From: Haloterrigena gelatinilytica | GTDB taxonomy: Archaea > Halobacteriota > Halobacteria > Halobacteriales > Natrialbaceae | Direction of reading: 5' to 3' | DNA: 64,000 nt | NCBI RefSeq assembly: GCF_013342145.1 | Contig: NZ_JABUQZ010000001.1 | Location: forward strand, 4,030,001 to 4,094,000 | Shown: positions 1 through 64,000 of the stretch, piece after piece | Layout: each line of letters begins with the position of its first letter | Position numbering within the stretch: the stretch's first letter is position 1 | Position numbers and translations under genes: made by a program | Notes under the pieces: generated by a model | Seen by the model: only the letters and a program-made list of their open reading frames with translations | What the model was told of the DNA's origin: nothing | The model's database searches: none

Positions 1-383
1 CCTATCTGGGGCTCGAGGAGTCGGGCGCCGACTTCGAAACCGTCCTCGAGCCGGCGGTCAGAAGCTGCGAGGAGTTCCTCGCGGCGAGCGGCGACGAGCG
101 CGTCTCGGTCGACGTGACCTTCGACGTCGAGACGACCGTCGAGTCCTCCCTGTCTGGCGTCGTTTCGCGGCTCGAGGCCGGCGAGCCGGTCACGCCGCGC
201 GAACTCTTCACCGTCGTCATGCAGGGCGATCGCGATCCGGCGGTTCACGACCGGGTTGTAATCGCCGACGCGGACGCGGACGATCTCAGGGACGGGTTTC
301 TCGAGCGGTTGGCGACGTATCTCGGCGGCGAACTACGGTACGTGACCGACTCGAGGGCGGTCATCGACCTCGAGGGCGAGTGA
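1..383 (+). CDS. Unknown protein, 3' end only
   Basis: The reading frame is open from base 3 to the TGA at 381-383, so the gene begins left of the window and only its last 126 residues are present. The visible part is acidic, has no membrane segment and shows no motif I recognise. It has the helix-rich, Glu/Asp-rich look of haloarchaeal cytosolic proteins. An internal ATG at 114 is unlikely to be the start because coding character continues upstream of it. It converges with the lipoprotein gene that follows, 118 bp away. Function unknown. Confidence 0.6.
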   Translation, partial: YLGLEESGADFETVLEPAVRSCEEFLAASGDERVSVDVTFDVETTVESSLSGVVSRLEAGEPVTPRELFTVVMQGDRDPAVHDRVVIADADADDLRDGFLERLATYLGGELRYVTDSRAVIDLEGE

Positions 384-501
384 GTCCGGTACCGCTTCGA
401 TACGCGTACCCGGCCGAGACGTGAGACCGGCTGCGACCGCCGGCGACCACCAGTCATCGCCGGGACCTATCAGCGACCGCCGACGAGCAGGGCGATTCGG
501 A

Positions 502-1335
502 TTATTCGAGCGGTTCAACCGTGATCCGTCCGATGTCCGTTTCGACTCGAAGCTGCGGCCCGCCGTCACCGAGTCGCCCGGTTACTTGCTCCTCGCTTCG
601 GGTCACGTCCTCGAGCGGGAGGTCGTCGACGTCGATCCGCCCCGTGTTCGTCTCCACGCGCAGGTCGGCGTCGACGGCCTCGCTCACGGCGGCGGTTACC
701 CGACCAGTCGACGCCGAGATCGTCGTCTCGCCGTCGATCGCCGGCACTTCGACGTTGATCCGGCCGGTCGAGGTGGACACGTCGCCGAGTCGCTCCGCGT
801 CCCGGATTTCGACCCGGCCCGTGCTCGCCTCGGCGGAGACCGTCCCGTCGACGCCCGCGATATCGACTCGGCCCGTGTCCGCGTCCGCGTGCAGATCGCC
901 CGCGACGTCGCGGACGGTGATCCGTCCCGTACTCGTTTCGATCCGCTCGAGGGCGACCTCGCGGGGGATCTCCGCGTCGACCTCCATCGAGGGGCGACTG
1001 GCGAGCCACCCCTCGCTGCCGTCCCACTCCGATCGGAGTTCGAGTCGGCCGTCGGCGAGCTCGGTCTCGAGGGTCAGCTCCTCGAGATCGGTCCGAACCG
1101 AGTCGGATTCCTTGACGATTTCGAGGCCCACGTCGTCCCGATCGGCGCCGGCGACCGAAATCCGTCCGATCTCGCTGACGATCGCGATCGACGCGGCGTC
1201 CTCGAGGGGGATCGTCTCGCGCTCCTCGCTGCGGTTGTTGACCACCGGAGTCGCTCCGAGACAGCCGGAGAGTCCGAGGAGACCCGCCGTTCCGACGCTC
1301 CCGAGCAGTTTCCGCCTAGTCGTGTCGGCGCTCAT
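502..1335 (-). CDS. DUF4097-like adhesin-type lipoprotein
   Basis: A 277-residue secreted protein. The N-terminus has a twin-arginine motif (TTRRKLL) and a lipobox (LSGC, Cys about 25), so Tat export and lipid anchoring outside the membrane are predicted. The mature part consists of short beta repeats with a Gly-Arg-hydrophobic signature (TGRITV, TGRVDI, TGRVEI, TGRINV, TGRVTA, TGRIDV, IGRITV) spaced about 20 residues apart. This is the pattern of the DUF4097 beta-helix/adhesin-like family. The ATG at 1335 puts the RR motif at residues 7-8; the GTG at 1347 would only add four residues. Role on the cell surface unknown. Confidence 0.8.
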   Translation of the reverse strand: MSADTTRRKLLGSVGTAGLLGLSGCLGATPVVNNRSEERETIPLEDAASIAIVSEIGRISVAGADRDDVGLEIVKESDSVRTDLEELTLETELADGRLELRSEWDGSEGWLASRPSMEVDAEIPREVALERIETSTGRITVRDVAGDLHADADTGRVDIAGVDGTVSAEASTGRVEIRDAERLGDVSTSTGRINVEVPAIDGETTISASTGRVTAAVSEAVDADLRVETNTGRIDVDDLPLEDVTRSEEQVTGRLGDGGPQLRVETDIGRITVEPLE

Positions 1336-1708
1336 ACGTAATTGCACGGACCGGTCCGACGTTAAGGGGTCGGTCGGTTGGCGATCGGCCAGTCGACCCC
1401 CGTGATTTTTGTGTACCGATCGATCCGTCGCCGGTCGATCTCAGCGTGACGAAAAACCTAACACCGTCCCGGGCGGTAACTCCGAAATACGTATGTTCCG
1501 TCCGGTCGCGGGTATGGTCGACGCGTTCGACGGCCCGCGAGAGGCGGTTTTCGTAGGGGCGTCCTAGCCCCGCATTCCCCACCCCGATTCGACGGATGTA
1601 TTGTCGGCGACCAGCATTCACCGAGCAACGACCGGTATCAGCAATGAGTACGCACACCTTCGACGCGACGACGACGCACGGCCGACGCCCCCCGCGGGCG
1701 GTGAGAGC
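1336..1708. other. Divergent intergenic region before valS
   Basis: This 373 bp stretch separates the divergently transcribed lipoprotein gene and valS. It holds a short T-run (1404-1409), a possible TATA-like stretch near 1484-1490 and a 22-codon ORF listed separately. I saw no tRNA or conserved RNA fold by eye. Confidence 0.5.
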
Positions 1709-1712
1709 ATGA
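1644..1712 (+). CDS. Possible 22-codon leader ORF overlapping valS start
   Basis: ATG at 1644 opens a 22-residue frame (begins MSTHTFDATTTH) whose TGA at 1710-1712 shares the ATGA overlap with the valS ATG at 1709. Four-base overlaps of this kind are typical of translational coupling. The peptide contains a single valine, so a classical amino-acid attenuation mechanism is not supported. It may be coincidental, since the frame is short and rich in Arg and Thr. Confidence 0.3.
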   Translation: MSTHTFDATTTHGRRPPRAVRA

Positions 1713-4393
1713 GTACGGACGCGCCCGAAACGGACGCCGAGAGCGATCCCGCAGCTCGAGAGCCGACCCTCGAGGGCGGCTACGACCCCGAAGCGGTCGA
1801 GGAACGCTGGCAGCAGCGCTGGATCGACGCGGACGTCTACGCCTACGAGAGCGACGCCGAGCGCGACCCCAACACGGTCTACGCGATCGACACGCCGCCG
1901 CCGACGGTCTCGGGCAGCCTGCACATGGGCCACCTCTACGGCTCGACCCTGCAGGACTTCGCCGCACGATACCAGCGGATGCACGACGGCGACGTGCTCT
2001 TTCCCTTCGGCTACGACGACAACGGGATCGCCAGCGAGCGACTGACCGAGTCGGAACTCGACATCCGCCATCAGGACTACGAGCGCCGCGAGTTCCAGGA
2101 GCTCTGCCGCGAGGTCTGTCAGGAGTACGAGGCCGAGTTCACGGAGAAGATGCAGGATCTCGGCACCTCGATCGACTGGAACAACACCTACAAGACGATC
2201 GAACCCCGCGTCCAGCGCATCTCGCAGCTCTCCTTCCTCGACCTCTACGAGAAGGGCCGCGAGTACCGCAAGAAGGCCCCCGCGATCTGGTGTCCCGAGT
2301 GCGAGACCGCGATCTCGCAGGTCGAGATGGAGGACGACGAGCGCGGCTCGCATTTCAACGACATCGCGTTCGAGGTCGTCGGCGAGGACGCCCCGCGCGA
2401 GGAGTTCGTCATCTCCACGACCCGACCCGAACTCATCCCCGCCTGCGTCTCCGTCTTCGTCCACCCCGACGACGAGGACAACCAGGATCTGGTCGGTGAG
2501 ACCGCTCGCGTCCCGATCTTCGAGCAGGAGGTGCCGATCATCGCGGACGAGCGCGTCGACATGGAGAAGGGCAGCGGCGTCGTGATGTGCTGTACCTTCG
2601 GCGACCAGAACGACATCGAGTGGTACCAGGCCCACGACCTGCCGCTGCGCGTGGCCATCGACGAGTCCGCGACGATGACCGACCTCGCCGGCGACTACGA
2701 GGGGCTCTCGACCGAGGAGGCCCGCGAGGCCATCGTCGAGGACTTAGACGACGAGGGCTACCTGCGCGACCGCTGGGAGATCACCCACGCGGTCCAGGTC
2801 CACGAGCGGTGTGACACGCCCGTCGAGTACCGCGTCTCCAAGCAGTGGTACGTCGAAATCTTAGACCACAAAGAGGAGTACCTCGAGGCCGGCCGGGAGA
2901 TGGACTGGTACCCCGAGAAGATGTTCAGCCGCTACAAGCACTGGATCGAGGGCCTCGAGTGGGACTGGCTGATCTCCCGCCAGCGCGACTCGGGGATTCC
3001 GTTCCCGGTCTGGTACTGCGCGGAGTGCGACCACGAGATCATGGCCGACCGCGAGGAGCTGCCGGTCGACCCGCTCTCGGACGAGCCGTCGGTCGACGCG
3101 TGTCCCGAGTGCGGCCACGACGACTTCGTCGCCGAAGAGGACGTCTTCGACACCTGGGCGACCTCCTCGCTGACGCCGCTGATCAACGCGGGCTGGGACT
3201 GGGACGAAGACGCCGAGGAGTTCGCGATGGAGAAACCGGAGCTGTACCCGTTCGACCTCCGTCCACAGGGCCACGACATCATCTCGTTCTGGCTGTTCCA
3301 CACCATCGTCAAGTGCTACGAGCACACCGGCGAGGTGCCCTTCGACGCGACGATGATCAACGGCCACGTCTTAGACGAGAACCGCGAGAAGATGTCCAAG
3401 TCCCGCGGTAACGTGGTCGAACCCGACGAGGTGCTCGCGGACTTCCCCGTCGACGCCGTCCGCTTCTGGGCCGCGAGCGCGGCGGTCGGCGACGACTTCC
3501 CGTACCAGGAGAAGGACTTGACGGCAGGTGAAAAACTCCTGCGCAAGCTCTGGAACGCCTCGAAGCTCGTCGACACGCTCGCGCCCCGCGAGCCCGAGGA
3601 ACCCGCGGCGCTCGAGGCGATCGACCGCTGGCTGCTGGCGGAACTCGACGACGCCGTCGAGGACCTCACCGCCCACCTCGAGGAGTACGAGTTCGCGAAG
3701 GCCCGCGACCGCCTGCGCACGTTCTTCTGGAACACGTTCTGTGACGACTACCTCGAGATCGCCAAGACCCGCGAGGACGAGCCCTCGACGCAGTACGCGC
3801 TGCGGACGGCCCACCGGACCTTCCTCGAGCTGTGGGCGCCGTTCCTGCCCCACGCGACCGAGGAGATCTGGCAGGCCGTCTACGCCGACGACGGGAGCGA
3901 CCTCGAGGACAGCAGCATCCACGTCCGCGACTGGCCCAGCCCGCAGGGCCACGAGGCCGACCTCGAGGCGGGCGAGGCCGCCATGGAGGTCATCTCGGCG
4001 CTGCGCCGCTACAAGAGCGAGAACCAGCTGCCGCTGAACGCCGACCTCGAGTCGGTGTCGGTCTACGGCCCCATCGAGGGCTTCGAGGACGCCATCCAGA
4101 ACGTGATGCACGTCCGGGACCTGACCGTCCTCGAGGAGGAACCCGAGGTCACCACCGAGATCGCGTCGATCGACCTCGACTACTCGACGCTCGGGCCGAA
4201 GTTCGGCTCGAAGGTCGGCGAGATCGATTCGGGGATCGAGAGCGGCGACTACGAAATCGACGAGGACGAGGGCGTTCTTCGGGTCGCCGGCGAGGAACTC
4301 GAGGCCGACCTCTTCGAGGTCGAACGCGAGCGCTCCTACTCCGGCGCGGGCGAGATGATCGAGACCGAGTCGGCGGTCGTCATCCTCGAGTAG
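1709..4393 (+). CDS. valS: Valyl-tRNA synthetase
   Basis: Charges tRNA-Val with valine using ATP in the cytosol. The 894-residue protein is a class Ia synthetase. The HMGH form of the HIGH motif is at residues 72-75 and KMSKS at about 561-565. A CP1 editing domain lies between them (about 190-400), containing CPEC and STTRPE. Further Cys pairs (CAEC, CPEC) precede the second half of the Rossmann domain. An anticodon-binding helical domain follows (about 650-800), then a short C-terminal region. The ATG at 1709 is preferred; the same frame extends upstream to 1601 but with low-complexity non-conserved sequence. The gene stands alone. Length is normal for archaeal ValRS. Confidence 0.97.
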   Translation: MSTDAPETDAESDPAAREPTLEGGYDPEAVEERWQQRWIDADVYAYESDAERDPNTVYAIDTPPPTVSGSLHMGHLYGSTLQDFAARYQRMHDGDVLFPFGYDDNGIASERLTESELDIRHQDYERREFQELCREVCQEYEAEFTEKMQDLGTSIDWNNTYKTIEPRVQRISQLSFLDLYEKGREYRKKAPAIWCPECETAISQVEMEDDERGSHFNDIAFEVVGEDAPREEFVISTTRPELIPACVSVFVHPDDEDNQDLVGETARVPIFEQEVPIIADERVDMEKGSGVVMCCTFGDQNDIEWYQAHDLPLRVAIDESATMTDLAGDYEGLSTEEAREAIVEDLDDEGYLRDRWEITHAVQVHERCDTPVEYRVSKQWYVEILDHKEEYLEAGREMDWYPEKMFSRYKHWIEGLEWDWLISRQRDSGIPFPVWYCAECDHEIMADREELPVDPLSDEPSVDACPECGHDDFVAEEDVFDTWATSSLTPLINAGWDWDEDAEEFAMEKPELYPFDLRPQGHDIISFWLFHTIVKCYEHTGEVPFDATMINGHVLDENREKMSKSRGNVVEPDEVLADFPVDAVRFWAASAAVGDDFPYQEKDLTAGEKLLRKLWNASKLVDTLAPREPEEPAALEAIDRWLLAELDDAVEDLTAHLEEYEFAKARDRLRTFFWNTFCDDYLEIAKTREDEPSTQYALRTAHRTFLELWAPFLPHATEEIWQAVYADDGSDLEDSSIHVRDWPSPQGHEADLEAGEAAMEVISALRRYKSENQLPLNADLESVSVYGPIEGFEDAIQNVMHVRDLTVLEEEPEVTTEIASIDLDYSTLGPKFGSKVGEIDSGIESGDYEIDEDEGVLRVAGEELEADLFEVERERSYSGAGEMIETESAVVILE

Positions 4394-4856
4394 CTACGTC
4401 GACCTCGGCGAACCGGTCGCTCCGCTTCTCTCGTCGTTCGACTCGAGACACCGTTTTGCGACCGACAGCGTCGCCCGACCGCGTCGGTAATCGTCAGTGA
4501 CTGTGGGTGTCGGCGAACAGTTTCTCGTCGCGTTCTCCGTCGATCGGACGGCTGACGACCGTGAACGAGGGCGATCGAGCGACTTCTGAGCGGACTGGTG
4601 CCGAGGACGACCGTCTCGGGTGCTTTCGACCGGCAGCCGACGTGCCCCGCCGATGGTCTCCGAAACTGGCCGATCACAATTCCAGGTATGTCCGACTATC
4701 CTGTGCGAATACGCGATATTACCCAACGTCCAAGAAATAAGTACGGTTGTAAAGAAACGTTTATCGTCCCAATCGCCCATTCGTCTATCGTGCTCTGCTG
4801 AAGTCGTTCGTCGCCGCCGAGTCGCGGGTAGTCGCGTAAGCCGAGTACAGAGCACC
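4394..4856. other. Intergenic region, 463 bp
   Basis: Between valS and the next gene. Several frames are open but none has haloarchaeal acidic coding character, and no tRNA fold is visible. The last 130 bases are AT-richer and contain TATA-like stretches near 4733-4741 and 4760-4766. These probably form the promoter of the following gene, implying a 5' untranslated leader of roughly 60-90 bases. Confidence 0.45.
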
Positions 4857-5210
4857 ATGACAACAGAGACGTCGAACGCGGAATCACGGACCGGTACCGA
4901 CTCGCTCCAAGCGAACACGATCTTCGAGCTGTTGCTCGACGAGCAGCGGCGCGACGCGCTGTATTACTTGTCGGGGAAAGTGGGCGCGGTCGCCCTGGAG
5001 GACCTCGTGGCGCAGGTCGCACTCCGGGACGGCGAGGCGTCGGGGACGCGAGTCGACGCGATCACGGCCGGGTTCCGTCACAATCACCTGCCGAAACTGA
5101 TCGACGCGGCGGTCGTGCGGTACGACACGGACGCGGGGACGGTCGAACGCCGTCCGGAGGCGGCGGCGCTCGATCCGTTCCTCCAGCTCGCGCGGCGATA
5201 CGAACCGTAA
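4857..5210 (+). CDS. Winged-helix-like small regulator (DUF7344-like)
   Basis: A 117-residue acidic protein with no membrane segment. The segment around residues 23-42 (FELLLDEQRRDALYYL) strongly resembles the opening helix of haloarchaeal DUF7344 domains, which are predicted winged helix-turn-helix regulators. The remainder fits the later helices and wing (HNHLPKLIDAAVVRYD). The ATG at 4857 starts an unstructured 20-residue N-terminus before this domain. It converges with the DUF1405 gene only 7 bp away. DNA targets unknown; family assignment is from memory of the motif. Confidence 0.7.
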   Translation: MTTETSNAESRTGTDSLQANTIFELLLDEQRRDALYYLSGKVGAVALEDLVAQVALRDGEASGTRVDAITAGFRHNHLPKLIDAAVVRYDTDAGTVERRPEAAALDPFLQLARRYEP

Positions 5211-5217
5211 TCGCCCG

Positions 5218-5928
5218 CTATCGACCCGCGCGATCCGCCGAGACGCCCCCGCGGGCCGCTTCGCACTTTTTGACGCGGATCGCGAGCGCGAGGAAGACGG
5301 CGAGCAGCGCGAACGTCACCTCGCCGGCGGCGACGACGCCGAGCGCGTCCGCGCCGAGGAACATCGGCTCGTCCCCCGGGACGGGGACGGCCGTGTGGTG
5401 TGGCCCGCCGACGATCGGCACGAAGTAATCGACGATCAGGTTGCTGCCGTACCACGCGACCGCCACAGCGACGCCCCACACGGGGAAATCGGAGATTCGG
5501 TGGAGGACGAACGCCTGGACGACCATCGCGAGGTGACTCCAGAAGAGGAACTGGTACATCAGCGGGTCGAGATAGCTGTAGGCGTCGGCGAACGCGAGTA
5601 GCGTGTACGGCGTCCACAGACCCAGAATGACGTTGCCGAAGAACGCCAGCGACGTCAGCCACGGCTGTTCGTACCCCAGCTTCCAGCAGGCGATCGCCAG
5701 CGCGATCAGCAGCGTCGCCATCGGGCTGTCGGGCACCCACGGCCACATCACCGCCGGCGTCTCGCCGAGCTGGGGGCCGTAGTACCAGAAGCCGAAGGCC
5801 GTCCCCGCGAGGTTAATCGCCACGACCAGCCACGCGAACCGCAGCCCGAGGTCCTCGAGGGTCTTCGGAACTGGCGTGAGATAGGTCGGCAGCGGCTCCC
5901 GGTCGGGCAGCGTGGACGACGCGAACAT
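5218..5928 (-). CDS. DUF1405 integral membrane protein
   Basis: A 236-residue protein with about six hydrophobic segments. It carries the DUF1405 pattern: a Trp/Tyr-rich first helix (FGFWYYGPQL), Pro-rich loops (WPWVPDSPMATLL) and a His near YFVPIVGGPHHT. The family is found in Bacillus and haloarchaea and has no established function. The start at 5928 is the first ATG; a TTG at 5961 is the only upstream alternative. A promoter-like T-run lies 30-38 bp before the ATG. This promoter and the first codons are partly repeated at 8147-8206. Confidence 0.8.
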   Translation of the reverse strand: MFASSTLPDREPLPTYLTPVPKTLEDLGLRFAWLVVAINLAGTAFGFWYYGPQLGETPAVMWPWVPDSPMATLLIALAIACWKLGYEQPWLTSLAFFGNVILGLWTPYTLLAFADAYSYLDPLMYQFLFWSHLAMVVQAFVLHRISDFPVWGVAVAVAWYGSNLIVDYFVPIVGGPHHTAVPVPGDEPMFLGADALGVVAAGEVTFALLAVFLALAIRVKKCEAARGGVSADRAGR

Positions 5929-6050
5929 CGGTTCACTCGGCGTGACGGTCGACACTCGCAAAACAGTAGCGGTTGGTGACTCTCAGTCGAGTCGCGGTCG
6001 AGTGGGCAACGGCAGCACCGTCGGACTCGAGATCCCGACGACTCCGTCCG

Positions 6051-7760
6051 TCACTCTGCCGGTTCGTCCGCGTCGACCCGTCGGCGCAGCCACTCGAGAC
6101 CGAGCGCGCCGCTGACGAGCCCCGTTCCGGTCGTGAAGCCCGGAACACCGTCGTCAGCGCCGTCGTCGCCGTCCTCGCCGTCGTCGCCGTCCCCGCCGTC
6201 GGTCGTCTCGTTTTCCGTCTCGTCCGCGGTACCGGTGTTCTCGCCGTCGCTGCCCGCGTCACCGTCGTCCTCGAGAGAGCCGTCGTCGTCGCTGCCGGCG
6301 TTTCCGTCGTCACTGCTTCCGCTTTCGTTACGACTCCCATCGTCAGCGCTGTCGTCGGTACTGCTCTCGTCGTCAGCACCCCCATCGTTGCTGCTCTCGT
6401 TGTCACTGGTGTTTTCATCGCCACTGCTCCCGTCGTCGTCAGCGTCTCCACGGCCGTCATCATCGCTGTCGGAGTCGTCGCTCTCGTCCGCGTCTCCGTC
6501 CTCGGTACCGTCGTCCTGTTCGTCGTCTCCGTTCGCACCGTCTTCATCGGCCCCATCCTCGTCGGCGTCCGTTTCTTCGCGGAGCGCGACGAGTTCGCCG
6601 TCGTGATCGACGTAGATCGTCTCGCCGCTGATCGCGCGAATGTGTCCGACCGGTGCGTCGTCTTTCGAGAGCGTCCACTTCTCGCTCCCGTCGCGTTTGT
6701 CGAGCGCGACGAGTTTCTGATCGTAATCCCGGTCTCCGTAATTGTGCGCGTCCGCCCAAAAGTAGACGTAGACGGTCTCGCCGCTGATAACGGCCTGTCC
6801 GTAGGTGTACGTAACGTCGAGCTCCCAGTCGTACTCGTCGCCGTGGATCGAAGTACTGCCGTAGCCGTAATCGCCTGCTGAAAGCACGGATTCATTGCCG
6901 AGCGTCCCTGTGGAATACGGCCCGACCAGACCCAACCCACTGCCGGTTTGTGCATCGTAGAAGGGGAGTTCCTCCCCCGGAAGATCGGCGAGAACCGCCG
7001 TCTCAGTCGCGTAGAGGGCATCTCCTCCTGTCCAGTGCCATGTCTGCCAGATGGTCTCTCCGGTCGCGGGATCGAACGCGAGAACGCCGTACTGCGTTTC
7101 GGCGTACACGACGCCGTTCATCGCGGCGGGTCCGGGGGTGAATTCGGACTCCTGTTCGTCACCATTTCTTGACTCGACGACAGCCGTGTCTCTCTGCCAT
7201 CGGACCGATCCGTCGTCGGCCTCGAGGGCGTACAGCGTCCCGTCGACGACGACGAAGACGCCGTCGTACGCCACCGTGTGGCTACTCGTCCTCTCCCCGG
7301 GGTCGAGGTCGCTCTCCCAGCGGACGCTACCGTCTTCTCGATCGATCGCCACGATATCGCCGCCGTTGAGGTATACCATCTCGCCGGCTACCGCGGGGTC
7401 ACCCGCGTCGACGTCGGTGTTCTCCCAGACGAGCGAGCCGTCGGCCGCGTCGAGGGCGACGACACCGTCCGCGGTCGTCGTGTACACGGTGTCGTCGGCG
7501 ACCGCGACGGAGCCGTCGTGGTCGACGGTCCAAGCGGCCTCGAGGTCGCCGTCGAACTCGTAGCCGTCTGGGATGAACCTCGCATGACCGGCGTCACCGC
7601 GGTAGGACGCCCAGTCTTCGTCCGCCATCTCGGGATTCGGATCCAACTCCGGGTTCGGGAGGTCGTCGGTTTCGGACGCTCCCACACCGATCGACGCGAG
7701 CCCACCGACCGAGAGCGCTGCACCTGTCGCCAGTACCGAACGGCGATGCCATTCTTCCAT
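6051..7760 (-). CDS. Tat-exported PQQ-type beta-propeller with acidic stalk and PGF-CTERM-like tail
   Basis: A 569-residue secreted protein. An RR signal peptide (HRRSVLATGAAL) is followed by a PQQ/BamB-like propeller at about residues 45-400, with blade motifs such as ALDAADGSLVW, DREDGSVRW, ALEADDGSVRW, FDPATGETIW and ALDKRDGSEKW. Residues about 402-536 are almost entirely Asp, Glu, Ser, Gly, Asn and Thr, a typical surface stalk. The C-terminus has PGF followed by a weakly hydrophobic segment and RRR, resembling the PGF-CTERM signal cut by archaeosortase A. No quinoprotein dehydrogenase residues are evident, so a scaffold or binding role is more likely. Its signal peptide DNA is nearly identical to that of the gene at 8400-9827. 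Confidence 0.85.
   Translation of the reverse strand: MEEWHRRSVLATGAALSVGGLASIGVGASETDDLPNPELDPNPEMADEDWASYRGDAGHARFIPDGYEFDGDLEAAWTVDHDGSVAVADDTVYTTTADGVVALDAADGSLVWENTDVDAGDPAVAGEMVYLNGGDIVAIDREDGSVRWESDLDPGERTSSHTVAYDGVFVVVDGTLYALEADDGSVRWQRDTAVVESRNGDEQESEFTPGPAAMNGVVYAETQYGVLAFDPATGETIWQTWHWTGGDALYATETAVLADLPGEELPFYDAQTGSGLGLVGPYSTGTLGNESVLSAGDYGYGSTSIHGDEYDWELDVTYTYGQAVISGETVYVYFWADAHNYGDRDYDQKLVALDKRDGSEKWTLSKDDAPVGHIRAISGETIYVDHDGELVALREETDADEDGADEDGANGDDEQDDGTEDGDADESDDSDSDDDGRGDADDDGSSGDENTSDNESSNDGGADDESSTDDSADDGSRNESGSSDDGNAGSDDDGSLEDDGDAGSDGENTGTADETENETTDGGDGDDGEDGDDGADDGVPGFTTGTGLVSGALGLEWLRRRVDADEPAE
7687..7760 (-). repeat. Signal-peptide cassette, copy 1
   Basis: First 74 bases of the propeller gene, encoding its Tat signal peptide. 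By eye about 65 of 74 positions match 9754-9827, the start of the neighbouring triplicated-domain gene, although the mature proteins are unrelated. Confidence 0.85.
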
Positions 7761-7879
7761 ACCGCTATCCGTACGGGATACTGTCGTTACTATCTGGTAT
7801 CTAAGTTATAATTATAGCTCACGGAACCGTTTCGAACGACACCCTTGTACTTTAGCGGGTAGCGTTCGTCGATCGGCGC

Positions 7880-8106
7880 ATGCAGCGCAGTCCCGACGGC
7901 CGATCTCGAGTATTCCTCTCGACTGGCCGCGAGAGGTCCTCACGCTCGAGTTCGCCTTCGGGATGGGCGAGATGACGGTCCCGGTTCGACGTAGTCGGTC
8001 GGGTCACACCTCTGAACGGCCGCTCTCTGTGTTCGTGATCACACCCGAGTCGGCTGTGCGACGTTCCGACATCCGGTACCGCCGCGGCGGCAGCGAATCC
8101 GGCGAT
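7880..8106 (+). pseudogene. Decayed 5' fragment of acetoacetate-decarboxylase-like gene
   Basis: Aligns with the first third of the intact gene at 10092. The shared promoter string tttagcgggta lies at 7851 and at 10063, in both cases 29 bp before the ATG. The translation starts MQRSPDGRSRVFLSTGRE, against [18 protein letters not shown] in the intact gene. A frameshift follows; a second frame then matches (MGEMTVPVRR against [10 protein letters not shown]), and later IRYRRGG against IRYHRVGG. In-frame stops and a net 5-base length difference show it is not functional. Confidence 0.8.
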
Positions 8107-8146
8107 AGCTCGGCAACGGATCGCGGTCGGACGGCCGGCATGTCAC

Positions 8147-8206
8147 GGAATCGTTTCACCGGCGTGACGTTCGAAACGCGCAAAACAGTAGTGAGCCGCG
8201 ACTATC
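8147..8206 (-). repeat. Relic of DUF1405 gene promoter and 5' end
   Basis: Bases 8161-8191 match 5939-5969 at about 28 of 31 positions by eye (core cgcaaaacagtag). Weaker similarity extends on both sides into the first codons of the DUF1405 gene. It appears to be a decayed duplicate of that gene's start region. Confidence 0.6.
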
Positions 8207-8399
8207 CGCCACGATCGTTATACCGATGTACCGTCAGGTGAGCCCGTGTGTCGCTCGGACGGCGGACGGGTCCGATCGATAACGATCAACCGGTTTCGAT
8301 ACGGCCGGTCGGCCGCGTACGGCGGACGAACGCGGCCGACGCGTTCTGCTCTCGCGCCGCAGTCTCACTCGACGCCTCGAGCGCGTCTCGTTTCCGTGG

Positions 8400-9827
8400 C
8401 TATCGGAGCGCGGTCAGCTCGGCGTAGGCGTAGAAGTTGGCGGTCGAGGATCTATCGCGGGCCCAGATGCCCTCGAGAACCTGGAACGAACCGCCGTCGT
8501 AGGGCCAGTCGGGGTCCTCGTTGTAGGCGCCGCGGTCGTACTCTCCATCGGCGTTGATGAGGACGATGTACTCCTCACCGGCCTGAAGATCGTGCTCGAT
8601 CTGGAAGGTATCACCGGGACCGAGACCGGAGACGTCCGTCGTCGTGAGCGTGTTGCCGAGCCCGTCGGCGAGCTCCGCGGTATCCGCGCCCGTGGTCTGC
8701 TCGGAGATCGTCAACTCGAGGCCTGCGAGGTCGTCTTCGACCGCGATCCGAACCCCGCTGGGAGTGGTCGTGTCGGGCGTCACCCGCGTGTCCGCGGGCC
8801 TGTCGACGCTCCCTGCGACGCCCTCGTTATCGTCATCATCGTTGCCGTCGTCCGGGAGCGCAGTTAGCTCGGCGTAGGCGTAGAAGTTAGCGGTCGAGGA
8901 TCTATCGCGGGCCCAGATGCCCTCGAGGACTTGGAAGGAACCGCCGTCGTACGGCCAGTCGGGGTCCTCGTTGTAGGCACCGCGGTCGTACGTTTCGTCG
9001 GCATTGATGAGGACGAGGTACTCCTGACCGGCCCGGAGGTCGTGCTCAATCCGGAAGCTGTCGCCGGGACCGAGATCCGAGATGTCGACCGTCGTGAGCG
9101 TGTTGCCGAGCCCGTCGGCGAGCTCGGCTCTGTCCGCACCCGTTGTCTGATCGGAGATTGTGAGTTCGAGGCCCATGAGGTCTTCTTCGACCGAGATCCG
9201 GACGCCGCTCGGAGTGGTCGTGTCGGGCGTCACTCGCGTGTCCGCGGGCCTGTCGACGGTCCCTGTGACGTCTCCGTCTCCGTCTCCGTCGCCGTCGCTC
9301 TCCGCGATCGCGGTTAGCTCGGTGTAGGCGTAGAAGTTCTGGGTCGAACTCCTGTCGCGGGCCCAGATACCCTCGAGGACTTCGAAGGAGCCGCCGTCGT
9401 AGGGCCAGTCGGGATTCTCGTTGTAGGCGCCGCGGTCGTACTCTCCATCGGCGTTGATGAGGACGAGGTACTCCTCGCCGGCCTGAAAATCGTGCTCGAT
9501 CTGGAACGTGTCGCCGGGACCGAGACCGGAGACGTCCGTCGTCGTGAGCGTGCTGCCGAGCCCGTCGGCGAGCTCTGCGGTATCCGCGCCCGTGGTCTGC
9601 TCGGAGATCGTCAACTCGAGTCCGACGAGGTCTTCTTTGACTGCGATTCGAACGCCACTCGGGGTGGTCGTGTCGGGCGTGACTCGCGTGTCAGCGGGCC
9701 TGTCCACAGTCCCTTTCCTCTGGACGTTATCATCGGAATCTGCTGCACTGACTCCGATCGAAGCGAGTCCGCTGGCCGAAAGCGCTGCACCTGTCGCCAG
9801 CACCGAACGGCGATGCCATTTTGCCAT
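8400..9827 (-). CDS. Tat-exported protein of three tandem ~135-residue domains
   Basis: A 475-residue secreted protein. The Tat-type signal (HRRSVLATGAALSASG) is followed by three nearly identical domains, each running from VDRPADTRVTPDTTTPSGVR to YAELTAL. The domains are joined by Asp/Gly-rich linkers of about 15 residues. Each domain is predicted to be beta-rich, with conserved GLELTISEQTTGADTAEL, EEYLVLINADGEYDRGAY and DWPYDGGSF blocks. I do not recognise the domain; a carbohydrate-binding or adhesion module would fit the architecture, but that is inference. No catalytic signature, anchor or C-terminal sorting signal is seen, so it may be released. The ATG at 9827 matches the paralogous signal peptide next door. 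Confidence 0.85.
   Translation of the reverse strand: MAKWHRRSVLATGAALSASGLASIGVSAADSDDNVQRKGTVDRPADTRVTPDTTTPSGVRIAVKEDLVGLELTISEQTTGADTAELADGLGSTLTTTDVSGLGPGDTFQIEHDFQAGEEYLVLINADGEYDRGAYNENPDWPYDGGSFEVLEGIWARDRSSTQNFYAYTELTAIAESDGDGDGDGDVTGTVDRPADTRVTPDTTTPSGVRISVEEDLMGLELTISDQTTGADRAELADGLGNTLTTVDISDLGPGDSFRIEHDLRAGQEYLVLINADETYDRGAYNEDPDWPYDGGSFQVLEGIWARDRSSTANFYAYAELTALPDDGNDDDDNEGVAGSVDRPADTRVTPDTTTPSGVRIAVEDDLAGLELTISEQTTGADTAELADGLGNTLTTTDVSGLGPGDTFQIEHDLQAGEEYIVLINADGEYDRGAYNEDPDWPYDGGSFQVLEGIWARDRSSTANFYAYAELTALR
8403..9713 (-). repeat. Three tandem domain-coding repeats of about 405 bp
   Basis: Units lie at about 9306-9713, 8856-9260 and 8403-8810 (N- to C-terminal order). They remain close at the DNA level over long stretches, including synonymous positions, which points to recent duplication or ongoing gene conversion. 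The short linkers between units differ. Confidence 0.9.
9754..9827 (-). repeat. Signal-peptide cassette, copy 2
   Basis: Counterpart of 7687-7760; it encodes the Tat signal peptide of the triplicated-domain protein. The match ends abruptly where the mature proteins begin. Confidence 0.85.
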
Positions 9828-10062
9828 GCACTCGTCGGTGAGGAGGGCAATTGCCATCACTATCCAGTTGGTAGAGAATAGTTTTTAATCTAACAACTGT
9901 TCCAGGCGGGGCGACGAGCCGCGAGCCGGCGGAATACGGGTGTCCGAAAAGACGCCCCCGGTTGCCGTGTCGTACACGACTCGGATCGATAGTCTCGCTG
10001 CCGGGGGAGTATCGGTCCGAAGCGTCGAGGGAGAGGGAAACGACTCCGACCGACCATCGCCC

Positions 10063-10072
10063 TTTAGCGGGT
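10063..10072 (+). promoter_or_regulatory. TATA-like box of the decarboxylase-like gene
   Basis: The string tttagcgggt lies 29 bp before the ATG at 10092, the spacing of leaderless haloarchaeal promoters. The same string at the same distance precedes the relic at 7880, which supports its being functional sequence. Confidence 0.6.
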
Positions 10073-10091
10073 AGACGATGTCGATCGTCGC

Positions 10092-10874
10092 ATGCACCCC
10101 GGAACTGCCGGCCGAACTCGAGTCGCGCTCTCGACCGGCCACGAGATCGATCTCCCGCTCGAGCTCGAGTTCGCGATGGGCGGCGTGACCGTGCCGGCCC
10201 GACGCGACCGACTCGAGGCGCTCCTGCCGGACGGCCTCTCCGCGCTCGCGGTCGCACCCGGACTCAGTTGCGTGACGTTCGTCGGAATCCGGTATCACCG
10301 CGTCGGCGGTCGGTTCGACGATACCGAGGGCGACGGCGCGCTCGAGCCCTACGACGAGTTCGCGGTCATCGTCCCCGCGGTCCGGAACGGGCGGACCGAC
10401 GCCCCGATCGCACAACTGGCCGGCGGCGAGGTCGGCGGTTACGTCCACTGGCTGCCGGTCACGACCGATGCTTCGGTCGCGCTCGGCCGCGAGATCTGGG
10501 GGTATCCGAAGGAGCGAGCCGACATCGAAATCGACGACGGGTCCCAGCGGTTCCAGTGCGTCGTCGCCGAGGATTCCGACGACGGTCGAGGGCGGGAACG
10601 GGTTCGACTCGCGGTCGCTCCGCCCCGCACTCGAGTCGGCACTGATCACCGCGAGCGGACGCTGTGGAGCTACACGACCAAGGACGGCGACCTCCTGCGG
10701 ACGCGGGCCGAGATCTGGGGCGAAATCGCGCTCGGAACCCCGATCGGCGCGACGCTCGAGGTCGATCCCGAACTGCGCGCGGAACTGGGCTGTCGGCCTC
10801 GACCGATCGCGCGACTGTCCGGGTCTCGAGTGCGTGCACGGCTGCATCCGGGCGAACCGGTCGGCGACGTGTGA
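10092..10874 (+). CDS. Acetoacetate-decarboxylase-family protein
   Basis: A 260-residue cytosolic protein. The segment [14 protein letters not shown] (Lys about 140) matches the Schiff-base lysine region of acetoacetate decarboxylases, where the catalytic lysine is normally followed by a second lysine that lowers its pKa. Here the second residue is Glu, so true acetoacetate decarboxylation is doubtful and another substrate, or a hydrolase/aldolase-type reaction, is possible. Other family features are the N-terminal beta strands and the [10 protein letters not shown] region. It is divergent from the triplicated-domain gene and followed 101 bp later by pdxS. A decayed copy of its 5' third lies 2.2 kb upstream. 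Confidence 0.75.
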
Positions 10875-10975
10875 CCGGCGGCGTTCGATCCGCGAATACG
10901 GTGTCGGAGATCCGTCACGTTGTGGCTCGGACGCGAACGGACACGCGTAAGTGCAGTGGCTCACAACTGCGTACT

Positions 10976-11890
10976 ATGACTGACGAAACCGAGACCGATC
11001 TCGACGAACTCCGACGCGGGACCGACCTCGTCAAGCGCGGCTTCGCTCAGATGCAGAAGGGCGGCGTCATCATGGACGTCGTCAACAAAGAGCAGGCTCG
11101 CATCGCCGAGGACGCCGGCGCGGTCGCCGTGATGGCGCTGGAAGCGGTCCCGGCGGACATCCGCAAACGCGGCGGCGTCGCCCGGATGGCCGACCCCGCC
11201 GACGTCGAGGAGATCGTGAACGAAGTGTCGATCCCGGTGATGGGCAAATCGCGGATCGGCCACACGAAGGAGGCCCAGATCTTAGAGGCCGTCGGCGTCG
11301 ACATGATCGACGAGTCCGAGGTGCTCACGCCCGCCGACGACGCCTACCACATCGACAAGCGCGACTTCACCGCACCGTTCGTCTGCGGCGCCCGCGACTT
11401 AGGCGAGGCGCTGCGCCGGATCGACGAGGGCGCGGCGATGATCCGCACCAAGGGCGAGGCCGGCACCGGCGACGTCAACCAGGCCGTCCACCACCAGCGG
11501 ACGATCAAGGGCGCGATCCGCGAACTCGAGGGCATGAAACACGAGGAGCGCGAGGCCTACGCCCGCGAGATCGAGGCGCCCGCGGAACTGGTCCACGAGA
11601 CCGCCGAGATGGGCCGGCTGCCGGTCGTCAACTTCGCGGCGGGCGGCATCGCGACGCCGGCCGACGCCGCGCTCATGATGCACCACGAGTGCGACGGCAT
11701 CTTCGTCGGCAGCGGCATCTTCGGCGCCGAGAACCCGCCCGCGATGGCCGAAGCGATCGTCGAGGCGACGAACAACTGGGACGACCCCGAGCGACTCGCC
11801 GAAATCTCGAAGAACCTCGGCAAGGGGATGAAAGGCGACGCGAACGCCGATCTCCCCGAAGAGGAGAAGCTGCAGGGTCGCGGCGTCTAA
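10976..11890 (+). CDS. pdxS: Pyridoxal 5'-phosphate synthase lyase subunit PdxS
   Basis: Forms PLP from ribose 5-phosphate, glyceraldehyde 3-phosphate and ammonia, in a complex with the glutaminase PdxT. The 304-residue TIM-barrel protein has the diagnostic blocks [32 protein letters not shown] and [19 protein letters not shown], which hold the substrate lysines, and the phosphate-binding [18 protein letters not shown] and GIFVGSGIF. The ATG at 10976 has a TATA-like stretch about 30 bp upstream. PdxT is not adjacent; it must be encoded elsewhere. Length is typical. Confidence 0.96.
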
Positions 11891-11958
11891 CCGACCGGCG
11901 GCGAACCCCGTTTTCGGTACGGACGGTCCCGACGTGCGACCGATCGGCAAGCGACTCC

Positions 11959-11964
11959 GTTATC
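11959..11964 (+). promoter_or_regulatory. TATA-like box
   Basis: gttatc lies 24-29 bp before the ATG at 11988, as expected for a leaderless transcript. Confidence 0.4.
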
Positions 11965-11987
11965 TCCGTCTAGCGCCTCTATTCCGT

Positions 11988-12764
11988 ATGAGTCAGATGT
12001 CTCCATCTACCGGCGAGCAGCTGTCGGACCGGCTCGAAGCGGGAACCACACGGTTGATCCGGGAAACCACCGACGGCGAGCCGTCCGATTCGCTGTCGGC
12101 GACGGCGGCCGAACTATGGGACGTCGTCGCGGAAGTCGACGACCTCATCGAGACGATCGATCTCGAGAATCTGCCGGACGTCGTCGAGACGTCGGCGTTA
12201 CCGGATCTCCTCGAGCTAGACGAACTTTCCGACGCGATTCGCGAGCAGGATCTGGACCAGGTGCTGGATCTCAGCACGATTCGACGCGCCGTCAACCTTC
12301 GCGAACTCTGGAACACCGTCGACCTCGTCGATTTCCAGAGGGAGCTACGACAACTCGAGGCTGAACTCGAGGACGTCGTCGGTCCCGACGCGCTTGACTC
12401 CTCGGGCGACTCCGAGGCAGCAGCGGAAGTGAGGTCGTTCGTCGACGAGATAAAACCCGACGCGGCGGACGCGGCGATCCAGCAGAAGGCGAAAAAGGCC
12501 GCCAAAACGGCGCGGAACGGGGTCATCGAGGGACACTCGAAATTCGAGACCCTGTACGAGTCGAAGCAACGAGGCTCCGGCTACGCCGGCCGGAAACCGG
12601 TGTCGAATAACCCGACTGCGGTCTCGTCGGTCCCCTACGGCCCGCTCCCGGCCGGCATCTCCACGCGCGTGTCGACCGTGCCGGGGAACGTTCGCGGGGC
12701 CAAAGTCAACGCGCTTCCGCGGATCTACGGACGTCGCTGGAAGACGGCTCGCAGACCGCGGTAG
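11988..12764 (+). CDS. Conserved haloarchaeal protein of unknown function
   Basis: A 258-residue soluble protein. Residues 1-150 are acidic and rich in Leu-Asp-Leu helical segments (DDLIETIDLENLPDVVE, LRELWNTVDLVDFQREL). The last 90 residues turn basic (AKKAAKTARNGVI, RIYGRRWKTARRPR), giving a polar charge split that could suit nucleic-acid or membrane-surface binding. No signal peptide or catalytic motif. A second ATG at 11997 is an alternative start. It ends 8 bp before the convergent membrane-protein gene. I do not recognise a named family. Confidence 0.7.
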   Translation: MSQMSPSTGEQLSDRLEAGTTRLIRETTDGEPSDSLSATAAELWDVVAEVDDLIETIDLENLPDVVETSALPDLLELDELSDAIREQDLDQVLDLSTIRRAVNLRELWNTVDLVDFQRELRQLEAELEDVVGPDALDSSGDSEAAAEVRSFVDEIKPDAADAAIQQKAKKAAKTARNGVIEGHSKFETLYESKQRGSGYAGRKPVSNNPTAVSSVPYGPLPAGISTRVSTVPGNVRGAKVNALPRIYGRRWKTARRPR

Positions 12765-12771
12765 TTCGAGG

Positions 12772-13122
12772 CTACCACCACGTCTCCGGCGGTGAAACGA
12801 ACCCCGCTTCGACGAGCGCGAGAAACGCGAGATACGTCACCGCTCCGCCACAGAACAGCGACAGCACGACCTCCGGTGCGGCGGTGGCGCCGACGGCGAC
12901 GACGATCAGCGCCGCGGCGAGGGACAGTCCCTCCACGAGCGGTCGTTCCCAGTAGTCCCGAACGGTCTCGTACGCCCGAGCGGCCACGAGTTCGAAGACG
13001 ACCGCGCCGAGTCCACCGAGAGCGACTGCGAGGAGCGATAGCGACGCGTCGACGAGGACGAACGCGATCCCGACGGCGGCGAGAACGAGTGTCGCGAGCG
13101 CGGCGTCGGTTCGGGTCCCCAT
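12772..13122 (-). CDS. Small four-helix membrane protein
   Basis: A 116-residue protein with four hydrophobic segments (about residues 8-25, 27-47, 65-82 and 86-106) and no signature residues. It lies 42 bp upstream of thrB on the same strand, so co-transcription is possible. Function unknown. Confidence 0.65.
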   Translation of the reverse strand: MGTRTDAALATLVLAAVGIAFVLVDASLSLLAVALGGLGAVVFELVAARAYETVRDYWERPLVEGLSLAAALIVVAVGATAAPEVVLSLFCGGAVTYLAFLALVEAGFVSPPETWW

Positions 13123-13164
13123 GGGTTCGTTCGACTCGAGAGGACTGGAGACAGGAATCGACGA

Positions 13165-14046
13165 TCAGTCCCGATACAGCGTCGCGCCCTCGCCGATGCG
13201 GGTCTGGTAGGCGCGACTCTCGATGCCGAGGGCGTCGAAGGCGTCGATCATCGCCGCCGCGATCGCGCCCTGGTCGGGGCGGTGACAGGCCGCGAGGATG
13301 CCCGGCCCGGCGCCGCTGACGGTGACGCCCGTCGCGCCAGCCTCGAGGGCGGCGTCTCGAACGCGGTCGTAGCCGTCGATCAGGGCGGTGCGTTCGGGGG
13401 TGACGATGGCGTCTTCCATCCCGCGGCCGACGAGGTCGGGATCGTCCCGGGTCATCCCGACGGTCAGCGTCGCGGCGTTGCCGACGGTGTCGACGACGTC
13501 CTCGAGGGCGGCCGAATCGGGGACGACCTCGCGCGCGTCGCGCGTGGAAACGGACATTTCCGGGAGGCAGGCGACGACGGGGATCGAGGCGTCGAGTTGC
13601 GTGACGCCGTCGTCGGTGACGACGGTGAAGCCACCTAGCAGCGAGGGGGCGACGTTGTCGGCGTGGGCTTCGCCGGAGACGAGCGCCTCGCCCTCGGCGG
13701 CGACGGGGACGAGCTCCGCCCGGGAGAGTCCGCGGTCGTAGAGCGCGTTGAGGGCGACGGCCGCGGCGGCCGCGCTGGCCGCCGAGGAGCCGAGCCCCGA
13801 GGCGGGACGGATGCCCTTGTCGATCTTGATGTGGGCCGGCGCGTCGAGGGCGTCGGCGACCGCTCCGACGGTGTTCTGGGCCGGATCCTCCGGAATGTAC
13901 TGGCTGCCGGCGCCGGTCACGGTGATCCGCGTTTCCGGCGCGCGTTCGACTCGGACCACGTCGGCGGGCGTGCCGAGGGCGACACCGAAGACGTCGAAGC
14001 CACTCCCGAGGTTCGCACTCGTCGCGGGTGCCCGCACGGTGAGCAT
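13165..14046 (-). CDS. thrB: Homoserine kinase
   Basis: Phosphorylates homoserine for threonine synthesis. The 293-residue GHMP-kinase protein has the N-terminal signature PATSANLGSGFD, the ATP loop PASGLGSSAASAAA and the C-terminal motif VSGAGPGILA. The ATG at 14046 gives the normal family N-terminus (MLTVRAPATSANLGSG); the open frame upstream is non-homologous. The divergent FAD oxidoreductase begins 110 bp away. Other threonine genes are not in the window. Confidence 0.95.
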   Translation of the reverse strand: MLTVRAPATSANLGSGFDVFGVALGTPADVVRVERAPETRITVTGAGSQYIPEDPAQNTVGAVADALDAPAHIKIDKGIRPASGLGSSAASAAAAAVALNALYDRGLSRAELVPVAAEGEALVSGEAHADNVAPSLLGGFTVVTDDGVTQLDASIPVVACLPEMSVSTRDAREVVPDSAALEDVVDTVGNAATLTVGMTRDDPDLVGRGMEDAIVTPERTALIDGYDRVRDAALEAGATGVTVSGAGPGILAACHRPDQGAIAAAMIDAFDALGIESRAYQTRIGEGATLYRD

Positions 14047-14156
14047 GCCGATTCCTTCCGAGACGGCAGGCAAAAAGGTAGCGGACCGCGACGGCCCGCC
14101 GGCCCGCCGACCGGCCGACCGCAATTGCAAAGGGTCGCTACCCCCGTTCACTCGAT

Positions 14157-15545
14157 ATGATCGGCGTCGTCGGCGGATCGCTGTCCGGACTCGCGGCCGC
14201 CTATCGCCTCCGCCAGCGCGGCTACGACGTTCGCGTCTTCGAACCGGGCGACGAACTGGGCGGCATCGCGGCCACGACTTCGTCTTCACCATCCCAGTAT
14301 CCGTCTTCGTCGTCCGAAACCCCCGCTGCGCCGCTCGAGCGCGTCCCCGTCTCGTTTACCCGTCCCGGGGACGAGACCGCCCTCGAGTTGCTCGCGGAAC
14401 TCGGCCTGTCCGATCGCCTCGAGTGGGGCCCGATCCGGACGGCGATGTACGTCGACGGCACCGTCCACCCCGTCGACGCGCCCTGGGAGTTTCTGGCCTA
14501 CCCGCCGCTGTCGCTGTCGGATACCGCGCGTCTCGCCACCCTCCAGAGCGGGATCGATTGTCGCGGCCTCCCTCGTCGACGGCCGCGATTCGACGCCTAC
14601 GAACCGTCGGAGTACAGCGACGTCCCTGCCGAGGCGTTCGTTCGCGAGCACGCGAGCGACGCCGTCTACGAGCGGTTCTACGGACCGCTGCTCGAGGCTC
14701 GATTCGGGGCGGCGGCGTCGGACGTCAGCGCCGCGTGGGTGCTCGAGCACTGCCGCGGGCGGCGGGATCGGACCCGGTTCGGCCGGGAGAAGCGGGGCTA
14801 TTTCGCCGAGAGCGCGGGCGTCCTCGTCGAGTCGTTGGTCGACGCCGTCGGTCGCGAGCGGATCACGACGAACGCGCGCGTGAGCGAACTCGGGACGACG
14901 GACGGCGCCGTCGAGTCGATCACCGTCGATCGGGACGGCGCGAGCGAGTGCCACGCCGTCGACGCAATCGTGCTGGCGACCGTCCCCGAGGGCTTCGAGT
15001 CGTCGCTCGGCTCTCCGTCGGTGACGTTCCGTACACGGACCTGTCTGCGCGTCTCGACGACCGCCGAGACGGCGCTGACCGACGCCTATCGCGTGACGAT
15101 GGTCGACGATGCCCCGTTCGGCGAACTCGTCGCGCCGACGCTGCTGCGCTCGCCCGACGCGCCCGGCGGGCACCGGTACCAGTACTACCTGCTCGACGGC
15201 GGCGAAGCGGTCGCCGACGGTCGATCGAGCGCGGCGGTCGAGCGGCGGTGGCTCGAGGCGCTGGCGACCCGGTTCTCGGCGTTCGACCGGAACGACCTCG
15301 TCGCCGTCGACTCGACGCGGATCCGGCAGCCGGTTCCCGACGGCGTTCACTCGAGCGTCGACGGGACGTCTCCGCACGCGCGCACGGTCGACACTCTCGA
15401 TGGACTCTACGACGCGACGGTCGTCCGGCAGCCGCAGTTCCCCCAGCGGCGGGCCGGCGGCGCACTCGAGGCCGGCCTGCGTTGTGCGCGGGCGGTCTCC
15501 GAACCGAATCGTCGCGTCTCGGTCCGACAGCCGGCGGACCACTGA
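14157..15545 (+). CDS. FAD-dependent amine-oxidase-family oxidoreductase
   Basis: A 462-residue flavoprotein. The dinucleotide-binding motif opens the protein (GVVGGSLSGLAAAYRLRQRG, then EPGDELGG). The middle (FVREHASDAVYERFYGPLLE) and C-terminus (QFPQRRAGGALEAGLRCA) follow the protoporphyrinogen-oxidase / phytoene-desaturase-like superfamily. Substrate cannot be assigned; a NAD(P)-binding oxidoreductase of the HemY-like or carotenoid type is likely. Residues about 40-60 form a Ser/Pro/Thr-rich stretch just after the FAD motif that is unlike the rest of the protein. A TATA-like stretch lies about 28 bp before the ATG. Confidence 0.8.
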   Translation: MIGVVGGSLSGLAAAYRLRQRGYDVRVFEPGDELGGIAATTSSSPSQYPSSSSETPAAPLERVPVSFTRPGDETALELLAELGLSDRLEWGPIRTAMYVDGTVHPVDAPWEFLAYPPLSLSDTARLATLQSGIDCRGLPRRRPRFDAYEPSEYSDVPAEAFVREHASDAVYERFYGPLLEARFGAAASDVSAAWVLEHCRGRRDRTRFGREKRGYFAESAGVLVESLVDAVGRERITTNARVSELGTTDGAVESITVDRDGASECHAVDAIVLATVPEGFESSLGSPSVTFRTRTCLRVSTTAETALTDAYRVTMVDDAPFGELVAPTLLRSPDAPGGHRYQYYLLDGGEAVADGRSSAAVERRWLEALATRFSAFDRNDLVAVDSTRIRQPVPDGVHSSVDGTSPHARTVDTLDGLYDATVVRQPQFPQRRAGGALEAGLRCARAVSEPNRRVSVRQPADH

Positions 15546-15719
15546 GCGGTGAGTAGGTACTGGTACTGACGTCCCCGATGAGAGCAGTGGCTTCGCCGCG
15601 GCTAGAGCCCCGGCTCAGCGCGGATCCCGTTTCGATCGTGGAGAAAATGACAGCGATGCCCGGCGGCGAATCACCGCCGGAAGCGATCGCCGCGAAACGA
15701 CTCGAGTCGCGTGTTCGCT

Positions 15720-18700
15720 CTACTCGTCCGTGTTGCCGAACGTGAACACGTCGTCGTTCTCGTCGGTGTCGGTGTCGTCGGTATCGGCCGTCCCCGTCTC
15801 GTCGGTCGCAGCCGTCTCAGCGGCATCCGACTCGGCGTCTTCGTCGCCGGTCGCGTCGGACTCGCCGTCTTCGACCGGCTCGATCGCCACCGCCGAGTCC
15901 GCGTCGTCCGCGAGGGGATCCGTCGCGTCCGCCGCGGCGTCCTCGGAGTCGTCGGTCGGGTCGGCGTCGGCTGCCGGTTCGCCGGCGGCCGTGCTGTCGT
16001 CGATCCCGAGGATCTCCTCGGCACCGAGTTCGTCGCCGGCGGTCGGCTCATCGTCGGCCGTCCGCTCTTGGTTCGACCGGTCAGACTCCTCGAGATCGTC
16101 CGGAGCAGGGGCCGGCGTCGGCTCAGAGTCGATCCCGCTCTCGGTCGTCGATCCGCTGTCCGTGATCGACGCCTGCTCGCCCGATTCGGCCTCGAGCGCG
16201 TCGGCGTCCGGAGCCGGCGCGGGTTCGACATCGGCCGCCTCAGCGGCCGGCTCGACGTCGTCTGCGGACTCGGCCTCCGCCGGCTCGGTCTCGACCGACT
16301 CGGTCGGCTGTGCCGCGTCGCGTTCGGTCGCCTGCTCGCCGGTCGTCTCGGGCGACTCGAACGTCTCGCTTTCGTCGGTCGAGAGGGTGATCCCCTGTCC
16401 TCGCTGGTCGCGCTCGGACTCCTGCGTCTGCTCGTCGGACGGTGACTCGTCTCCGTCCGCGTCGACCGCGGCGTCGAACTCGGACGTACTCGTCGCGGCG
16501 GTCGGAGCGCCGTCGCCGTCCGAATCGCGGTCGTCCTCGAGCTGCTCGCGGCTGATGTCGGTCTCGAAGCGGTCGAGCGCTTCGGAGAGCTCCGCGGCCT
16601 GGCCGGAGAGGTCGGAGGCGGACCGGGTCACTTCGGTCAGGGCCGTGGTCTGCTCTTCGGCGGCGGCGGCGACGTTCTCGGCCTCGGTGGTCGTCTCCTC
16701 GGAGATCGTCGCGGCGTCGTCGACCATCGCGACGACTTCCTGCGTCGAGGCGGCCTGCTCTTCGGTCGCGGCGGAGATCTCCTGGACGCCCACGTTGGTC
16801 TCCTGGGCGAGATTGGCGATCTCTTCTAGGGCTTCGACGGCCTCGGTGACCTGCTCGCTGGCGGCCTCGATCTGGTCGCTGGTACCCTCGACCTCGTCCG
16901 CGGACCGCTCGGTGCGTTCGCGGATCGCCTCGAGGCGGTCCTCGGCCTCGTCGGCCGCCTCGGCGACGTCCTCGGAGAGCGCCTTGACCTCCTTGGCGAC
17001 GACGGAGAACCCTTCGTCGTCCTTCCCGCCGGCCGAGCGGGACGCCTCGATGTTGGCGTTCAGCGCCAGCATGTTCGTCTGGCGGGCGATCTCGGAAATG
17101 GTGTTGATCAGTTCGTCGATCTGCTGGACCTCCTGCTCGAGGCGGCGGATCTCGCTGACGGCGTCCTCCGCCTCGGTCTCGATCTGGTCCATCGCGGTGA
17201 CCGCTTCCTGGGCGGCCTCCTGTCCTTCCTGACCGGTGTCGACGGTCTGTTCGGCGATGTCCGCGACCTCGTTCGAGGAGGCGGCGATCTCCTCGGTGGT
17301 CGTCGAGAGCCCGCTCATCTCCTGGTTGACCGACTGCAGCGACTGGTTCTGCTGCTCGGCGCCGTCGGAAATCTCCTGGATCGACTCCGTGACCTGCTGG
17401 GAGGCGGAGCGAACCTCCTCGCTGGAGGCGGTCACCTGCTCGGAGGCGGTCGCGACGTCGGTCGCGAACCGGTTGAGATCGGCGACGGTTTCCTCGATCT
17501 CCTCGAGCATGTCGTTGAAGTCCTCGGCGATCTCCGCCATCGCCTCGTTGTCCGTCTCGGCGTCCATCCGGGCGGTCAGGTCGCCGTCGGCGGCCGCCTC
17601 CATCACGTCGCTGTACTCGTCGGCCGTCCGCTCGAGTTGGTCGTTGATCTCCGCGATGCGTTCGCGCTCGCGTTCGGCGTCCTCGCGTGCGGATTCGGCC
17701 TCTTCGATCTGTTCGCCCAAGGCGACGCGCATCGAGTCGAAGCCCTCGTAGAGCCGGCCGATGTTGTCGATGCGTTCGGTCTCGAGGTCGACGCTGAGGT
17801 CGCCCTCTTCCATCTTGCTGGCCTTCTCGGTGAGACGGTCGATCGAAACGGCGGTGTTCCGACCGAGGACGACGCCGATCACGCCGATCATGAGCACGCC
17901 CGCGATCGTCGCGATGCCGCCCCACTGGCCGACCGTGTCGACGAACCCGTAGGCCTGACTCTCCGGTTCGTGAGTGACGACGACCCAGTCGGTACCGAAG
18001 ACGCGGGCGGAACTGACGACGTAATCCTCGTCCTCGAAGCCGTAGGCGTCGGTTCCGAGGTCCAGCGAGGAGCCCGCGATCTGGTGGGTGCCGGCGCTTT
18101 CGGTGCGGGCCGACTGGACGATCTCGTTTCGCTCGCCGTCGGGCGTGGCGTAGGTGGTGCCGAGCGTCTCGTGGTCCTCGCCGTAGCCCACGTTATCGAG
18201 CATCACCTCGTTGTCGCCGTCGAGAAGCATCGTCGTGACGCCGGACTCGTCGTTCAGGCGATCCGCGTACGCCTCGAGGTCCGCCGTGTAGACGATCGCT
18301 TCGTCGTCCGAGCCCGGGACGGACTGGACGTAGGTCATGACGACGACGGAGCCGTCGCCCAGCTCCCGTTCGACGAGGTGGGCGTCGGAGACCCACGGGA
18401 CGTCGTCGTTCTCGTGGACCCGTTCGTAGGTTCCGGATTCGATGCCGTCGATCTCGCTGGCCGCCGTTTCCTCGCCGTCGTAATCCGTACTCGCGAGGAC
18501 CGTGTCGTTGGCGGTGTCGACGTAACTGATCGAGTGGATATCCGCGTCGAGATGCTCCTCCCAGTCGAGGAACCGGCTCTGGACAGCAGCCGGGTCGCCG
18601 TTCTCGACGACGTCGGAGCGGGCGATGACCCCGACCGTGTGTTCGTTCTGCTCGTTCCACATCTGGAGGTTCTGTGCCTCTTGGCTTGCGAGGGACGTCT

Positions 18701-18860
18701 GGTCGTTCTGGACCCGCTCTTCGACCTGTCCAGTAATCCCGGCGGTTGCGGCCATCCCGACCACTCCCACCCCCAGAGCGAGTATTAATAACATGATCCC
18801 GAACTTGACCGCGTATCTGCGGCGAATAGCTGTTGGTACCAATCGTCGAAGGCCGTCCAT
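15720..18860 (-). CDS. Methyl-accepting chemotaxis transducer with long acidic tail
   Basis: A 1046-residue membrane signal transducer. Transmembrane helix 1 is at about 17-38, an extracellular Cache-type sensor at about 45-305, helix 2 at about 312-332, then HAMP and a long methyl-accepting coiled coil. The CheA-contacting hairpin tip (ARQTNMLALNANIEASRSAG) lies near 17040-17095. After the coiled coil come about 270 residues dominated by Glu, Asp, Ser, Thr and Ala (16540 to 15720), far longer than a usual transducer tail. It is expected to pass an external signal to CheA/CheW. The ATG at 18860 has a TATA box about 30 bp upstream. It is divergent from a binding-protein gene, a likely partner. 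Confidence 0.93.
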   Translation of the reverse strand: MDGLRRLVPTAIRRRYAVKFGIMLLILALGVGVVGMAATAGITGQVEERVQNDQTSLASQEAQNLQMWNEQNEHTVGVIARSDVVENGDPAAVQSRFLDWEEHLDADIHSISYVDTANDTVLASTDYDGEETAASEIDGIESGTYERVHENDDVPWVSDAHLVERELGDGSVVVMTYVQSVPGSDDEAIVYTADLEAYADRLNDESGVTTMLLDGDNEVMLDNVGYGEDHETLGTTYATPDGERNEIVQSARTESAGTHQIAGSSLDLGTDAYGFEDEDYVVSSARVFGTDWVVVTHEPESQAYGFVDTVGQWGGIATIAGVLMIGVIGVVLGRNTAVSIDRLTEKASKMEEGDLSVDLETERIDNIGRLYEGFDSMRVALGEQIEEAESAREDAERERERIAEINDQLERTADEYSDVMEAAADGDLTARMDAETDNEAMAEIAEDFNDMLEEIEETVADLNRFATDVATASEQVTASSEEVRSASQQVTESIQEISDGAEQQNQSLQSVNQEMSGLSTTTEEIAASSNEVADIAEQTVDTGQEGQEAAQEAVTAMDQIETEAEDAVSEIRRLEQEVQQIDELINTISEIARQTNMLALNANIEASRSAGGKDDEGFSVVAKEVKALSEDVAEAADEAEDRLEAIRERTERSADEVEGTSDQIEAASEQVTEAVEALEEIANLAQETNVGVQEISAATEEQAASTQEVVAMVDDAATISEETTTEAENVAAAAEEQTTALTEVTRSASDLSGQAAELSEALDRFETDISREQLEDDRDSDGDGAPTAATSTSEFDAAVDADGDESPSDEQTQESERDQRGQGITLSTDESETFESPETTGEQATERDAAQPTESVETEPAEAESADDVEPAAEAADVEPAPAPDADALEAESGEQASITDSGSTTESGIDSEPTPAPAPDDLEESDRSNQERTADDEPTAGDELGAEEILGIDDSTAAGEPAADADPTDDSEDAAADATDPLADDADSAVAIEPVEDGESDATGDEDAESDAAETAATDETGTADTDDTDTDENDDVFTFGNTDE

Positions 18861-19172
18861 GGATACAGTACGCGTCTGAGTGTCGATATATAAATGATGA
18901 TCCACTATTATCGAAGCTGATAACGTGTGTCGGGCAGATTTCGTTATTTTTAATTTGAGATAGGTGGCGATCCATCAGCGATGCTACCTAATCGCACTGC
19001 GTTCGCTCGTACCGGCGGTCCGTCGCGGATGTCGATCAGAGATCGGGCGGATCGACGGCCGAACCGCACTAATTCGTCCGTGTCACGTCTGAAACTCCAG
19101 TATCTCACATCTGAATGATGTATCGGCGTCGTCAACAATCATTAAGACGGATTAGTAACAACAGCTGTCAAG
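18861..19172. other. Divergent promoter region, transducer / binding protein
   Basis: This 312 bp carries AT-rich promoter sequence at both ends (18885-18895 for the transducer and about 19139-19147 for the binding protein). No gene is seen between. Confidence 0.5.
18885..18895 (-). promoter_or_regulatory. TATA box of the transducer gene
   Basis: gatatataaat on the plus strand reads as a strong TATA box on the minus strand, centred about 30 bp before the ATG at 18860. This predicts a leaderless mRNA. Confidence 0.65.
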
Positions 19173-20510
19173 ATGACCGATTCGAATCGGCCGCAACTGC
19201 GGATGGGAACGGCGGGGAGCCGACGCATATCCTCGAACAGGCGACGATTTCTCAAGGCGACTGCCGGCGTGGGTGCCGGCGTCTCTCTTACCGGCTGTCT
19301 CGGCCAGTATCAGGTACTCGGCGGCAACAGCGACGAAGAGACGGTCAAGATCGGCGTGCTGGCGCCGAATCCGAACAGCAACCGGATGGGGCGTTCGATG
19401 GTCCAGGCCGCGGAACTGGCGGTCACGCACCTCAACGAAGAGGGTGGGATCCTCGGCCGCGAGGTCGAACTGGTCGTCGGAAACACGAAGGAGAGCCCGC
19501 TCGAGGCCAGGCGCCAGTACCAGCGACTGATCCTCGAGGAGGGCGTCGACGCGACGACCGGCGTCTTCTCGAGCGAGGCGCTGTTGAGCATCATCGACGA
19601 CGTCGCCGAACAGGAGACGCTCCACCTCACGAGCGCGGCGGCGACGAGCGAAGTGAGTCGGATGGTCCGCGACGACTACGAGCGGTACAAGTACCACTTC
19701 CGGATCGGCCCGAACAACGACATCGACCTCGGGCGGATCCAGATGGACTTCCTGACCGAGATGTACGAGGACCTCGGCTGGAACTCGATCGCGCTGCTGG
19801 CCGAGGACTACGACTGGACCGAGAAACCGTGGGAGGTCTACCAGGACCGACTCGCCGACACGGATATCGACGTCGTCTACGAGGAGCGGTATCCGGCGGC
19901 GAGCAATGACTTCACGGAACAGTACAACCAGGCCGAAGAGGCGGACGCAGACGCGGTGTTCATCACGACCGCACACACCGGAACCCCTGCGCTCATGGAC
20001 TGGAAGTTACCCGCCAAGCGATCGTTCGGGTTCGGCGGCGTCCACGTCCCCATGCAGCTGCCGGCGTACTACGACCTGGTCGGCGGGCAGTGCCGGTACG
20101 CCGTCACGCAGACCAGTTCGACGGCGAAGACGTCGATTACCGAAAACACGCAGGAGTTCGTGACCGCTTATCAGGACGAGTACGGCGGGCAGAACCCGAT
20201 CTACACGGGGTACCACACGTACGACGGCGTCCGAGCCATCGCCTACGCCGCCGAGGAATCGAACTCGCTCGACTCCGACGATATGGTCGGCGCCCTCGAG
20301 AACGCGTCCCATCCCGGCTACGCCGCGACGGTCGAGTTCTACGACAACGACTCCGAGACGCCCCACGACCTCGTCTACAACTACGGCGAGACGGTCTACT
20401 TCCAGTGGCAGGAAAACGAGGACGGCGAGGGCGTCCAGGAGGCCATCTGGCCGCCGGATAAGAAGACCGGGGACTACGTTACGCCGCCGTGGCTCGAGAC
20501 CGAGGCCTAA
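19173..20510 (+). CDS. ABC-type branched-chain amino acid/urea-like substrate-binding lipoprotein
   Basis: A 445-residue exported protein. It has a Tat motif (NRRRFLKAT, residues 22-30) and a lipobox (SLTGC, Cys 42), then a type I periplasmic-binding fold. Family features are VKIGVLAPNP near the start, AAELAVTHLNEEGGILGREV, SSEALLSIIDDVAEQ and YKYHFRIGPNN, and GYHTYDGVRAIAYAAE in the second lobe. No permease or ATPase gene flanks it. In Halobacterium, similar orphan binding proteins next to transducers act in chemotaxis; the divergent transducer gene suggests the same here. Ligand unknown; branched amino acids or amides are likely from the family. Confidence 0.9.
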   Translation: MTDSNRPQLRMGTAGSRRISSNRRRFLKATAGVGAGVSLTGCLGQYQVLGGNSDEETVKIGVLAPNPNSNRMGRSMVQAAELAVTHLNEEGGILGREVELVVGNTKESPLEARRQYQRLILEEGVDATTGVFSSEALLSIIDDVAEQETLHLTSAAATSEVSRMVRDDYERYKYHFRIGPNNDIDLGRIQMDFLTEMYEDLGWNSIALLAEDYDWTEKPWEVYQDRLADTDIDVVYEERYPAASNDFTEQYNQAEEADADAVFITTAHTGTPALMDWKLPAKRSFGFGGVHVPMQLPAYYDLVGGQCRYAVTQTSSTAKTSITENTQEFVTAYQDEYGGQNPIYTGYHTYDGVRAIAYAAEESNSLDSDDMVGALENASHPGYAATVEFYDNDSETPHDLVYNYGETVYFQWQENEDGEGVQEAIWPPDKKTGDYVTPPWLETEA

Positions 20511-20553
20511 CGCGAGAAGTCCGCTGGCGACCAGCGTTGACTGATCGGCACGG

Positions 20554-20558
20554 TTTTT
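20554..20558 (+). terminator. Oligo-T terminator candidate
   Basis: Five T residues 44 bp after the binding-protein stop codon, in an otherwise GC-rich context, as in archaeal intrinsic termination. Confidence 0.4.
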
Positions 20559-20654
20559 CTGCGGACGACTGATCGAGACGGTTTCGGGCGACTCCGGTCG
20601 GCCGTCGATTCGGTCGAGCCCGGTCGGCCCGAGTGTTCCGTCGACGACGTCCCC

Positions 20655-21926
20655 TCAGTCGTCTGCCCGGGTATCGACCGTTCGATCGAGATCGACGAAC
20701 CTGTCGAGGCCGGCGAGCAGGGCCGCCGAGAGCAGGAGTCCGACGAGGGCGAAACTGGCGACCAGGAGGAAAAACGCCGCGAGCGGGAAGCCGCCGAGGA
20801 CGAAGCCGCCGATGGCGATGCTCGCCGAGCCGAGGCCGAACTCGCCGAGGTAGGTGTAGCCGTAGGAGAGCCCGCGACTGTCCGCGGGCGTGTAGACCGC
20901 GACGGCGTTCTGATAGAACGGCTGGATCGCGAACAGGAAGAACCCGAAGGCGCCACAGAGCGCCGCGATCGCGCCGATCCCCATGCCGGTGACGGGAACG
21001 AAGGCGACGGCAAGCACCGCGAGGACGGCGAAGATGGCGATCATCCCGCGGGCCGGCGCCACGCGGTCGGTCAGTTTCCCGCCGGCGTACTGCCCCGCCA
21101 TCCCGACGACCAGCAGCCCCACGTAGATGTAATCGGCCGGCTCGATCCCCTCGAGGCTCGCGGGGACGGCGAAGCCGGCCATCGCCTCGAGGCCGTGGAG
21201 GATCTCGGGCAGGTAGGTCAACATCCCGCGGTAGTACAGCCCTTCGAACATCACGATGGCGAAGACGACGGCGAAGGCGCTCGCGAACAGCGTCCGCGTC
21301 TCCGCGAACAGTTCCGAGACCGACAGCGCCTCGTCGGTGCTGGCGTCGACGTCGTCGTCGACGGCTGCCGTCGGATCGAACGACGCGCTGAGGCCGTACA
21401 GCACCGCGAGAACGCCGGGGACGGCCAGAATTGCCGCGACGAGCTCCCACTCGAGGACGACGAGCAGCGTCGCCGTGACGAACGGGCCCAGAGCGATGCC
21501 GGCGTTCCCGGCGATCCCGTGCCAGGCGAAGACCGTCCCGCGCTCCTCGACGCCGGTGCTGATGAGCGCCAGCCCGGCGGGGTGGTAGATACTGGCGGCG
21601 ACCCCCCACAGGACGAGGGCGACGGCGATCGCGTAGACCGACCTCGCGAACGAGAGGACGAGGAAGGCCCCGCTCATCCCCGCGAGACAGTACAGGATGA
21701 GTCGCTTGGTCTCGTATCGATCCGAGAGGATGCCGCTCGGCAGCGCGCCGATCCCGAAGAGCGCGTAGCCGAGCGCGACGACCTGTCCGAACAGGGCGAC
21801 GCCGGTGTCGAACGTATCGAGCCAGACCACCAGGAAGATCGGGATCGACGTCTCGAACCAGTGGACGAGCGCGTGGCCGGCCATGGTGAAGCCGGCGATC
21901 GATCGGTCATTGCTATCGAGTGCCAT
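20655..21926 (-). CDS. MFS transporter
   Basis: A 423-residue integral membrane protein with about 12 hydrophobic segments and the MFS loop motif GILSDRYETKRL between helices 2 and 3. A related motif, GGKLTDRVAPARG, lies in the second half. Helix 4 contains the Pro-rich IYHPAGLALIS typical of the fosmidomycin-resistance/FPP-type subgroup, which suggests export of a small compound. A 35-residue acidic central loop precedes the second half. The ATG at 21926 is the first good start. It shares strand with the deacetylase gene 99 bp upstream. Substrate unknown. Confidence 0.88.
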   Translation of the reverse strand: MALDSNDRSIAGFTMAGHALVHWFETSIPIFLVVWLDTFDTGVALFGQVVALGYALFGIGALPSGILSDRYETKRLILYCLAGMSGAFLVLSFARSVYAIAVALVLWGVAASIYHPAGLALISTGVEERGTVFAWHGIAGNAGIALGPFVTATLLVVLEWELVAAILAVPGVLAVLYGLSASFDPTAAVDDDVDASTDEALSVSELFAETRTLFASAFAVVFAIVMFEGLYYRGMLTYLPEILHGLEAMAGFAVPASLEGIEPADYIYVGLLVVGMAGQYAGGKLTDRVAPARGMIAIFAVLAVLAVAFVPVTGMGIGAIAALCGAFGFFLFAIQPFYQNAVAVYTPADSRGLSYGYTYLGEFGLGSASIAIGGFVLGGFPLAAFFLLVASFALVGLLLSAALLAGLDRFVDLDRTVDTRADD

Positions 21927-22025
21927 CGAATCGTCTCGTTGTTGAAACGGGTCTCTCCGGACACTTAGCGGCTTGGATCCCGACACCGCCCGAACGCTCG
22001 CCGACGGGCGGGAGGTCGACCGCCC

Positions 22026-23264
22026 TTAGAACAGGAACCGCTCCTCGAGGTCCCGGGGAAGAATCACCTCGAGTTTGCCCTTCGACTCGTACTCGCGGAT
22101 CGTCTCGATCATCGTCTCGAAGGCCTCGAGGTGGTCGTCCTCGAGGCGGTGGAAGAAGAGACCGGTGATCCCGCGCCGTTCGACGGTGTGCTCGAGCGCG
22201 GTTCGGACGCGTTCGGCGCTGGGGTTGCCGATTCTGGAGGCCAGTTTCGTATTCGTCGTATACCCCTGCGCCGGCGGACCGCCGCCGAAGCCGATCGAGT
22301 GGTACTCGTCGACGAGTTCGATCGACGTCGCGTCGTACTGGCCGAACGGGTAGGCGAAGTAGTCGGCGCCGTCCTCGAATCCGCGTTCGACGAGCCACTC
22401 CTTGCCCGCCCGGATCTGGGACTCCTGTTCGTCGGCGTCGAGTTCGGGCAGTTTCGGGTGGTTCTTCGCGTGGTTCGCGACGCACCAGCCGGCGTCCCGG
22501 AGTTCGCGGAGCTGGTCGACCGTCAATCGGGGATCGCCGCCGACGTCGCCGCCGCCGATGTACCCTGAGTTGACGAACGTCGTCGCGGGATAGTCGTACG
22601 ACTCGAGGCGCGGCAACGCTTCCGTGTAGTCGGTGACGTGTGCGTCGTCGAACTGGATCATCACCTGCCCCGTCTCCGGCCGCGGGGTGAAGTGAAGGTC
22701 GTCGAACCAGACCGTCCGTCGCTCCCCTTCGGCCGTCCAGAGGCGCAGGGACACCGTCCGGACGTTCGCCGCGTCGAACGCCGGATCGATCTCGCTGACG
22801 CCGAAGTTGTACCGATCGAGGGGGAGGTCGCCGACGATCCCGCGACGGTACTCGATCGCGGCGCCCTCGTCGTCGACCAGTCGGAGCCACGGGACGACGA
22901 GTTCGTCCGCCGCGACGGCGACGCCGGGAACGACGTCGGTGAGATCGCGCGGGTCGGCGAACGTCTTCGTGAGTCTGGCCATTTGCTCGGTCTCGCCGAC
23001 CGTCAGTCGGGCGCTCTGCGAGCCGACGGCGGCGCGGTCCGGATCCGCCGTCAGCGTCCCGCCGGCGACCGTCCACGCCTCGAGGTCCTCGAAGTCGTCG
23101 ACGGTTCCGGCGGCGTCGGGGAGATCCGCGGGGGGATCGCTCGCCGGCGGCGACGAGTCGTCGCCGTTCCCGGCGTCATCGTCGAGCGCGGGCGAGTCGG
23201 TACAGCCCGCCAGCCCGAGTCCCGCCGCCGACGCTGCTGCCGCGAGATACGTTCGTCGGTTCAT
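22026..23264 (-). CDS. Polysaccharide deacetylase-family lipoprotein
   Basis: A 412-residue surface lipoprotein. It has a Tat-like signal (MNRRTYLAAAA), lipobox (LAGC, Cys 21) and an acidic linker. An N-terminal beta-sandwich at about 50-200 (FEDLEAWTVAGGTLTADPDR) resembles a carbohydrate-binding module. A C-terminal NodB-homology domain follows, with motif 1 (MIQFDDAH), motif 2 (ANHAKNHPKL, two metal His) and motif 3 (FAYPFGQYD). It is expected to remove acetyl groups from extracellular sugars or act on cell-envelope glycans using a divalent metal. The ATG at 23264 sets the RR motif at residues 3-4. Confidence 0.88.
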   Translation of the reverse strand: MNRRTYLAAAASAAGLGLAGCTDSPALDDDAGNGDDSSPPASDPPADLPDAAGTVDDFEDLEAWTVAGGTLTADPDRAAVGSQSARLTVGETEQMARLTKTFADPRDLTDVVPGVAVAADELVVPWLRLVDDEGAAIEYRRGIVGDLPLDRYNFGVSEIDPAFDAANVRTVSLRLWTAEGERRTVWFDDLHFTPRPETGQVMIQFDDAHVTDYTEALPRLESYDYPATTFVNSGYIGGGDVGGDPRLTVDQLRELRDAGWCVANHAKNHPKLPELDADEQESQIRAGKEWLVERGFEDGADYFAYPFGQYDATSIELVDEYHSIGFGGGPPAQGYTTNTKLASRIGNPSAERVRTALEHTVERRGITGLFFHRLEDDHLEAFETMIETIREYESKGKLEVILPRDLEERFLF

Positions 23265-23398
23265 CGACGGAGAACAAATCTGCAAGCGATATTGTTACGA
23301 TTGAATTACTATCCAGTAGACGAAAACAAACGGCGAAAACGTCGGTGCGAAACGCCTCGATCGCGAGCGGGTGCGACGGAGCTTTGACCGGAAGTCGG

Positions 23399-23995
23399 TC
23401 AGTCGGCTTCGATATCCTCGTCCTCGAGATCGACCGCCGACGAGACGTCGGCGTCGTCCGGCTCGTCCTGGCCGCCCACGACGAGGTCACCGTCCTCGGT
23501 CTCGACGTAGACGTCGTCGGCGAACCCGCCCTCCGCGTGGGGGTGTTCGGGGTCGTCGAGTTTTTCGGGCGTCGAGGGCGCCTCGGGCAGTCCCTCCGGC
23601 GGTTCGAACTGGCCGAGCGGGTCGTCGATCGTGATATCCCATCGCTCGAAGAAGTCGCCGTAGCGCTCGTGGTGGGCCTCGAGTTCGTCGACCGGAATCT
23701 CCATCATCTCGGTCCAGCCGTGGTTGTAGAAGTCGAAGTTGGCCTGAATGTGGGTGATCTCGCGGGCTTCGGCCTCGGAGAACCCTTCCTGCAGCGCTCG
23801 CAGGTAGCTGTCCATCGTCGCGTCGAAGAGGCCGTCGAGGTGGGCCGTTCGCTCCTCGGCGTGGGCGGGATCTGCCTTCCCAGTGAAGATCTTCGTGTGC
23901 AGTCTGACCAGGCCCGCGTTGGCGACCGAACGGACGCCCGGCGTCTCGAGGGCCTTCCGATAGGCGAAGTGTTTCGCGTTTTGGCGGAGTTTCAT
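23399..23995 (-). CDS. Haloarchaeal DUF6149-like protein
   Basis: A 198-residue soluble protein that I recall as a conserved haloarchaeal family (DUF6149). The well-conserved block runs from MKLRQNAKHFAYRKALE through EARREITHIQ-like sequence to ANFDFYNHGWTEMMEIP. A Pro- and Asp-rich variable tail with DDVYVETEDGDLVVGG follows. The ATG at 23995 matches the usual family start. No catalytic signature is visible. Function unknown. Confidence 0.75.
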   Translation of the reverse strand: MKLRQNAKHFAYRKALETPGVRSVANAGLVRLHTKIFTGKADPAHAEERTAHLDGLFDATMDSYLRALQEGFSEAEAREITHIQANFDFYNHGWTEMMEIPVDELEAHHERYGDFFERWDITIDDPLGQFEPPEGLPEAPSTPEKLDDPEHPHAEGGFADDVYVETEDGDLVVGGQDEPDDADVSSAVDLEDEDIEAD

Positions 23996-24233
23996 GCGAC
24001 GATGTAGGGAGCAGCGCCTAAAGAACGGTTCGGACAACTATGAAGGGCCGGCCGCGATACCGACGGCTCGCTCGGACGAGGTGCGTCAGAGATAACAGCA
24101 AACCTTGCGAAGTCAACTATCGGAAACGAAAGCTCGACGTGTGATTACCGCTTTGAAGGTTCACATCCAATTTCAGCATACAACTGTTGCAGGGAAACTC
24201 CCGTTGGGTAAAATAGACGAGATAGCAACCCAC

Positions 24234-24238
24234 TTTAA
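24234..24238 (+). promoter_or_regulatory. TATA-like box
   Basis: tttaa lies 24-28 bp before the ATG at 24262, consistent with a leaderless transcript. The preceding 150 bp is noticeably AT-rich. Confidence 0.55.
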
Positions 24239-24261
24239 CCCGCATTACGAACGGTCCGAAT

Positions 24262-25500
24262 ATGACCCATTACGTGATCATCGGTGACGGAATCTCCGGC
24301 AGCTCGGCTGCCGAGACCCTCCGGGAGGAGGATCCGGAGGCGACGATTACCGTCATCACCGATGAGGGGGAGCCACTGTATAACCGCATTCTCATCAAGG
24401 AACACGCGAAGGGCAAACTGCCGGAAGCTCCCATCTCGATTCACGACGAAGGGTGGTACGACGAGCGCGATATCGACCTCTCGCTGAACACTCACGTCAC
24501 GAGCGTCGACACGGACGAGCGGGTCGTCCACACTCACGACAACGGCGATATCGAGTACGACAAGCTCCTGGTCGCGACCGGCGGAACGCCGACGCAGCTC
24601 CCGGTCGAAAACAGCGACGCCGACGGGATCCACCACTTCTGGACGTTTCAGGACGCTCGCGGGATTCGCGAGCACGCCGAGCAGTCCGACCGCGGGGTCA
24701 TCGTCGGCGCCGGCCTGCTGGGCATCGACTTCGCGGCCGTCTGCGGCGCGCAGGGCATCGAGGCCGACTACCTGATGCGCGGCGGCCGCTGGTGGCGCTA
24801 CGCGCTCTCGGACGACGGCGCCGAGATCATGCACGAGGGCATGCGCGAGGTCGGCGTCGAACCGGTCTTCGACAGCGGCGTCGACCGCTTCGAAGTCGAC
24901 GACGACGGCCACGTCACCGCCGCGGTCGACCCCAACGGCGACCGCTACGACTGCGACTTCGCCGGCGTCGCCATCGGCCTCACCTTCAACACGGAGTTCC
25001 TCCGCGGAGCCGGCCTCGAGCAGAACAACGGACTCGTCGTCGACGAGTACATGCAGACCAACGTCGACGACGTCTACGCCGCCGGCGACATCACGCGCTT
25101 CTACGACGTCCTGCTGGGCGATCAGGCCCAGAACGGTTCGTGGGGCTCGGCCAAGGAGCAGGGTCGCGTCGCCGCGGTCAACATGGCCAACGACGCCGAG
25201 GAAGAGGAGTTCGAGTGGGTCTCCTCGTACTCCATCACGCACTTCGACTTCCCGTTCCTTTCGTTCGGTCACCCGACGCTCGGCGACGAACACGCCGAGC
25301 GCAAGTACAGCGACACCGAGTGGCGCCGCATCGCCTTCAAGGACGGCAAGATCGTCGGCGGCGTCCTCATCGGCGACCTCTCGCCCCAGAGCAAGTTCAA
25401 ACAGCTGATGCGCGAACAGCGCGAGGTCGCCGACCAGGCCGAGGTCCTCCTCCAACAGCAGGTCGATCTCGACGAACTCGCGCCGGCACAGGAACAGTAA
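24262..25500 (+). CDS. FAD/NAD(P)H-dependent oxidoreductase (nitrite/rubredoxin reductase type)
   Basis: A 412-residue flavoprotein of the pyridine nucleotide-disulfide oxidoreductase fold, class with no redox-active CxxxxC. The FAD motif IIGDGISGSSAAETLRE opens it, the NAD motif is IVGAGLLGIDFAAVCG (about residues 150-165), and the second FAD motif is DDVYAAGDITRF. Its layout resembles the reductase component of assimilatory nitrite reductases and rubredoxin reductases, so it probably passes electrons from NAD(P)H to a small redox protein. No partner is adjacent. The C-terminal 40 residues form a Gln/Glu-rich helix. Confidence 0.88.
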   Translation: MTHYVIIGDGISGSSAAETLREEDPEATITVITDEGEPLYNRILIKEHAKGKLPEAPISIHDEGWYDERDIDLSLNTHVTSVDTDERVVHTHDNGDIEYDKLLVATGGTPTQLPVENSDADGIHHFWTFQDARGIREHAEQSDRGVIVGAGLLGIDFAAVCGAQGIEADYLMRGGRWWRYALSDDGAEIMHEGMREVGVEPVFDSGVDRFEVDDDGHVTAAVDPNGDRYDCDFAGVAIGLTFNTEFLRGAGLEQNNGLVVDEYMQTNVDDVYAAGDITRFYDVLLGDQAQNGSWGSAKEQGRVAAVNMANDAEEEEFEWVSSYSITHFDFPFLSFGHPTLGDEHAERKYSDTEWRRIAFKDGKIVGGVLIGDLSPQSKFKQLMREQREVADQAEVLLQQQVDLDELAPAQEQ

Positions 25501-25691
25501 CGGCCGCCGACGGGAGCCGGCCGACCGACGGCCGGCACTCGAGGCGCTCGTTCGTCCGTTTACGCGTCTTTTGCTCCCCTGCGCTCGGGTACCAACGCCG
25601 TCGTACCGAGGGTCACCCCCGCGTTCGTCACCGCTTCGTCGGCTCCGACTCGTGGCTGCGCTTTTGATTTCCGGTCGATTCGGCGGAATCG

Positions 25692-25696
25692 TTAAG
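25692..25696 (+). promoter_or_regulatory. TATA-like box
   Basis: ttaag lies 24-28 bp before the ATG at 25720, supporting that start over the TTG at 25711. Confidence 0.45.
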
Positions 25697-25719
25697 TAGC
25701 ACCACGACATTTGGTAACG

Positions 25720-25947
25720 ATGAACATGGCTTCCGGCGAACTTCTCCAACGACAGCTCCGACTCGAGCGCGCCGACTCCGTCTCGACGGGCGCGACCGTC
25801 CGCCACGTCGACCAGCTCGACACCGACACGCTGGAGGCGTTCTACGAAAGTCTCGAGGCGAATCGCCCGCTAGCGGAATCGGACGTCGATCTCGAGGCCG
25901 GCGATATCATCGTCTTCACCGAGTACTATCGGGTCGTCTGCGCCTAG
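25720..25947 (+). CDS. Small conserved acidic protein, 75 residues
   Basis: A soluble 75-residue protein ending VDLEAGDIIVFTEYYRVVCA, with an N-terminal helix (ELLQRQLRLERADSV). It has the base composition and codon bias of its neighbours, and a promoter box at the right distance. ATGs at 25720 and 25726 are both possible. No known domain recognised. Confidence 0.6.
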   Translation: MNMASGELLQRQLRLERADSVSTGATVRHVDQLDTDTLEAFYESLEANRPLAESDVDLEAGDIIVFTEYYRVVCA

Positions 25948-26033
25948 GCCGCTCGCCGCCGCTTTGGTTCGTCGGCTCCCGCTCCGTCGAAAGTATCGAA
26001 GTCGTTTTCCCGCGTGCGCGCCTTCGGTGACCT

Positions 26034-26444
26034 ATGAACGGCGACAGCGACATGACCCTGGCGTTCGAGCTCGAGGCGCTGAAAGAGCTCGCCTCGCCCG
26101 AGAGCGTCTTCGAAGACGCCAGAGGCTGGACGGAGTACATCGGCGTCGTCTCCGAGAAACCCACGTACGTCGTGACGAACTTCACCCGGAAGAACCGCAT
26201 CCGCCAGGACTTCTTCTCCGGACCGCGGGGCAAAGCCGAGAGCCTCGAGGGCGTCAAAGACCAGTTCGACACCGACCGGTACGTCTTCATCGGTTCGACC
26301 GAGGAGGACGAACAGCTCGCCGACGATGTCGACTGGGAGTACTTAGACGTCGAGGACGCCGCCGAGGCGGCCGACTGGATCATCGCCGCGAACACCGAGA
26401 CGGGCGACGACGACGCCGAACCGGTCCGCGACGACTGGCCCTGA
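26034..26444 (+). CDS. Conserved haloarchaeal protein (DUF7124-like)
   Basis: A 136-residue soluble protein. The central block GWTEYIGVVSEKPTYVVTNF and TRKNRIRQDFFSGPRGK is, from memory, strongly conserved among haloarchaea, followed by ERYVFIGSTEEDE-like sequence and a helical acidic end. The family number is my recollection and needs a domain search. The basic DNA- or RNA-contact-like patch (RKNRIRQ) stands out in an otherwise acidic protein. A T-rich box lies about 29 bp before the ATG. Function unknown. Confidence 0.7.
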   Translation: MNGDSDMTLAFELEALKELASPESVFEDARGWTEYIGVVSEKPTYVVTNFTRKNRIRQDFFSGPRGKAESLEGVKDQFDTDRYVFIGSTEEDEQLADDVDWEYLDVEDAAEAADWIIAANTETGDDDAEPVRDDWP

Positions 26445-26554
26445 GGATTCGGTCCGATCGCGGCGTCTCGCTTCGTTCACTCGTTCTACTCACGCGGGTC
26501 GGACCGTGCTGCCGATGGCCCGTGACTTATGTGCAGCCTCGCCAATGGGCCGGT

Positions 26555-27439
26555 ATGGAAACACGTGACTTGGGCTCGACCGGCCACGAAAGCACGGTCG
26601 CGACCTTCGGTGCGATCGCGCTCAACTGGCTCGAGCAGGAGGGCGCGAACCAGATGGTCGAACTCGTCCTCGACCGCGGCGTCAACCACGTCGACGTCGC
26701 GCCGACCTACGGCGACGCCGAACGCAAGCTCGGTCCCAAACTCCGCCAGCACCGCGAGGAGATCTACCTCGGCTGCAAGACCCAGGAACGGGATTACGAC
26801 GGCGCGCGCCGCAAACTCGAGCGCTCGCTCGATCGGCTCGGCGTCGATCACATCGACCTCTATCAGGTCCACGGCCTCGAGTACGAGGCGGAACTCGAGG
26901 AGATCACGGGCGACGACGGCGCGCTCGCGGCGTTTCGCGACGCCAAGGAGGAGGGTCTGATCGGTGATATCGGCCTCACGAGCCACGGGAACCCCCAACT
27001 CATCCTCGACGCGATGGATCGGATCGACGACCTCGCGACGGTGATGTTCCCCCTGAATCCGGTCGTCGCCGCGAAGGGCGACGACGACCACGATTACGAG
27101 GCCGTCCTCGAGCGCGCGGAGGAGGAAGGAATCGGCACGCTCGGGATCAAGGCCTTCGCGAAGGGATCGTGGCCCTCGACCGAGGAGTTGCCCGAAGCTG
27201 ATCGGCCGTACGCCAACTGGTACGAGCCGGTGGATACGCCCGACGAGATCCGCGAACGGTTCGACTTCGCCGCGTCGCAAGGGCTCTCGACCGTCGTCAC
27301 GCCCGGCGATCCGAAGCTCGTCGCGATGGTGCTCGACGCCGCCACCCGGTACGACGGGATGGCCGAGAGCGAACAGCGTTCGCTCGTCGAGGAAGCGCGC
27401 CACGACGACAGCCCGGTCCCCGAACAGCTCCACCACTGA
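26555..27439 (+). CDS. Aldo/keto reductase
   Basis: A 294-residue NAD(P)H-dependent carbonyl reductase with a TIM barrel. The catalytic tetrad is visible: Asp and Tyr in VDVAPTYGDAERKLG, Lys in YLGCKTQ and His in LYQVHGLE. Loops GDIGLTSHG and GIKAFAKGSW follow family order. Short C-terminal extension; substrate unknown. The ATG at 26555 has a TATA-like stretch (cttatg) about 28 bp upstream. It is followed 43 bp later by the methyltransferase gene on the same strand. Confidence 0.9.
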   Translation: METRDLGSTGHESTVATFGAIALNWLEQEGANQMVELVLDRGVNHVDVAPTYGDAERKLGPKLRQHREEIYLGCKTQERDYDGARRKLERSLDRLGVDHIDLYQVHGLEYEAELEEITGDDGALAAFRDAKEEGLIGDIGLTSHGNPQLILDAMDRIDDLATVMFPLNPVVAAKGDDDHDYEAVLERAEEEGIGTLGIKAFAKGSWPSTEELPEADRPYANWYEPVDTPDEIRERFDFAASQGLSTVVTPGDPKLVAMVLDAATRYDGMAESEQRSLVEEARHDDSPVPEQLHH

Positions 27440-27482
27440 ATCCCTGAACCGCCCGCGACGGCGAGCCGACCCGCGAGACCAC

Positions 27483-28241
27483 ATGGACGTCCCACGCACC
27501 GTCACGACCGCCCTCGAGGATCGCCCGATCGAGGGCGCGGTCTGTCTGGAAGCCGGCGCCGGCGTCGGCAACGCGACGGCGGGGCTGCTCGCGAGCGGCG
27601 CGGCGCGCGTCTACGCCGTGACCGACGACCGAACGCACGCGGAGACCGCGCTCGAACGGGTCCGATCGCCCACCGACGACGATGACACCGACGATCCGAG
27701 ACGAGCGCGCGGCCGACTCGCCGTCCTCGAGGCCGACCTGCGGGCGATCCCCCTTCCCGACGACGCCGTCGAGGTCATCACCGCACACGGGCTGTTCAAC
27801 GTTGTTCCACCCGCCGACCTCGACGCGATCGCCCGCGAGCTGACTCGCGTCGCCGCGCCGGGCTGTCATCTCCTCGTCGACGACTACGAGCCGCCGCCCG
27901 ACGACGCCGCCGTTCGCGACCTCTTCGCCCTCGAGAACGCGGCCGCACAGCTCGCCGACGGGGAGCCGATGCTGACCTTCTACCCGGCGGACGCGCTCGG
28001 TCGGCTGTTCACCGGCTACGGATGGACCGTCGATCGGCACCGAACGCTGTTGGACCCCGTCCCGTGGACCGAAAGCCACCTCGAGGCCCACGCCGAGGTG
28101 GTCCGCTCGAGGGTCGACGCGCTCCCCGCGGAGTCGGAACTGAGGGCCGCGTTGCTCGGACGGGCCGATACCCTCGTCGAAGCGATCGGCTCGGAGTCGG
28201 CCGGCGAGATGTACGGCCTCGCCCTGCGCCGGCCCGAGTGA
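27483..28241 (+). CDS. Class I SAM-dependent methyltransferase
   Basis: A 252-residue cytosolic protein. Motif I is CLEAGAGVGNATAGLLASGA, motif II carries an acidic strand end (VYAVTDD), the motif III/IV region reads VEVITAHGLFNVVPPAD, and the later strand is CHLLVDDYEPP. These bind S-adenosylmethionine. The C-terminal half has no substrate signature that I recognise. It may be co-transcribed with the aldo/keto reductase and the DUF5815 gene downstream. Confidence 0.85.
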   Translation: MDVPRTVTTALEDRPIEGAVCLEAGAGVGNATAGLLASGAARVYAVTDDRTHAETALERVRSPTDDDDTDDPRRARGRLAVLEADLRAIPLPDDAVEVITAHGLFNVVPPADLDAIARELTRVAAPGCHLLVDDYEPPPDDAAVRDLFALENAAAQLADGEPMLTFYPADALGRLFTGYGWTVDRHRTLLDPVPWTESHLEAHAEVVRSRVDALPAESELRAALLGRADTLVEAIGSESAGEMYGLALRRPE

Positions 28242-28332
28242 GCGCCGTCGGCGCGCCTCGAGCGACGACTGCGGCCGTCGGCACACGTCTCGAGTCGTCG
28301 CCCTTTTGGCTCGTCCCCCCCAACGAGGGGCA

Positions 28333-28869
28333 ATGGCAGAGCCCCGCGTCCCGGGATCCGGCGGCGACCGGCACCTCGAGCTTCCCTGCGGCAACTCGAT
28401 CGACCCCCACGAGATCGATCTGGGGATGCGCGAGTACTCCTGTCCCTGCGGCGCGTCCCACGCCGTCGTCACGGACGTCCACCCGCCCTCGCGGTTCTTC
28501 CCCGAATCGCTCGTCGCCGTCCTGCGGGAGACGATCGAGCCGGCCGACGAGTTCGAGGAGTTCGGCACGCCCCACCTGCTGGGCGTCGTCATGGAGGAGT
28601 TCCCCGAGAAGGTCCGCACCTACGACGCCAGCGACGACGGCGCCGTCGGCTACGCGATGCTGTGGGTGACCGACTTCGACTCCCGGCGGCTCCACGAGAT
28701 CGTCGTCGAACTGGTGGTCGAACTGATGGAACACGCGGTCAGCCACGCCGCCGACGACGCCGCAATCTCCGAGTTCGAGACCCAGATGCTCGAGTTCGAC
28801 GTCGAGGAGTTCGTCGACCAGTACCGCCGCCAGCGCGAGTTCGAGAGCGAACACGACCGCGCGCTGTAA
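28333..28869 (+). CDS. DUF5815 family protein
   Basis: A 178-residue soluble protein matching the haloarchaeal family DUF5815 from memory: ELPCGNSIDPHEIDLGMREY, a CPCG motif, HPPSRFFPE, then WVTDFDSRRLHEIVVELV. Four cysteine/histidine ligands near the N-terminus (PCG, CPCG, H) could form a small metal site. No enzyme activity is known. A cccttttgg box lies about 29 bp upstream of the ATG. Confidence 0.8.
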   Translation: MAEPRVPGSGGDRHLELPCGNSIDPHEIDLGMREYSCPCGASHAVVTDVHPPSRFFPESLVAVLRETIEPADEFEEFGTPHLLGVVMEEFPEKVRTYDASDDGAVGYAMLWVTDFDSRRLHEIVVELVVELMEHAVSHAADDAAISEFETQMLEFDVEEFVDQYRRQREFESEHDRAL

Positions 28870-28924
28870 CGGCTCCGGGCCCGTTTTCTGGCGAGCCGCG
28901 TCCGATGGCGGCCCGCACGATCCG

Positions 28925-31267
28925 TCACGACGGGATCGAGACGGCCAACCGCAACCCGCCCGCGTCGCTTTCTTCGACCGCGACCGACCAGCCGTGGGCC
29001 TCGACGACCTCGGCGACGATCGCCAGCCCGAAGCCGGTTCCCTCGGTGTCCGTACTGTAACCCCACTCGAGGACGCGGTCGCGTTCGCCGGGCGGGATTC
29101 CGGGCCCGTCGTCGGCGATCGCGAACCCCTCGAGGGTCGGCTCGACCGTGACGGTCACGGTCTCCCCGTCGCGTTCGCCGCGGTTCGTCGTCTCTTCGTC
29201 GAGGTCCTCCTGGGTCCCCTGGAAGCCGAGGGTCGCGGAGCCGTGTTCGACGGCGTCCTCCTGAGCGTGTGAAGGAGGGCTCGTCGAACCGTGTTCGACG
29301 GCGTCCTCGGGAGCATCAGCGACCGAGGACTCGGAAGACGCGGTGTGTCTTCCGTCGTCCTGACGAGCGTGCGAGTCAGGGCTCGTGGAGCCGTGCTCCA
29401 CAGCGTCCTCCTGAGCGTGCGAAGGAGGGCTCGTCGAACCGTGTTCGACGGCGTTACGAAACACGTTCTCGAAGAGGACCCGAAGCCGCTCCTCGTCGCC
29501 GTCGACCGTCGGCAGCGATCCGTCGCACACCACCTCGAGGTCGCCCTCGACCGTCCGCTCGGCGCGCTCGACGACGGCGGCGAGGTCGACCGGCTCGGTC
29601 TCGGTCAACCGCCGGCCGCTCCGGGCTAAGGTCAGGACGTTCTCGACGAGTTCGTCCATTCGGGTGAGGGCCCACTCGAGTTCGTCGACGTGACGATCGG
29701 TCTCGTCGTCGCCGTCGATCCGGCCCGCGAGGAGTTCGAGGTGGCCCGTCGCGAGCGTCAGCGGATTTCGGAGGTCGTGTGAAACCGTACTGGCGAAGGC
29801 CTCGAGCCGTTCGTTCTGGCGCTCGAGTTCGCGGCCGTGCTCCGCGAGTTCGCCCTCGCGCTCGGCGCGGTCGAGGGCGGCTTCGGCGTTGGCCGCGAGG
29901 ATCCGCGCCAGCGTCAGCGCTTCCGGATCGAAGTCGTTGGTCTCGAGCGAACTCACGATGAAGACCCCGTGATCGCCGAGCGGAACGTGGGCCTCGCTGC
30001 GGATCGGCGTCTCGGGGTTGCGAACGTTCGGCGCCTGCCGGACGTCGCCGTGGACGATCGCCTCGCCGGCCTCGTAGGCGTCCCAGGCGATCCCGCCGCC
30101 GGGTTCGATGTTCGACGGGATCCCGTCGAACAGCTCGAGCACGCGGTCGCTCATCGCGACGGGAACGAGCCCGCCCCGATCCGCGCCGTCCGATGCCGCC
30201 GGATCCGTCGGATCCGCCGTCCCGTCCGCTGCCGCTGGTTCGTCGGCCGATCCGTCTCCGGGGGAGTCGGCCGTCGATCGCGTCAGCACGTCCGGTTCGT
30301 ACAGGTGAACGGAGTTGAGATCGAAATCGAGCGCGTCGGCGGCAATCTCGGTCACGACGCGGGCGATCTCGTCGGTCTCCGTCGCCGCCATCAGCCGGCG
30401 CGTTCCGTCGTGTAGCTTCCGGATCCGCCGTTCGCGCTCCTTACGGTCCGAAACGTCGCGGACCACGCCGACGCTTCCCGCCAACGCGCCGTCGTCCTCG
30501 ATCAGCGGCGCGACGTTGGCTTCGGCGTCGCAAATCGCTCCGTCGGTGAACTCGACGGTGACGTCGGTGGTCTCCCACGCCCGATCGCCGGCCGTCCGAA
30601 GCTCGTCGAGCGTCGAGCGGATGCGGCCGGCGTCTCCGTCGGCGACGAAGTCGTCCACCGGCCGTCCGAGGAGTTCGTCGCGCGTCGTCTCGAGGACGTC
30701 GGCCATGGCCTCGTTGGCCATCTCGATGCGGCCGTCCGCGTCGAGGACGTACATGGAGTCCCCGACCGTCTCCACGAGCGTTCGGTACCGCTCGAGGTCC
30801 TGCTCGTGCTCGCGGTCTCGGTTCGGGTCCCGCGGCGCCGCCCGCTGGTCCGTCCGAGCGCGGCCCGCTCGGTTCGCGTCCGGTCCGCCCACGGTTTGCA
30901 ACTGCTCGCGGAGTCGCTCGACCGAATCCGTCCGTCCCTTCGGAACGTAGCCCGAGAATCCGGCCGTGATCGCCTCGCTGGCGAGCGTCTCGCTTCCGTC
31001 GGCGGTGTAGAGGAGAAACGGGGCGGTCGCGAGGCCGTCGGCTCGCAGCGAATCGTACAGCGCGAGCGCGTCCGTCTCTGGACCGTCGAGGCGGTATTCG
31101 GTGACGACGCAGGCGTACGCGCTCGACCCGTCCGCGAGCGCGTCGCGGAGGGCGGCCGCGGTCGCCACCGCCTCGAGTTCGATCGCGGCGTCGGCCGCGA
31201 GGTCGCGCGACAGCCGTCGCCGAGCCGTCTCGTCGGGATCGACGTACAGCACGGCTTTCGACGGCAT
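28925..31267 (-). CDS. Hybrid sensor histidine kinase: receiver-like, PAS, GAF, HisKA, HATPase
   Basis: A 780-residue cytosolic kinase. Order: receiver-like domain (about 1-120), PAS (about 155-280), GAF (about 300-470), HisKA with phosphorylatable His about 497 (TVSHDLRNPLTL), and HATPase with DDGPGIPPGERDRV and GTGFGLAI. The receiver lacks the usual phospho-Asp: the position reads VVTEYRLDG, with Glu. Inside the HATPase N-box (NVFRNAVEHG), copies of a DAVEHGSTSPPSHAQE-like peptide add about 70 residues. It has no membrane segment, so it senses internal signals. The ATG at 31267 begins MPSKAVLYVDPDE; one at 31294 is an alternative. Confidence 0.92.
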   Translation of the reverse strand: MPSKAVLYVDPDETARRRLSRDLAADAAIELEAVATAAALRDALADGSSAYACVVTEYRLDGPETDALALYDSLRADGLATAPFLLYTADGSETLASEAITAGFSGYVPKGRTDSVERLREQLQTVGGPDANRAGRARTDQRAAPRDPNRDREHEQDLERYRTLVETVGDSMYVLDADGRIEMANEAMADVLETTRDELLGRPVDDFVADGDAGRIRSTLDELRTAGDRAWETTDVTVEFTDGAICDAEANVAPLIEDDGALAGSVGVVRDVSDRKERERRIRKLHDGTRRLMAATETDEIARVVTEIAADALDFDLNSVHLYEPDVLTRSTADSPGDGSADEPAAADGTADPTDPAASDGADRGGLVPVAMSDRVLELFDGIPSNIEPGGGIAWDAYEAGEAIVHGDVRQAPNVRNPETPIRSEAHVPLGDHGVFIVSSLETNDFDPEALTLARILAANAEAALDRAEREGELAEHGRELERQNERLEAFASTVSHDLRNPLTLATGHLELLAGRIDGDDETDRHVDELEWALTRMDELVENVLTLARSGRRLTETEPVDLAAVVERAERTVEGDLEVVCDGSLPTVDGDEERLRVLFENVFRNAVEHGSTSPPSHAQEDAVEHGSTSPDSHARQDDGRHTASSESSVADAPEDAVEHGSTSPPSHAQEDAVEHGSATLGFQGTQEDLDEETTNRGERDGETVTVTVEPTLEGFAIADDGPGIPPGERDRVLEWGYSTDTEGTGFGLAIVAEVVEAHGWSVAVEESDAGGLRLAVSIPS
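29241..29453 (-). repeat. In-frame minisatellite inside the kinase ATP-binding domain
   Basis: 48-bp units begin at 29241, 29289, 29391 and 29439 (last one partial and native). Units 1 and 3 agree at about 44 of 48 bases by eye. A degenerate unit lies inside 29358-29390. Each encodes a copy of the N-box peptide AVEHGS plus a Ser/Pro/His linker. Confidence 0.85.
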
Positions 31268-31603
31268 CGAACGTGTGCGTCCGGCGTCGACCATCTCGTT
31301 GCGTCCGAACAGTAACGCGGCCACGATAAGCGATTCGGCCGGCGCAAGCGGACTCGCCCGCTCGATCGCCGAACTGTCGACCTCGAGACGGAGGGCGCGG
31401 ACGGACGCCGATCCGTGAAACGGCAGGGCGGATCGCGCCGGAGATGAGATAAAATATGGGTAATTTCCGTCGAAACGGCACGACGGGTCGCGTCGTCGAC
31501 GACCCGTATCGAGGGTTGGGTTCGAATTTCGAAAAGCCGTTTCGAGATTCGTACTGTATCGTGGGGCTTATTACGATGTGCGAACTCCGGACGAACAAGA
31601 GAA

Positions 31604-34600
31604 ATGAGTACGGACCAGCCAAGCGAGGGCGAGACAGGGGACGGACGCACGATTCTGCTGATCGGGAGCGGCCCGATCCAGATCGGACAGGCAGCCGAAT
31701 TCGACTACTCCGGCGCGCAGGCCTGCCGGGCGCTGCAGGAGGAGGGCGCCCGCGTCGTGCTCGTCAACTCCAACCCCGCGACCATCATGACGGATCCGGA
31801 GATGGCAGACGAGGTCTACATCGAGCCGATCACGACCGAGGCCATCTCCGAGATCATCCGCAAGGAGCAGCCCGACGGCGTCATCGCCGGCCTGGGCGGC
31901 CAGACGGGCCTGAACGTCACGGCCGAACTGGCCGAGGAAGGCGTTCTCGAGGAGTACGACGTCGAGATCATGGGAACGCCGCTGGACACCATCTACGCCA
32001 CGGAGGACCGCGACCTCTTCCGCCAGCGCATGGAGAAGATCGGCCAGCCCGTTCCGCGGTCGACGACCATCTCGCTCGAGGAGGACGAGGAGGTCTCGGA
32101 GATGACCGAGGAGGGCTTGAAAGAGCGCGTCCAGGCCGCCGTCGACGAGGTCGGCGGACTGCCGGTCATCGCCCGTACGACGTACACGCTGGGCGGCTCC
32201 GGCTCGGGCGTCGTCCACGAGATGGACGAACTGCTGCGCCGCGTTCGCAAGGGCCTGCGCCTCTCGCGTAACAGCGAGGTGCTGATCACCGAGTCCATCG
32301 CGGGCTGGGTCGAGTACGAGTACGAGGTCATGCGCGACGCCGACGACTCCTGTATCATCATCTGCAACATGGAGAACATCGACCCGATGGGCATCCACAC
32401 CGGGGAGTCGACGGTCGTCACCCCCTCGCAGGTCGTCCCCGACGAGGGCCACCAGGAGATGCGCACCGCCGCGCTCGAGGTCATCCGCGAACTCGGCATT
32501 CAGGGCGGCTGTAACATCCAGTTCGCCTGGCGCGACGACGGCACCCCCGGCGGCGAGTACCGCGTCGTCGAGGTCAACCCGCGCGTCTCCCGCTCCTCCG
32601 CGCTGGCCTCGAAGGCGACGGGCTACCCGATCGCCCGCGTGACCGCGAAGGTCGCGCTCGGCAAGCGCCTCCACGAGATCGAAAACGAGATCACCGGCGA
32701 GACGACCGCCGCCTTCGAACCCGCGATCGACTACGTCGTCACCAAGGTCCCGCGCTGGCCCAAAGACAAGTTCGACGACGTCGACTTCGAACTGACGACG
32801 GCGATGAAGTCGACCGGCGAGGCGATGGCCATCGGCCGCAGCTTCGAGGAGTCGCTGCTCAAGGCGCTGCGCTCTTCCGAGTACGAACCCGACGTCGACT
32901 GGGACGAGGTCGGCGACGAGGAACTCGAGGAGCGGTATCTGGCTCGTCCGTCGCCGGACCGTCCCTACGCCATGTTCGAGGCGTTCGAACGCGGCTACAC
33001 GGTCGACGAGATCTGCGAGCTGACGGACATCTACGAGTGGTACACCGAGCGCTTCAAGCGCATCGCCGACGCCACGGTCGCCGCCCAAGAGGGCGACTTC
33101 ACCGAGGCCGCGATCGCCGGTCACACGAACGCGACGATCGCCGCCGCGGCGGGCGCCGACGTCGGCGCCGTCGAACAGGAAGTGCCGGGTCGCACCTACA
33201 AGCAGGTCGACACCTGCGCCGGCGAGTTCGAGGCCGAGACGCCGTACTACTACTCCGCGCGCAAGAACGAGTTCGAGTCGGGGCCGCTGAAGGGCGACGC
33301 CGCGGCCGGCGAACTCGAGGTCGACCGCGACATCGAGAGCGTGATCGTCGTCGGCGGCGGGCCGATCCGTATCGGGCAGGGCGTCGAGTTCGACTACTGT
33401 TCGGTCCACGCGGTCCAGGCGCTCCGTGACATGGGCATCGAGGCCCACGTCGTCAACAACAACCCCGAGACCGTCTCGACCGACTACGACACCTCCGACG
33501 GCCTCTTCTTCGAACCGATCACCGCCGAGGAGGTCGCCGACGTCGCCGAGGCGACCGGCGCCGACGGCGTGATGGTCCAGTTCGGCGGCCAGACCTCCGT
33601 CAACATCGGCGAACCGCTCGAGGACGAACTCGAGCGCCGCGGACTCGACTGCGAGGTCATGGGTACGAGCGTCGAAGCGATGGACTTAGCGGAGGACCGC
33701 GACCGCTTCAACGCGCTCATGGACGAACTGGGAATCGCCCAGCCCGAGGGCGGCGCCGCTCACAGCGAGGAGGAAGCGATGGAACTCGCCCACGAGATCG
33801 GCTACCCGGTCCTCGTGCGCCCCTCCTACGTGCTGGGCGGCCGCGCGATGGACGTCGTCTACGACGACGCGGAACTCGAGACCTACATCGAGGAGGCCGT
33901 CCGCGTCTCCCCGGACAAGCCGATTCTCGTGGACGACTTCCTCGCCGACGCCGTGGAACTGGACGTCGACGCCGTCGCCGACGGCGAGGACGTGCTCATC
34001 GGCGGCGTGATGGAACACGTCGAGGCCGCGGGGGTCCACTCCGGCGACTCGGCCTGTATGATCCCGCCGCGCTCGCTCGACGACGATACGCTCGAGCGCG
34101 TCCGCGAGGTCACCGAGGACATCGCGACCGCGCTCGACACCGTCGGGCTGCTCAACGTCCAGCTCGCGGTCCGCGACGGCGAGGTCTACGTCCTCGAGGC
34201 GAACCCGCGCTCCTCGCGTACCGTCCCCTTCATCTCGAAGGCCACGGGCGTCCCGATCGCCAAGATCGCCGCCAAGGTCATGGCCGGCAACACGCTCGAG
34301 GACCTCGCGATCGAGGAGCAGATCCCCGAGCAGACCTCGATCAAGGAGGTCGTCCTGCCGTTCGACCGCCTGCCGGGCTCGGACCCGCGTCTCGGCCCGG
34401 AGATGAAGTCCACCGGCGAGGTCATGGGCAGCGCCGACACCTTCGGCAAGGCCTACGACAAGGCCCAGGACGCGACGGGCAAGCCGATCCCCGAGTCGGG
34501 CACCGCGATCATCGACCTCTCGGCCGACAAGTTCCCGGATCCGGAGACCGAGGACGGCGAGGCACTGGTCGACGGCTTCACCCAGCACTTCGACCTCTGC

Positions 34601-34828
34601 GAGGAAGTCGACCTCGCACAGGCCGTCCGCGAGGGGAAGGTCGACCTCATCGTCTCCCGCGACCGCGACCTGCTCGAGGTCGCCGTCGAGGAGGAGATCA
34701 CCTACTTCTCGACGCCCGCCAGCGCCTCGGCCGCGCTCGAGGCGCTCGAGGCGAAGGACGAACCGATCGACGTGCAGGCGATCACCGACCGCCCGAAGCG
34801 CACGGCCGAGTGGGGCCGCTCGGACTGA
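31604..34828 (+). CDS. carB: Carbamoyl-phosphate synthase large subunit
   Basis: Makes carbamoyl phosphate for arginine and pyrimidines from bicarbonate, ATP and ammonia delivered by CarA. The 1074-residue protein has the two homologous halves. The carboxyphosphate domain has ILLIGSGPIQIGQAAEFDYS and ARTTYTLGGSGSG; the carbamoyl-phosphate domain has VIVVGGGPIRIGQGVEFDYC and RPSYVLGGRAMDVV. A C-terminal allosteric MGS-like domain follows. Length is normal. carA is not adjacent, so the small subunit is encoded elsewhere. The ATG at 31604 gives the usual short acidic N-terminal extension. Confidence 0.97.
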   Translation: MSTDQPSEGETGDGRTILLIGSGPIQIGQAAEFDYSGAQACRALQEEGARVVLVNSNPATIMTDPEMADEVYIEPITTEAISEIIRKEQPDGVIAGLGGQTGLNVTAELAEEGVLEEYDVEIMGTPLDTIYATEDRDLFRQRMEKIGQPVPRSTTISLEEDEEVSEMTEEGLKERVQAAVDEVGGLPVIARTTYTLGGSGSGVVHEMDELLRRVRKGLRLSRNSEVLITESIAGWVEYEYEVMRDADDSCIIICNMENIDPMGIHTGESTVVTPSQVVPDEGHQEMRTAALEVIRELGIQGGCNIQFAWRDDGTPGGEYRVVEVNPRVSRSSALASKATGYPIARVTAKVALGKRLHEIENEITGETTAAFEPAIDYVVTKVPRWPKDKFDDVDFELTTAMKSTGEAMAIGRSFEESLLKALRSSEYEPDVDWDEVGDEELEERYLARPSPDRPYAMFEAFERGYTVDEICELTDIYEWYTERFKRIADATVAAQEGDFTEAAIAGHTNATIAAAAGADVGAVEQEVPGRTYKQVDTCAGEFEAETPYYYSARKNEFESGPLKGDAAAGELEVDRDIESVIVVGGGPIRIGQGVEFDYCSVHAVQALRDMGIEAHVVNNNPETVSTDYDTSDGLFFEPITAEEVADVAEATGADGVMVQFGGQTSVNIGEPLEDELERRGLDCEVMGTSVEAMDLAEDRDRFNALMDELGIAQPEGGAAHSEEEAMELAHEIGYPVLVRPSYVLGGRAMDVVYDDAELETYIEEAVRVSPDKPILVDDFLADAVELDVDAVADGEDVLIGGVMEHVEAAGVHSGDSACMIPPRSLDDDTLERVREVTEDIATALDTVGLLNVQLAVRDGEVYVLEANPRSSRTVPFISKATGVPIAKIAAKVMAGNTLEDLAIEEQIPEQTSIKEVVLPFDRLPGSDPRLGPEMKSTGEVMGSADTFGKAYDKAQDATGKPIPESGTAIIDLSADKFPDPETEDGEALVDGFTQHFDLCEEVDLAQAVREGKVDLIVSRDRDLLEVAVEEEITYFSTPASASAALEALEAKDEPIDVQAITDRPKRTAEWGRSD

Positions 34829-35039
34829 CCAGGCCGTAACCAAGTCAATCTAAGCGCTGGTTGCCTGCAATTCACTTTCTTTATTTTGTTCGGGGATAGC
34901 GCTATTCGTCCACTGAAGACGGTACTCGTCCCCCACTACTTAATTAATTGTTGTATTATACCTAACCAATCTGTATATTGGGCCCGTGTCAACAATAGAT
35001 ATCATAGAAAAATCCATAATATAGGGTAGTCACTGTTAA
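34829..35039. other. Low-G+C intergenic stretch after carB
   Basis: T-rich runs at 34876-34889 probably end carB transcription. The following 150 bp is strongly AT-rich (ttaattaattgttg near 34940), unlike the rest of the window. No gene is seen. Confidence 0.5.
34876..34890 (+). terminator. T-rich terminator candidate of carB
   Basis: Three T-runs in 15 bases, about 50 bp after the carB stop codon. Confidence 0.45.
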
Positions 35040-35255
35040 ATGAGACGGCAGAGGATGTCCGAAATTGACTGTGACTTCGTAATTGTTTGGGTTCTCTTTC
35101 CGATCATCTTTGGAGCAATTATCTGGAGAGTCAGCAGTATAAGCGCCAAAAGTGCTACAAGAATCGTCATCAGTGCTATCGTCGGTGCACTTTCGACAAA
35201 GGTCCTTCTCAAACTCTATTGGCGGCATAGATCCACGAAGGACGGCTACAATTGA
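35040..35255 (+). CDS. Small membrane protein in a low-G+C island
   Basis: A 71-residue frame with two hydrophobic segments (about 13-30, FVIVWVLFPIIFGAIIW, and 38-57) and a basic C-terminus (YWRHRSTKDG), so two transmembrane helices are predicted. Codon use is AT-rich and unlike neighbouring genes, suggesting recent acquisition. A second ATG at 35055 would trim five residues. An overlapping antisense frame is less protein-like. Function unknown. Confidence 0.45.
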   Translation: MRRQRMSEIDCDFVIVWVLFPIIFGAIIWRVSSISAKSATRIVISAIVGALSTKVLLKLYWRHRSTKDGYN

Positions 35256-35433
35256 CTTGAAGTGACTATCGCGAGTGAGTTCCTAGTTCGGTCTGAACGA
35301 ACACTACCGTGAATTCCTCCCCAAGAGTCGAACCGCCGGACGAAGCGCTTAATGACTCCCTCTCTACCACCGCGTAATCGTTCGTGGCTGGGCTGACGGG
35401 CCCGATATCCGATCACGTTTGTCGTGCGTACCT

Positions 35434-36090
35434 TCAGCGACCGAACCGAATATCCACCGTCGTCCCGTCGGTTTCCGACTCCTCGACGCGCACCGCGGGG
35501 AGGATCGCGCGCAGTCGCGTCGGGACGAGCCCGCCGGCGACCGCGCCGATCGTCGCGAGTCGCTTCCGACACAGCGCGTAGCCGCCCGCGAACGCGACCA
35601 GTCCGAGCAGGACGCGGTCGGCGGCCGGCGCGGTCAGCCCGGAGTCGATCGCGACGGCCGCGAACGCCAAGCAGACGAGGAAGTCCTCCGGCGCGCCCGA
35701 GTAGCGAACGTACCGGCGGGGCCGGTGCCAGCGCCCGAGGACGTGGTTGTAGACGCCGTTCTCGGTCGTGGGATTCCACGGCTCGCGCTCGGCGCTGCCG
35801 CCGAGGACGTCCGAGAGCGAGTGGAGGGCGGCGGCCCCGACGGCGACCGTCAGCACCAGGAGCGCAGCCGACCCCGTCAGGACGGCGAGCGCCGAGAGCG
35901 CGAGCGTCGCGACCGAGAACCAGACCGGGAAGTGCAGCGTCTTCCGGTGGCGCGCCACCAGATCGGCGTCGGGCGCGAGGCCGCCGAGGAACGCGGCCGC
36001 GAGCACGGCCGGTCCGGCGTACTCGCCGACGGCCGGCAGGAGGAACACGGCGGCCGCGAGGGCCACGAACCCGTGGGTGAGCGCCATCAT
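35434..36090 (-). CDS. Membrane-bound metal-dependent hydrolase (YdjM/DUF457-like)
   Basis: A 218-residue integral membrane protein with about five hydrophobic segments. The family pattern is present: MMALTHGFV at the start, GGLAPDADLVARHRKTLHFP with conserved Asp and His, and HSLSDVLGG in a later helix. These residues are thought to bind metal. Such proteins are named hydrolases from motif similarity; the substrate is not known. Tandem ATGs at 36090 and 36087 are the start; longer frames upstream are not conserved-looking. Confidence 0.85.
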   Translation of the reverse strand: MMALTHGFVALAAAVFLLPAVGEYAGPAVLAAAFLGGLAPDADLVARHRKTLHFPVWFSVATLALSALAVLTGSAALLVLTVAVGAAALHSLSDVLGGSAEREPWNPTTENGVYNHVLGRWHRPRRYVRYSGAPEDFLVCLAFAAVAIDSGLTAPAADRVLLGLVAFAGGYALCRKRLATIGAVAGGLVPTRLRAILPAVRVEESETDGTTVDIRFGR

Positions 36091-36284
36091 AGCGATACTG
36101 TTCGGTACGTAGCTCTCAATCCTGATAAAGAAGTCCCTTTTGACGGTCGGGATGGACTCGAGCGATGACAGTCGATCAAACCGCACTCGAGCGAGGGCCC
36201 TCAAATCATGACGACAGCGCGACGAGAGGAACGTCGCGACCGTATCGCCGGCCGCGTTCGCCGCGGCGAGACAGGGTCACAGGG

Positions 36285-37019
36285 TCAGAACAGCGAGAGT
36301 GACGTGGTCTTCCGTCGGGCGTTGCCGACGACCTTGGTCAGGTACTGCCAGGTCGTCGTCCGGTCGCCGACGGGCTCGGTTCGGCCGGCGCGCATCGCCT
36401 CGAGGACCGTCTCCGTCGGGGGCGCGTCGGCGGTGGAAGGGGCGGCGTCAGCGGGGAGTCGAACGTCGGTGGCGGCGCGGCCGACGTTCCCGGGCCGGTG
36501 GGCGTCGCTGGCGCCGAATCGGGGGTAGTCGCGGCGGGTCGCGAACCGGTCTGCCTGCCGGTTGCGGACGTTCGTGACGGCGTGGGCGTTGTAGACCTCG
36601 ATGCCGTCGACGTCCTCGATCGCGGCCTCGCGGGCCCCGTGGCGCGAGCGCTGGAACGGGTGGGCGACGATCGCGACGCCGCCGGCGTCTCGCACCGCTC
36701 GAGCCGTTTGGGGGAGTGGGCGGCCGGGTTCCGGCGCGGCGTCGACGCCGAGCGCGAGCAGGTGGCCGTCGGCGGTCGAGACCTCGCAGCCGACGACGAC
36801 GAGGAGGTCGTCGGGCGCCAGCCGCGCGACTTCGCGGGCGCCCTCGATCGTGTCGTGGTCGGTGACCGCGATGCCGTCGAGGCCGGCGCGGCGGGCCGCG
36901 TCGACCAGTTCCGTCGGCGTCGTCGTCCCGTCGTAGGACGCCGCGGTGTGTACGTGGGGATCGATTCGAAGCGTTTGCGGCCCCGGATCGACCGCGGCGT
37001 ACTCGGCCCGACTCGTCAT
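36285..37019 (-). CDS. PHP-domain phosphoesterase
   Basis: A 244-residue metal-dependent phosphoesterase. The PHP metal ligands are all visible: DPHVHTAASYDG, VTDHDTIEG, GCEVSTADGH, VAHPFQRSRHG and FGASDAHRPG. Its start codon overlaps the stop of pssA by four bases (37016-37019), so the two are translationally coupled. Substrate unknown; related proteins hydrolyse phosphate or nucleoside monophosphate esters. The C-terminal 30 residues are basic (KVVGNARRKTTSL). Confidence 0.9.
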   Translation of the reverse strand: MTSRAEYAAVDPGPQTLRIDPHVHTAASYDGTTTPTELVDAARRAGLDGIAVTDHDTIEGAREVARLAPDDLLVVVGCEVSTADGHLLALGVDAAPEPGRPLPQTARAVRDAGGVAIVAHPFQRSRHGAREAAIEDVDGIEVYNAHAVTNVRNRQADRFATRRDYPRFGASDAHRPGNVGRAATDVRLPADAAPSTADAPPTETVLEAMRAGRTEPVGDRTTTWQYLTKVVGNARRKTTSLSLF

Positions 37020-37714
37020 AGGTAGCCGAACTCGAGGCCCAGCGCCAGTCCGACGGCCGCGACCGCGGCGAGGCCGGCCAGCACGTGGGTGCCGTCGGTC
37101 TTGTAGGCCTTGTAGTCCGAGACCATCAGCGGGCAGGCGGCGGCGACGAGCAGTCCCGCGATCCAGCCGTTCCACGGGGAGACGAGGGCGGCGACGAAGT
37201 AGTTCGCGACCACGAGGAGGTTCGTGTGGACGACGGTGGTCCCGTGGTAGTAACTGGCGCCGCCGTCGGAGCCGAACCCTTCCTCGTTGTGCCGGACCAG
37301 TCGCAGGCCGCCGAAGGCGAGCACGAGGAAGCCGACGACGAGGCTGGCGAGCACGTGCGGCGCGAGGACGAAGTGATAGAGCAGCACCGCCGGCACCAGG
37401 TAGGCGAAGATGTCGATGAAGGAGTCCACCTGCCGGCCGAACGGCGACGACGTCCCCGTGCGGCGGGCGTACCAGCCGTCGGCCTTGTCCAGCAGGAACG
37501 CACCGAACATGGCCAGCAGCGCCCAGTTGGGTTCGCCACCGACGAACAGCAGGGCGCTGGCCCAGCCGACGAACAGCGCCCCGAGACTGATGTAGTCGGC
37601 GCCCGTCAACTGTTCGAGCACGTTCGTTCGGTCCGCCGCCGTCCCGACCCGTCGATCGGCGAGATCCAGTCGGTTCCTGACGCCCCGTATCGCCTCTCGC
37701 AGTTCGTTGGTCAT
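37016..37714 (-). CDS. pssA: Archaetidylserine synthase-type CDP-alcohol phosphatidyltransferase
   Basis: A 232-residue membrane enzyme joining CDP-archaeol and serine. The CDP-alcohol phosphatidyltransferase signature is clear: DG..AR........G...D...D within ADGWYARRTGTSSPFGRQVD and SFID. Six or so hydrophobic segments follow. In Haloferax the equivalent PssA is needed for archaeosortase A anchoring of PGF-CTERM proteins, and such a protein is encoded at 6051-7760. ATG at 37714 chosen; GTG at 37735 is possible. It overlaps the PHP gene by four bases. Confidence 0.88.
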   Translation of the reverse strand: MTNELREAIRGVRNRLDLADRRVGTAADRTNVLEQLTGADYISLGALFVGWASALLFVGGEPNWALLAMFGAFLLDKADGWYARRTGTSSPFGRQVDSFIDIFAYLVPAVLLYHFVLAPHVLASLVVGFLVLAFGGLRLVRHNEEGFGSDGGASYYHGTTVVHTNLLVVANYFVAALVSPWNGWIAGLLVAAACPLMVSDYKAYKTDGTHVLAGLAAVAAVGLALGLEFGYL

Positions 37715-37872
37715 CCGCTCGAGTGACACCTCCACCCGAACCGGAATAAAGCTGCTCCGAGAACTATTTACTTAGTACGTATCTATATAGTTCTTGGTCG
37801 CTACGTACCGGTACGGACCTCCAGGCAATCGGCGCGAAGCGGCGAACGCACCGTTCTCGAGGCGCGTTCCGG

Positions 37873-38448
37873 TCAGGACGGGCGCACCGACCGATGGGAG
37901 AGGGGCCCGACCCTGACGTAGCGGCGGCGCCGCCGCGGATCGAAGCCGCGGCGCTCGAACAGGGCTCGCGAGGGGCCGTTGTCGAGCGCGACCAGCGCCG
38001 TCGCGCGCTCCGCACCCCGTTCCCGGGCCAGCCGGCAGGTCTCGCCGACCAGCGCCGTCGCGATGCCGCGGTTGCGGTGGTCCGGATCGACGAAGACGCG
38101 CCTGATGTACGCCCCCTCGAAGTGCAGTTCCCGCTCGAGAGGATGGATCTCGTGGGTCGCGTCGACGGAGCAAAACAGGTAGCCGCGGGGACGGCCGTCC
38201 TCGAGCGCGGCGACGACGAGTTCGTCGGACTGGAGTTCCTCGACCGGAGCCTCCAGCGGTGCGACGGTCGATGGGTCGCAGGTCTCGACCGCGTACGCAC
38301 TGCGCCGGCTCCCGCCGTCGGCGGCCGGCGCGTCCTCGAGGTCGGCGACGTACTCGATCATCTCCGTCGCCGTGATTCCGCGCCGTGCGAGCGCGTCGTA
38401 GACGGCGCGACCGTACCGATTCCGTGTCAGCCGCCACAGCCGTGGCAT
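37873..38448 (-). CDS. GNAT-family N-acetyltransferase
   Basis: A 191-residue cytosolic protein. The acetyl-CoA loop reads VFVDPDHRNRGIATALVGET (R/Q-x-x-G-x-A pattern), followed by VALDNGPSRALFERRGF, the standard GNAT motif B. The N-terminal 80 residues (RYGRAVYDALARRGITATEM) form a separate helical region often seen in haloarchaeal members. Acceptor substrate unknown. ATG at 38448. Confidence 0.87.
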   Translation of the reverse strand: MPRLWRLTRNRYGRAVYDALARRGITATEMIEYVADLEDAPAADGGSRRSAYAVETCDPSTVAPLEAPVEELQSDELVVAALEDGRPRGYLFCSVDATHEIHPLERELHFEGAYIRRVFVDPDHRNRGIATALVGETCRLARERGAERATALVALDNGPSRALFERRGFDPRRRRRYVRVGPLSHRSVRPS

Positions 38449-38559
38449 TGCGCGAGCGGTTTCTCGGCCCGCGAGATAAGTATTGGGTCGCCGACACCGG
38501 GGCGCAGACGGTCGCCGGCGCCGACGACGATTCAACCGCGCTCGAAGGGGGTCGGAGAT

Positions 38560-40218
38560 TCAGTCGAGCGTGTACCAGTCGAACCGCTCGACGGCGTACA
38601 GGTACGAGACCACGGGCGCGATCAGGCCGGTCACGAGGACGGCCCACGCGGCGATCGTGATCCCGCGTGCGGAGACCGACACCGTCGGCCCGGGGGCCCA
38701 CGACGAGACGGCGACCACGGTCTCGGCGATCAGTTCGGGGGCGTCGGCGTAGAGCACGACCGCGGCGATCGCCGGGAGGACGATCGCCAGGGAGTAGACG
38801 ACGAAGGCGGTCTTGCTCGGCATCACCGCCTCGCGGTTGTTCGTGACCTTGACGCTGCCGAAGCGGGGCGCCGCCGTCCCGATACCCGTCGCGAGCGCGG
38901 GCGTCACGACGGCGCCGACGGTGGTGCCCGCGGCCAGCGCGGCCGTCCGCTCGAGCGAGAGCGGGCTGGCGAGGCCGAGGGCGAGCGAACCGACGAGGCC
39001 GATCGGGCCGGCGACGAGCGCGCCGGCGACGACTAGCCCGGTGATCGCCTGCCGACCCGACAGCGGCGACGCCACGACGGCGGGCAGCCCGCGGCCCAGA
39101 TCGCCCAACGGGTTGAGCGTGAACAGCGCGCCGGCGGCCCAGGCGAGGTACACCGAGAGGATCACGGCGATGTACGCGGGTACGCGTCCGGTCTGGACGA
39201 TCTCCTGGAAGAACGCGATCGAGCCGAACAGCGGGTAGGCGGCGTACGCCAGCCGGATCGGCGCTCGCTTCGTCCGCCGGATCGCGGTGACGGCCACCGT
39301 TCGGACCGGCCGCGAGAGGCCGCGACCGAGCAGGGCCGCGAGCCGGTTCGACGACTCCGTCGCGGTCGCTTCTTCCTCCTCGAACCGGGCCGGATTGGCG
39401 AACCAGTGAACGCCGGCGATGGCGATCGCGGCGGCAAACGCGGCGGCGCTGACGGCGACGGCGCCGACGACGCCGCCCAGGATCGCCGTGCTCGAGGCGT
39501 CGACGTTCGGGACGGCGGCGAGCAGGATGTGGCCGGGCCAGCCGAGCGGCGTGTCCTGGAGGAGGGAGAACAACCAGCTCGTGAGCCCGTCGATGCGGCC
39601 CGTCGCGAACACCCACAGGTACGCGACCCAGAACGCGGCGAACACCGCGATGCGGAAGCGGGCGATCGGTTCGTAGACGGTGACGAGGTGTCGGACGCTG
39701 ATGCCGATCACGAAACCGATCGGGACGGCGGTTGCGAGGGCGAGACAGACGAGCAGCGGACCGGCCAGAACGGGCCAGATCGTTCCCGAGCCGTAGGCGA
39801 ACGCGCCCGAGAGCACGAGCGATGCGGGCAGAAGCCAGCTCCCGAACAGCAGGATTTCGGCGCCGATGACGCCGATCACGGCGTTTCGAAGCGACGTCGA
39901 CGTCAGGAGGAACTCCGGTTCGTCCGGATCCGCGGCCGTCGAGAACGCGCGGAGCGTCGTGAAGAAAACCAGGAAGAACCAGACGACGCCGACGCCGCCG
40001 GTGACGAGGTCCGTCGCGAACGCGGCGGTGTCCGACGTCACCCCGTCGGCGAGTTCCGCTCCCAGCCGCGGGAGCATATAGCCGCCCGTCAGAAGGATCG
40101 ATCCGCCAAAAACCAACGCCAGAAATCCCGTTACGAGGAGTTTCGTCGTATCGGACGCGACCGTTCGCACCGTCCGCCGAAACTCCGTTTTGGCGACGAG
40201 CACGGGAATTCCCGCCAT
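38560..40218 (-). CDS. ABC-2 type permease, two fused halves
   Basis: A 552-residue integral membrane protein with about twelve to fourteen hydrophobic segments in two halves separated by a charged loop (EEEEATATESSNRLAALLGR). This is the layout of the haloarchaeal ABC-2 exporter permeases. No ATPase motif. Its most likely ATPase partner is the gene at 41740-42525, which lies on the opposite strand. Substrate unknown. Confidence 0.8.
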   Translation of the reverse strand: MAGIPVLVAKTEFRRTVRTVASDTTKLLVTGFLALVFGGSILLTGGYMLPRLGAELADGVTSDTAAFATDLVTGGVGVVWFFLVFFTTLRAFSTAADPDEPEFLLTSTSLRNAVIGVIGAEILLFGSWLLPASLVLSGAFAYGSGTIWPVLAGPLLVCLALATAVPIGFVIGISVRHLVTVYEPIARFRIAVFAAFWVAYLWVFATGRIDGLTSWLFSLLQDTPLGWPGHILLAAVPNVDASSTAILGGVVGAVAVSAAAFAAAIAIAGVHWFANPARFEEEEATATESSNRLAALLGRGLSRPVRTVAVTAIRRTKRAPIRLAYAAYPLFGSIAFFQEIVQTGRVPAYIAVILSVYLAWAAGALFTLNPLGDLGRGLPAVVASPLSGRQAITGLVVAGALVAGPIGLVGSLALGLASPLSLERTAALAAGTTVGAVVTPALATGIGTAAPRFGSVKVTNNREAVMPSKTAFVVYSLAIVLPAIAAVVLYADAPELIAETVVAVSSWAPGPTVSVSARGITIAAWAVLVTGLIAPVVSYLYAVERFDWYTLD

Positions 40219-40415
40219 CAGTGATCGCCTCCGTTCTCGTCTCGACGTGCCGTCGATTCGGGGATCATGGTCGGAAACGCGCGCCGTACCCAGTAAATAG
40301 TTCGGATATTGTCATTCGGCCGGACGTCGATCGAGCGCGTCGCCGCCCTCGTTTAGTCTACCGAGTTGGAACGTCTCGGGTCCTTATAGGCCCTCGAGCG
40401 CTACTCCGGGTCGTG

Positions 40416-41575
40416 ATGCCCCGACAGACCAGACGCGATGTGCTTCGGCTCGCGACCGTATCGACGACCGCCGGCGTCCTCGGGCTCGGTTCGACGGCCG
40501 CCGCGCAATCGGACGACAGCGAGTGGGAACGGGTCGACTCGCCGACCGGAAAGGCGTTGAACGACGCCGTCGATACCGCGGCGGGACCGTTCGCGGCCGG
40601 CGCCGACGGAAACGTCATCGCTCGTCGCGAGGACGGCTGGCAGACGGTCGTGGCGTACGGCCCGCAGGCCCGGAGCCGTCGTTTGACCGGAATCGACGCC
40701 ACCGACGACGGCCGAGCGGTCTGGTTCGTCGGCGGCAGCGGCGTCATCGGCGAGTACGACGTCGAGACGCAGACGTTGACCAACTACTCCGCGCCGAAGG
40801 GGAAGACCAGCACCTGGGAGGACTGCGCCGTGCGGGGGACCGCCGGCGAGAACGAGCGGGTATACTTCGTCAACGGCTCCGGCGAACTCCTCGTCGGCGT
40901 CCGACAGGACAGCGGCGCGATGCAGTACGAGGAGGTGATCAAACCCGGCGGCGGCTCGACGATTCCGGGGATCGACTTCCACGCCCGGGAGGCGGGCCAC
41001 GTCTGTACCACGAGCCAGTTCGTCGGGGAGACTGCCGACGGCGGCGAGACGTGGGAGCAGATCGGCATCGACTTCGCGGGCGGCGCGTTCTTCGATTTGG
41101 CGAGTCGGGACCGGCGCGACGTGAACGTCGCCGCCGGCTCCGGGATCGTGTATCGCTACGACGGCTTCCGCTGGACGCCCCACGTCGTCGACGACAGGCG
41201 ACGGGCGATCCGGGCCGTCGATCGCGACGGAACCGACGGACTCGCGGCCGGCGACGGCGGGACGGTCTACGAGCGCCGGTCCGCCGGCCAGTGGCGCCGG
41301 CACGAAACGGGCGTCGAATCGAAACTCGACGGCGTCGCGACGGGGTCGTCGTACGACGTCGCGGTCGGCGACGACGGGACGATCCTCGAGCGACGGGCCG
41401 TCGGATCGGAGACCGGTGGAGACGACGGGACCGACGGCAACGAGACCGAGACGAACGCGACGGCAAACGAGAGCGACTCGGCGGCGCTCGACGCTGCGAC
41501 CGTCTCGCTCGACGCCGTCGAGCCGCTTTCGGTCGAGAACTACGTCGAGGGAGTCTGGACGACACCGGACCGGTA
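40416..41575 (+). CDS. Tat-exported beta-propeller (YCF48-like)
   Basis: A 386-residue secreted protein. Tat signal RQTRRDVLRLATVS with an AAAQS cleavage region, then short repeated blades with Gly-Asp/Gly-Gly turns (FAAGADGNVIARREDGWQ, FVGGSGVIGEYD, NVAAGSGIVYRYDGFRW, LAAGDGGTVYER, VAVGDDGTILER). This resembles YCF48/BNR-type propellers. A Thr/Asn/Glu-rich tail near the C-terminus suggests a glycosylated stalk. It sits between permease and ATPase genes of a likely ABC system, but on its own promoter (cttata about 30 bp before the ATG). Role unknown. Confidence 0.8.
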
Positions 41576-41710
41576 GGCTCGTCGCTCCGCCGGCGCCACG
41601 CGATCCGTCCGCGAACAGCGGCGCTCGGCTCGCGAGCGCCGACCGGCCATTCCCGCGGCGAACTGACCGGGAGGAAAGGTCGGTGAGCGGACCGTTCGAA
41701 ATGACATACC

Positions 41711-41715
41711 TTTAA
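41711..41715 (+). promoter_or_regulatory. TATA-like box
   Basis: tttaa lies 25-29 bp before the ATG at 41740. Confidence 0.55.
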
Positions 41716-41739
41716 CCCTATCCGGACGAAGAATCGCGC

Positions 41740-42525
41740 ATGAACCCCGCTGACGTTCCCGCGATCGAGACCGACGGGTTAACCAAACGATACGGGGAGA
41801 CGACCGCCGTCTCCGACCTGACGATGGACGTCGACCGCGGGACGGTCTACGGCTTCCTCGGCCCGAACGGGGCCGGGAAGACGACGACGATGCGGATGTT
41901 GACGACGCTCACCAGACCGACGTCGGGGACGGCCCGCGTCGCCGGCCAGCCGATCACCGATCGCAACGCCGTTACGCCCCACATCGGCTACCTCCCCGAG
42001 GAGCCGCCGATCTACGACGAACTCACCGGCCGCGAGCAACTCGAGTACGCCGCCGGACTCCGCGATCTGCCGGAAGCCGAGTCGTCCGAACGGATCGAAT
42101 CGATGCTCGAGCGGTTCGACCTGCGCGAGGACGCCGGTCGGCGGATCGAGGGCTACTCGAAGGGGATGCGCCAGAAGGTCGGCGTCATTCAGGCCGTGTT
42201 GCACCAACCGGCCGTCGCCTTCCTCGACGAACCGACCAGCGGACTCGATCCCCGCGCGGCCCGGACGATGCGGGAGACGATCGCCGATCTGGCCGACCAG
42301 GAGATGACGATCTTCCTCTCGACGCACATCCTCCCCGTCGTCGACGAACTGGCCGACGAGATCGGCGTCCTCCACGAGGGCAAACTGGTCGCACAGGGCG
42401 ATCCCGAAGAGCTGAAATCCCGCGCGGAGACCGGCGAGGCCCGGAGTCTCGAGGAGGCGTTCCTCGAGGTGACCCAGGAGACGCCCGAGGCCGAGGAGCG
42501 GTCGGCGGAGCCGTCGATCGAGTAG
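41740..42525 (+). CDS. ABC transporter ATP-binding protein
   Basis: A 261-residue cytosolic ATPase. Walker A is GPNGAGKTTT, the Q-loop region GYLPEEPPIY, the signature YSKGMRQK, Walker B VAFLDEPTSGLDP, and the H-switch STHILP. It belongs to the ABC-2 drug/Cu/gliding-type exporters. The last 20 residues are an acidic extension. The permease partner is probably the gene at 38560-40218. Confidence 0.93.
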   Translation: MNPADVPAIETDGLTKRYGETTAVSDLTMDVDRGTVYGFLGPNGAGKTTTMRMLTTLTRPTSGTARVAGQPITDRNAVTPHIGYLPEEPPIYDELTGREQLEYAAGLRDLPEAESSERIESMLERFDLREDAGRRIEGYSKGMRQKVGVIQAVLHQPAVAFLDEPTSGLDPRAARTMRETIADLADQEMTIFLSTHILPVVDELADEIGVLHEGKLVAQGDPEELKSRAETGEARSLEEAFLEVTQETPEAEERSAEPSIE

Positions 42526-42598
42526 TCCCGTGCGGACGTTCCGGCTCCATCCGTCAATACATTAATGGGTTTGGAAGTGGTATAATTCCAATGACACC

Positions 42599-43498
42599 AT
42601 GCGCCCACTCCGCGCCCTCCACGCTCTCCGCGACGGCGTGACCGACGACTCGCTGCGGGTCGCGATTCTCGTCGGCCTCGCGACGGTCCCGTTCACCGTC
42701 GCCCTCTCTTGGGATCCGATTGCGGACGATCTCGTCGCCGGCGGCTCCGTTTCGGGTGCGCCGCTCTTGCTGGCCGGATTGCTCGTCGGCTACTACTACA
42801 GCGATCGGGAAACGGAGAGTCGTCGCGCAGGTATCTGGACCGGTCTCGCCGCCTCGATCGCGGCGGTACTGGTCGTCGTCGCTAACACGGTCGCGACGAT
42901 CGTCTCCGAACCGTCGCAATGGGCTGTCGTCGCCGTGATCGGGACGCCGTTCGTCCTCGCTCTCGGCGTCGGAGTGGTCGTTCTGTTCTCGATGGTCGCC
43001 GCGCAGTTTGCCGACTGGGTGACGACGAGACTCCGGCGAGCGCACCGAGCCCCGGACGTATCGGACGACGGCGGGTCGACCGTCCCCGATCCGAAGTGGC
43101 GGACGATCCTCGCTGCGTACGTTCTCGTCGCACCGCCCGTGGTGGGCTCCGTGCTCCTCGAGATTCCCGCCGGCGGTGCCGGATTCGTCTTCTCGGTGCT
43201 CGGGCTCCTGGTTCTGGTTCCCCTGTCGGTAGTCGCCCTCGGTGCGCTTTTCGCCGATGCGACCGCCCCCCGGAGTTCGAAAACGGACTGTGTGCCGAAC
43301 GCGCTGGCGTACGTCGGCGCCCCGATCGGGACGTACGCGCTCGTCTACGCGGTGGCGGCGCTCCGCGGATCGGGTCATCCGGACGGCTACGCCATCTACG
43401 CGTTCATCGGCGTTCTCTGGATCGCGGCCGTCGTCTACCTCTTCAATCGACATCGGTACTTCGACGCCGGTGGCTCGGCGGTCCGCCAACTGGGATGA
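42599..43498 (+). CDS. Multi-pass membrane protein
   Basis: A 299-residue protein with about eight hydrophobic segments. The N-terminal half (AGGSVSGAPLLLAGLLVGYYYSD-type sequence) resembles haloarchaeal DUF5518-type membrane domains, an uncertain match from memory. A cytosolic basic loop (TTRLRRAHRAPD) separates two membrane halves. Located 73 bp after the ABC ATPase on the same strand, so co-transcription is possible though a separate AT-rich stretch precedes it. Function unknown. Confidence 0.65.
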   Translation: MRPLRALHALRDGVTDDSLRVAILVGLATVPFTVALSWDPIADDLVAGGSVSGAPLLLAGLLVGYYYSDRETESRRAGIWTGLAASIAAVLVVVANTVATIVSEPSQWAVVAVIGTPFVLALGVGVVVLFSMVAAQFADWVTTRLRRAHRAPDVSDDGGSTVPDPKWRTILAAYVLVAPPVVGSVLLEIPAGGAGFVFSVLGLLVLVPLSVVALGALFADATAPRSSKTDCVPNALAYVGAPIGTYALVYAVAALRGSGHPDGYAIYAFIGVLWIAAVVYLFNRHRYFDAGGSAVRQLG

Positions 43499-43593
43499 AC
43501 CGGGAGCGGTCGACGCGACGTTTCGGTGGTCCAAGCGGCGACTGCTGCGGTAACGGCGGCGATGACGCTGCGATGACGACGTGACCGTCGGAG

Positions 43594-43965
43594 TTAGGGG
43601 TCGAAGATGCCCCGTTGAAGCCCCTCGCGAACGGGCTCGTGTTCCTCGTCCGTCGGCGGCGGCGCCGTAACTAACAGCGCCTCGAGTCGGCCCTCGTCGG
43701 CGGCGCGCACGCCGCGGTCGACGTCGGCCGGAACGACGACGACGTCGCCCGGTTCGACGTCGTGTTCGGCGTCGCCCTCGCGGACGATTCCGCGTCCGGA
43801 CCGGACGCAGATCGCCACGTCGCTACCCGGCGCGTGGACCGGAATGAACTGCCCCGGCCCGAAGTAGCCGAGGACGACCTTCATCCGATCGCTCCGGAAG
43901 GCCGGCGCGGTGCTGAATCGCTCCTCGTCGTACGTCCGTTCGGTTTCGAAGTCCGTTGCTGGCAT
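43594..43965 (-). CDS. Cupin-domain protein
   Basis: A 123-residue single-domain cupin. The first cupin motif is GQFIPVHAPGSDVAICVRSG and the second VEPGDVVVVPADVDRGVRA. Metal-ligand residues of motif 1 are partial (one His, no clear HxH pair), so it could be a sugar- or metabolite-binding cupin rather than an enzyme. ATG at 43965 gives a full domain. No operon partner. Confidence 0.8.
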   Translation of the reverse strand: MPATDFETERTYDEERFSTAPAFRSDRMKVVLGYFGPGQFIPVHAPGSDVAICVRSGRGIVREGDAEHDVEPGDVVVVPADVDRGVRAADEGRLEALLVTAPPPTDEEHEPVREGLQRGIFDP

Positions 43966-44280
43966 CGGTGATCGTCCTCCGGCGGCTCCCGAAATTACGG
44001 GTACGGGAGCGTAAGCGGGCTGAACGGGTCGCTTTTCTCCCGAACGTGTTAGTCCGTCGCGATCGGAACGGGACACTCGGTCGATCGTCGGCCGTCTCGT
44101 CCGGACGAGGCGCGGGGGGACGCCGTTCGCATCCGCTGGCGTCTCCGCCGCGAGAGAACCGGCGCACCGATCTCTCGCGGCCGGCTATTCCAGTAACGTA
44201 CCCATACGGACACAAATTTTAGTAGATATAGATAAAATATCAAATGTAAAATTTCTCGTCGGGTGATCAGTCGTTGACGC

Positions 44281-45372
44281 ATGACTGACAGCGCGGACTC
44301 TCCGACGTTTCGACGGCGAACGGCACTGAAAGCCGGCGCGACCGGTCTCGGCGGCGCACTTCTCGGCGCGGCGGGCGCTTCGAAGTCCGTCCGGGCGGCC
44401 TCCGAGTCCTACCGGTTCCTCTGGGTGAACGCGTGGCTCGCCGACGGCTTGGAGGGCGTCGCGGGCCTTCCCTTTACCGTCGCGGCGAAACCGCAGTACC
44501 AGGAGCGGGCGAGCGAACTCGGCAGACGACTCGGCGAGGAGGGCTACGACGTCGTCGGCCTCTGCGAAGTGTTCAACGACGAACAGGAGACGGTCGAAGC
44601 CGAGTACGCCGACGGCGCCGGAACCGGGACGGCGATCCCGGGCCCCGAACCGGACGGCGGCGAGAAGGGTGCGGGACTGCTGGATCTGGTCGCGGGCGTC
44701 ACCGTGACCGACCACGCGACGCTCGAGTACGACGCCGAACCGAGCGACCATCTGACCTACGTCGACGCCCACGTCGGGAAGGGGGCGAACTACGTCGAAC
44801 TCGACCTCGGCCCCGGGAAGGTCGACCTGTTTACGACGCACCTGGTGTCCGGTTCGCTCCTGCCGTGGACCGACGGCGGCGACGAGGACATCCCGGCGCT
44901 CCGAAGCCGGCAACTCGAGGAACTGGGCGCGTTCGTCGCCGAGCGGGCCAGCCCGGAGAACGTGACCCTCGTCGCGGGCGATTTCAACATCGCACCGGAC
45001 GGCGCGGCGGCCGACGCCCTCGAGTCGTTCGCGTCGACCGCCGGGCTATACGACGCGTGGCTCGACCACGGGCGCGGACCGGGCGGCACGAACGACGACG
45101 CGATCGTCGACGGCTGCGCCTTCGATCCGAGCGGCGCGCCGCCGGCGTACTGTCCCGCCGACGACGCGGGCGAGCGAATCGACTACGTCTTCCTCGAGGA
45201 GCCGACGGCCGACCACGAGCTGGACCTGCGCGTCGACGCGCTCGAGCGCCGCGTGTTCTGGCGGGAACTCGCGCCGCCGGACCAGTTTTACGCGGACGAT
45301 AACGGCGAGGTGCCGAACTACCTGGCCGATCACGTCGGACTCGACCTGTCGCTGACGGCGACCGACGCGTGA
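44281..45372 (+). CDS. Tat-exported endonuclease/exonuclease/phosphatase family protein
   Basis: A 363-residue secreted metal-dependent phosphodiesterase-fold protein. Tat signal FRRRTALKAGATG and an AGASKSVRAAS cleavage zone. Catalytic features of the EEP fold are present: LCEVFNDEQ (Glu), LFTTHLVSG (His), LVAGDFNIAPDG (Asp/Asn), ERIDYVFLEE, and YLADHVGLDLSL (terminal Asp-His pair). Relatives include sphingomyelinases and nucleases, so the extracellular substrate may be a phosphodiester lipid or nucleic acid. Activity cannot be chosen from the sequence alone. Upstream 50 bp is AT-rich. Confidence 0.88.
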   Translation: MTDSADSPTFRRRTALKAGATGLGGALLGAAGASKSVRAASESYRFLWVNAWLADGLEGVAGLPFTVAAKPQYQERASELGRRLGEEGYDVVGLCEVFNDEQETVEAEYADGAGTGTAIPGPEPDGGEKGAGLLDLVAGVTVTDHATLEYDAEPSDHLTYVDAHVGKGANYVELDLGPGKVDLFTTHLVSGSLLPWTDGGDEDIPALRSRQLEELGAFVAERASPENVTLVAGDFNIAPDGAAADALESFASTAGLYDAWLDHGRGPGGTNDDAIVDGCAFDPSGAPPAYCPADDAGERIDYVFLEEPTADHELDLRVDALERRVFWRELAPPDQFYADDNGEVPNYLADHVGLDLSLTATDA

Positions 45373-45555
45373 GTCGCTGTCCGGTCTGCAATCGGCGTCT
45401 CCGCCTCGCGGAGACAGCACACACTGAGCGAAGTCTTCGGCGTCCGCGAATCACGGAACGCGCTCGCCCGAACGGGACCGACTATCGATCGCTCTCGAGC
45501 TCCGATCGCGATCCGACCGAGACGCGACCGCGACTCGAGAGCGGAGTCCGACATT

Positions 45556-45561
45556 CCTAAG
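45556..45561 (+). promoter_or_regulatory. TATA-like box
   Basis: cctaag lies 24-29 bp before the FolCP ATG at 45585. Confidence 0.4.
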
Positions 45562-45584
45562 CGCGCGGACTCTGTGGTTCGGGT

Positions 45585-48146
45585 ATGGAGTATTACGAGG
45601 CGGCGGATTTCTTATTCGATCTGCGGCGGTTCCGCCCCAAACCCGGGACGGAGTCGACGGCGCGGCTGCTCGCCCACCTCGGCGACCCCCACGACGGGGT
45701 CGCGTTCGTGCAGATCGCCGGCTCCAACGGCAAGGGGAGCACGGCGCGGATGGTCGAGCGAAGCCTCCGGGAAGCCGGGCTCTCGGTCGGCCTCTACACC
45801 TCGCCCCACCTCGAGGACTTACGCGAGCGGATCCGCGTCGACGGCCGGAAGATCCCTCGCTCGGCGGTCGGCGAGTTCGTCGAGGCGACCCGCGAGTACA
45901 TCACCGACCGGGGCGCCGACGGCGAGTCGCCGACGTTCTTCGAGACGATGACCGCCATGGCCGTCTGGCAGTTCGGCCGCGAGGACGTCGACGTCGCCGT
46001 CCTCGAGGTCGGCATCGGCGGTAAGTACGACGCCACGAGCGTCGTCGACCCCGTCGCGAGCGCGGTCACGAGCGTCACGTTAGAGCACACGGGCATCCTC
46101 GGCGACACGGTCGGCGAGATCGCCCGCGACAAGGCCCACGTCGCGCCCGCCGACGCGCCGCTGGTGACCGGGACCACCGGCGACGCCCTCGAGGGGGTCC
46201 GCGAGGTCGCGGGCGACGTGATCACCGTCGGGGCCGCGGACGCCGACCGCGACGACGAACCCGACGTCCGCGTCGAGTACGGCGGCCGCGTGAACCACAC
46301 CGAAGCCGCCGTCACCGTCGAACGCGGCGACTGGACCCTCGAGACGCGGCTCTCGCTGCTGGGGGCCCACCAGGCCGAAAACGCGGGGATCGCCGCCGTC
46401 CTGGCCCGGCAGGTCGCCGACGTCTCGGACGACGACCTCGCGCGCGGGCTGCGAAGCGCCCACTGGCCCGGCCGGTTCGAGGTGATGGAGACCGAGCCGC
46501 TGGTCGTCTTAGACGGCGCGCACAACCCCGGCGCCTGCGCGACGCTCGCGGCGACGCTCGGCACCTACGACTACGACGACCTCCACCTCGTCTTCGGGGC
46601 GATGCACGACAAGAACCACCGCGAGATGGCCGCGACGCTGCCGACGCCCGACGCGGTCGTCGCGACCGAGCCGCCCCTCGACCGCGCCGAGGACCGCGAC
46701 GTCCTCGCGAGCGTGTTCGAAGACGCCGGCGTCACCGACGTCCGAACGTCGACCGCCGTCCAGGACGCCCTCGAGACCGCCCTCCGCGAGGCCGACGCCG
46801 GCGACTGCGTGCTCGTGACGGGCTCGCTGTTCGCCGTCGCCGAGGCCCGCTCGCGCTGGACGAACGCCGGCGTACCGAAGCGGATTCGCGACCGCGAGGA
46901 CGCCCGTGAAACGCTCGCGACGGCGAACGTTCCCGCCGCGGGCGATACGACGCTGCAGGGCGACGCCGTCCACCGCGTCGTCTCGCTCTCGCTCGGCTAT
47001 CGACGGGCCACGGCCGTCGAACGGGAGCTGCTGCGACTCGGCGGCGAGTGCGCCCTCTCGGGGCTCCAGCGCGACGAGGAGTCGGTCGAGGCCGTCCTGA
47101 TGGGCACCGTCTCCCAGTTCGAACGCCTCGTCGAGCGCCTCGAGTCCGACTCCGGACCGGCGGGCTCGGACGCCGACGCGACCGCCCACGGCTTGCTCGA
47201 GGTCGCCCGGGAGCTTCGGGAGAGCCTCGGTATCGATCCGGCGGCGGACTCGAGTGTCGGCCCCTCTGGAACGGAGGCGGAGGGATCGACCACCGGCGCC
47301 GACGGCGCCGACGCCGCCGACGCGGGCTATCCCTGGGCCGACCGCACCGCCGTCATGGGCATCCTGAACGTCACGCCGGACAGCTTCCACGACGGCGGCG
47401 AGTACGACGCCCTCGAGGCCGCCGTCGCCCGCGCCGAGGCGATGATCGAGGCCGGCGCCGACGTGATCGACGTCGGCGGCGAGTCGACCCGGCCCGGCGC
47501 CGACCCGGTTCCGATCGAGGAGGAGATCGACCGCGTCGTGCCCGTCGTCGAGGAGATCGCCGACCTCGACGCCCTCGTCTCGATCGACACTCGAAAAGCC
47601 GCCGTCGCCGAGGCCGCCCTCGAGGCCGGCGCCGACATCATCAACGACGTCTCGGGGCTCGAGGATCCCGAGATGCGCTTCGTCGTCGCCGATCACGACG
47701 CGATGGTAGTGCTGATGCACAGCATCGACGCACCGGTCGTGCCGGGCCGCGAGATCGAGTACGACGACGTCGTCGAGGACGTGATCGACCGCCTCTCCGA
47801 GCGGATTCTGCTCGCGGAGAAGGCCGGCATCGACCGCGAAGATATCATCGTCGATCCGGGGATCGGCTTCGGCAAGTCAGCCGGCGAGGAGTTCGAACTC
47901 CTCGGTCGCACCGACGAGTTCCGCGCGCTCGGCTGTCCGATTCTGATCGGCCACTCCCACAAATCGATGTACGGCCGCGTCGGCCGCGAGGCCGGCGAGC
48001 GCGGCCCGGCGACCGTGGCCGCGACCGCGATCGCGGCCGATCGCGGCGCCGATATTGTCCGGGTCCACGACGTCCCCGAGAACGTCGCCGCGGTCCGGAC
48101 GGCGCTCGCGGCCCGGGATCCGAACCGCTTCGACTGGAGCGGCTGA
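45585..48146 (+). CDS. folCP: Folate biosynthesis fusion FolC-FolP
   Basis: An 853-residue bifunctional enzyme. Residues 1 to about 425 are folylpolyglutamate/dihydrofolate synthase: P-loop IAGSNGKGSTA, YTSPHLEDLRERI, GIGGKYDATSVV and DGAHNPGA. Residues about 590-850 are dihydropteroate synthase: MGILNVTPDSFHDGGEY, DVGGESTRPGA, DPGIGFGKS and IGHSHKSM. Between them, about residues 430-585, lies a helical segment (LRLGGECALSGLQRDEESVE) absent from single-function enzymes. The fusion joins two consecutive steps of folate synthesis and is known from Haloferax. Cytosolic; stands alone. Confidence 0.95.
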   Translation: MEYYEAADFLFDLRRFRPKPGTESTARLLAHLGDPHDGVAFVQIAGSNGKGSTARMVERSLREAGLSVGLYTSPHLEDLRERIRVDGRKIPRSAVGEFVEATREYITDRGADGESPTFFETMTAMAVWQFGREDVDVAVLEVGIGGKYDATSVVDPVASAVTSVTLEHTGILGDTVGEIARDKAHVAPADAPLVTGTTGDALEGVREVAGDVITVGAADADRDDEPDVRVEYGGRVNHTEAAVTVERGDWTLETRLSLLGAHQAENAGIAAVLARQVADVSDDDLARGLRSAHWPGRFEVMETEPLVVLDGAHNPGACATLAATLGTYDYDDLHLVFGAMHDKNHREMAATLPTPDAVVATEPPLDRAEDRDVLASVFEDAGVTDVRTSTAVQDALETALREADAGDCVLVTGSLFAVAEARSRWTNAGVPKRIRDREDARETLATANVPAAGDTTLQGDAVHRVVSLSLGYRRATAVERELLRLGGECALSGLQRDEESVEAVLMGTVSQFERLVERLESDSGPAGSDADATAHGLLEVARELRESLGIDPAADSSVGPSGTEAEGSTTGADGADAADAGYPWADRTAVMGILNVTPDSFHDGGEYDALEAAVARAEAMIEAGADVIDVGGESTRPGADPVPIEEEIDRVVPVVEEIADLDALVSIDTRKAAVAEAALEAGADIINDVSGLEDPEMRFVVADHDAMVVLMHSIDAPVVPGREIEYDDVVEDVIDRLSERILLAEKAGIDREDIIVDPGIGFGKSAGEEFELLGRTDEFRALGCPILIGHSHKSMYGRVGREAGERGPATVAATAIAADRGADIVRVHDVPENVAAVRTALAARDPNRFDWSG

Positions 48147-48234
48147 TCGACGTTCCGCTTCAGTTGCCGGTCCAAGCTTCAACCGTCCGGGGGGTGTAGC
48201 CACCACGAGCGCAGCGTGCGCGGAGGTTCATCCA

Positions 48235-49002
48235 ATGTCCGAGGAACACGATCACGATCTGTCGACGGAGCTCCCGACGGAAGCGACCGAGAAACTCGAC
48301 GAGTACGACGTCGACGATCCGATAGGCGCGGTGCTGTCGGTCGTCGGTGGCGACCTCAAAGCCGCGGTGTCGCTGTTGGGGGGCGGCGTGGCGCTCCTCT
48401 CGGCGCTCCGATCGCTCGGCAAGGGCCAACTCCGGGCGATCCCGAAAGCCGCCGTCGCCGCCGGCCTGCTCAGCTACGGGCTGCGCAACCGCGGCGGGGA
48501 CGAGGCGGAGACGTTCCAGCCGACCTTAGACGATATCGAGGGCGGCACCGAGGGGAAAGACGTCTCCGACGCGGCCCACGCGGCCGCCGAGCGCCCCGAT
48601 TCCGGACAGGAATCCGAGATCGACGCCAGCGGAGACGTTCACGAGTCGGCACAGCTCGGCGACGAGGGCGAGACGGGATCGCGGATCGAGTTCTCCGACG
48701 AGACGGACGAAGAAGAGACGCGCACCAAACCGGACCACGTGGGCGACGAGGAGGATCCGCGCCGGGACACCGACGACGACGAGACGGTCGAGGTCGACGT
48801 CTCCGACACCGCCATGGCCGAGGAGACCAGCGAGGCGACGGGTCCCGATCCCGAACAGGCCCAGCCCACTCAGACCGACGCGACCGAACCCGAAGAGACC
48901 CCCGAGGAGGACGCCTCGGACATGAAGGTCGACCCGGGCGAGGAAGCCGACAGCACGGACGAGGACGAGGCGACCGAAGACGGCGACGACGAAGACGAGT
49001 AA
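48235..49002 (+). CDS. Membrane-associated protein with long acidic tail
   Basis: A 255-residue protein. Residues about 28-80 contain two hydrophobic helices (AVSLLGGGVALLSALRSLG, AVAAGLLSYGLRNRGG). The remaining 170 residues are almost wholly acidic and polar (DETDEEETRTKPDHVGDEED-type). No catalytic motif. The design, a small membrane anchor plus acidic disordered tail, is common among haloarchaeal unknowns. ATG at 48235; it begins MSEEHDHDL. Function unknown. Confidence 0.7.
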   Translation: MSEEHDHDLSTELPTEATEKLDEYDVDDPIGAVLSVVGGDLKAAVSLLGGGVALLSALRSLGKGQLRAIPKAAVAAGLLSYGLRNRGGDEAETFQPTLDDIEGGTEGKDVSDAAHAAAERPDSGQESEIDASGDVHESAQLGDEGETGSRIEFSDETDEEETRTKPDHVGDEEDPRRDTDDDETVEVDVSDTAMAEETSEATGPDPEQAQPTQTDATEPEETPEEDASDMKVDPGEEADSTDEDEATEDGDDEDE

Positions 49003-49037
49003 CTCGAGTCGAAATCCAGATCAGTAACTCGAGTCGA
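48998..49037. repeat. 15-bp direct repeat across the stop codon
   Basis: agtaactcgagtcga occurs at 48998-49012, covering the stop codon of the acidic-tail gene, and again at 49023-49037. Confidence 0.6.
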
Positions 49038-49133
49038 GCCCACACCGTTCGCGGACCGTCCGTGCGGGCGCGGAGACCGTTCGGAGGCGGATACCGTTTC
49101 AGTTCGGAAGCGGGCCCCTTTTCGAGCCGCCGA

Positions 49134-49394
49134 CTACGGTCGACGGCGCTCCCGCGGCGGTTCCTCGCCCGTCGACCGCCGCGCCGATTGCCACCTCGAG
49201 AGCAGGAGGGCCGGAAGCGCGATCGCCGCGACCGCGAGGAGGACGCCGCCGCCGACCGCCCAGTTCGTGATGCGACTCGGGTCGAATCGCGGGATCGCAG
49301 TGACTCTGAGGATGACGACCGCTGCGATGGGGACGACGACGAATGCGAGTAGCAACGCGGCGTACTCGAGGCGTCGGTCCCACTGCGTGTCCAT
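49134..49394 (-). CDS. Small two-helix membrane protein
   Basis: An 86-residue protein with two hydrophobic segments (ALLLAFVVVPIAAVVIL at about 12-30, and AVGGGVLLAVAAIALPALLL at about 46-66) and a basic C-terminus (SARRSTGEEPPRERRRP). ATG at 49394 is the first credible start. Isolated; function unknown. Confidence 0.55.
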   Translation of the reverse strand: MDTQWDRRLEYAALLLAFVVVPIAAVVILRVTAIPRFDPSRITNWAVGGGVLLAVAAIALPALLLSRWQSARRSTGEEPPRERRRP

Positions 49395-49549
49395 ACCGTC
49401 GATTGTCAGTCGACTCCCATGAGTCGTTTGGATCCGGAGCGGCGCCGCGACTGGACCGAGTCGACGGATTACGCAACCCCCATCATATTTCGGGAATAGG
49501 AAAGCGATATTCCGCATCCCATAAGTTCCCTCGATACGAACGGACGACT

Positions 49550-50605
49550 ATGCAATACCAGGAACTCGGCGACTCCGGCGTCGAGGTCAGCGAAGTCGGC
49601 TTCGGCGCGTGGGTCGTCGGCACCGACTGGTGGGGCGACCGCTCCGAAGACGACGCCCTCGAGATGATCCGGTACGCCGTCGAGCAGGGAATCACCTACT
49701 TCGACACCGGCGACGTCTACGGCCACGGTCGCAGCGAGGAACTGGTCGGCGAGGCCCTCGCGGAGTTCCGGGACGAGGTGACGATCGCCACCAAGGTCGG
49801 CTACGACTTCTACAACAACCCCCAGGCCGGCCACGGCGAACTGCCCAAGGAGATGGACCCCGAGTACCTCCGGGACGCCGTCGAGCAGAGCCTCGATCGC
49901 CTCGGCGTCGACTCCGTCGACGTCCTGCAACTGCACAACGCCGACGTCGACGAGATCACGCCCGACGTGCTCGAACTCCTCGACGAACTCGAGGAGGAGG
50001 GGCTGATCGACGCGACCGGCCTCGCGCTTGGCCCCTCGATCGGCTGGCTCGCGGAGGGCGACCTCGCCATCGAGGAGGAGTTCGACTCCGTCCAGTTAGT
50101 CTGGAACGTGCTCGAGCAGGAGGTCGGCAACCACTTCCTCGAGACGATCGAAGAGACGGGCTCGTCGACGAGCCTGATCCCCCGCGTCCCCCACTCCTCG
50201 GGGATCTTGAACGAGCAGGTCACGCCCGACACCGAACTCGGCGAGGGCGACCACCGCGGCTTCCGCCCCGACGAGTGGTACGAGACCGGCTGGGAGAAAC
50301 TCGAGAAGCTCCGGTTCCTCGAGCGGGACGGCGAGCGGACGATGGGCCAGGCGTCGATCGCGTGGCTGCTCTCCCACGATCCCGTCGCGACCGTGACCCC
50401 GACGTTCCGCACGAAAGGCGACATCGACGAGTGGGCCGCCGCCAGCGACGTGCCGAAGCTCTCCGCGGAGGAGCTGGCCCGCGTCGAGGAGTTGTACGAG
50501 AACGACTTCGACATCGACCGCGACGACGGCATGGACTCGCTTCGCTCCTCCGTCGACGGCGCGGACATCGAGTCGGCCGGCCTCGACAAGCTGGCAGCTG
50601 ACTGA
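49550..50605 (+). CDS. Aldo/keto reductase
   Basis: A 351-residue NAD(P)H-dependent oxidoreductase of the Tas/YajO-like group. The tetrad is present: Asp and Tyr in YFDTGDVYGHGRSEELVG, Lys in IATKVGYDF, His in LQLHNADV. C-terminal residues FRTKGDIDEWAAASD bind the cofactor phosphate/adenine. Only distantly similar to the other aldo/keto reductase at 26555. A cataag box lies about 30 bp upstream. Substrate unknown. Confidence 0.92.
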   Translation: MQYQELGDSGVEVSEVGFGAWVVGTDWWGDRSEDDALEMIRYAVEQGITYFDTGDVYGHGRSEELVGEALAEFRDEVTIATKVGYDFYNNPQAGHGELPKEMDPEYLRDAVEQSLDRLGVDSVDVLQLHNADVDEITPDVLELLDELEEEGLIDATGLALGPSIGWLAEGDLAIEEEFDSVQLVWNVLEQEVGNHFLETIEETGSSTSLIPRVPHSSGILNEQVTPDTELGEGDHRGFRPDEWYETGWEKLEKLRFLERDGERTMGQASIAWLLSHDPVATVTPTFRTKGDIDEWAAASDVPKLSAEELARVEELYENDFDIDRDDGMDSLRSSVDGADIESAGLDKLAAD

Positions 50606-50641
50606 GCGCGTTCTCGGCCCTCGAGTACGTCGCGGGAGCGA

Positions 50642-50911
50642 CTACTCTCGATCGGTGTTCGTCAGCCTGAACTCGAGTTCGAGGTGCCCCTCGGTCTTCA
50701 CGTTGACTCCGCCGAGTTCGTCCGAGAGTTGCTCCCGCGCTCGAGAGCTCGGTTCGACGGTGACCGAGACGCTGTTACTGTTGGCGTTGTACGCGATGTT
50801 GCCGACCGTGACGTCGAACGCGAAGAGGTCGGGGACGTCCTCCCTGAGTCGGTCGCGGACGTCGTCGACTTCCGACCGCACGTCGGCCATCTCGTCGTTT
50901 AACGTCGACAT
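50642..50911 (-). CDS. Small coiled-coil/beta protein, 89 residues
   Basis: An acidic soluble protein. Residues 1-28 form a heptad-like helix (LNDEMADVRSEVDDVRDRL), followed by beta-strand sequence (FDVTVGNIAYNANSNSVSVTV). The opposite strand is also open but Ser/Arg-rich and less plausible. No family recognised. Confidence 0.55.
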   Translation of the reverse strand: MSTLNDEMADVRSEVDDVRDRLREDVPDLFAFDVTVGNIAYNANSNSVSVTVEPSSRAREQLSDELGGVNVKTEGHLELEFRLTNTDRE

Positions 50912-51141
50912 CGGTGTGCGTAGGTAGTGGGAGACGTTAACGCTTCACCTTGATAGTTCGACTCGCGTCGCCCGCCGAGAGCCAGCGGGGCGTCAGGAGG
51001 GCATCCGGAGCGCGTAGCGGATCGCGACCGGCCCCGATAGCTGACTGAGTTGACCGAGGACGGCGATCGCCGTCTCCGGGAGGAACGGAATCGGTGCGTA
51101 GAGCACGACCAGCAGGCTGACGATTGCAGGCGCGGCGGCGC

Positions 51142-51945
51142 CTATCGGCGTCCGCCCGCCTCGAGACGGTCGCGATGCGCGGACTCGAGCCACGTCTCCC
51201 ACGTCGTGGTCCCGACGGTTCGATCCGGACAGCAGGCCGCGCCGGACCGGAAGCCGGCGGCGACCGACCCTGGCAGCGGGAGGCGAACGATGGGCCGTCG
51301 GAGGCCCCGAACCTCGCGATAGGTTTCCGCGAGGTCGCGGACGGTCAGCATCTCGGGACCGCCGACGTCGGGCACCCGTCCGGCCGCGTCCGGCGTCGCG
51401 CGGTCGGCGATCGCCGCTGCCGCCTCGCCGACGTCGATCGGCTGGAGTCGAATCCCGGTCGGGAGCGGCCAGATCGGCACGCGCGCGATCGTCTCGAAGA
51501 TGTCGTGAACGAACGAGTGGAACTGGGTCGCCCGCACGATGGTCGACGGAACGGGACTCTCCTCGACGGCCCGTTCGGCCGCCAGTTTGTGCTCGTAGTA
51601 CGAGTACGGGATCTCGTCGACGCCGACGATCGAGACGTAGACGACGTTCGAGACGCCGGCGTCGGCCGCCGCCTCGAGCAGTCGTTCGGTCCCGCGGACG
51701 TCGACCGCCTCGGTGTCGCCCTGCGGTGCGGTCGCGGCGTGGACGACCGCGTCGACGTCCGCCACGGCGTCGCGGATTCCCGTCCCGTCGACCAGGTCCA
51801 GCGCGGTCCACTCGACGTCGGTCCCGCCGTCGGTCGGCGGCGAACGGCTCGCCGCGACCACCTCGCGGCCCGCGTCGCACAAGCGCGGTCGCAACGCCGT
51901 CCCCAGCGTCCCGGTTGCGCCGGTCAAGAGTACTCGACAACTCAT
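51142..51945 (-). CDS. NmrA/SDR-type NAD(P)-binding protein
   Basis: A 267-residue Rossmann protein. It begins RVLLTGATGTLGTALRPRL, a TGxxGxxG motif, followed by ALDLVDGTGIRDAVAD and VVHAATAP. There is a Tyr-x-x-x-Lys pair in SYYEHKLAAERAVEE, so it could be catalytic or a redox sensor of the atypical SDR a5 group. ATG at 51945 opens the fold correctly. About 30 bp after its stop, an out-of-frame hydrophobic segment continues on the same strand (to 50993), possibly a frameshifted tail. Confidence 0.85.
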   Translation of the reverse strand: MSCRVLLTGATGTLGTALRPRLCDAGREVVAASRSPPTDGGTDVEWTALDLVDGTGIRDAVADVDAVVHAATAPQGDTEAVDVRGTERLLEAAADAGVSNVVYVSIVGVDEIPYSYYEHKLAAERAVEESPVPSTIVRATQFHSFVHDIFETIARVPIWPLPTGIRLQPIDVGEAAAAIADRATPDAAGRVPDVGGPEMLTVRDLAETYREVRGLRRPIVRLPLPGSVAAGFRSGAACCPDRTVGTTTWETWLESAHRDRLEAGGRR

Positions 51946-52125
51946 TGTGACGTTCCTTCGTCCGGAAACCCTGAAGTAGATGTCCCGAGTTCGTCGAGAC
52001 TCGGAAGGTGAATCGGGCGACGACCGATCGACTACTGATAACTGTAGTTGATGATACGGTTTCTTTATTCCGTCTTGGAACTGAATCCGAGCGATTGATT
52101 CGTTATGTAGAGTTGCGTAATACCC

Positions 52126-53724
52126 ATGTCTCTCAAAGCAGTAGGTGTTCCAATGACGGACCCGGAGACGTCGAGTAACCCCTCCAATCAAAGTTCTCCA
52201 GAAGCGGTCTTGGAGCGCGTAACCGACGCTGTCTTCGAACTTAACGATGACTGGCAGTTCACGTATTGCAACGACCAAGCTGCAACACTATTTGAGCGAG
52301 ACCAAACGGAACTCTGCGGGAAAATCATCTGGGAAGAGTTTTCCGAGCTCACCAATTCGACGTTCCAGTGGGAGCACGAACGTGCGATGGAGACCCAAGA
52401 AGCCATCACATTCGAGACACACTATCCGCCACAAGACGGTTGGTTCGAGGTCCGTATTTATCCCACTGAAACGGGGCTTTCAGTGTACGTCCGCGACATC
52501 GCCGACCCGGATAACCGTCAGCAGGAACTCGAGAAACGTGAGCACGCTCTCCGGCGTGCCAATGAGGTGATGGCGGCCCCGGACCGACCGTTTTCCCAGC
52601 AGATAGCGGCGCTCCTTGAAATAGTCCGCACGACAGTCGGCACTGAGTTTGCGACGCTCTCACAGGTCAAAGAAGATACCGGGGAGTATATCTTCGAACA
52701 CGTGGCCGCGCCGGAAGAGGTGGACCTCGAACCGGGCGACACGACGCCGCTGGAGACTCTCCCTAACTGCTCACGCGTCGTCGAGACCGAAGAGACGCTC
52801 GTCCTGCAGGACGTGAAGGCTGAGGCTCCCGAATTGGCTGACCCGGAGTGGGGAATCGCCTGCTATCTCGGGACGCCGGTCATCGTACACGGAGAAGTGT
52901 ACGGGACGTTCTGCTTCTACGGGATGGAGGCGCAAACCGAAGCCTTCTCCGATTGGGAGGTCTCGTTCATCGGTCTACTCAGCAACTGGGTGAGCAACGA
53001 ACTCGAGTACAAGGTGTACGAACAAGAACTTGAGGAGTCTAACGAGCGCTTGGAGCAGTTCGCTTACGCCGCCTCTCACGATCTCCAAGAGCCCCTGCGG
53101 ATGGTGACGAGTTATCTCCAGTTAGTGGAGTCGCGGTACGCAAACGACCTTGACGAGGACGGCCGGGAATTCATCGAGTTTGCAGTCGATGGTGCCACGC
53201 GAATGCGCGACATGATAGATGGATTGCTCGAATATTCGCGAGTCGACACGCGTGGGGACCCTTTGGATCCGGTTGAGTTGGATACTGTTCTCGAAGACGT
53301 TCGCGCGGACCTCCAGTTGAAAATTGAGGAGACGAACGCTGAGATCGTTACGGAGACACTCCCCACTGTCGAAGGCGACGCCAACCAACTCCGGGAGGTG
53401 TTCCAAAATCTGCTAGACAACGCCATCGAATACAGCGGCTCTGAATCACCACGAGTATACGTCTCGTCCGAGCGAACGGGCGACGAATGGACGATATCGG
53501 TTCGCGATGATGGTGTCGGTATCGACTCCGCGGACACCGACCGTGTTTTCAACGTGTTCCAGAGCCTCCACACACAAGAAGAAGGCGGGGGGACAGGAAT
53601 CGGGCTGGCGCTGTGCGAGCGCATTATCAAGCGCCACGGCGGCGATATCTGGGTTGAGTCTGACCCGCACGAGGGAACAACGTTTTCTTTCACCCTCCTG
53701 GCAGCAGATAAGTCCGATAACTGA
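52126..53724 (+). CDS. PAS-GAF sensor histidine kinase, composition outlier
   Basis: A 532-residue cytosolic kinase. PAS at about 28-125 (AVFELNDDWQFTYCNDQA), GAF at about 155-300, HisKA with phospho-His 318 (AASHDLQEPLRMV), and HATPase with N-box FQNLLDNAIEYSG, DDGVGID and GGTGIGLALC. It has no membrane segment. Codons are clearly richer in A and T in third positions than surrounding genes, as are the flanks 52020-52125 and 53725-53800, which suggests horizontal acquisition. ATG at 52153 is an alternative start. No response regulator is next to it. Confidence 0.92.
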   Translation: MSLKAVGVPMTDPETSSNPSNQSSPEAVLERVTDAVFELNDDWQFTYCNDQAATLFERDQTELCGKIIWEEFSELTNSTFQWEHERAMETQEAITFETHYPPQDGWFEVRIYPTETGLSVYVRDIADPDNRQQELEKREHALRRANEVMAAPDRPFSQQIAALLEIVRTTVGTEFATLSQVKEDTGEYIFEHVAAPEEVDLEPGDTTPLETLPNCSRVVETEETLVLQDVKAEAPELADPEWGIACYLGTPVIVHGEVYGTFCFYGMEAQTEAFSDWEVSFIGLLSNWVSNELEYKVYEQELEESNERLEQFAYAASHDLQEPLRMVTSYLQLVESRYANDLDEDGREFIEFAVDGATRMRDMIDGLLEYSRVDTRGDPLDPVELDTVLEDVRADLQLKIEETNAEIVTETLPTVEGDANQLREVFQNLLDNAIEYSGSESPRVYVSSERTGDEWTISVRDDGVGIDSADTDRVFNVFQSLHTQEEGGGTGIGLALCERIIKRHGGDIWVESDPHEGTTFSFTLLAADKSDN

Positions 53725-53862
53725 ACGTGCTGTACCGAACGCGAGTTTCACGGCCAACTCTAAATAAAGAGACCGTGCTACTAGCTACTGATACCCCTCT
53801 ATATCTGGGTTGAGTGGCTATCCCGAACGCTGGCGTACCGCTACTCGAGAGGGACACAGCCC

Positions 53863-53997
53863 ATGAACACGTACGAATTCACCTGTCCGGACTGTCAGAG
53901 AGCGATTCCGGTGACCGATCCGATGCGCGAGGCGACGCTGGCGAACGGCTGTCCGATCTGCGGTCGATCGGTTACCGGCGAACAGTTCGCCGTCTGA
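53863..53997 (+). CDS. 44-residue double-CxxC zinc ribbon
   Basis: A very short gene: MNTYEFTCPDCQRAIPVTDP, then a Met-rich helix, then NGCPICGRSV and a hydrophobic end. Two CxxC pairs separated by about 19 residues form a rubredoxin-like zinc ribbon. Haloarchaea encode many such micro-proteins (DUF7560-like, from memory) whose role may be in stress or regulation. Composition matches chromosomal genes. An AT-rich stretch lies upstream at about 53805. Confidence 0.7.
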   Translation: MNTYEFTCPDCQRAIPVTDPMREATLANGCPICGRSVTGEQFAV

Positions 53998-54189
53998 CGC
54001 CGCTGCGAACGCCGATCGCTCGACGGCGGTTTCGATATCTCGAACGGATAGCGTCCGGTTTTCCCCGAGCGAGACGGACGCGCTCGAAACGGTCGATGGT
54101 TCGGGCTGACGAGACGCATCGGGTCCGGCAGACGGAAATACACGGAATCCGGAATGTTAATGCCCGAGACACGCGGATTGCTGATTCAA

Positions 54190-55179
54190 ATGGGCTGGCA
54201 GTCTTCTCTAGAGCGGGTCGGTGAGTTCACGAGCAAGTACTTCGTTCTCTGGGTGCTGATGGCCGCGCCGCTGGCGCTCTACGAGCCGGATCTCTTCACG
54301 CCGATTGCACCGTATATCACGCCCCTGCTGGGAATCATCATGCTCGGAATGGGGCTGACGCTGACGCCCGACGACGTCCGGCGGATCTTCGAGCGGCCGC
54401 GCGACGTCGCCATCGGTGCGCTGGCCCAGTGGATTCTGATGCCGACGATCGCGTACGCCCTCGTCGTCGCGCTCGGGCTACCGCGGGAGATCGGCCTCGG
54501 ATTGATCCTGCTCGGCGCGGCGCCGGGCGGAACGGCGTCGAACGTAATGACGTACCTCGGACGGGGCGACGTCGCCCTGTCGGTGTCGATCACGACGGTG
54601 ACGACGATCGCCGCGCCCCTGGTGATGCCGGCCTGGATCGTCGTGCTGGCCGGGGAGTCGATCTCGGTCACGTTCGCGGAGATGGCCGAGTCGATCGTCC
54701 AGGTCGTACTGCTCCCGGTCGTCGGCGGGCTGGTCCTTCGGCACTTGCTCGATAGGTACGCGCCGGCCGTCGCGAAGGCGGGGCTCTCCGTCTTCCCGGC
54801 GATCAGCGTGGTCGCGATCGTCGCGATCGTCGCGGCCGTCGTGGGACTCAACGTCGAGACGATTCTCGGCGCCGGCGCGCTCGTCTTCCTCGCGGTCGTC
54901 CTGCACAACGGACTCGGACTGGGATCCGGCTACGCCGTCGGCCACGCGACCGATATGGCCGAGGATCGAGCGCGGGCCTGCGCGTTCGAGGTCGGCCTCC
55001 AGAACAGCGGCCTCGCAGTAGCCATCGCCACGGCGCACTTCAGCGCCGGCGCCGCGCTGATCCCGGCGCTGTTCAGCGTCTGGCACAACGTCTCCGGGCC
55101 GGCGCTCGCGACGCTCTTCACCCACCTCGATGACGACGACCCCGTTGCGGGCGACGAAGCGGCGACCGTTTCGGACTAA
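54190..55179 (+). CDS. Bile acid:sodium symporter family transporter
   Basis: A 329-residue integral membrane protein with about ten hydrophobic segments. Family features are ITPLLGIIMLGMGLTLTPDD and LLGAAPGGTASNVMTYLGRG, and an EVGLQNSGLAVAIA segment in helix 8, which carry the sodium- and substrate-binding residues. In prokaryotes the family moves organic anions such as pantoate or bile-salt-like acids. Start at 54190 (MGWQSSLERVGEF); ATGs at 54154 and 54160 are upstream alternatives. It has an acidic C-terminal tail. Confidence 0.9.
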   Translation: MGWQSSLERVGEFTSKYFVLWVLMAAPLALYEPDLFTPIAPYITPLLGIIMLGMGLTLTPDDVRRIFERPRDVAIGALAQWILMPTIAYALVVALGLPREIGLGLILLGAAPGGTASNVMTYLGRGDVALSVSITTVTTIAAPLVMPAWIVVLAGESISVTFAEMAESIVQVVLLPVVGGLVLRHLLDRYAPAVAKAGLSVFPAISVVAIVAIVAAVVGLNVETILGAGALVFLAVVLHNGLGLGSGYAVGHATDMAEDRARACAFEVGLQNSGLAVAIATAHFSAGAALIPALFSVWHNVSGPALATLFTHLDDDDPVAGDEAATVSD

Positions 55180-55270
55180 TCGGAATCGTCTCGTTCGCGT
55201 TTCGATGTTGGCCATATTTCGGGACGAGCGCCCGATTCCCCTCATCTCCGTTAACACATCAGGTGGTGGG

Positions 55271-55276
55271 TTTTTA
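55271..55276 (+). promoter_or_regulatory. T-rich promoter box
   Basis: ttttta lies 28-33 bp before the NUDIX ATG at 55304. Confidence 0.4.
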
Positions 55277-55303
55277 CGGATACGTGATGTGGCTTCTACC
55301 ATC

Positions 55304-55768
55304 ATGACAGACGTAACGTACGTCCAGAAAGCGTGCGCATATATCACTCGCGGGTCGGGTGAGCTACTGGTCTTCGAGGGGCCGGGTCACGACGGCCTCC
55401 AAATTCCGAAGGGGACGCTCGAGGCCGGCGAATCGCCCGCAGAGGCGCTGTTCAGAGAAGTCCTCGAGGAGAGCGGTCTCAGTACGTTAAACGGAGCAAC
55501 GAAGCTGACGACCGACGTCTGGACGCGCCGCGAGTCGCCGCCAAAGCGGTACGTCCGGCACTTCTTCCACGCGACGGTCCACGAACCGCGCGACCGCTGG
55601 ACCCACACTGTCACCGACGGCGGCGAGGAACACGGCGCCGAGTTCCAGTTCCGGTGGATCGAGCCCTCGACGAACCGCGAGTTCGCCCTCGATCTCGACG
55701 ACTACGTTCACCTGCTGCCGACTGGCTCGGCCTCCGGCGAAGGCGATATCGCGAGCATCTCTGACTGA
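55304..55768 (+). CDS. NUDIX hydrolase
   Basis: A 154-residue cytosolic hydrolase of nucleoside diphosphate derivatives. The full Nudix box is present: GTLEAGESPAEALFREVL then EESGL. An aromatic core follows (RYVRHFFHATVHEP). Substrate cannot be assigned; the extended C-terminal region (FQFRWIEPSTNREFAL) is typical of small housecleaning members. It ends about 50 bp before the convergent FAU-1 gene. Confidence 0.92.
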   Translation: MTDVTYVQKACAYITRGSGELLVFEGPGHDGLQIPKGTLEAGESPAEALFREVLEESGLSTLNGATKLTTDVWTRRESPPKRYVRHFFHATVHEPRDRWTHTVTDGGEEHGAEFQFRWIEPSTNREFALDLDDYVHLLPTGSASGEGDIASISD

Positions 55769-55819
55769 GCCGGCGTCTCTGGCGCTTGAGCGCTATTCCG
55801 GCGACCCGCACCCGACCCC

Positions 55820-57253
55820 TCACTTCGAGAGCGCCCGTTCGACGGCCGCCGCGACGCTCGTCGCTTTCTCGGCCAGTTCCTCGGAGACGTGGCCGTCGCC
55901 GACCGCGGCCTCGAGTTCGTCCTCGTCGACCGTCTCGACCGTCCCGTCGGTGTGACGGATCACGTCGACGTAGAGGTCGACGTACCGCGCCGTTCCGGGG
56001 AAGAGTTCGACGGGCGTACAGACGTTGACGTACGTTCCCTTCGCCGTCCCGTTTTCGTCCCTGTACGTCGTCGGATACCACCAGCGACCCTCGCGGAACT
56101 TCGTGACGGCGACATCGCCCTCCTCCTTCGGCACCCCGAGCGCGTCGTAGCTGCCGCCGCCGCGCATCGACCGCTCGAGGGTGACCGAGCCGTCGGGGTC
56201 CCAGTCGGTCACCTCGCCGCGGCCGAGCGAGATGAGTCGCCCGTCGGGTTTGCCGTGGCCGATCTCGAGACGGTCGCCGGTCGTCGGTCCGAACTGGCGC
56301 GAGACCGCATCGAAGGGGAACCCGTCGCCGTCGTCGCTCTCGCCGGGGGACTCGCAGACGGCCTCCGCGAAGTCGACGGCCGCGCTCGCGGCCCGGTCGG
56401 CGGCCTTCGTCCGGTGGTGGCCAGCCATCGTCGTCTCGACCTCGCGGCGGATCCGATCCAGCGCGAACCGCGACTCGCGGCCGAACCAGACCCACGTCGT
56501 CGTCCGCGGCGCGGCGAGTCGCCCCGGTTCGCCCGGCGTCTCGGGCGCGTCGGCGAGCGCGTCCTCGAGCGCCAGCGCGCGATCGACCGCCCGCTCGAGG
56601 GCGGTCCCCATCGCCTCGAGGTCGGCGTCGGCGGCCGCGCCCTGCCAGCGCACGCCCCAGCCGTCGGGGACGTCGACCGACAGGAGGTCGGTCATGCCGA
56701 CGAGTTCGTCGGCCCGCTCACCCCGGAGTGCCGCTGAAACGCCGGACCGATCGCGCGAGAGGGCGACCAGTCCGTCCGCGACTTCGAGGGTCGGCTCGAC
56801 GCGCGGATCGTCGTCGGTCCACGGCGGCGCGGGCTCGGTGACCTGGACGCGGTAACGGTTCCCCGAGTCGACGTAGCCGTCGGCGTCGTCGTAGTGGAGG
56901 TAGCCCCGTCGGCCGTCGCCGAGGTCGACCGTCGCCCCGCCCCCGCCGCCGGCGTCGACGACCTCGCAGTCGAAGACCGCGCCGCGGGGGACGGCGTCGG
57001 CCCAGCGGAAGCTATCGATCGCGAGGGACTCGAGTTCGCTCGCGACCGTTCCGACCGCGTCTGGCTCGCCCGAGAGTTCGACGCCCTGTCGGTCGCGGGT
57101 CGTCTCGATCGCTACGTCCGCCGGCGCGGCTTCGAACGAGGCGTCGAACCGCTCCCGAATGGGGTCGGAGGCCTGGACGACCTCGAGACCGCGGTCGCGG
57201 AGCAGCTGCGTGATAGCGGTAGTATAGATGCCGCGGACGCGTCCCGTCGTCAT
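55820..57253 (-). CDS. FAU-1-type RNA-binding protein / ribonuclease
   Basis: A 477-residue protein matching the archaeal RNA-binding protein AU-1 (FAU-1), a relative of RNase E/G with an added DUF402 domain. N-terminal segments RGIYTTAITQLLRDRGLEVV and AVFDCEVVDAGGGGGATVDL look like an S1-like RNA-binding part. The C-terminal DUF402 portion contains VTDWDPDGSVTLERSMRGGG, WWYPTTYRDENG and ARYVDLYVDVIRHTDG. It binds U/A-rich RNA and may process ribosomal RNA in Pyrococcus. Start at 57253; ATG at 57265 is an alternative. It lies 7-19 bp downstream of the next minus-strand gene, probably in one transcript. Confidence 0.85.
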   Translation of the reverse strand: MTTGRVRGIYTTAITQLLRDRGLEVVQASDPIRERFDASFEAAPADVAIETTRDRQGVELSGEPDAVGTVASELESLAIDSFRWADAVPRGAVFDCEVVDAGGGGGATVDLGDGRRGYLHYDDADGYVDSGNRYRVQVTEPAPPWTDDDPRVEPTLEVADGLVALSRDRSGVSAALRGERADELVGMTDLLSVDVPDGWGVRWQGAAADADLEAMGTALERAVDRALALEDALADAPETPGEPGRLAAPRTTTWVWFGRESRFALDRIRREVETTMAGHHRTKAADRAASAAVDFAEAVCESPGESDDGDGFPFDAVSRQFGPTTGDRLEIGHGKPDGRLISLGRGEVTDWDPDGSVTLERSMRGGGSYDALGVPKEEGDVAVTKFREGRWWYPTTYRDENGTAKGTYVNVCTPVELFPGTARYVDLYVDVIRHTDGTVETVDEDELEAAVGDGHVSEELAEKATSVAAAVERALSK

Positions 57254-57272
57254 CGGTGACTCCATACTGGGA

Positions 57273-57650
57273 TCACCGCAGCGTCTCGCGGTCCGGCGCG
57301 AACCGCACGCGGTCGTTGATCGTCGGGCCGAGCGTCAGTTCGACCGACTCGTCGGGCAGCACGCGGCCGTCCTCGACGTAGACGCCCCACGTGTCGAAGC
57401 GGAGCCAGCCCCGCATCTCGTCGGCGTGGGTCGTCAGGTCGAGGTACTCGACGGTGTGCTCGGGATACTCCGAGGCCGAGTGAGCCATGTCCATGTCGGA
57501 GTAGACGGTGTCGTGCTCGTCGAAGAACGCCTCGAGCGCCGTCGCGTCGGCCGCGACGGCCTCGACGACCGCCTCAGAGGCCGCTCGGAGATCGTCGGTC
57601 TCGAGGCCGACGTCGCGAAGCGCCTGCTGGGTTCGCTGATCGAAGTGCAT
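57273..57650 (-). CDS. Conserved haloarchaeal protein (DUF7532-like)
   Basis: A 125-residue acidic soluble protein. It begins MHFDQRTQQALRDVGLETDD and includes a His/Asp-rich central stretch (DMAHSASEYPEHTVEYLDL), then beta-strands (RGWLRFDTWGVYVEDGRVL). Located just upstream of the FAU-1 gene on the same strand, so it may act in the same RNA-related process. DUF name is my recollection. No catalytic motif. Confidence 0.7.
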   Translation of the reverse strand: MHFDQRTQQALRDVGLETDDLRAASEAVVEAVAADATALEAFFDEHDTVYSDMDMAHSASEYPEHTVEYLDLTTHADEMRGWLRFDTWGVYVEDGRVLPDESVELTLGPTINDRVRFAPDRETLR

Positions 57651-57783
57651 ACGCGTCGGTTCGGCGGGGATGCCTTTGTGGATTCCGAGTCGGGTTCTTT
57701 CCCGACGACGGCGGAACCGCAGGCACGCTCCACGGAGTCGCTGGTGGCGAACCTATACCGGGCCGGCCCGTATACAGTCGCAT

Positions 57784-58797
57784 ATGGCACGCAGGCGCGA
57801 TCCGGTCGAAGCAGCCAGTGAGGAGTCGACCGATCTGTACGACGTCTCGACGTGGGAGCCGAGATCCCGCCTCGATCGCTTCGCGTACGCGATCTACACC
57901 GCGATCAACTACGGGTTGCAGACGATCGTGCTCGCGGTCGCGTTCGCGATCACGGTCGCGTTGCTGGTCCAACCGGCGCTGCTCGTCCTCGAGGAGGGAT
58001 CGATCTTCATCGCCGTCTTCTTCGGGCTCTCGGTCGTTCCGGCGGCGATCCTCGCGGCCTTCATCTGGTACTCGGATATCACGACGAACGAACCGCTCAC
58101 GTTGCTCGTCGCGACCTTCGTGCTGGCCGTGTTGTTCGCGACGTTCGCTGCCGTCGTCAACTCCCTGTTCAGTCCGAGCCTCCAGGCCCTCGGTTCCGTC
58201 GGGATGATCCTCTTTTTCTACCTGATCGTCGGCCCCGTCGAGGAGACGGTGAAACTGCTCGCGGTCCGATTCTTCGCCTATCGGAGCGAGGCGTTCGACG
58301 CCGTCATCGACGGCGCGGTCTACGGCGCCGTCGCCGGCCTCGGCTTCGCCGCGATCGAGAACACCCTCTACATTTCCGGCGCGATCGCGACGGCCGACGG
58401 CGGACTCCTCACCGTCGCCGCCGGAACGACGACCGTCCGGGCGCTCGTCGGCCCCGGTCACGTCATCTACTCGGCGATCGCGGGCTACTACCTCGGACTC
58501 GCGAAGTTCAACCCCGAGCACGCCGGTTCGATCGTCACGAAGGGGCTGTTGATCGCCGCGTTCATCCACGGCACGTACAACGTCACGGTCGGCATCGTCC
58601 CGGAGCTCATCACCGGCGCTACCCCGCTTCCCTTCGGCGCGGCGTTTATCGGCTACGTGGTCCTGTTCGACCTCGCTATCGGCGCGTTCCTCTACCGGAA
58701 GATCGCCAGATACCGACGCGCGTTCCGGGCCGTCAGGGACGATACCGGACCGGAACCGCAGTCGGAACCGACCGAGTTCGACCCGCCCGGACGCTGA
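57784..58797 (+). CDS. PrsW-family intramembrane protease
   Basis: A 337-residue membrane protein with about nine hydrophobic segments. Conserved PrsW/CAAX-type glutamate and histidine motifs are visible: GPVEETVKLLAVRFF (EE), FAAIENTLYISG (Glu-Asn), GHVIYSAIAG (His) and FIHGTYNVTVG (His). Such proteases cut membrane-bound regulators, for example anti-sigma factors in Bacillus; in archaea the substrate is unknown. ATG at 57784 has a cctatacc box about 30 bp upstream. It precedes the PRC-barrel/phasin-like gene. Confidence 0.9.
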   Translation: MARRRDPVEAASEESTDLYDVSTWEPRSRLDRFAYAIYTAINYGLQTIVLAVAFAITVALLVQPALLVLEEGSIFIAVFFGLSVVPAAILAAFIWYSDITTNEPLTLLVATFVLAVLFATFAAVVNSLFSPSLQALGSVGMILFFYLIVGPVEETVKLLAVRFFAYRSEAFDAVIDGAVYGAVAGLGFAAIENTLYISGAIATADGGLLTVAAGTTTVRALVGPGHVIYSAIAGYYLGLAKFNPEHAGSIVTKGLLIAAFIHGTYNVTVGIVPELITGATPLPFGAAFIGYVVLFDLAIGAFLYRKIARYRRAFRAVRDDTGPEPQSEPTEFDPPGR

Positions 58798-58911
58798 CGC
58801 CCCTCTCTCGATTACCGTTTCCGCCGTCTCGACCCGTCAGGGCGGCGGTTCTGACGCGGCCCGCGGGTGCAGGCAGCAGTGGCTTGCCTCGGAGCGGCCC
58901 GAGAGTCTCCC

Positions 58912-61164
58912 ATGAACGCCACGTTTACCGACGACGATCTCGAGAAAACCGTCGAGAACGAGTCCGGCGAGGTGATCGGGACCGTCACGTCCGTCGAGGA
59001 CGACACGGCCCTCGTCGAACCCCGGGCCGGCCTGGTCGACTCGATCAGGGCCGCCCTCGGCTGGAGCGGGGGCCACGAGGACGCCGTCGCGATCCACGAG
59101 GAGGCCGTCGACGAGATCTCGAGCGAGACGATCCGCCTCGAGACGGCCGCGGCGGGCGAGACAACGGACATCGACAGAGCGGGATCGACGCCGTCGGAGA
59201 TCGACGACGCGGCGGAGCCGGTGTCTCGAGCGGACGACGAACCCGCGAACGCTGCGGAGCGCGACCCCGATACCGAACTCGCCGAGGAGATGAGCCGGGC
59301 CGCCCAGCGGGACACCGCCGACGAGGGAGAGGATACGACGGAGAACGCAACCGAACGGACCGCCGAGCCCGCCGATACGCCCACCGAGGCGCCCGATCCG
59401 TTCGAAGCCGACGACGCGCAGTCGGAGACGACGACGCGGCCAGCTGAGCCGTCTATGATCGACGACCCGGATATCGACGAGGCGGTAGAAACGCCCGACG
59501 AGCCGGAGATGGGCGAGCCGATAGACGCGTCCGGCGATCCGGAACTGGACGAGTCGACGGACGCTTCCGCCGACTCCGACCCGATCGAGCCGATGGGTAG
59601 GGCCGACGACTCGACGGCGGATGACTCGATAGACGCTCCCGACGGGAGCGATCCGTCAGAGACGGCAGGCGAGACTGAGACGGTGGAGCCACTCGAGACG
59701 GACGAACTGGGAACGGAAGAGGAGCCGAGCAGCGGGGACGAGTCGGAGTCGGAGACGGAGCGCGAGCCGGATGTCGGCGACGAGCCTGACACGGGGAGCG
59801 AGGATGACACGGAGAGCGGGTTCGACGCCGAAACCGCCGATACACGGGCGTCGCCCGAGGAAACGAGCGGAACTCGAGACGGAGATGCCCCCGGCGAGAT
59901 GGATCGCGCGGGCGTCCAGAACGCGCCGGTCGGCGAGGCCAAGTCGGCGCCCGACCACGCCGAGACGGGTGCGCCGGCCGATGCCGACCTCGAGGACGAC
60001 ACCGATCGCGGGGACGACGCTGACGGCGGAGACGGTACCGACTCGACTGCGGAGTCGGAATCGAGCGACTCGAGCGACGACGCGTCGAAGTCGTCGACCG
60101 AGGAGACGGACCTCGCCGACGAACTGGACGCCGGCAGCGATATCGAAGCCGCGGTAGCGTCCGAGGACGACGAGCGGTCCGCCGACGCGGATCGAACGGA
60201 GAGCGACTCGAGCGACGACGCGGACGTCGCCGACGCGGTCGACACCGGCCTCGACCTCGAGTCGGCCGCGGAATCGACCGCTGACGACGACCGGGAGGCG
60301 GCCTCGAGCGGAACCGAATCGACGGACCTCGCCGATGCGGTCGATACGGGCGTCGACATCGAATCGGTCGCGACGGCCGACGCGGAGTCGCGGTCCGACG
60401 CCCGCCCGGAGACGGAACTGGATCCCGACGTCGACGCTCGCTCGGGTCCCGAGACCGACCCCCGGCCCGAGACCGCACTCGAGTCGTCGTCGCCGACGGA
60501 CGTCGTTCCCGACGTCGACATCGAATCCGCGGTCGACTCCGACGCGGACGCAGATTCTGATACGGAGATCGATCCGGAGGCGCTCGCCGGCCAGGAGACC
60601 GACGCCGAGCACGCGGACGGAGCGGCCGCCAGAGAGCGCGTCGACGAGGCGGGGCTTCGCGACACGGAGACCGAGACCGACACCGAGACGAGCGGCCGAG
60701 ACGATCGATCGGGCTCGCCGCTCGCAGCGATGATTTCGGCACAGCGGGCCGCGATGACCGGCGGACAGGAGCTGGTCAAGCAGGGAATCGCCGCCCAGCA
60801 GGCCGCCGCCCGCTCCGCGGTCGAGGCGCCGCTCCGGCTGCAACTGCAGGGCCTCGAGGCGACGCAGTCGGTGACCAGCGGCTACTTCGACGCCGTCGGT
60901 GCGCTACTGGGTGGCGGCGATGCGGATCGTCGAGCGTCACGGTCGGTGGAGGAGTCGATCGGCGACCTCGAGGACGCACACGCCCAGCTCCCGGCCGACG
61001 AGTTCGAGCAGCAGCTCGCGTCTCACCTCGAGTTGCTCCGGTCGATGCGAGCGCGACTCGAGGCGACGGCCGACGCGAACGACGAAATCGCCGGCGACCT
61101 GCTCGAGCGACAGGTCGCGATCCTCGAGGCGTGCCAGCAGCGGCTGGCCGACGACGCGGAATAG
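58912..61164 (+). CDS. PRC-barrel protein with long disordered region and phasin-like C-terminal helices
   Basis: A 750-residue protein of three parts. Residues 1-80 form a PRC-barrel-like beta domain (ESGEVIGTVTSVEDDTALVE). Residues about 80-600 are low-complexity, dominated by Asp, Glu, Ser, Thr, Ala, Pro and Gly, with loosely repeated DLADAVDTGVDIES-like units. Residues about 605-750 are amphipathic helices (SAQRAAMTGGQELVKQGIAA, APLRLQLQGLEATQSV, EFEQQLASHLELLRSMRAR) resembling phasins that coat polyhydroxyalkanoate granules, or a similar surfactant-type bundle. No known haloarchaeal phasin is matched with certainty. ATG at 58912. Follows the PrsW-like gene; no PHA genes are adjacent. Confidence 0.75.
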   Translation: MNATFTDDDLEKTVENESGEVIGTVTSVEDDTALVEPRAGLVDSIRAALGWSGGHEDAVAIHEEAVDEISSETIRLETAAAGETTDIDRAGSTPSEIDDAAEPVSRADDEPANAAERDPDTELAEEMSRAAQRDTADEGEDTTENATERTAEPADTPTEAPDPFEADDAQSETTTRPAEPSMIDDPDIDEAVETPDEPEMGEPIDASGDPELDESTDASADSDPIEPMGRADDSTADDSIDAPDGSDPSETAGETETVEPLETDELGTEEEPSSGDESESETEREPDVGDEPDTGSEDDTESGFDAETADTRASPEETSGTRDGDAPGEMDRAGVQNAPVGEAKSAPDHAETGAPADADLEDDTDRGDDADGGDGTDSTAESESSDSSDDASKSSTEETDLADELDAGSDIEAAVASEDDERSADADRTESDSSDDADVADAVDTGLDLESAAESTADDDREAASSGTESTDLADAVDTGVDIESVATADAESRSDARPETELDPDVDARSGPETDPRPETALESSSPTDVVPDVDIESAVDSDADADSDTEIDPEALAGQETDAEHADGAAARERVDEAGLRDTETETDTETSGRDDRSGSPLAAMISAQRAAMTGGQELVKQGIAAQQAAARSAVEAPLRLQLQGLEATQSVTSGYFDAVGALLGGGDADRRASRSVEESIGDLEDAHAQLPADEFEQQLASHLELLRSMRARLEATADANDEIAGDLLERQVAILEACQQRLADDAE

Positions 61165-61173
61165 CGGGATCGA

Positions 61174-61178
61174 TTTTT
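61174..61178 (+). terminator. Oligo-T terminator candidate
   Basis: Five T residues shortly after the stop codon at 61164. Confidence 0.4.
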
Positions 61179-61264
61179 CACAGTACGTCGCTCAGTGAAG
61201 ACAGCCGTGACATTCCAAGGCGCGTTTCCGAACGGCTTTGGATGAACGCGAGGTTCTGCCTCTC

Positions 61265-61285
61265 GTGGCAATAAGGAATTGCCAC
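61265..61285. repeat. Perfect 8-bp inverted repeat
   Basis: gtggcaat at 61265-61272 and attgccac at 61278-61285 flank aagga. Confidence 0.75.
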
Positions 61286-61500
61286 TCCCTCCCCAGCCGA
61301 TTCGTTCGTTCACGCCGCTCACTCACTCATCCACTGAGAGACACAGAGCGTCTCTCAAGCCTTCGTTCACTCCGTTCACGAAGACCTCGCACGATGTCGG
61401 CTCGCGGTTCGCTGATAGCTCACCGCGATCCAGCGCGCGCCACTGTACAGCGGGTTCTCAGCAGGAGTAGCCGGAGTAGAGATCAGTTCGGTGTGTCCGT

Positions 61501-62340
61501 TCAATCCGCGGAAATCTCGCAGCTCCCCTCGTAGCTGACGTCCTCGACCGACTCGATCTCGGGCTCGTCGCCGCAGACCGGGCAGGCCGGGTTCGACTGG
61601 ATCGGCACCTCCTCGAAGCTCATGTCCATCGCGTCGTACATGAGCAGGCGCCCCTCGAGGAGCTCTCCTTTGCCGAGGATGTACTTGACGACCTCGGTGG
61701 CCTGAATGCAGCCGACGGTGCCGGGCAGGACGCCGAGGACGCCGGTCGTGGCGCAGTCGGGAACGGTACCCGGCTCGGGCGCCTCGGGGAAGATACAGCG
61801 GTAGCAGGGCGGGGAATCGCCTTCTCCCCCGCGCTCGTTCGTGAACGTCGTGACCTGCCCCTCGAAGCGGTAGATCGCGCCGTGGGAGAGCGGCGTCTCG
61901 GTGAGGACGCAGTGGTCGTTGAGCAGGTATCGGGTGCCGAAGTTGTCGCTGGCGTCTAAGACGACGTCGTAGCCGGCGACGAGTTCGCCGACGTTGTCGG
62001 CCGTGATGCGGGTCTCGTAGGTCTCGACGTCGATGTCCGGGTTCAACGCCGCGACGTAGTCGGCCGCGCTCTCGACCTTCGGGCGGCCGACGTCGGCGTC
62101 GCCGTGGACGATCTGGCGCTGCAGGTTCGACCGCTCGACGACGTCGTCGTCGACGATCCCCAGGCGGCCGACCCCCGCCGCCGCGAGGTACTGGATCGCC
62201 GGCGAGCCCAGACCGCCCGCCCCGACGACGAGGACGCTGGCCTCGAGCAGCCGTTGTTGGCCCTCGGGCCCGATCTCGTCCATGATGACGTGTCTCGAGT
62301 AGCGATCGAGTTGGGTCGCATCGAGGCGCAGGTCGCTCAT
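61501..62340 (-). CDS. ubaA: UbaA: E1-like activating enzyme for SAMPs and sulfur transfer
   Basis: A 279-residue ThiF/MoeB-type enzyme. It adenylates ubiquitin-like SAMP proteins for protein conjugation, tRNA thiolation and molybdopterin synthesis. The N-terminal block is ATQLDRYSRHVIMDEIG, the ATP loop VVGAGGLGSPAIQYLAAAGV, the ATP-binding Arg/Asp in VERSNLQRQIVHGDADVG, and a zinc site is made by CYRC and CPVC. The catalytic Cys is probably in PDCATTGVLG. ATG at 62340 matches family length. It stands alone. Assigned UbaA because haloarchaea use one such E1. Confidence 0.92.
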   Translation of the reverse strand: MSDLRLDATQLDRYSRHVIMDEIGPEGQQRLLEASVLVVGAGGLGSPAIQYLAAAGVGRLGIVDDDVVERSNLQRQIVHGDADVGRPKVESAADYVAALNPDIDVETYETRITADNVGELVAGYDVVLDASDNFGTRYLLNDHCVLTETPLSHGAIYRFEGQVTTFTNERGGEGDSPPCYRCIFPEAPEPGTVPDCATTGVLGVLPGTVGCIQATEVVKYILGKGELLEGRLLMYDAMDMSFEEVPIQSNPACPVCGDEPEIESVEDVSYEGSCEISAD

Positions 62341-62485
62341 GGGGGCTAGTTGGGCCGAGACCGAGAAAAGTCCGCGGGTCGTGCCGGTGGGGCTGGAACG
62401 CCGGCGAGCCGATCGGAGCGGTCCCCGTCGTCGGGTCACCGATGGTGTTCGGCGTTCGAGGCAGATGTGGGGGCCAACCCAATCG

Positions 62486-62492
62486 TTTAATA
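62486..62492 (+). promoter_or_regulatory. TATA-like box
   Basis: tttaata lies 24-30 bp before the ATG at 62516. Confidence 0.6.
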
Positions 62493-62515
62493 CTGTGGCA
62501 GCCATTGACACACTT

Positions 62516-62701
62516 ATGGCAACCTCACCCAATGACGGCGGTGACGACGTCATCGACCAATTCCTCTCGGACCGCGGTCACACCGTAGAACGAGTCGGGT
62601 GGGAGCAGGAGTATAACAAGAAGCAGTGCCCCGAGTGTGGCGGCCTGCACGACACGTCCGCTACGACCTGTACCGTCTGTGGGTGGGAACCGACGCCGTA
62701 A
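62516..62701 (+). CDS. HVO_0416-like zinc finger micro-protein
   Basis: A 61-residue protein with an acidic N-terminal helix (DDVIDQFLSDRGHTVERVGW), a conserved linker EQEYNKKQCPECGGLHD, and CTVCGW. Two CxxC pairs (CPEC, CTVC) form a zinc ribbon. It matches from memory the haloarchaeal HVO_0416 zinc-finger family. Function not established. A clear T6 terminator follows. Confidence 0.82.
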   Translation: MATSPNDGGDDVIDQFLSDRGHTVERVGWEQEYNKKQCPECGGLHDTSATTCTVCGWEPTP

Positions 62702-62720
62702 CGCGACTCCGCGTCGCTCG

Positions 62721-62726
62721 TTTTTT
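62721..62726 (+). terminator. T6 terminator candidate
   Basis: Six consecutive T residues 19 bp after the zinc-finger stop codon. Confidence 0.55.
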
Positions 62727-62861
62727 CGCGTCCGTCGAACCGAACGGAGCAGCGTTCGTCGGCCCAAAGACGGAGAGTTAGGCATCCGTCTGGCCGTAAT
62801 TTCAACGCATAATATGCGATACAACTATAACGTATGGTTACCCTATAGTTCGCTGAGAACA

Positions 62862-63020
62862 ATGCCGGAATGCCAGAACTGCGGCGCGTTCGTAACGGAT
62901 GCCTACGCACGCGTGTTCACGCCGCGCGACGTCGACGATCCGCGGGTCTGTCCCGACTGTCAGGACAAGATCCGCGACGGAGCCGACGTGCGAACCGCCC
63001 GCTCCCCGCGGAACCCCTAA
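62862..63020 (+). CDS. DUF7563-like zinc-ribbon micro-protein
   Basis: A 52-residue protein: MPECQNCGAFVTDAYARVFT then PRDVDDPRVCPDCQDKIRDG. Two cysteine pairs (CQNC, CPDC) build a zinc ribbon. The sequence closely matches my memory of haloarchaeal DUF7563. AT-rich promoter sequence lies upstream (62815-62845). Possibly regulatory; unproven. Confidence 0.8.
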   Translation: MPECQNCGAFVTDAYARVFTPRDVDDPRVCPDCQDKIRDGADVRTARSPRNP

Positions 63021-63061
63021 CCGTCGGTACCGATCCGTTTCCGTCGTCGAACGGCCGTCGA

Positions 63062-63066
63062 TTTTT
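63062..63066 (+). terminator. Oligo-T terminator candidate
   Basis: T5 run 42 bp after the micro-protein stop codon and before the helicase promoter. Confidence 0.4.
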
Positions 63067-63117
63067 GCCGACGAAAACCCACGTGACTTATGGGTATTGC
63101 GACCCTGAACAGGGATA

Positions 63118-64000
63118 ATGGCTACCACGGAGACGAAGGTGACCCGGTTGTTCGGTGGTCCGGGCAGCGGGAAGACTACTGCCCTGCTCGACCACGTCGA
63201 AGAGATCCTCGAGGAGGAGGGTGTAACCTTCCGGGATATCCTCGTCGTCTCGTACACGCGAGCGGCAGCACAGGAGGTTCGCGAGCGGCTGGCCGAGCGA
63301 CTCGGCGAGAGTCCCCGCGCACTGCAGGGCAACGTCTGTACGATGCACGCGAAGGCCTACGAGCTGCTGGACCTCTCCCGAAGCGACGTCATCGGCGAGT
63401 CCGACAAGGAGGAGTTCTGCGAGGAGTACGGCATCGAGTACGAGGACGAGTACTCGGGCGCCGGTCGCCGAACCGCCCGATCGACGACGATCGGGAACAA
63501 GGTCATCGCGACCAGCCAGTGGCTCCAGCGGACCCGCCGGGACGTCACCGACTGGTACGACGTCCCCTTCCAGTGGAACGACGAAGAAGTGCGACTGCCG
63601 CCCGAAATCGACCCGAACGCCCAGGAGGGCAACAAGTACACCCCGACCTGGCCCAGCGACGACGATCGAATCGACGTTCCCGAGGCGATCCGCGCCTGGC
63701 GCTCCTACAAGGGCGAGGAGGGCAAGATCGGCTTCGCGGACATGCTCGAGCGGGTCGCACAGCGCTCCCTGCTGCCGAACGTCGACTTCCTGGTGATCGA
63801 CGAGTTCCAGGACATCACCACGCTGCAGTACGACGTCTACGAGGAGTGGAAACCCCACATGCGGCAGGTGCTGATCGCCGGCGACGACGACCAGGTCGTC
63901 TACTCCTGGCAGGGCGCCGACCCCGCGCTCTTGCTCGACGAGCAGGTCGACGAGGACGTCATTCTCCCTAACTCCTACCGACTCCCCTCGAACGTCCTCA
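63118..64000 (+). CDS. UvrD/PcrA-family helicase, 5' part
   Basis: Open from the ATG at 63118 to the window end, 294 residues seen, so truncated. It is a superfamily 1A DNA helicase: Walker A GGPGSGKTTALLDHV (after TRLF), motif Ia VVSYTRAAAQEVRERL, Walker B VDFLVIDEFQDIT, motif III AGDDDQVVYSWQGAD, and the start of motif IV (LPNSYRLPSNVL). The N-terminal region carries the haloarchaeal pattern seen in repair helicases. A cttatggg box lies about 29 bp before the ATG. It probably unwinds DNA during repair. Confidence 0.93.
   Translation, partial: MATTETKVTRLFGGPGSGKTTALLDHVEEILEEEGVTFRDILVVSYTRAAAQEVRERLAERLGESPRALQGNVCTMHAKAYELLDLSRSDVIGESDKEEFCEEYGIEYEDEYSGAGRRTARSTTIGNKVIATSQWLQRTRRDVTDWYDVPFQWNDEEVRLPPEIDPNAQEGNKYTPTWPSDDDRIDVPEAIRAWRSYKGEEGKIGFADMLERVAQRSLLPNVDFLVIDEFQDITTLQYDVYEEWKPHMRQVLIAGDDDQVVYSWQGADPALLLDEQVDEDVILPNSYRLPSNVL

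What the first reader, a model, noticed from the sequence alone, without database searches (positions are those of the whole stretch)
29241..29453. Minisatellite grown inside a kinase ATP-binding domain
Four 48-bp units duplicate the N-box segment NAVEHGS, the ATP-contacting element, together with a Ser/Pro/His linker. Repeated insertion of the active-site peptide in-frame is striking and could vary between cells through slippage, tuning kinase activity. I recall similar AVEHGSTSP repeats in other haloarchaeal kinases but cannot confirm numbers.
Basis: partly seen in the sequence, partly recalled or inferred. Interest (0 to 1): 0.7.

Follow-up and report, generated by a model that had tools for sequence, protein, structure and literature searches.

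The report
Mobile DNA hairpins inside haloarchaeal genes
The repeats in this sensor-kinase gene are stacked copies of a tiny (48-letter) mobile DNA element made of two hairpins, which inserts in frame at the same spot in many haloarchaeal kinases and also in unrelated proteins, adding 16 amino acids each time; I found no earlier description of it.

Summary
The repeat is real, but it is not simply a kinase minisatellite. On the coding strand the insert is a row of hairpins (55 of 55 stem positions paired; synonymous-codon controls never exceed 50). Among 204 VEHGST units from haloarchaeal kinases, synonymous wobble bases on opposite stem arms co-vary (178 and 182 pair; 86 and 102 expected), and the second stem co-varies too, dictating amino-acid changes. 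The 48-bp unit also lies in frame in unrelated genes: glutamyl-tRNA synthetase, CbiE methyltransferase, a lactamase-rhodanese protein at two sites, Cgi121 and others. Empty and filled alleles differ by exactly 48 bp at the best-resolved sites. Orthologues of the window's kinase in one genus range from no insert to a full array; a predicted structure shows the insert as a disordered loop after the N-box helix, core intact. The catalytic asparagines are not duplicated. Best reading: a haloarchaeal in-frame palindromic mobile element that works like Rickettsia palindromic elements or intragenic REPs, with the N-box codons as hotspot. Mobility and hairpins are shown; the moving agent (hairpin-assisted template switching, gene conversion or a Y1 transposase) is inferred. 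Strain-level copy number and functional effect were not testable.

The parts
28925..31324 (-). Histidine kinase gene (799 aa, PAS-GAF-HisKA-HATPase_c) that carries the array
   Evidence: ORF; Pfam; orthologues
29235..29455 (-). Whole hairpin array from the N-box NAVEH codons onward; the insert is a disordered loop in the model
29433..29449 (-). H1a hairpin GTCGAAC-acg-GTTCGAC (codons of VEHGST); 5' arm = native N-box codons
29407..29428 (-). H2a hairpin CCTCCT-tcgcacgctc-AGGAGG (PPSHAQED)
29385..29401 (-). H1b hairpin GTGGAGC-acg-GCTCCAC; same peptide as H1a with both arms changed
29359..29380 (-). H2b hairpin CCTGAC-tcgcacgctc-GTCAGG (PDSHARQD)
29332..29354 (-). H1c hairpin CGGAAGAC-acaccgc-GTCTTCCG (GRHTASSE); same family as intergenic copies in this genome
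29303..29330 (-). H2c hairpin GTCCTCGG-tcgctgatgctc-CCGAGGAC (SSVADAPED); same family as intergenic copies
29283..29299 (-). H1d hairpin GTCGAAC-acg-GTTCGAC
29257..29278 (-). H2d hairpin CCTCCT-tcacacgctc-AGGAGG
29235..29251 (-). H1e, decayed last hairpin GTCGAACACGGCTCCGC (VEHGSA)

Best explanation
The array is a stack of copies of a small palindromic mobile element of haloarchaea. One copy adds 48 bp (16 codons): hairpin H1 (7-bp stem, 3-nt loop, GNNGARC-nnn-GYTCNNC), GAGC, hairpin H2 (6-bp stem, CCTNNN-TCGCANNCTC-NNNAGG) and AC, beside a direct repeat of about 5-17 bp containing ACGCC. Because 48 is divisible by three, coding copies keep the frame and add a hydrophilic loop such as AVEHGSTSPxSxxxxD. 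The kinase N-box codons (AACGCCGTCGAACACGG) already supply the left part of H1, so the loop after the N-box helix is the hotspot and copies stack there. Shown: 48-bp presence/absence, unrelated host genes, hairpins with co-varying arms, copy-number differences between orthologues. Inferred: spread by hairpin-assisted template switching or ectopic gene conversion seeded at the short GACGCC(G) homology, the same process keeping the arms complementary (about 0.5 likely given that the element is mobile); little or no effect on the host protein beyond a loop.
For: Unselected positions co-vary: V3-S3 178/204 (86 expected), E3-G3 182/204 (102 expected), 0 of 10000 permutations, control pairings below expectation. 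The pattern CCTNNNTCNCANNCTCNNNAGGAC over 292 genomes hit 67 genomes in 28 genera, reversed-pattern control 0; in 115 of 150 listed hits the free NNN arms are fully complementary (21 expected, maximum 37). For 37 distinct non-kinase copies, 92.9% of stem cells pair against 26-39% when slid, covariation 0.405 against 0.127 shuffled. Non-kinase hosts were identified by Pfam/NCBIfam: GltX E=1e-197, CbiE 4e-116, lactamase_B+rhodanese, Cgi121, VLRF1, AMP-binding, AI-2E transporter, CbiZ. Exact 48-bp empty/filled pairs at two sites of one protein sharing the target ACGCC|GACGACCT; GltX and CbiE empty and filled alleles within one genus. Orthologues of the window kinase: no insert in G255, G116, G004; one unit in G197; a broken unit in G181; shorter arrays in G356 and G192; most in the window. 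Spacings between successive kinase H1 hairpins all divide by 3 (215 spacings). Model: most of the ATPase core above pLDDT 90, insert below 50.
Against: No moving enzyme is identified. The element boundary is ambiguous because of the direct repeat, so true transposition and homology-driven cassette copying cannot be told apart. Copies in paralogous kinases may spread by gene conversion only. All comparisons are between species; no within-species polymorphism was seen. The strict pattern had no exact match in viral contigs, so no vector is known.
Confidence: 0.84

Rival explanations
1. Ordinary minisatellite: the N-box segment was tandemly duplicated by slippage or unequal recombination; similar arrays in other kinases come from shared descent and gene conversion.
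For: Copy number varies, some arrays hold near-identical units (L033, L039), and the G192 orthologue holds a chimeric H2 (5' arm CCTGAC, 3' arm AGGAGG) best explained by deletion between the identical loops.
Against: Slippage explains neither the in-frame copies in unrelated proteins nor hairpin arms that change together. It probably acts secondarily, to expand and shrink arrays.
Confidence: 0.06
2. The hairpins are kept by selection as mRNA structures (translation or mRNA-decay control inside the gene).
For: RNA folding z-score -5.6; compensatory changes are the classic sign of RNA structure.
Against: G-U intermediates are not favoured over A-C mismatches: 11 against 16 in H1, 3 against 24 in the linker stems, 13 against 33 and 4 against 15 in the 48-mers. 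Hosts are functionally unrelated and close relatives lack the element. No Rfam match. Codon GC pressure may distort the mismatch counts.
Confidence: 0.06
3. A REP-like element moved by a Y1 (IS200/IS605, RAYT-type) transposase that acts on single-stranded hairpins and inserts next to a short target (a different motor for the same mobile element as in the best explanation).
For: Two-hairpin architecture, short target preference, intergenic cousins. Haloarchaea carry many IS605-type elements and palindrome-associated non-autonomous elements (PATEs in Haloquadratum, PMC3119063).
Against: REP families are defined by conserved stem sequence (PMC3733652); here the stems vary freely while loops and flanks are conserved. 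A direct repeat flanks the insert, whereas PATEs and IS605 elements make none (PMC3119063). No transposase was tested.
Confidence: 0.25
4. The inserted peptide is a functional protein module selected in the kinase (for example a sensor or regulatory loop).
For: Recurrent at one site in many kinases.
Against: The same peptide sits in a tRNA synthetase, a methyltransferase, a hydrolase and a transporter; amino-acid changes follow base pairing; the model shows disorder; close orthologues lack it.
Confidence: 0.04

Closest known systems
Rickettsia palindromic elements (RPE), as discussed with intragenic REPs in PMC3733652
   Same: Short palindromic DNA that inserts in frame in unrelated protein genes and between genes and is translated into extra residues.
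   Different: Here 48 bp instead of roughly 100-150 bp (RPE-1 size from memory); two short hairpins with freely varying, co-varying stems; haloarchaea; kinase N-box hotspot with stacking.
Intragenic REPs, GTAG/CGTC families (PMC3733652)
   Same: 20-40 bp palindromes, often paired, intergenic and sometimes inside genes, mostly downstream of genes.
   Different: Those REPs are defined by a conserved GTAG or CGTC end and linked to transposases; here stems are free, and the loop (TCGCANNCTC) and flanks (GAGCCCT, AGGACGCC) are conserved.
PARCELs (PMC2996958)
   Same: Tandem coding repeats with dyad symmetry, spread between genes and taxa.
   Different: 25-residue amphipathic repeats in ORFs without assigned function; here a 16-residue hydrophilic insert in conserved enzymes.
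Haloquadratum PATEs and small mobile repeats (PMC3119063)
   Same: Transposase-free haloarchaeal mobile repeats with palindromes or inverted repeats.
   Different: Longer (small mobile repeats about 80-110 bp, a PATE of 390 bp); PATEs are related to IS605 ends; no target duplication; no in-frame coding role in the passages read.
Template-switch homogenised inverted repeats (PMC8604942, PMC8794818)
   Same: A mutational route that makes both arms of a short inverted repeat complementary, changing several residues at once.
   Different: Acts in place on existing repeats; it is not a dispersed element with conserved loop, flanks and target.

Membership tests
Rickettsia palindromic elements (by analogy) | Palindromic DNA inserted in frame in unrelated protein genes, with empty alleles in relatives | tested here: met
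Rickettsia palindromic elements (by analogy) | Sequence homology to an RPE family | not tested
   No RPE sequence was compared; size and hairpin layout differ. Filed as works-like, not member.
REP sequences (GTAG/CGTC super-families) | GTAG or CGTC tetranucleotide at one end of the repeat | tested here: not met
   Conserved flanks are GAGC before H2 and AC/GACGCC after it; no conserved GTAG, and a CGTC occurs only where a stem arm happens to give it
REP sequences (GTAG/CGTC super-families) | Associated tyrosine (RAYT/Y1) transposase | not tested
   No transposase survey was made
REP sequences (GTAG/CGTC super-families) | Intergenic copies | tested here: met
   Cousins with H1 = GGAAGACGC..GCGTCTTCC in DNA of the same genome without a credible gene reading frame
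Haloquadratum PATE / IS605-derived elements | No target duplication | tested here: inconclusive
   A 5-17 bp direct repeat flanks copies, but it may belong to the element
Minisatellite by slippage | Confined to one locus and its descendants, head-to-tail | tested here: not met
   Single copies in unrelated genes
Histidine kinase HisKA/HATPase_c | HisKA and HATPase_c domains with N-box and G boxes | tested here: met
   Pfam; model and PDB fold matches to CpxA, ZraS, HK853
Known structured RNA | Match to an Rfam family | tested here: not met

The most novel reading that the evidence does not exclude
A self-templating mobile element: at each new site the element builds one stem of its first hairpin from the target itself (the target gives the 5' arm, and a fold-back copy of it becomes the 3' arm), so its stems differ at every site yet always pair, and no sequence-specific transposase is needed.
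Probability: 0.2. Interest if true: 0.92.

Novelty: new variant of a known kind. Interest (0 to 1): 0.74.

Why it matters
A 48-bp element that enters conserved enzymes (tRNA synthetase, cobalamin enzymes, Cgi121, sensor kinases) without breaking the frame would be a widespread, apparently undescribed source of protein insertions in haloarchaea. Stems that change in both arms while loop and flanks stay fixed make it a natural test of how perfect hairpins arise and persist (template switching against selection), and the empty/filled alleles and kinase copy-number series can be tested in the laboratory. It also corrects how these kinases should be annotated: the repeats are not duplicated active sites.

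Tried and rejected
Rfam: no match. Viral contigs: no exact match to the strict pattern, one pattern only. Literature: nothing on this element in nine full-text searches; most subscription papers are not held. A scan for inverted H2 loops was void because both strands were searched and it recovered the normal element; only one H1 loop inversion (CGCGC/GCGCG in CbiE, L311/L313) remained. A count of generic inverted repeats in the window (72 against 32-44 in codon-shuffled controls) was judged too noisy to use. Opposite-strand and other reading frames for L248 and L285 gave no decisive Pfam support, so these copies are left unclassified. An mRNA-structure explanation was considered and lowered because G-U pairs are not favoured over A-C.

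Full report
What is in the window. The gene is a 799-aa histidine kinase on the minus strand, 28925..31324, with PAS, GAF, HisKA and HATPase_c domains and a receiver domain below the curated cut-off. The insert follows the N-box and reads NAVEHGST-SPPSHAQED-AVEHGST-SPDSHARQD-DGRHTASSE-SSVADAPED-AVEHGST-SPPSHAQED-AVEHGSA. TRF reports period 48 at 29241-29454. The distances between the VEHGS segments are 48, 102 and 48 bp, so 'four 48-bp units' is only roughly right. Only the first copy carries the asparagine; N126 and N130 of the modelled kinase fragment, invariant in 39 aligned kinases, are not duplicated.

The DNA is a row of hairpins. On the coding strand each VEHGST is a 7-3-7 hairpin (GTCGAAC-acg-GTTCGAC or GTGGAGC-acg-GCTCCAC: same peptide, both arms changed), and each linker is a second hairpin whose arms differ between units (CCTCCT/AGGAGG, CCTGAC/GTCAGG, GTCCTCGG/CCGAGGAC, CGGAAGAC/GTCTTCCG). 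All 55 stem positions pair; synonymous-codon controls reach at most 46 and 50 (stems were defined by inspection first). Folding z-scores are -4.9 as DNA and -5.6 as RNA.

Co-variation. In 204 VEHGST units from 78 haloarchaeal arrays, the wobble bases of Val and Ser pair in 178 cases (86 expected) and those of Glu and Gly in 182 (102 expected), with all four Watson-Crick types present for the first; off-register pairings fall below expectation. In 140 linkers four stem pairs co-vary, which explains linked amino-acid changes such as PPSHAQED, PDSHARQD, PRSQAPED, PGSQAHQD. A search leaving the arms free (CCTNNNTCNCANNCTCNNNAGGAC) in 292 genomes found the unit in 67 genomes and 28 genera, with none for the reversed pattern; 115 of 150 listed hits have fully complementary arms, of 11 kinds (21 expected). 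Related sequences inflate such counts, but the distinct-sequence subsets give the same answer. G-T mismatches are not more common than A-C, so sense-RNA folding is not the obvious force.

The unit is not confined to kinases. Of 110 loci inspected, about 70 are kinase N-boxes, 37 lie in frame in other proteins, and three are non-coding or unclear (sorted partly by eye). Identified hosts include glutamyl-tRNA synthetase, CbiE, lactamase-rhodanese proteins at two different sites, an AMP-binding enzyme, Cgi121, a VLRF1-type release factor, an AI-2E transporter, an EstD-like esterase, AstE/AspA and CbiZ. In 37 distinct non-kinase copies H1, which played no part in selection, co-varies strongly; formally, 92.9% of stem cells pair against 26-39% when slid, covariation 0.405 against 0.127.

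Empty and filled sites. In the lactamase-rhodanese protein, site 2 is empty in L193 (TACGCC|GACGACCTGACG) and filled by exactly 48 bp in L189; site 1 is empty in L212 and L186 and filled by 48 bp in L194; L195 has both. The two targets share ACGCC|GACGACCT. In one genus GltX is empty in G231, G032, G338 and G350 and filled in G163 and G263, with an older altered copy in G186. CbiE in one genus is empty in G116, G166, G120 and G329, has one unit in G293, G400 and G150, two in G271 and four in G352; single copies repeat the target (such as CAGGACGCCGTGGAA in G150) on both sides. In kinases the native N-box DNA (GTCGAACACGG, seen in the insert-free kinase L018) equals the left part of H1, which explains the hotspot.

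The window's own kinase shows recent growth. Orthologues at 63-67% identity, including one in the same genus, have no insert (NADEHAGADATVTVEP in G255); 81% has one unit; 83% has a broken unit; 89-90% have shorter arrays, one with a chimeric H2 from recombination between loops; the window has most. The N-box residues changed (D to V, AG to GST) with the insertion, as expected if the cassette or its stem was copied in. Five kinases of this genome carry arrays. The middle pair (GRHTASSESSVADAPED) belongs to a related hairpin pair that lies in intergenic DNA of the same genome, in a few other haloarchaea and in one CbiE (L271).

Distribution. 162 of 391 class genomes encode the repeat peptide; the strict DNA pattern occurs in none of the 312 sampled genomes of other classes of the phylum. 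No exact match was found in viral contigs.

Protein consequence. AlphaFold2 with 39 kinases gives a confident ATPase core; residues 137-223 of the 305-residue fragment (the insert) are mostly below pLDDT 50, between the N-box helix (117-134) and the next strand (229-236). The model matches solved kinases such as CpxA, ZraS and HK853. The insert is thus most likely a tolerated loop, not a set of extra ATP sites.

Mechanism. Shown: a discrete 48-bp in-frame unit, presence/absence in close relatives, a preferred short target, conserved loop and flanks, co-varying stems, stacking at the N-box. Inferred: spread by hairpin-assisted template switching or gene conversion at short GACGCC(G) homology, with template switching also keeping the arms complementary. 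Arm homogenisation and loop inversion by template switching are documented in yeast coding DNA (PMC8604942) and compensatory stem changes in RNA genes (PMC8794818); one loop inversion was seen here (CbiE L311/L313). A Y1-type transposase remains possible.

Known kinds. It works like Rickettsia palindromic elements and intragenic REPs (PMC3733652), but lacks the GTAG/CGTC end of those REPs, and differs from PARCELs (PMC2996958) and from Haloquadratum PATEs and small mobile repeats (PMC3119063). I found no description of it in the open library, which lacks most subscription papers.

Noticed in passing
window 8405-9704: 450-bp tandem repeat, 2.9 copies, 84% matches, inside minus-strand ORF 8400..9860: a repeat protein of 150-aa units.
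   Followed up: no
L137-L148 (own genome, intergenic): Intergenic regions hold rows of further perfect hairpins with differing arms, beyond the family studied (for example GAGACGGCTTCGCCGTCTC), often downstream of genes.
   Followed up: partly
L220 about 1005-1095 (-), L330 about 1450-1580 (-): Intergenic two-hairpin cousins abut T-arm-like sequences (GGTTCGAATCC or its complement), possibly tRNA 3' remnants; the intact tRNAs found nearby are not the same spots.
   Followed up: partly
L311 and L313 (CbiE): H1 loop is CGCGC in one and GCGCG in the other with identical arms, giving VERAST against VEARST: a possible loop inversion.
   Followed up: partly
L174 (G192 orthologue of the window kinase): Chimeric H2 with unmatched arms (CCTGAC..AGGAGG), as expected from deletion between two identical loops; shows arms can be left unpaired after recombination.
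   Followed up: yes
kinase arrays: Adjacent H1 units tend to differ at the Val/Ser wobble pair, mostly C-G against G-C (92 different, 45 same); two units apart they tend to agree (42 same, 20 different).
   Followed up: partly
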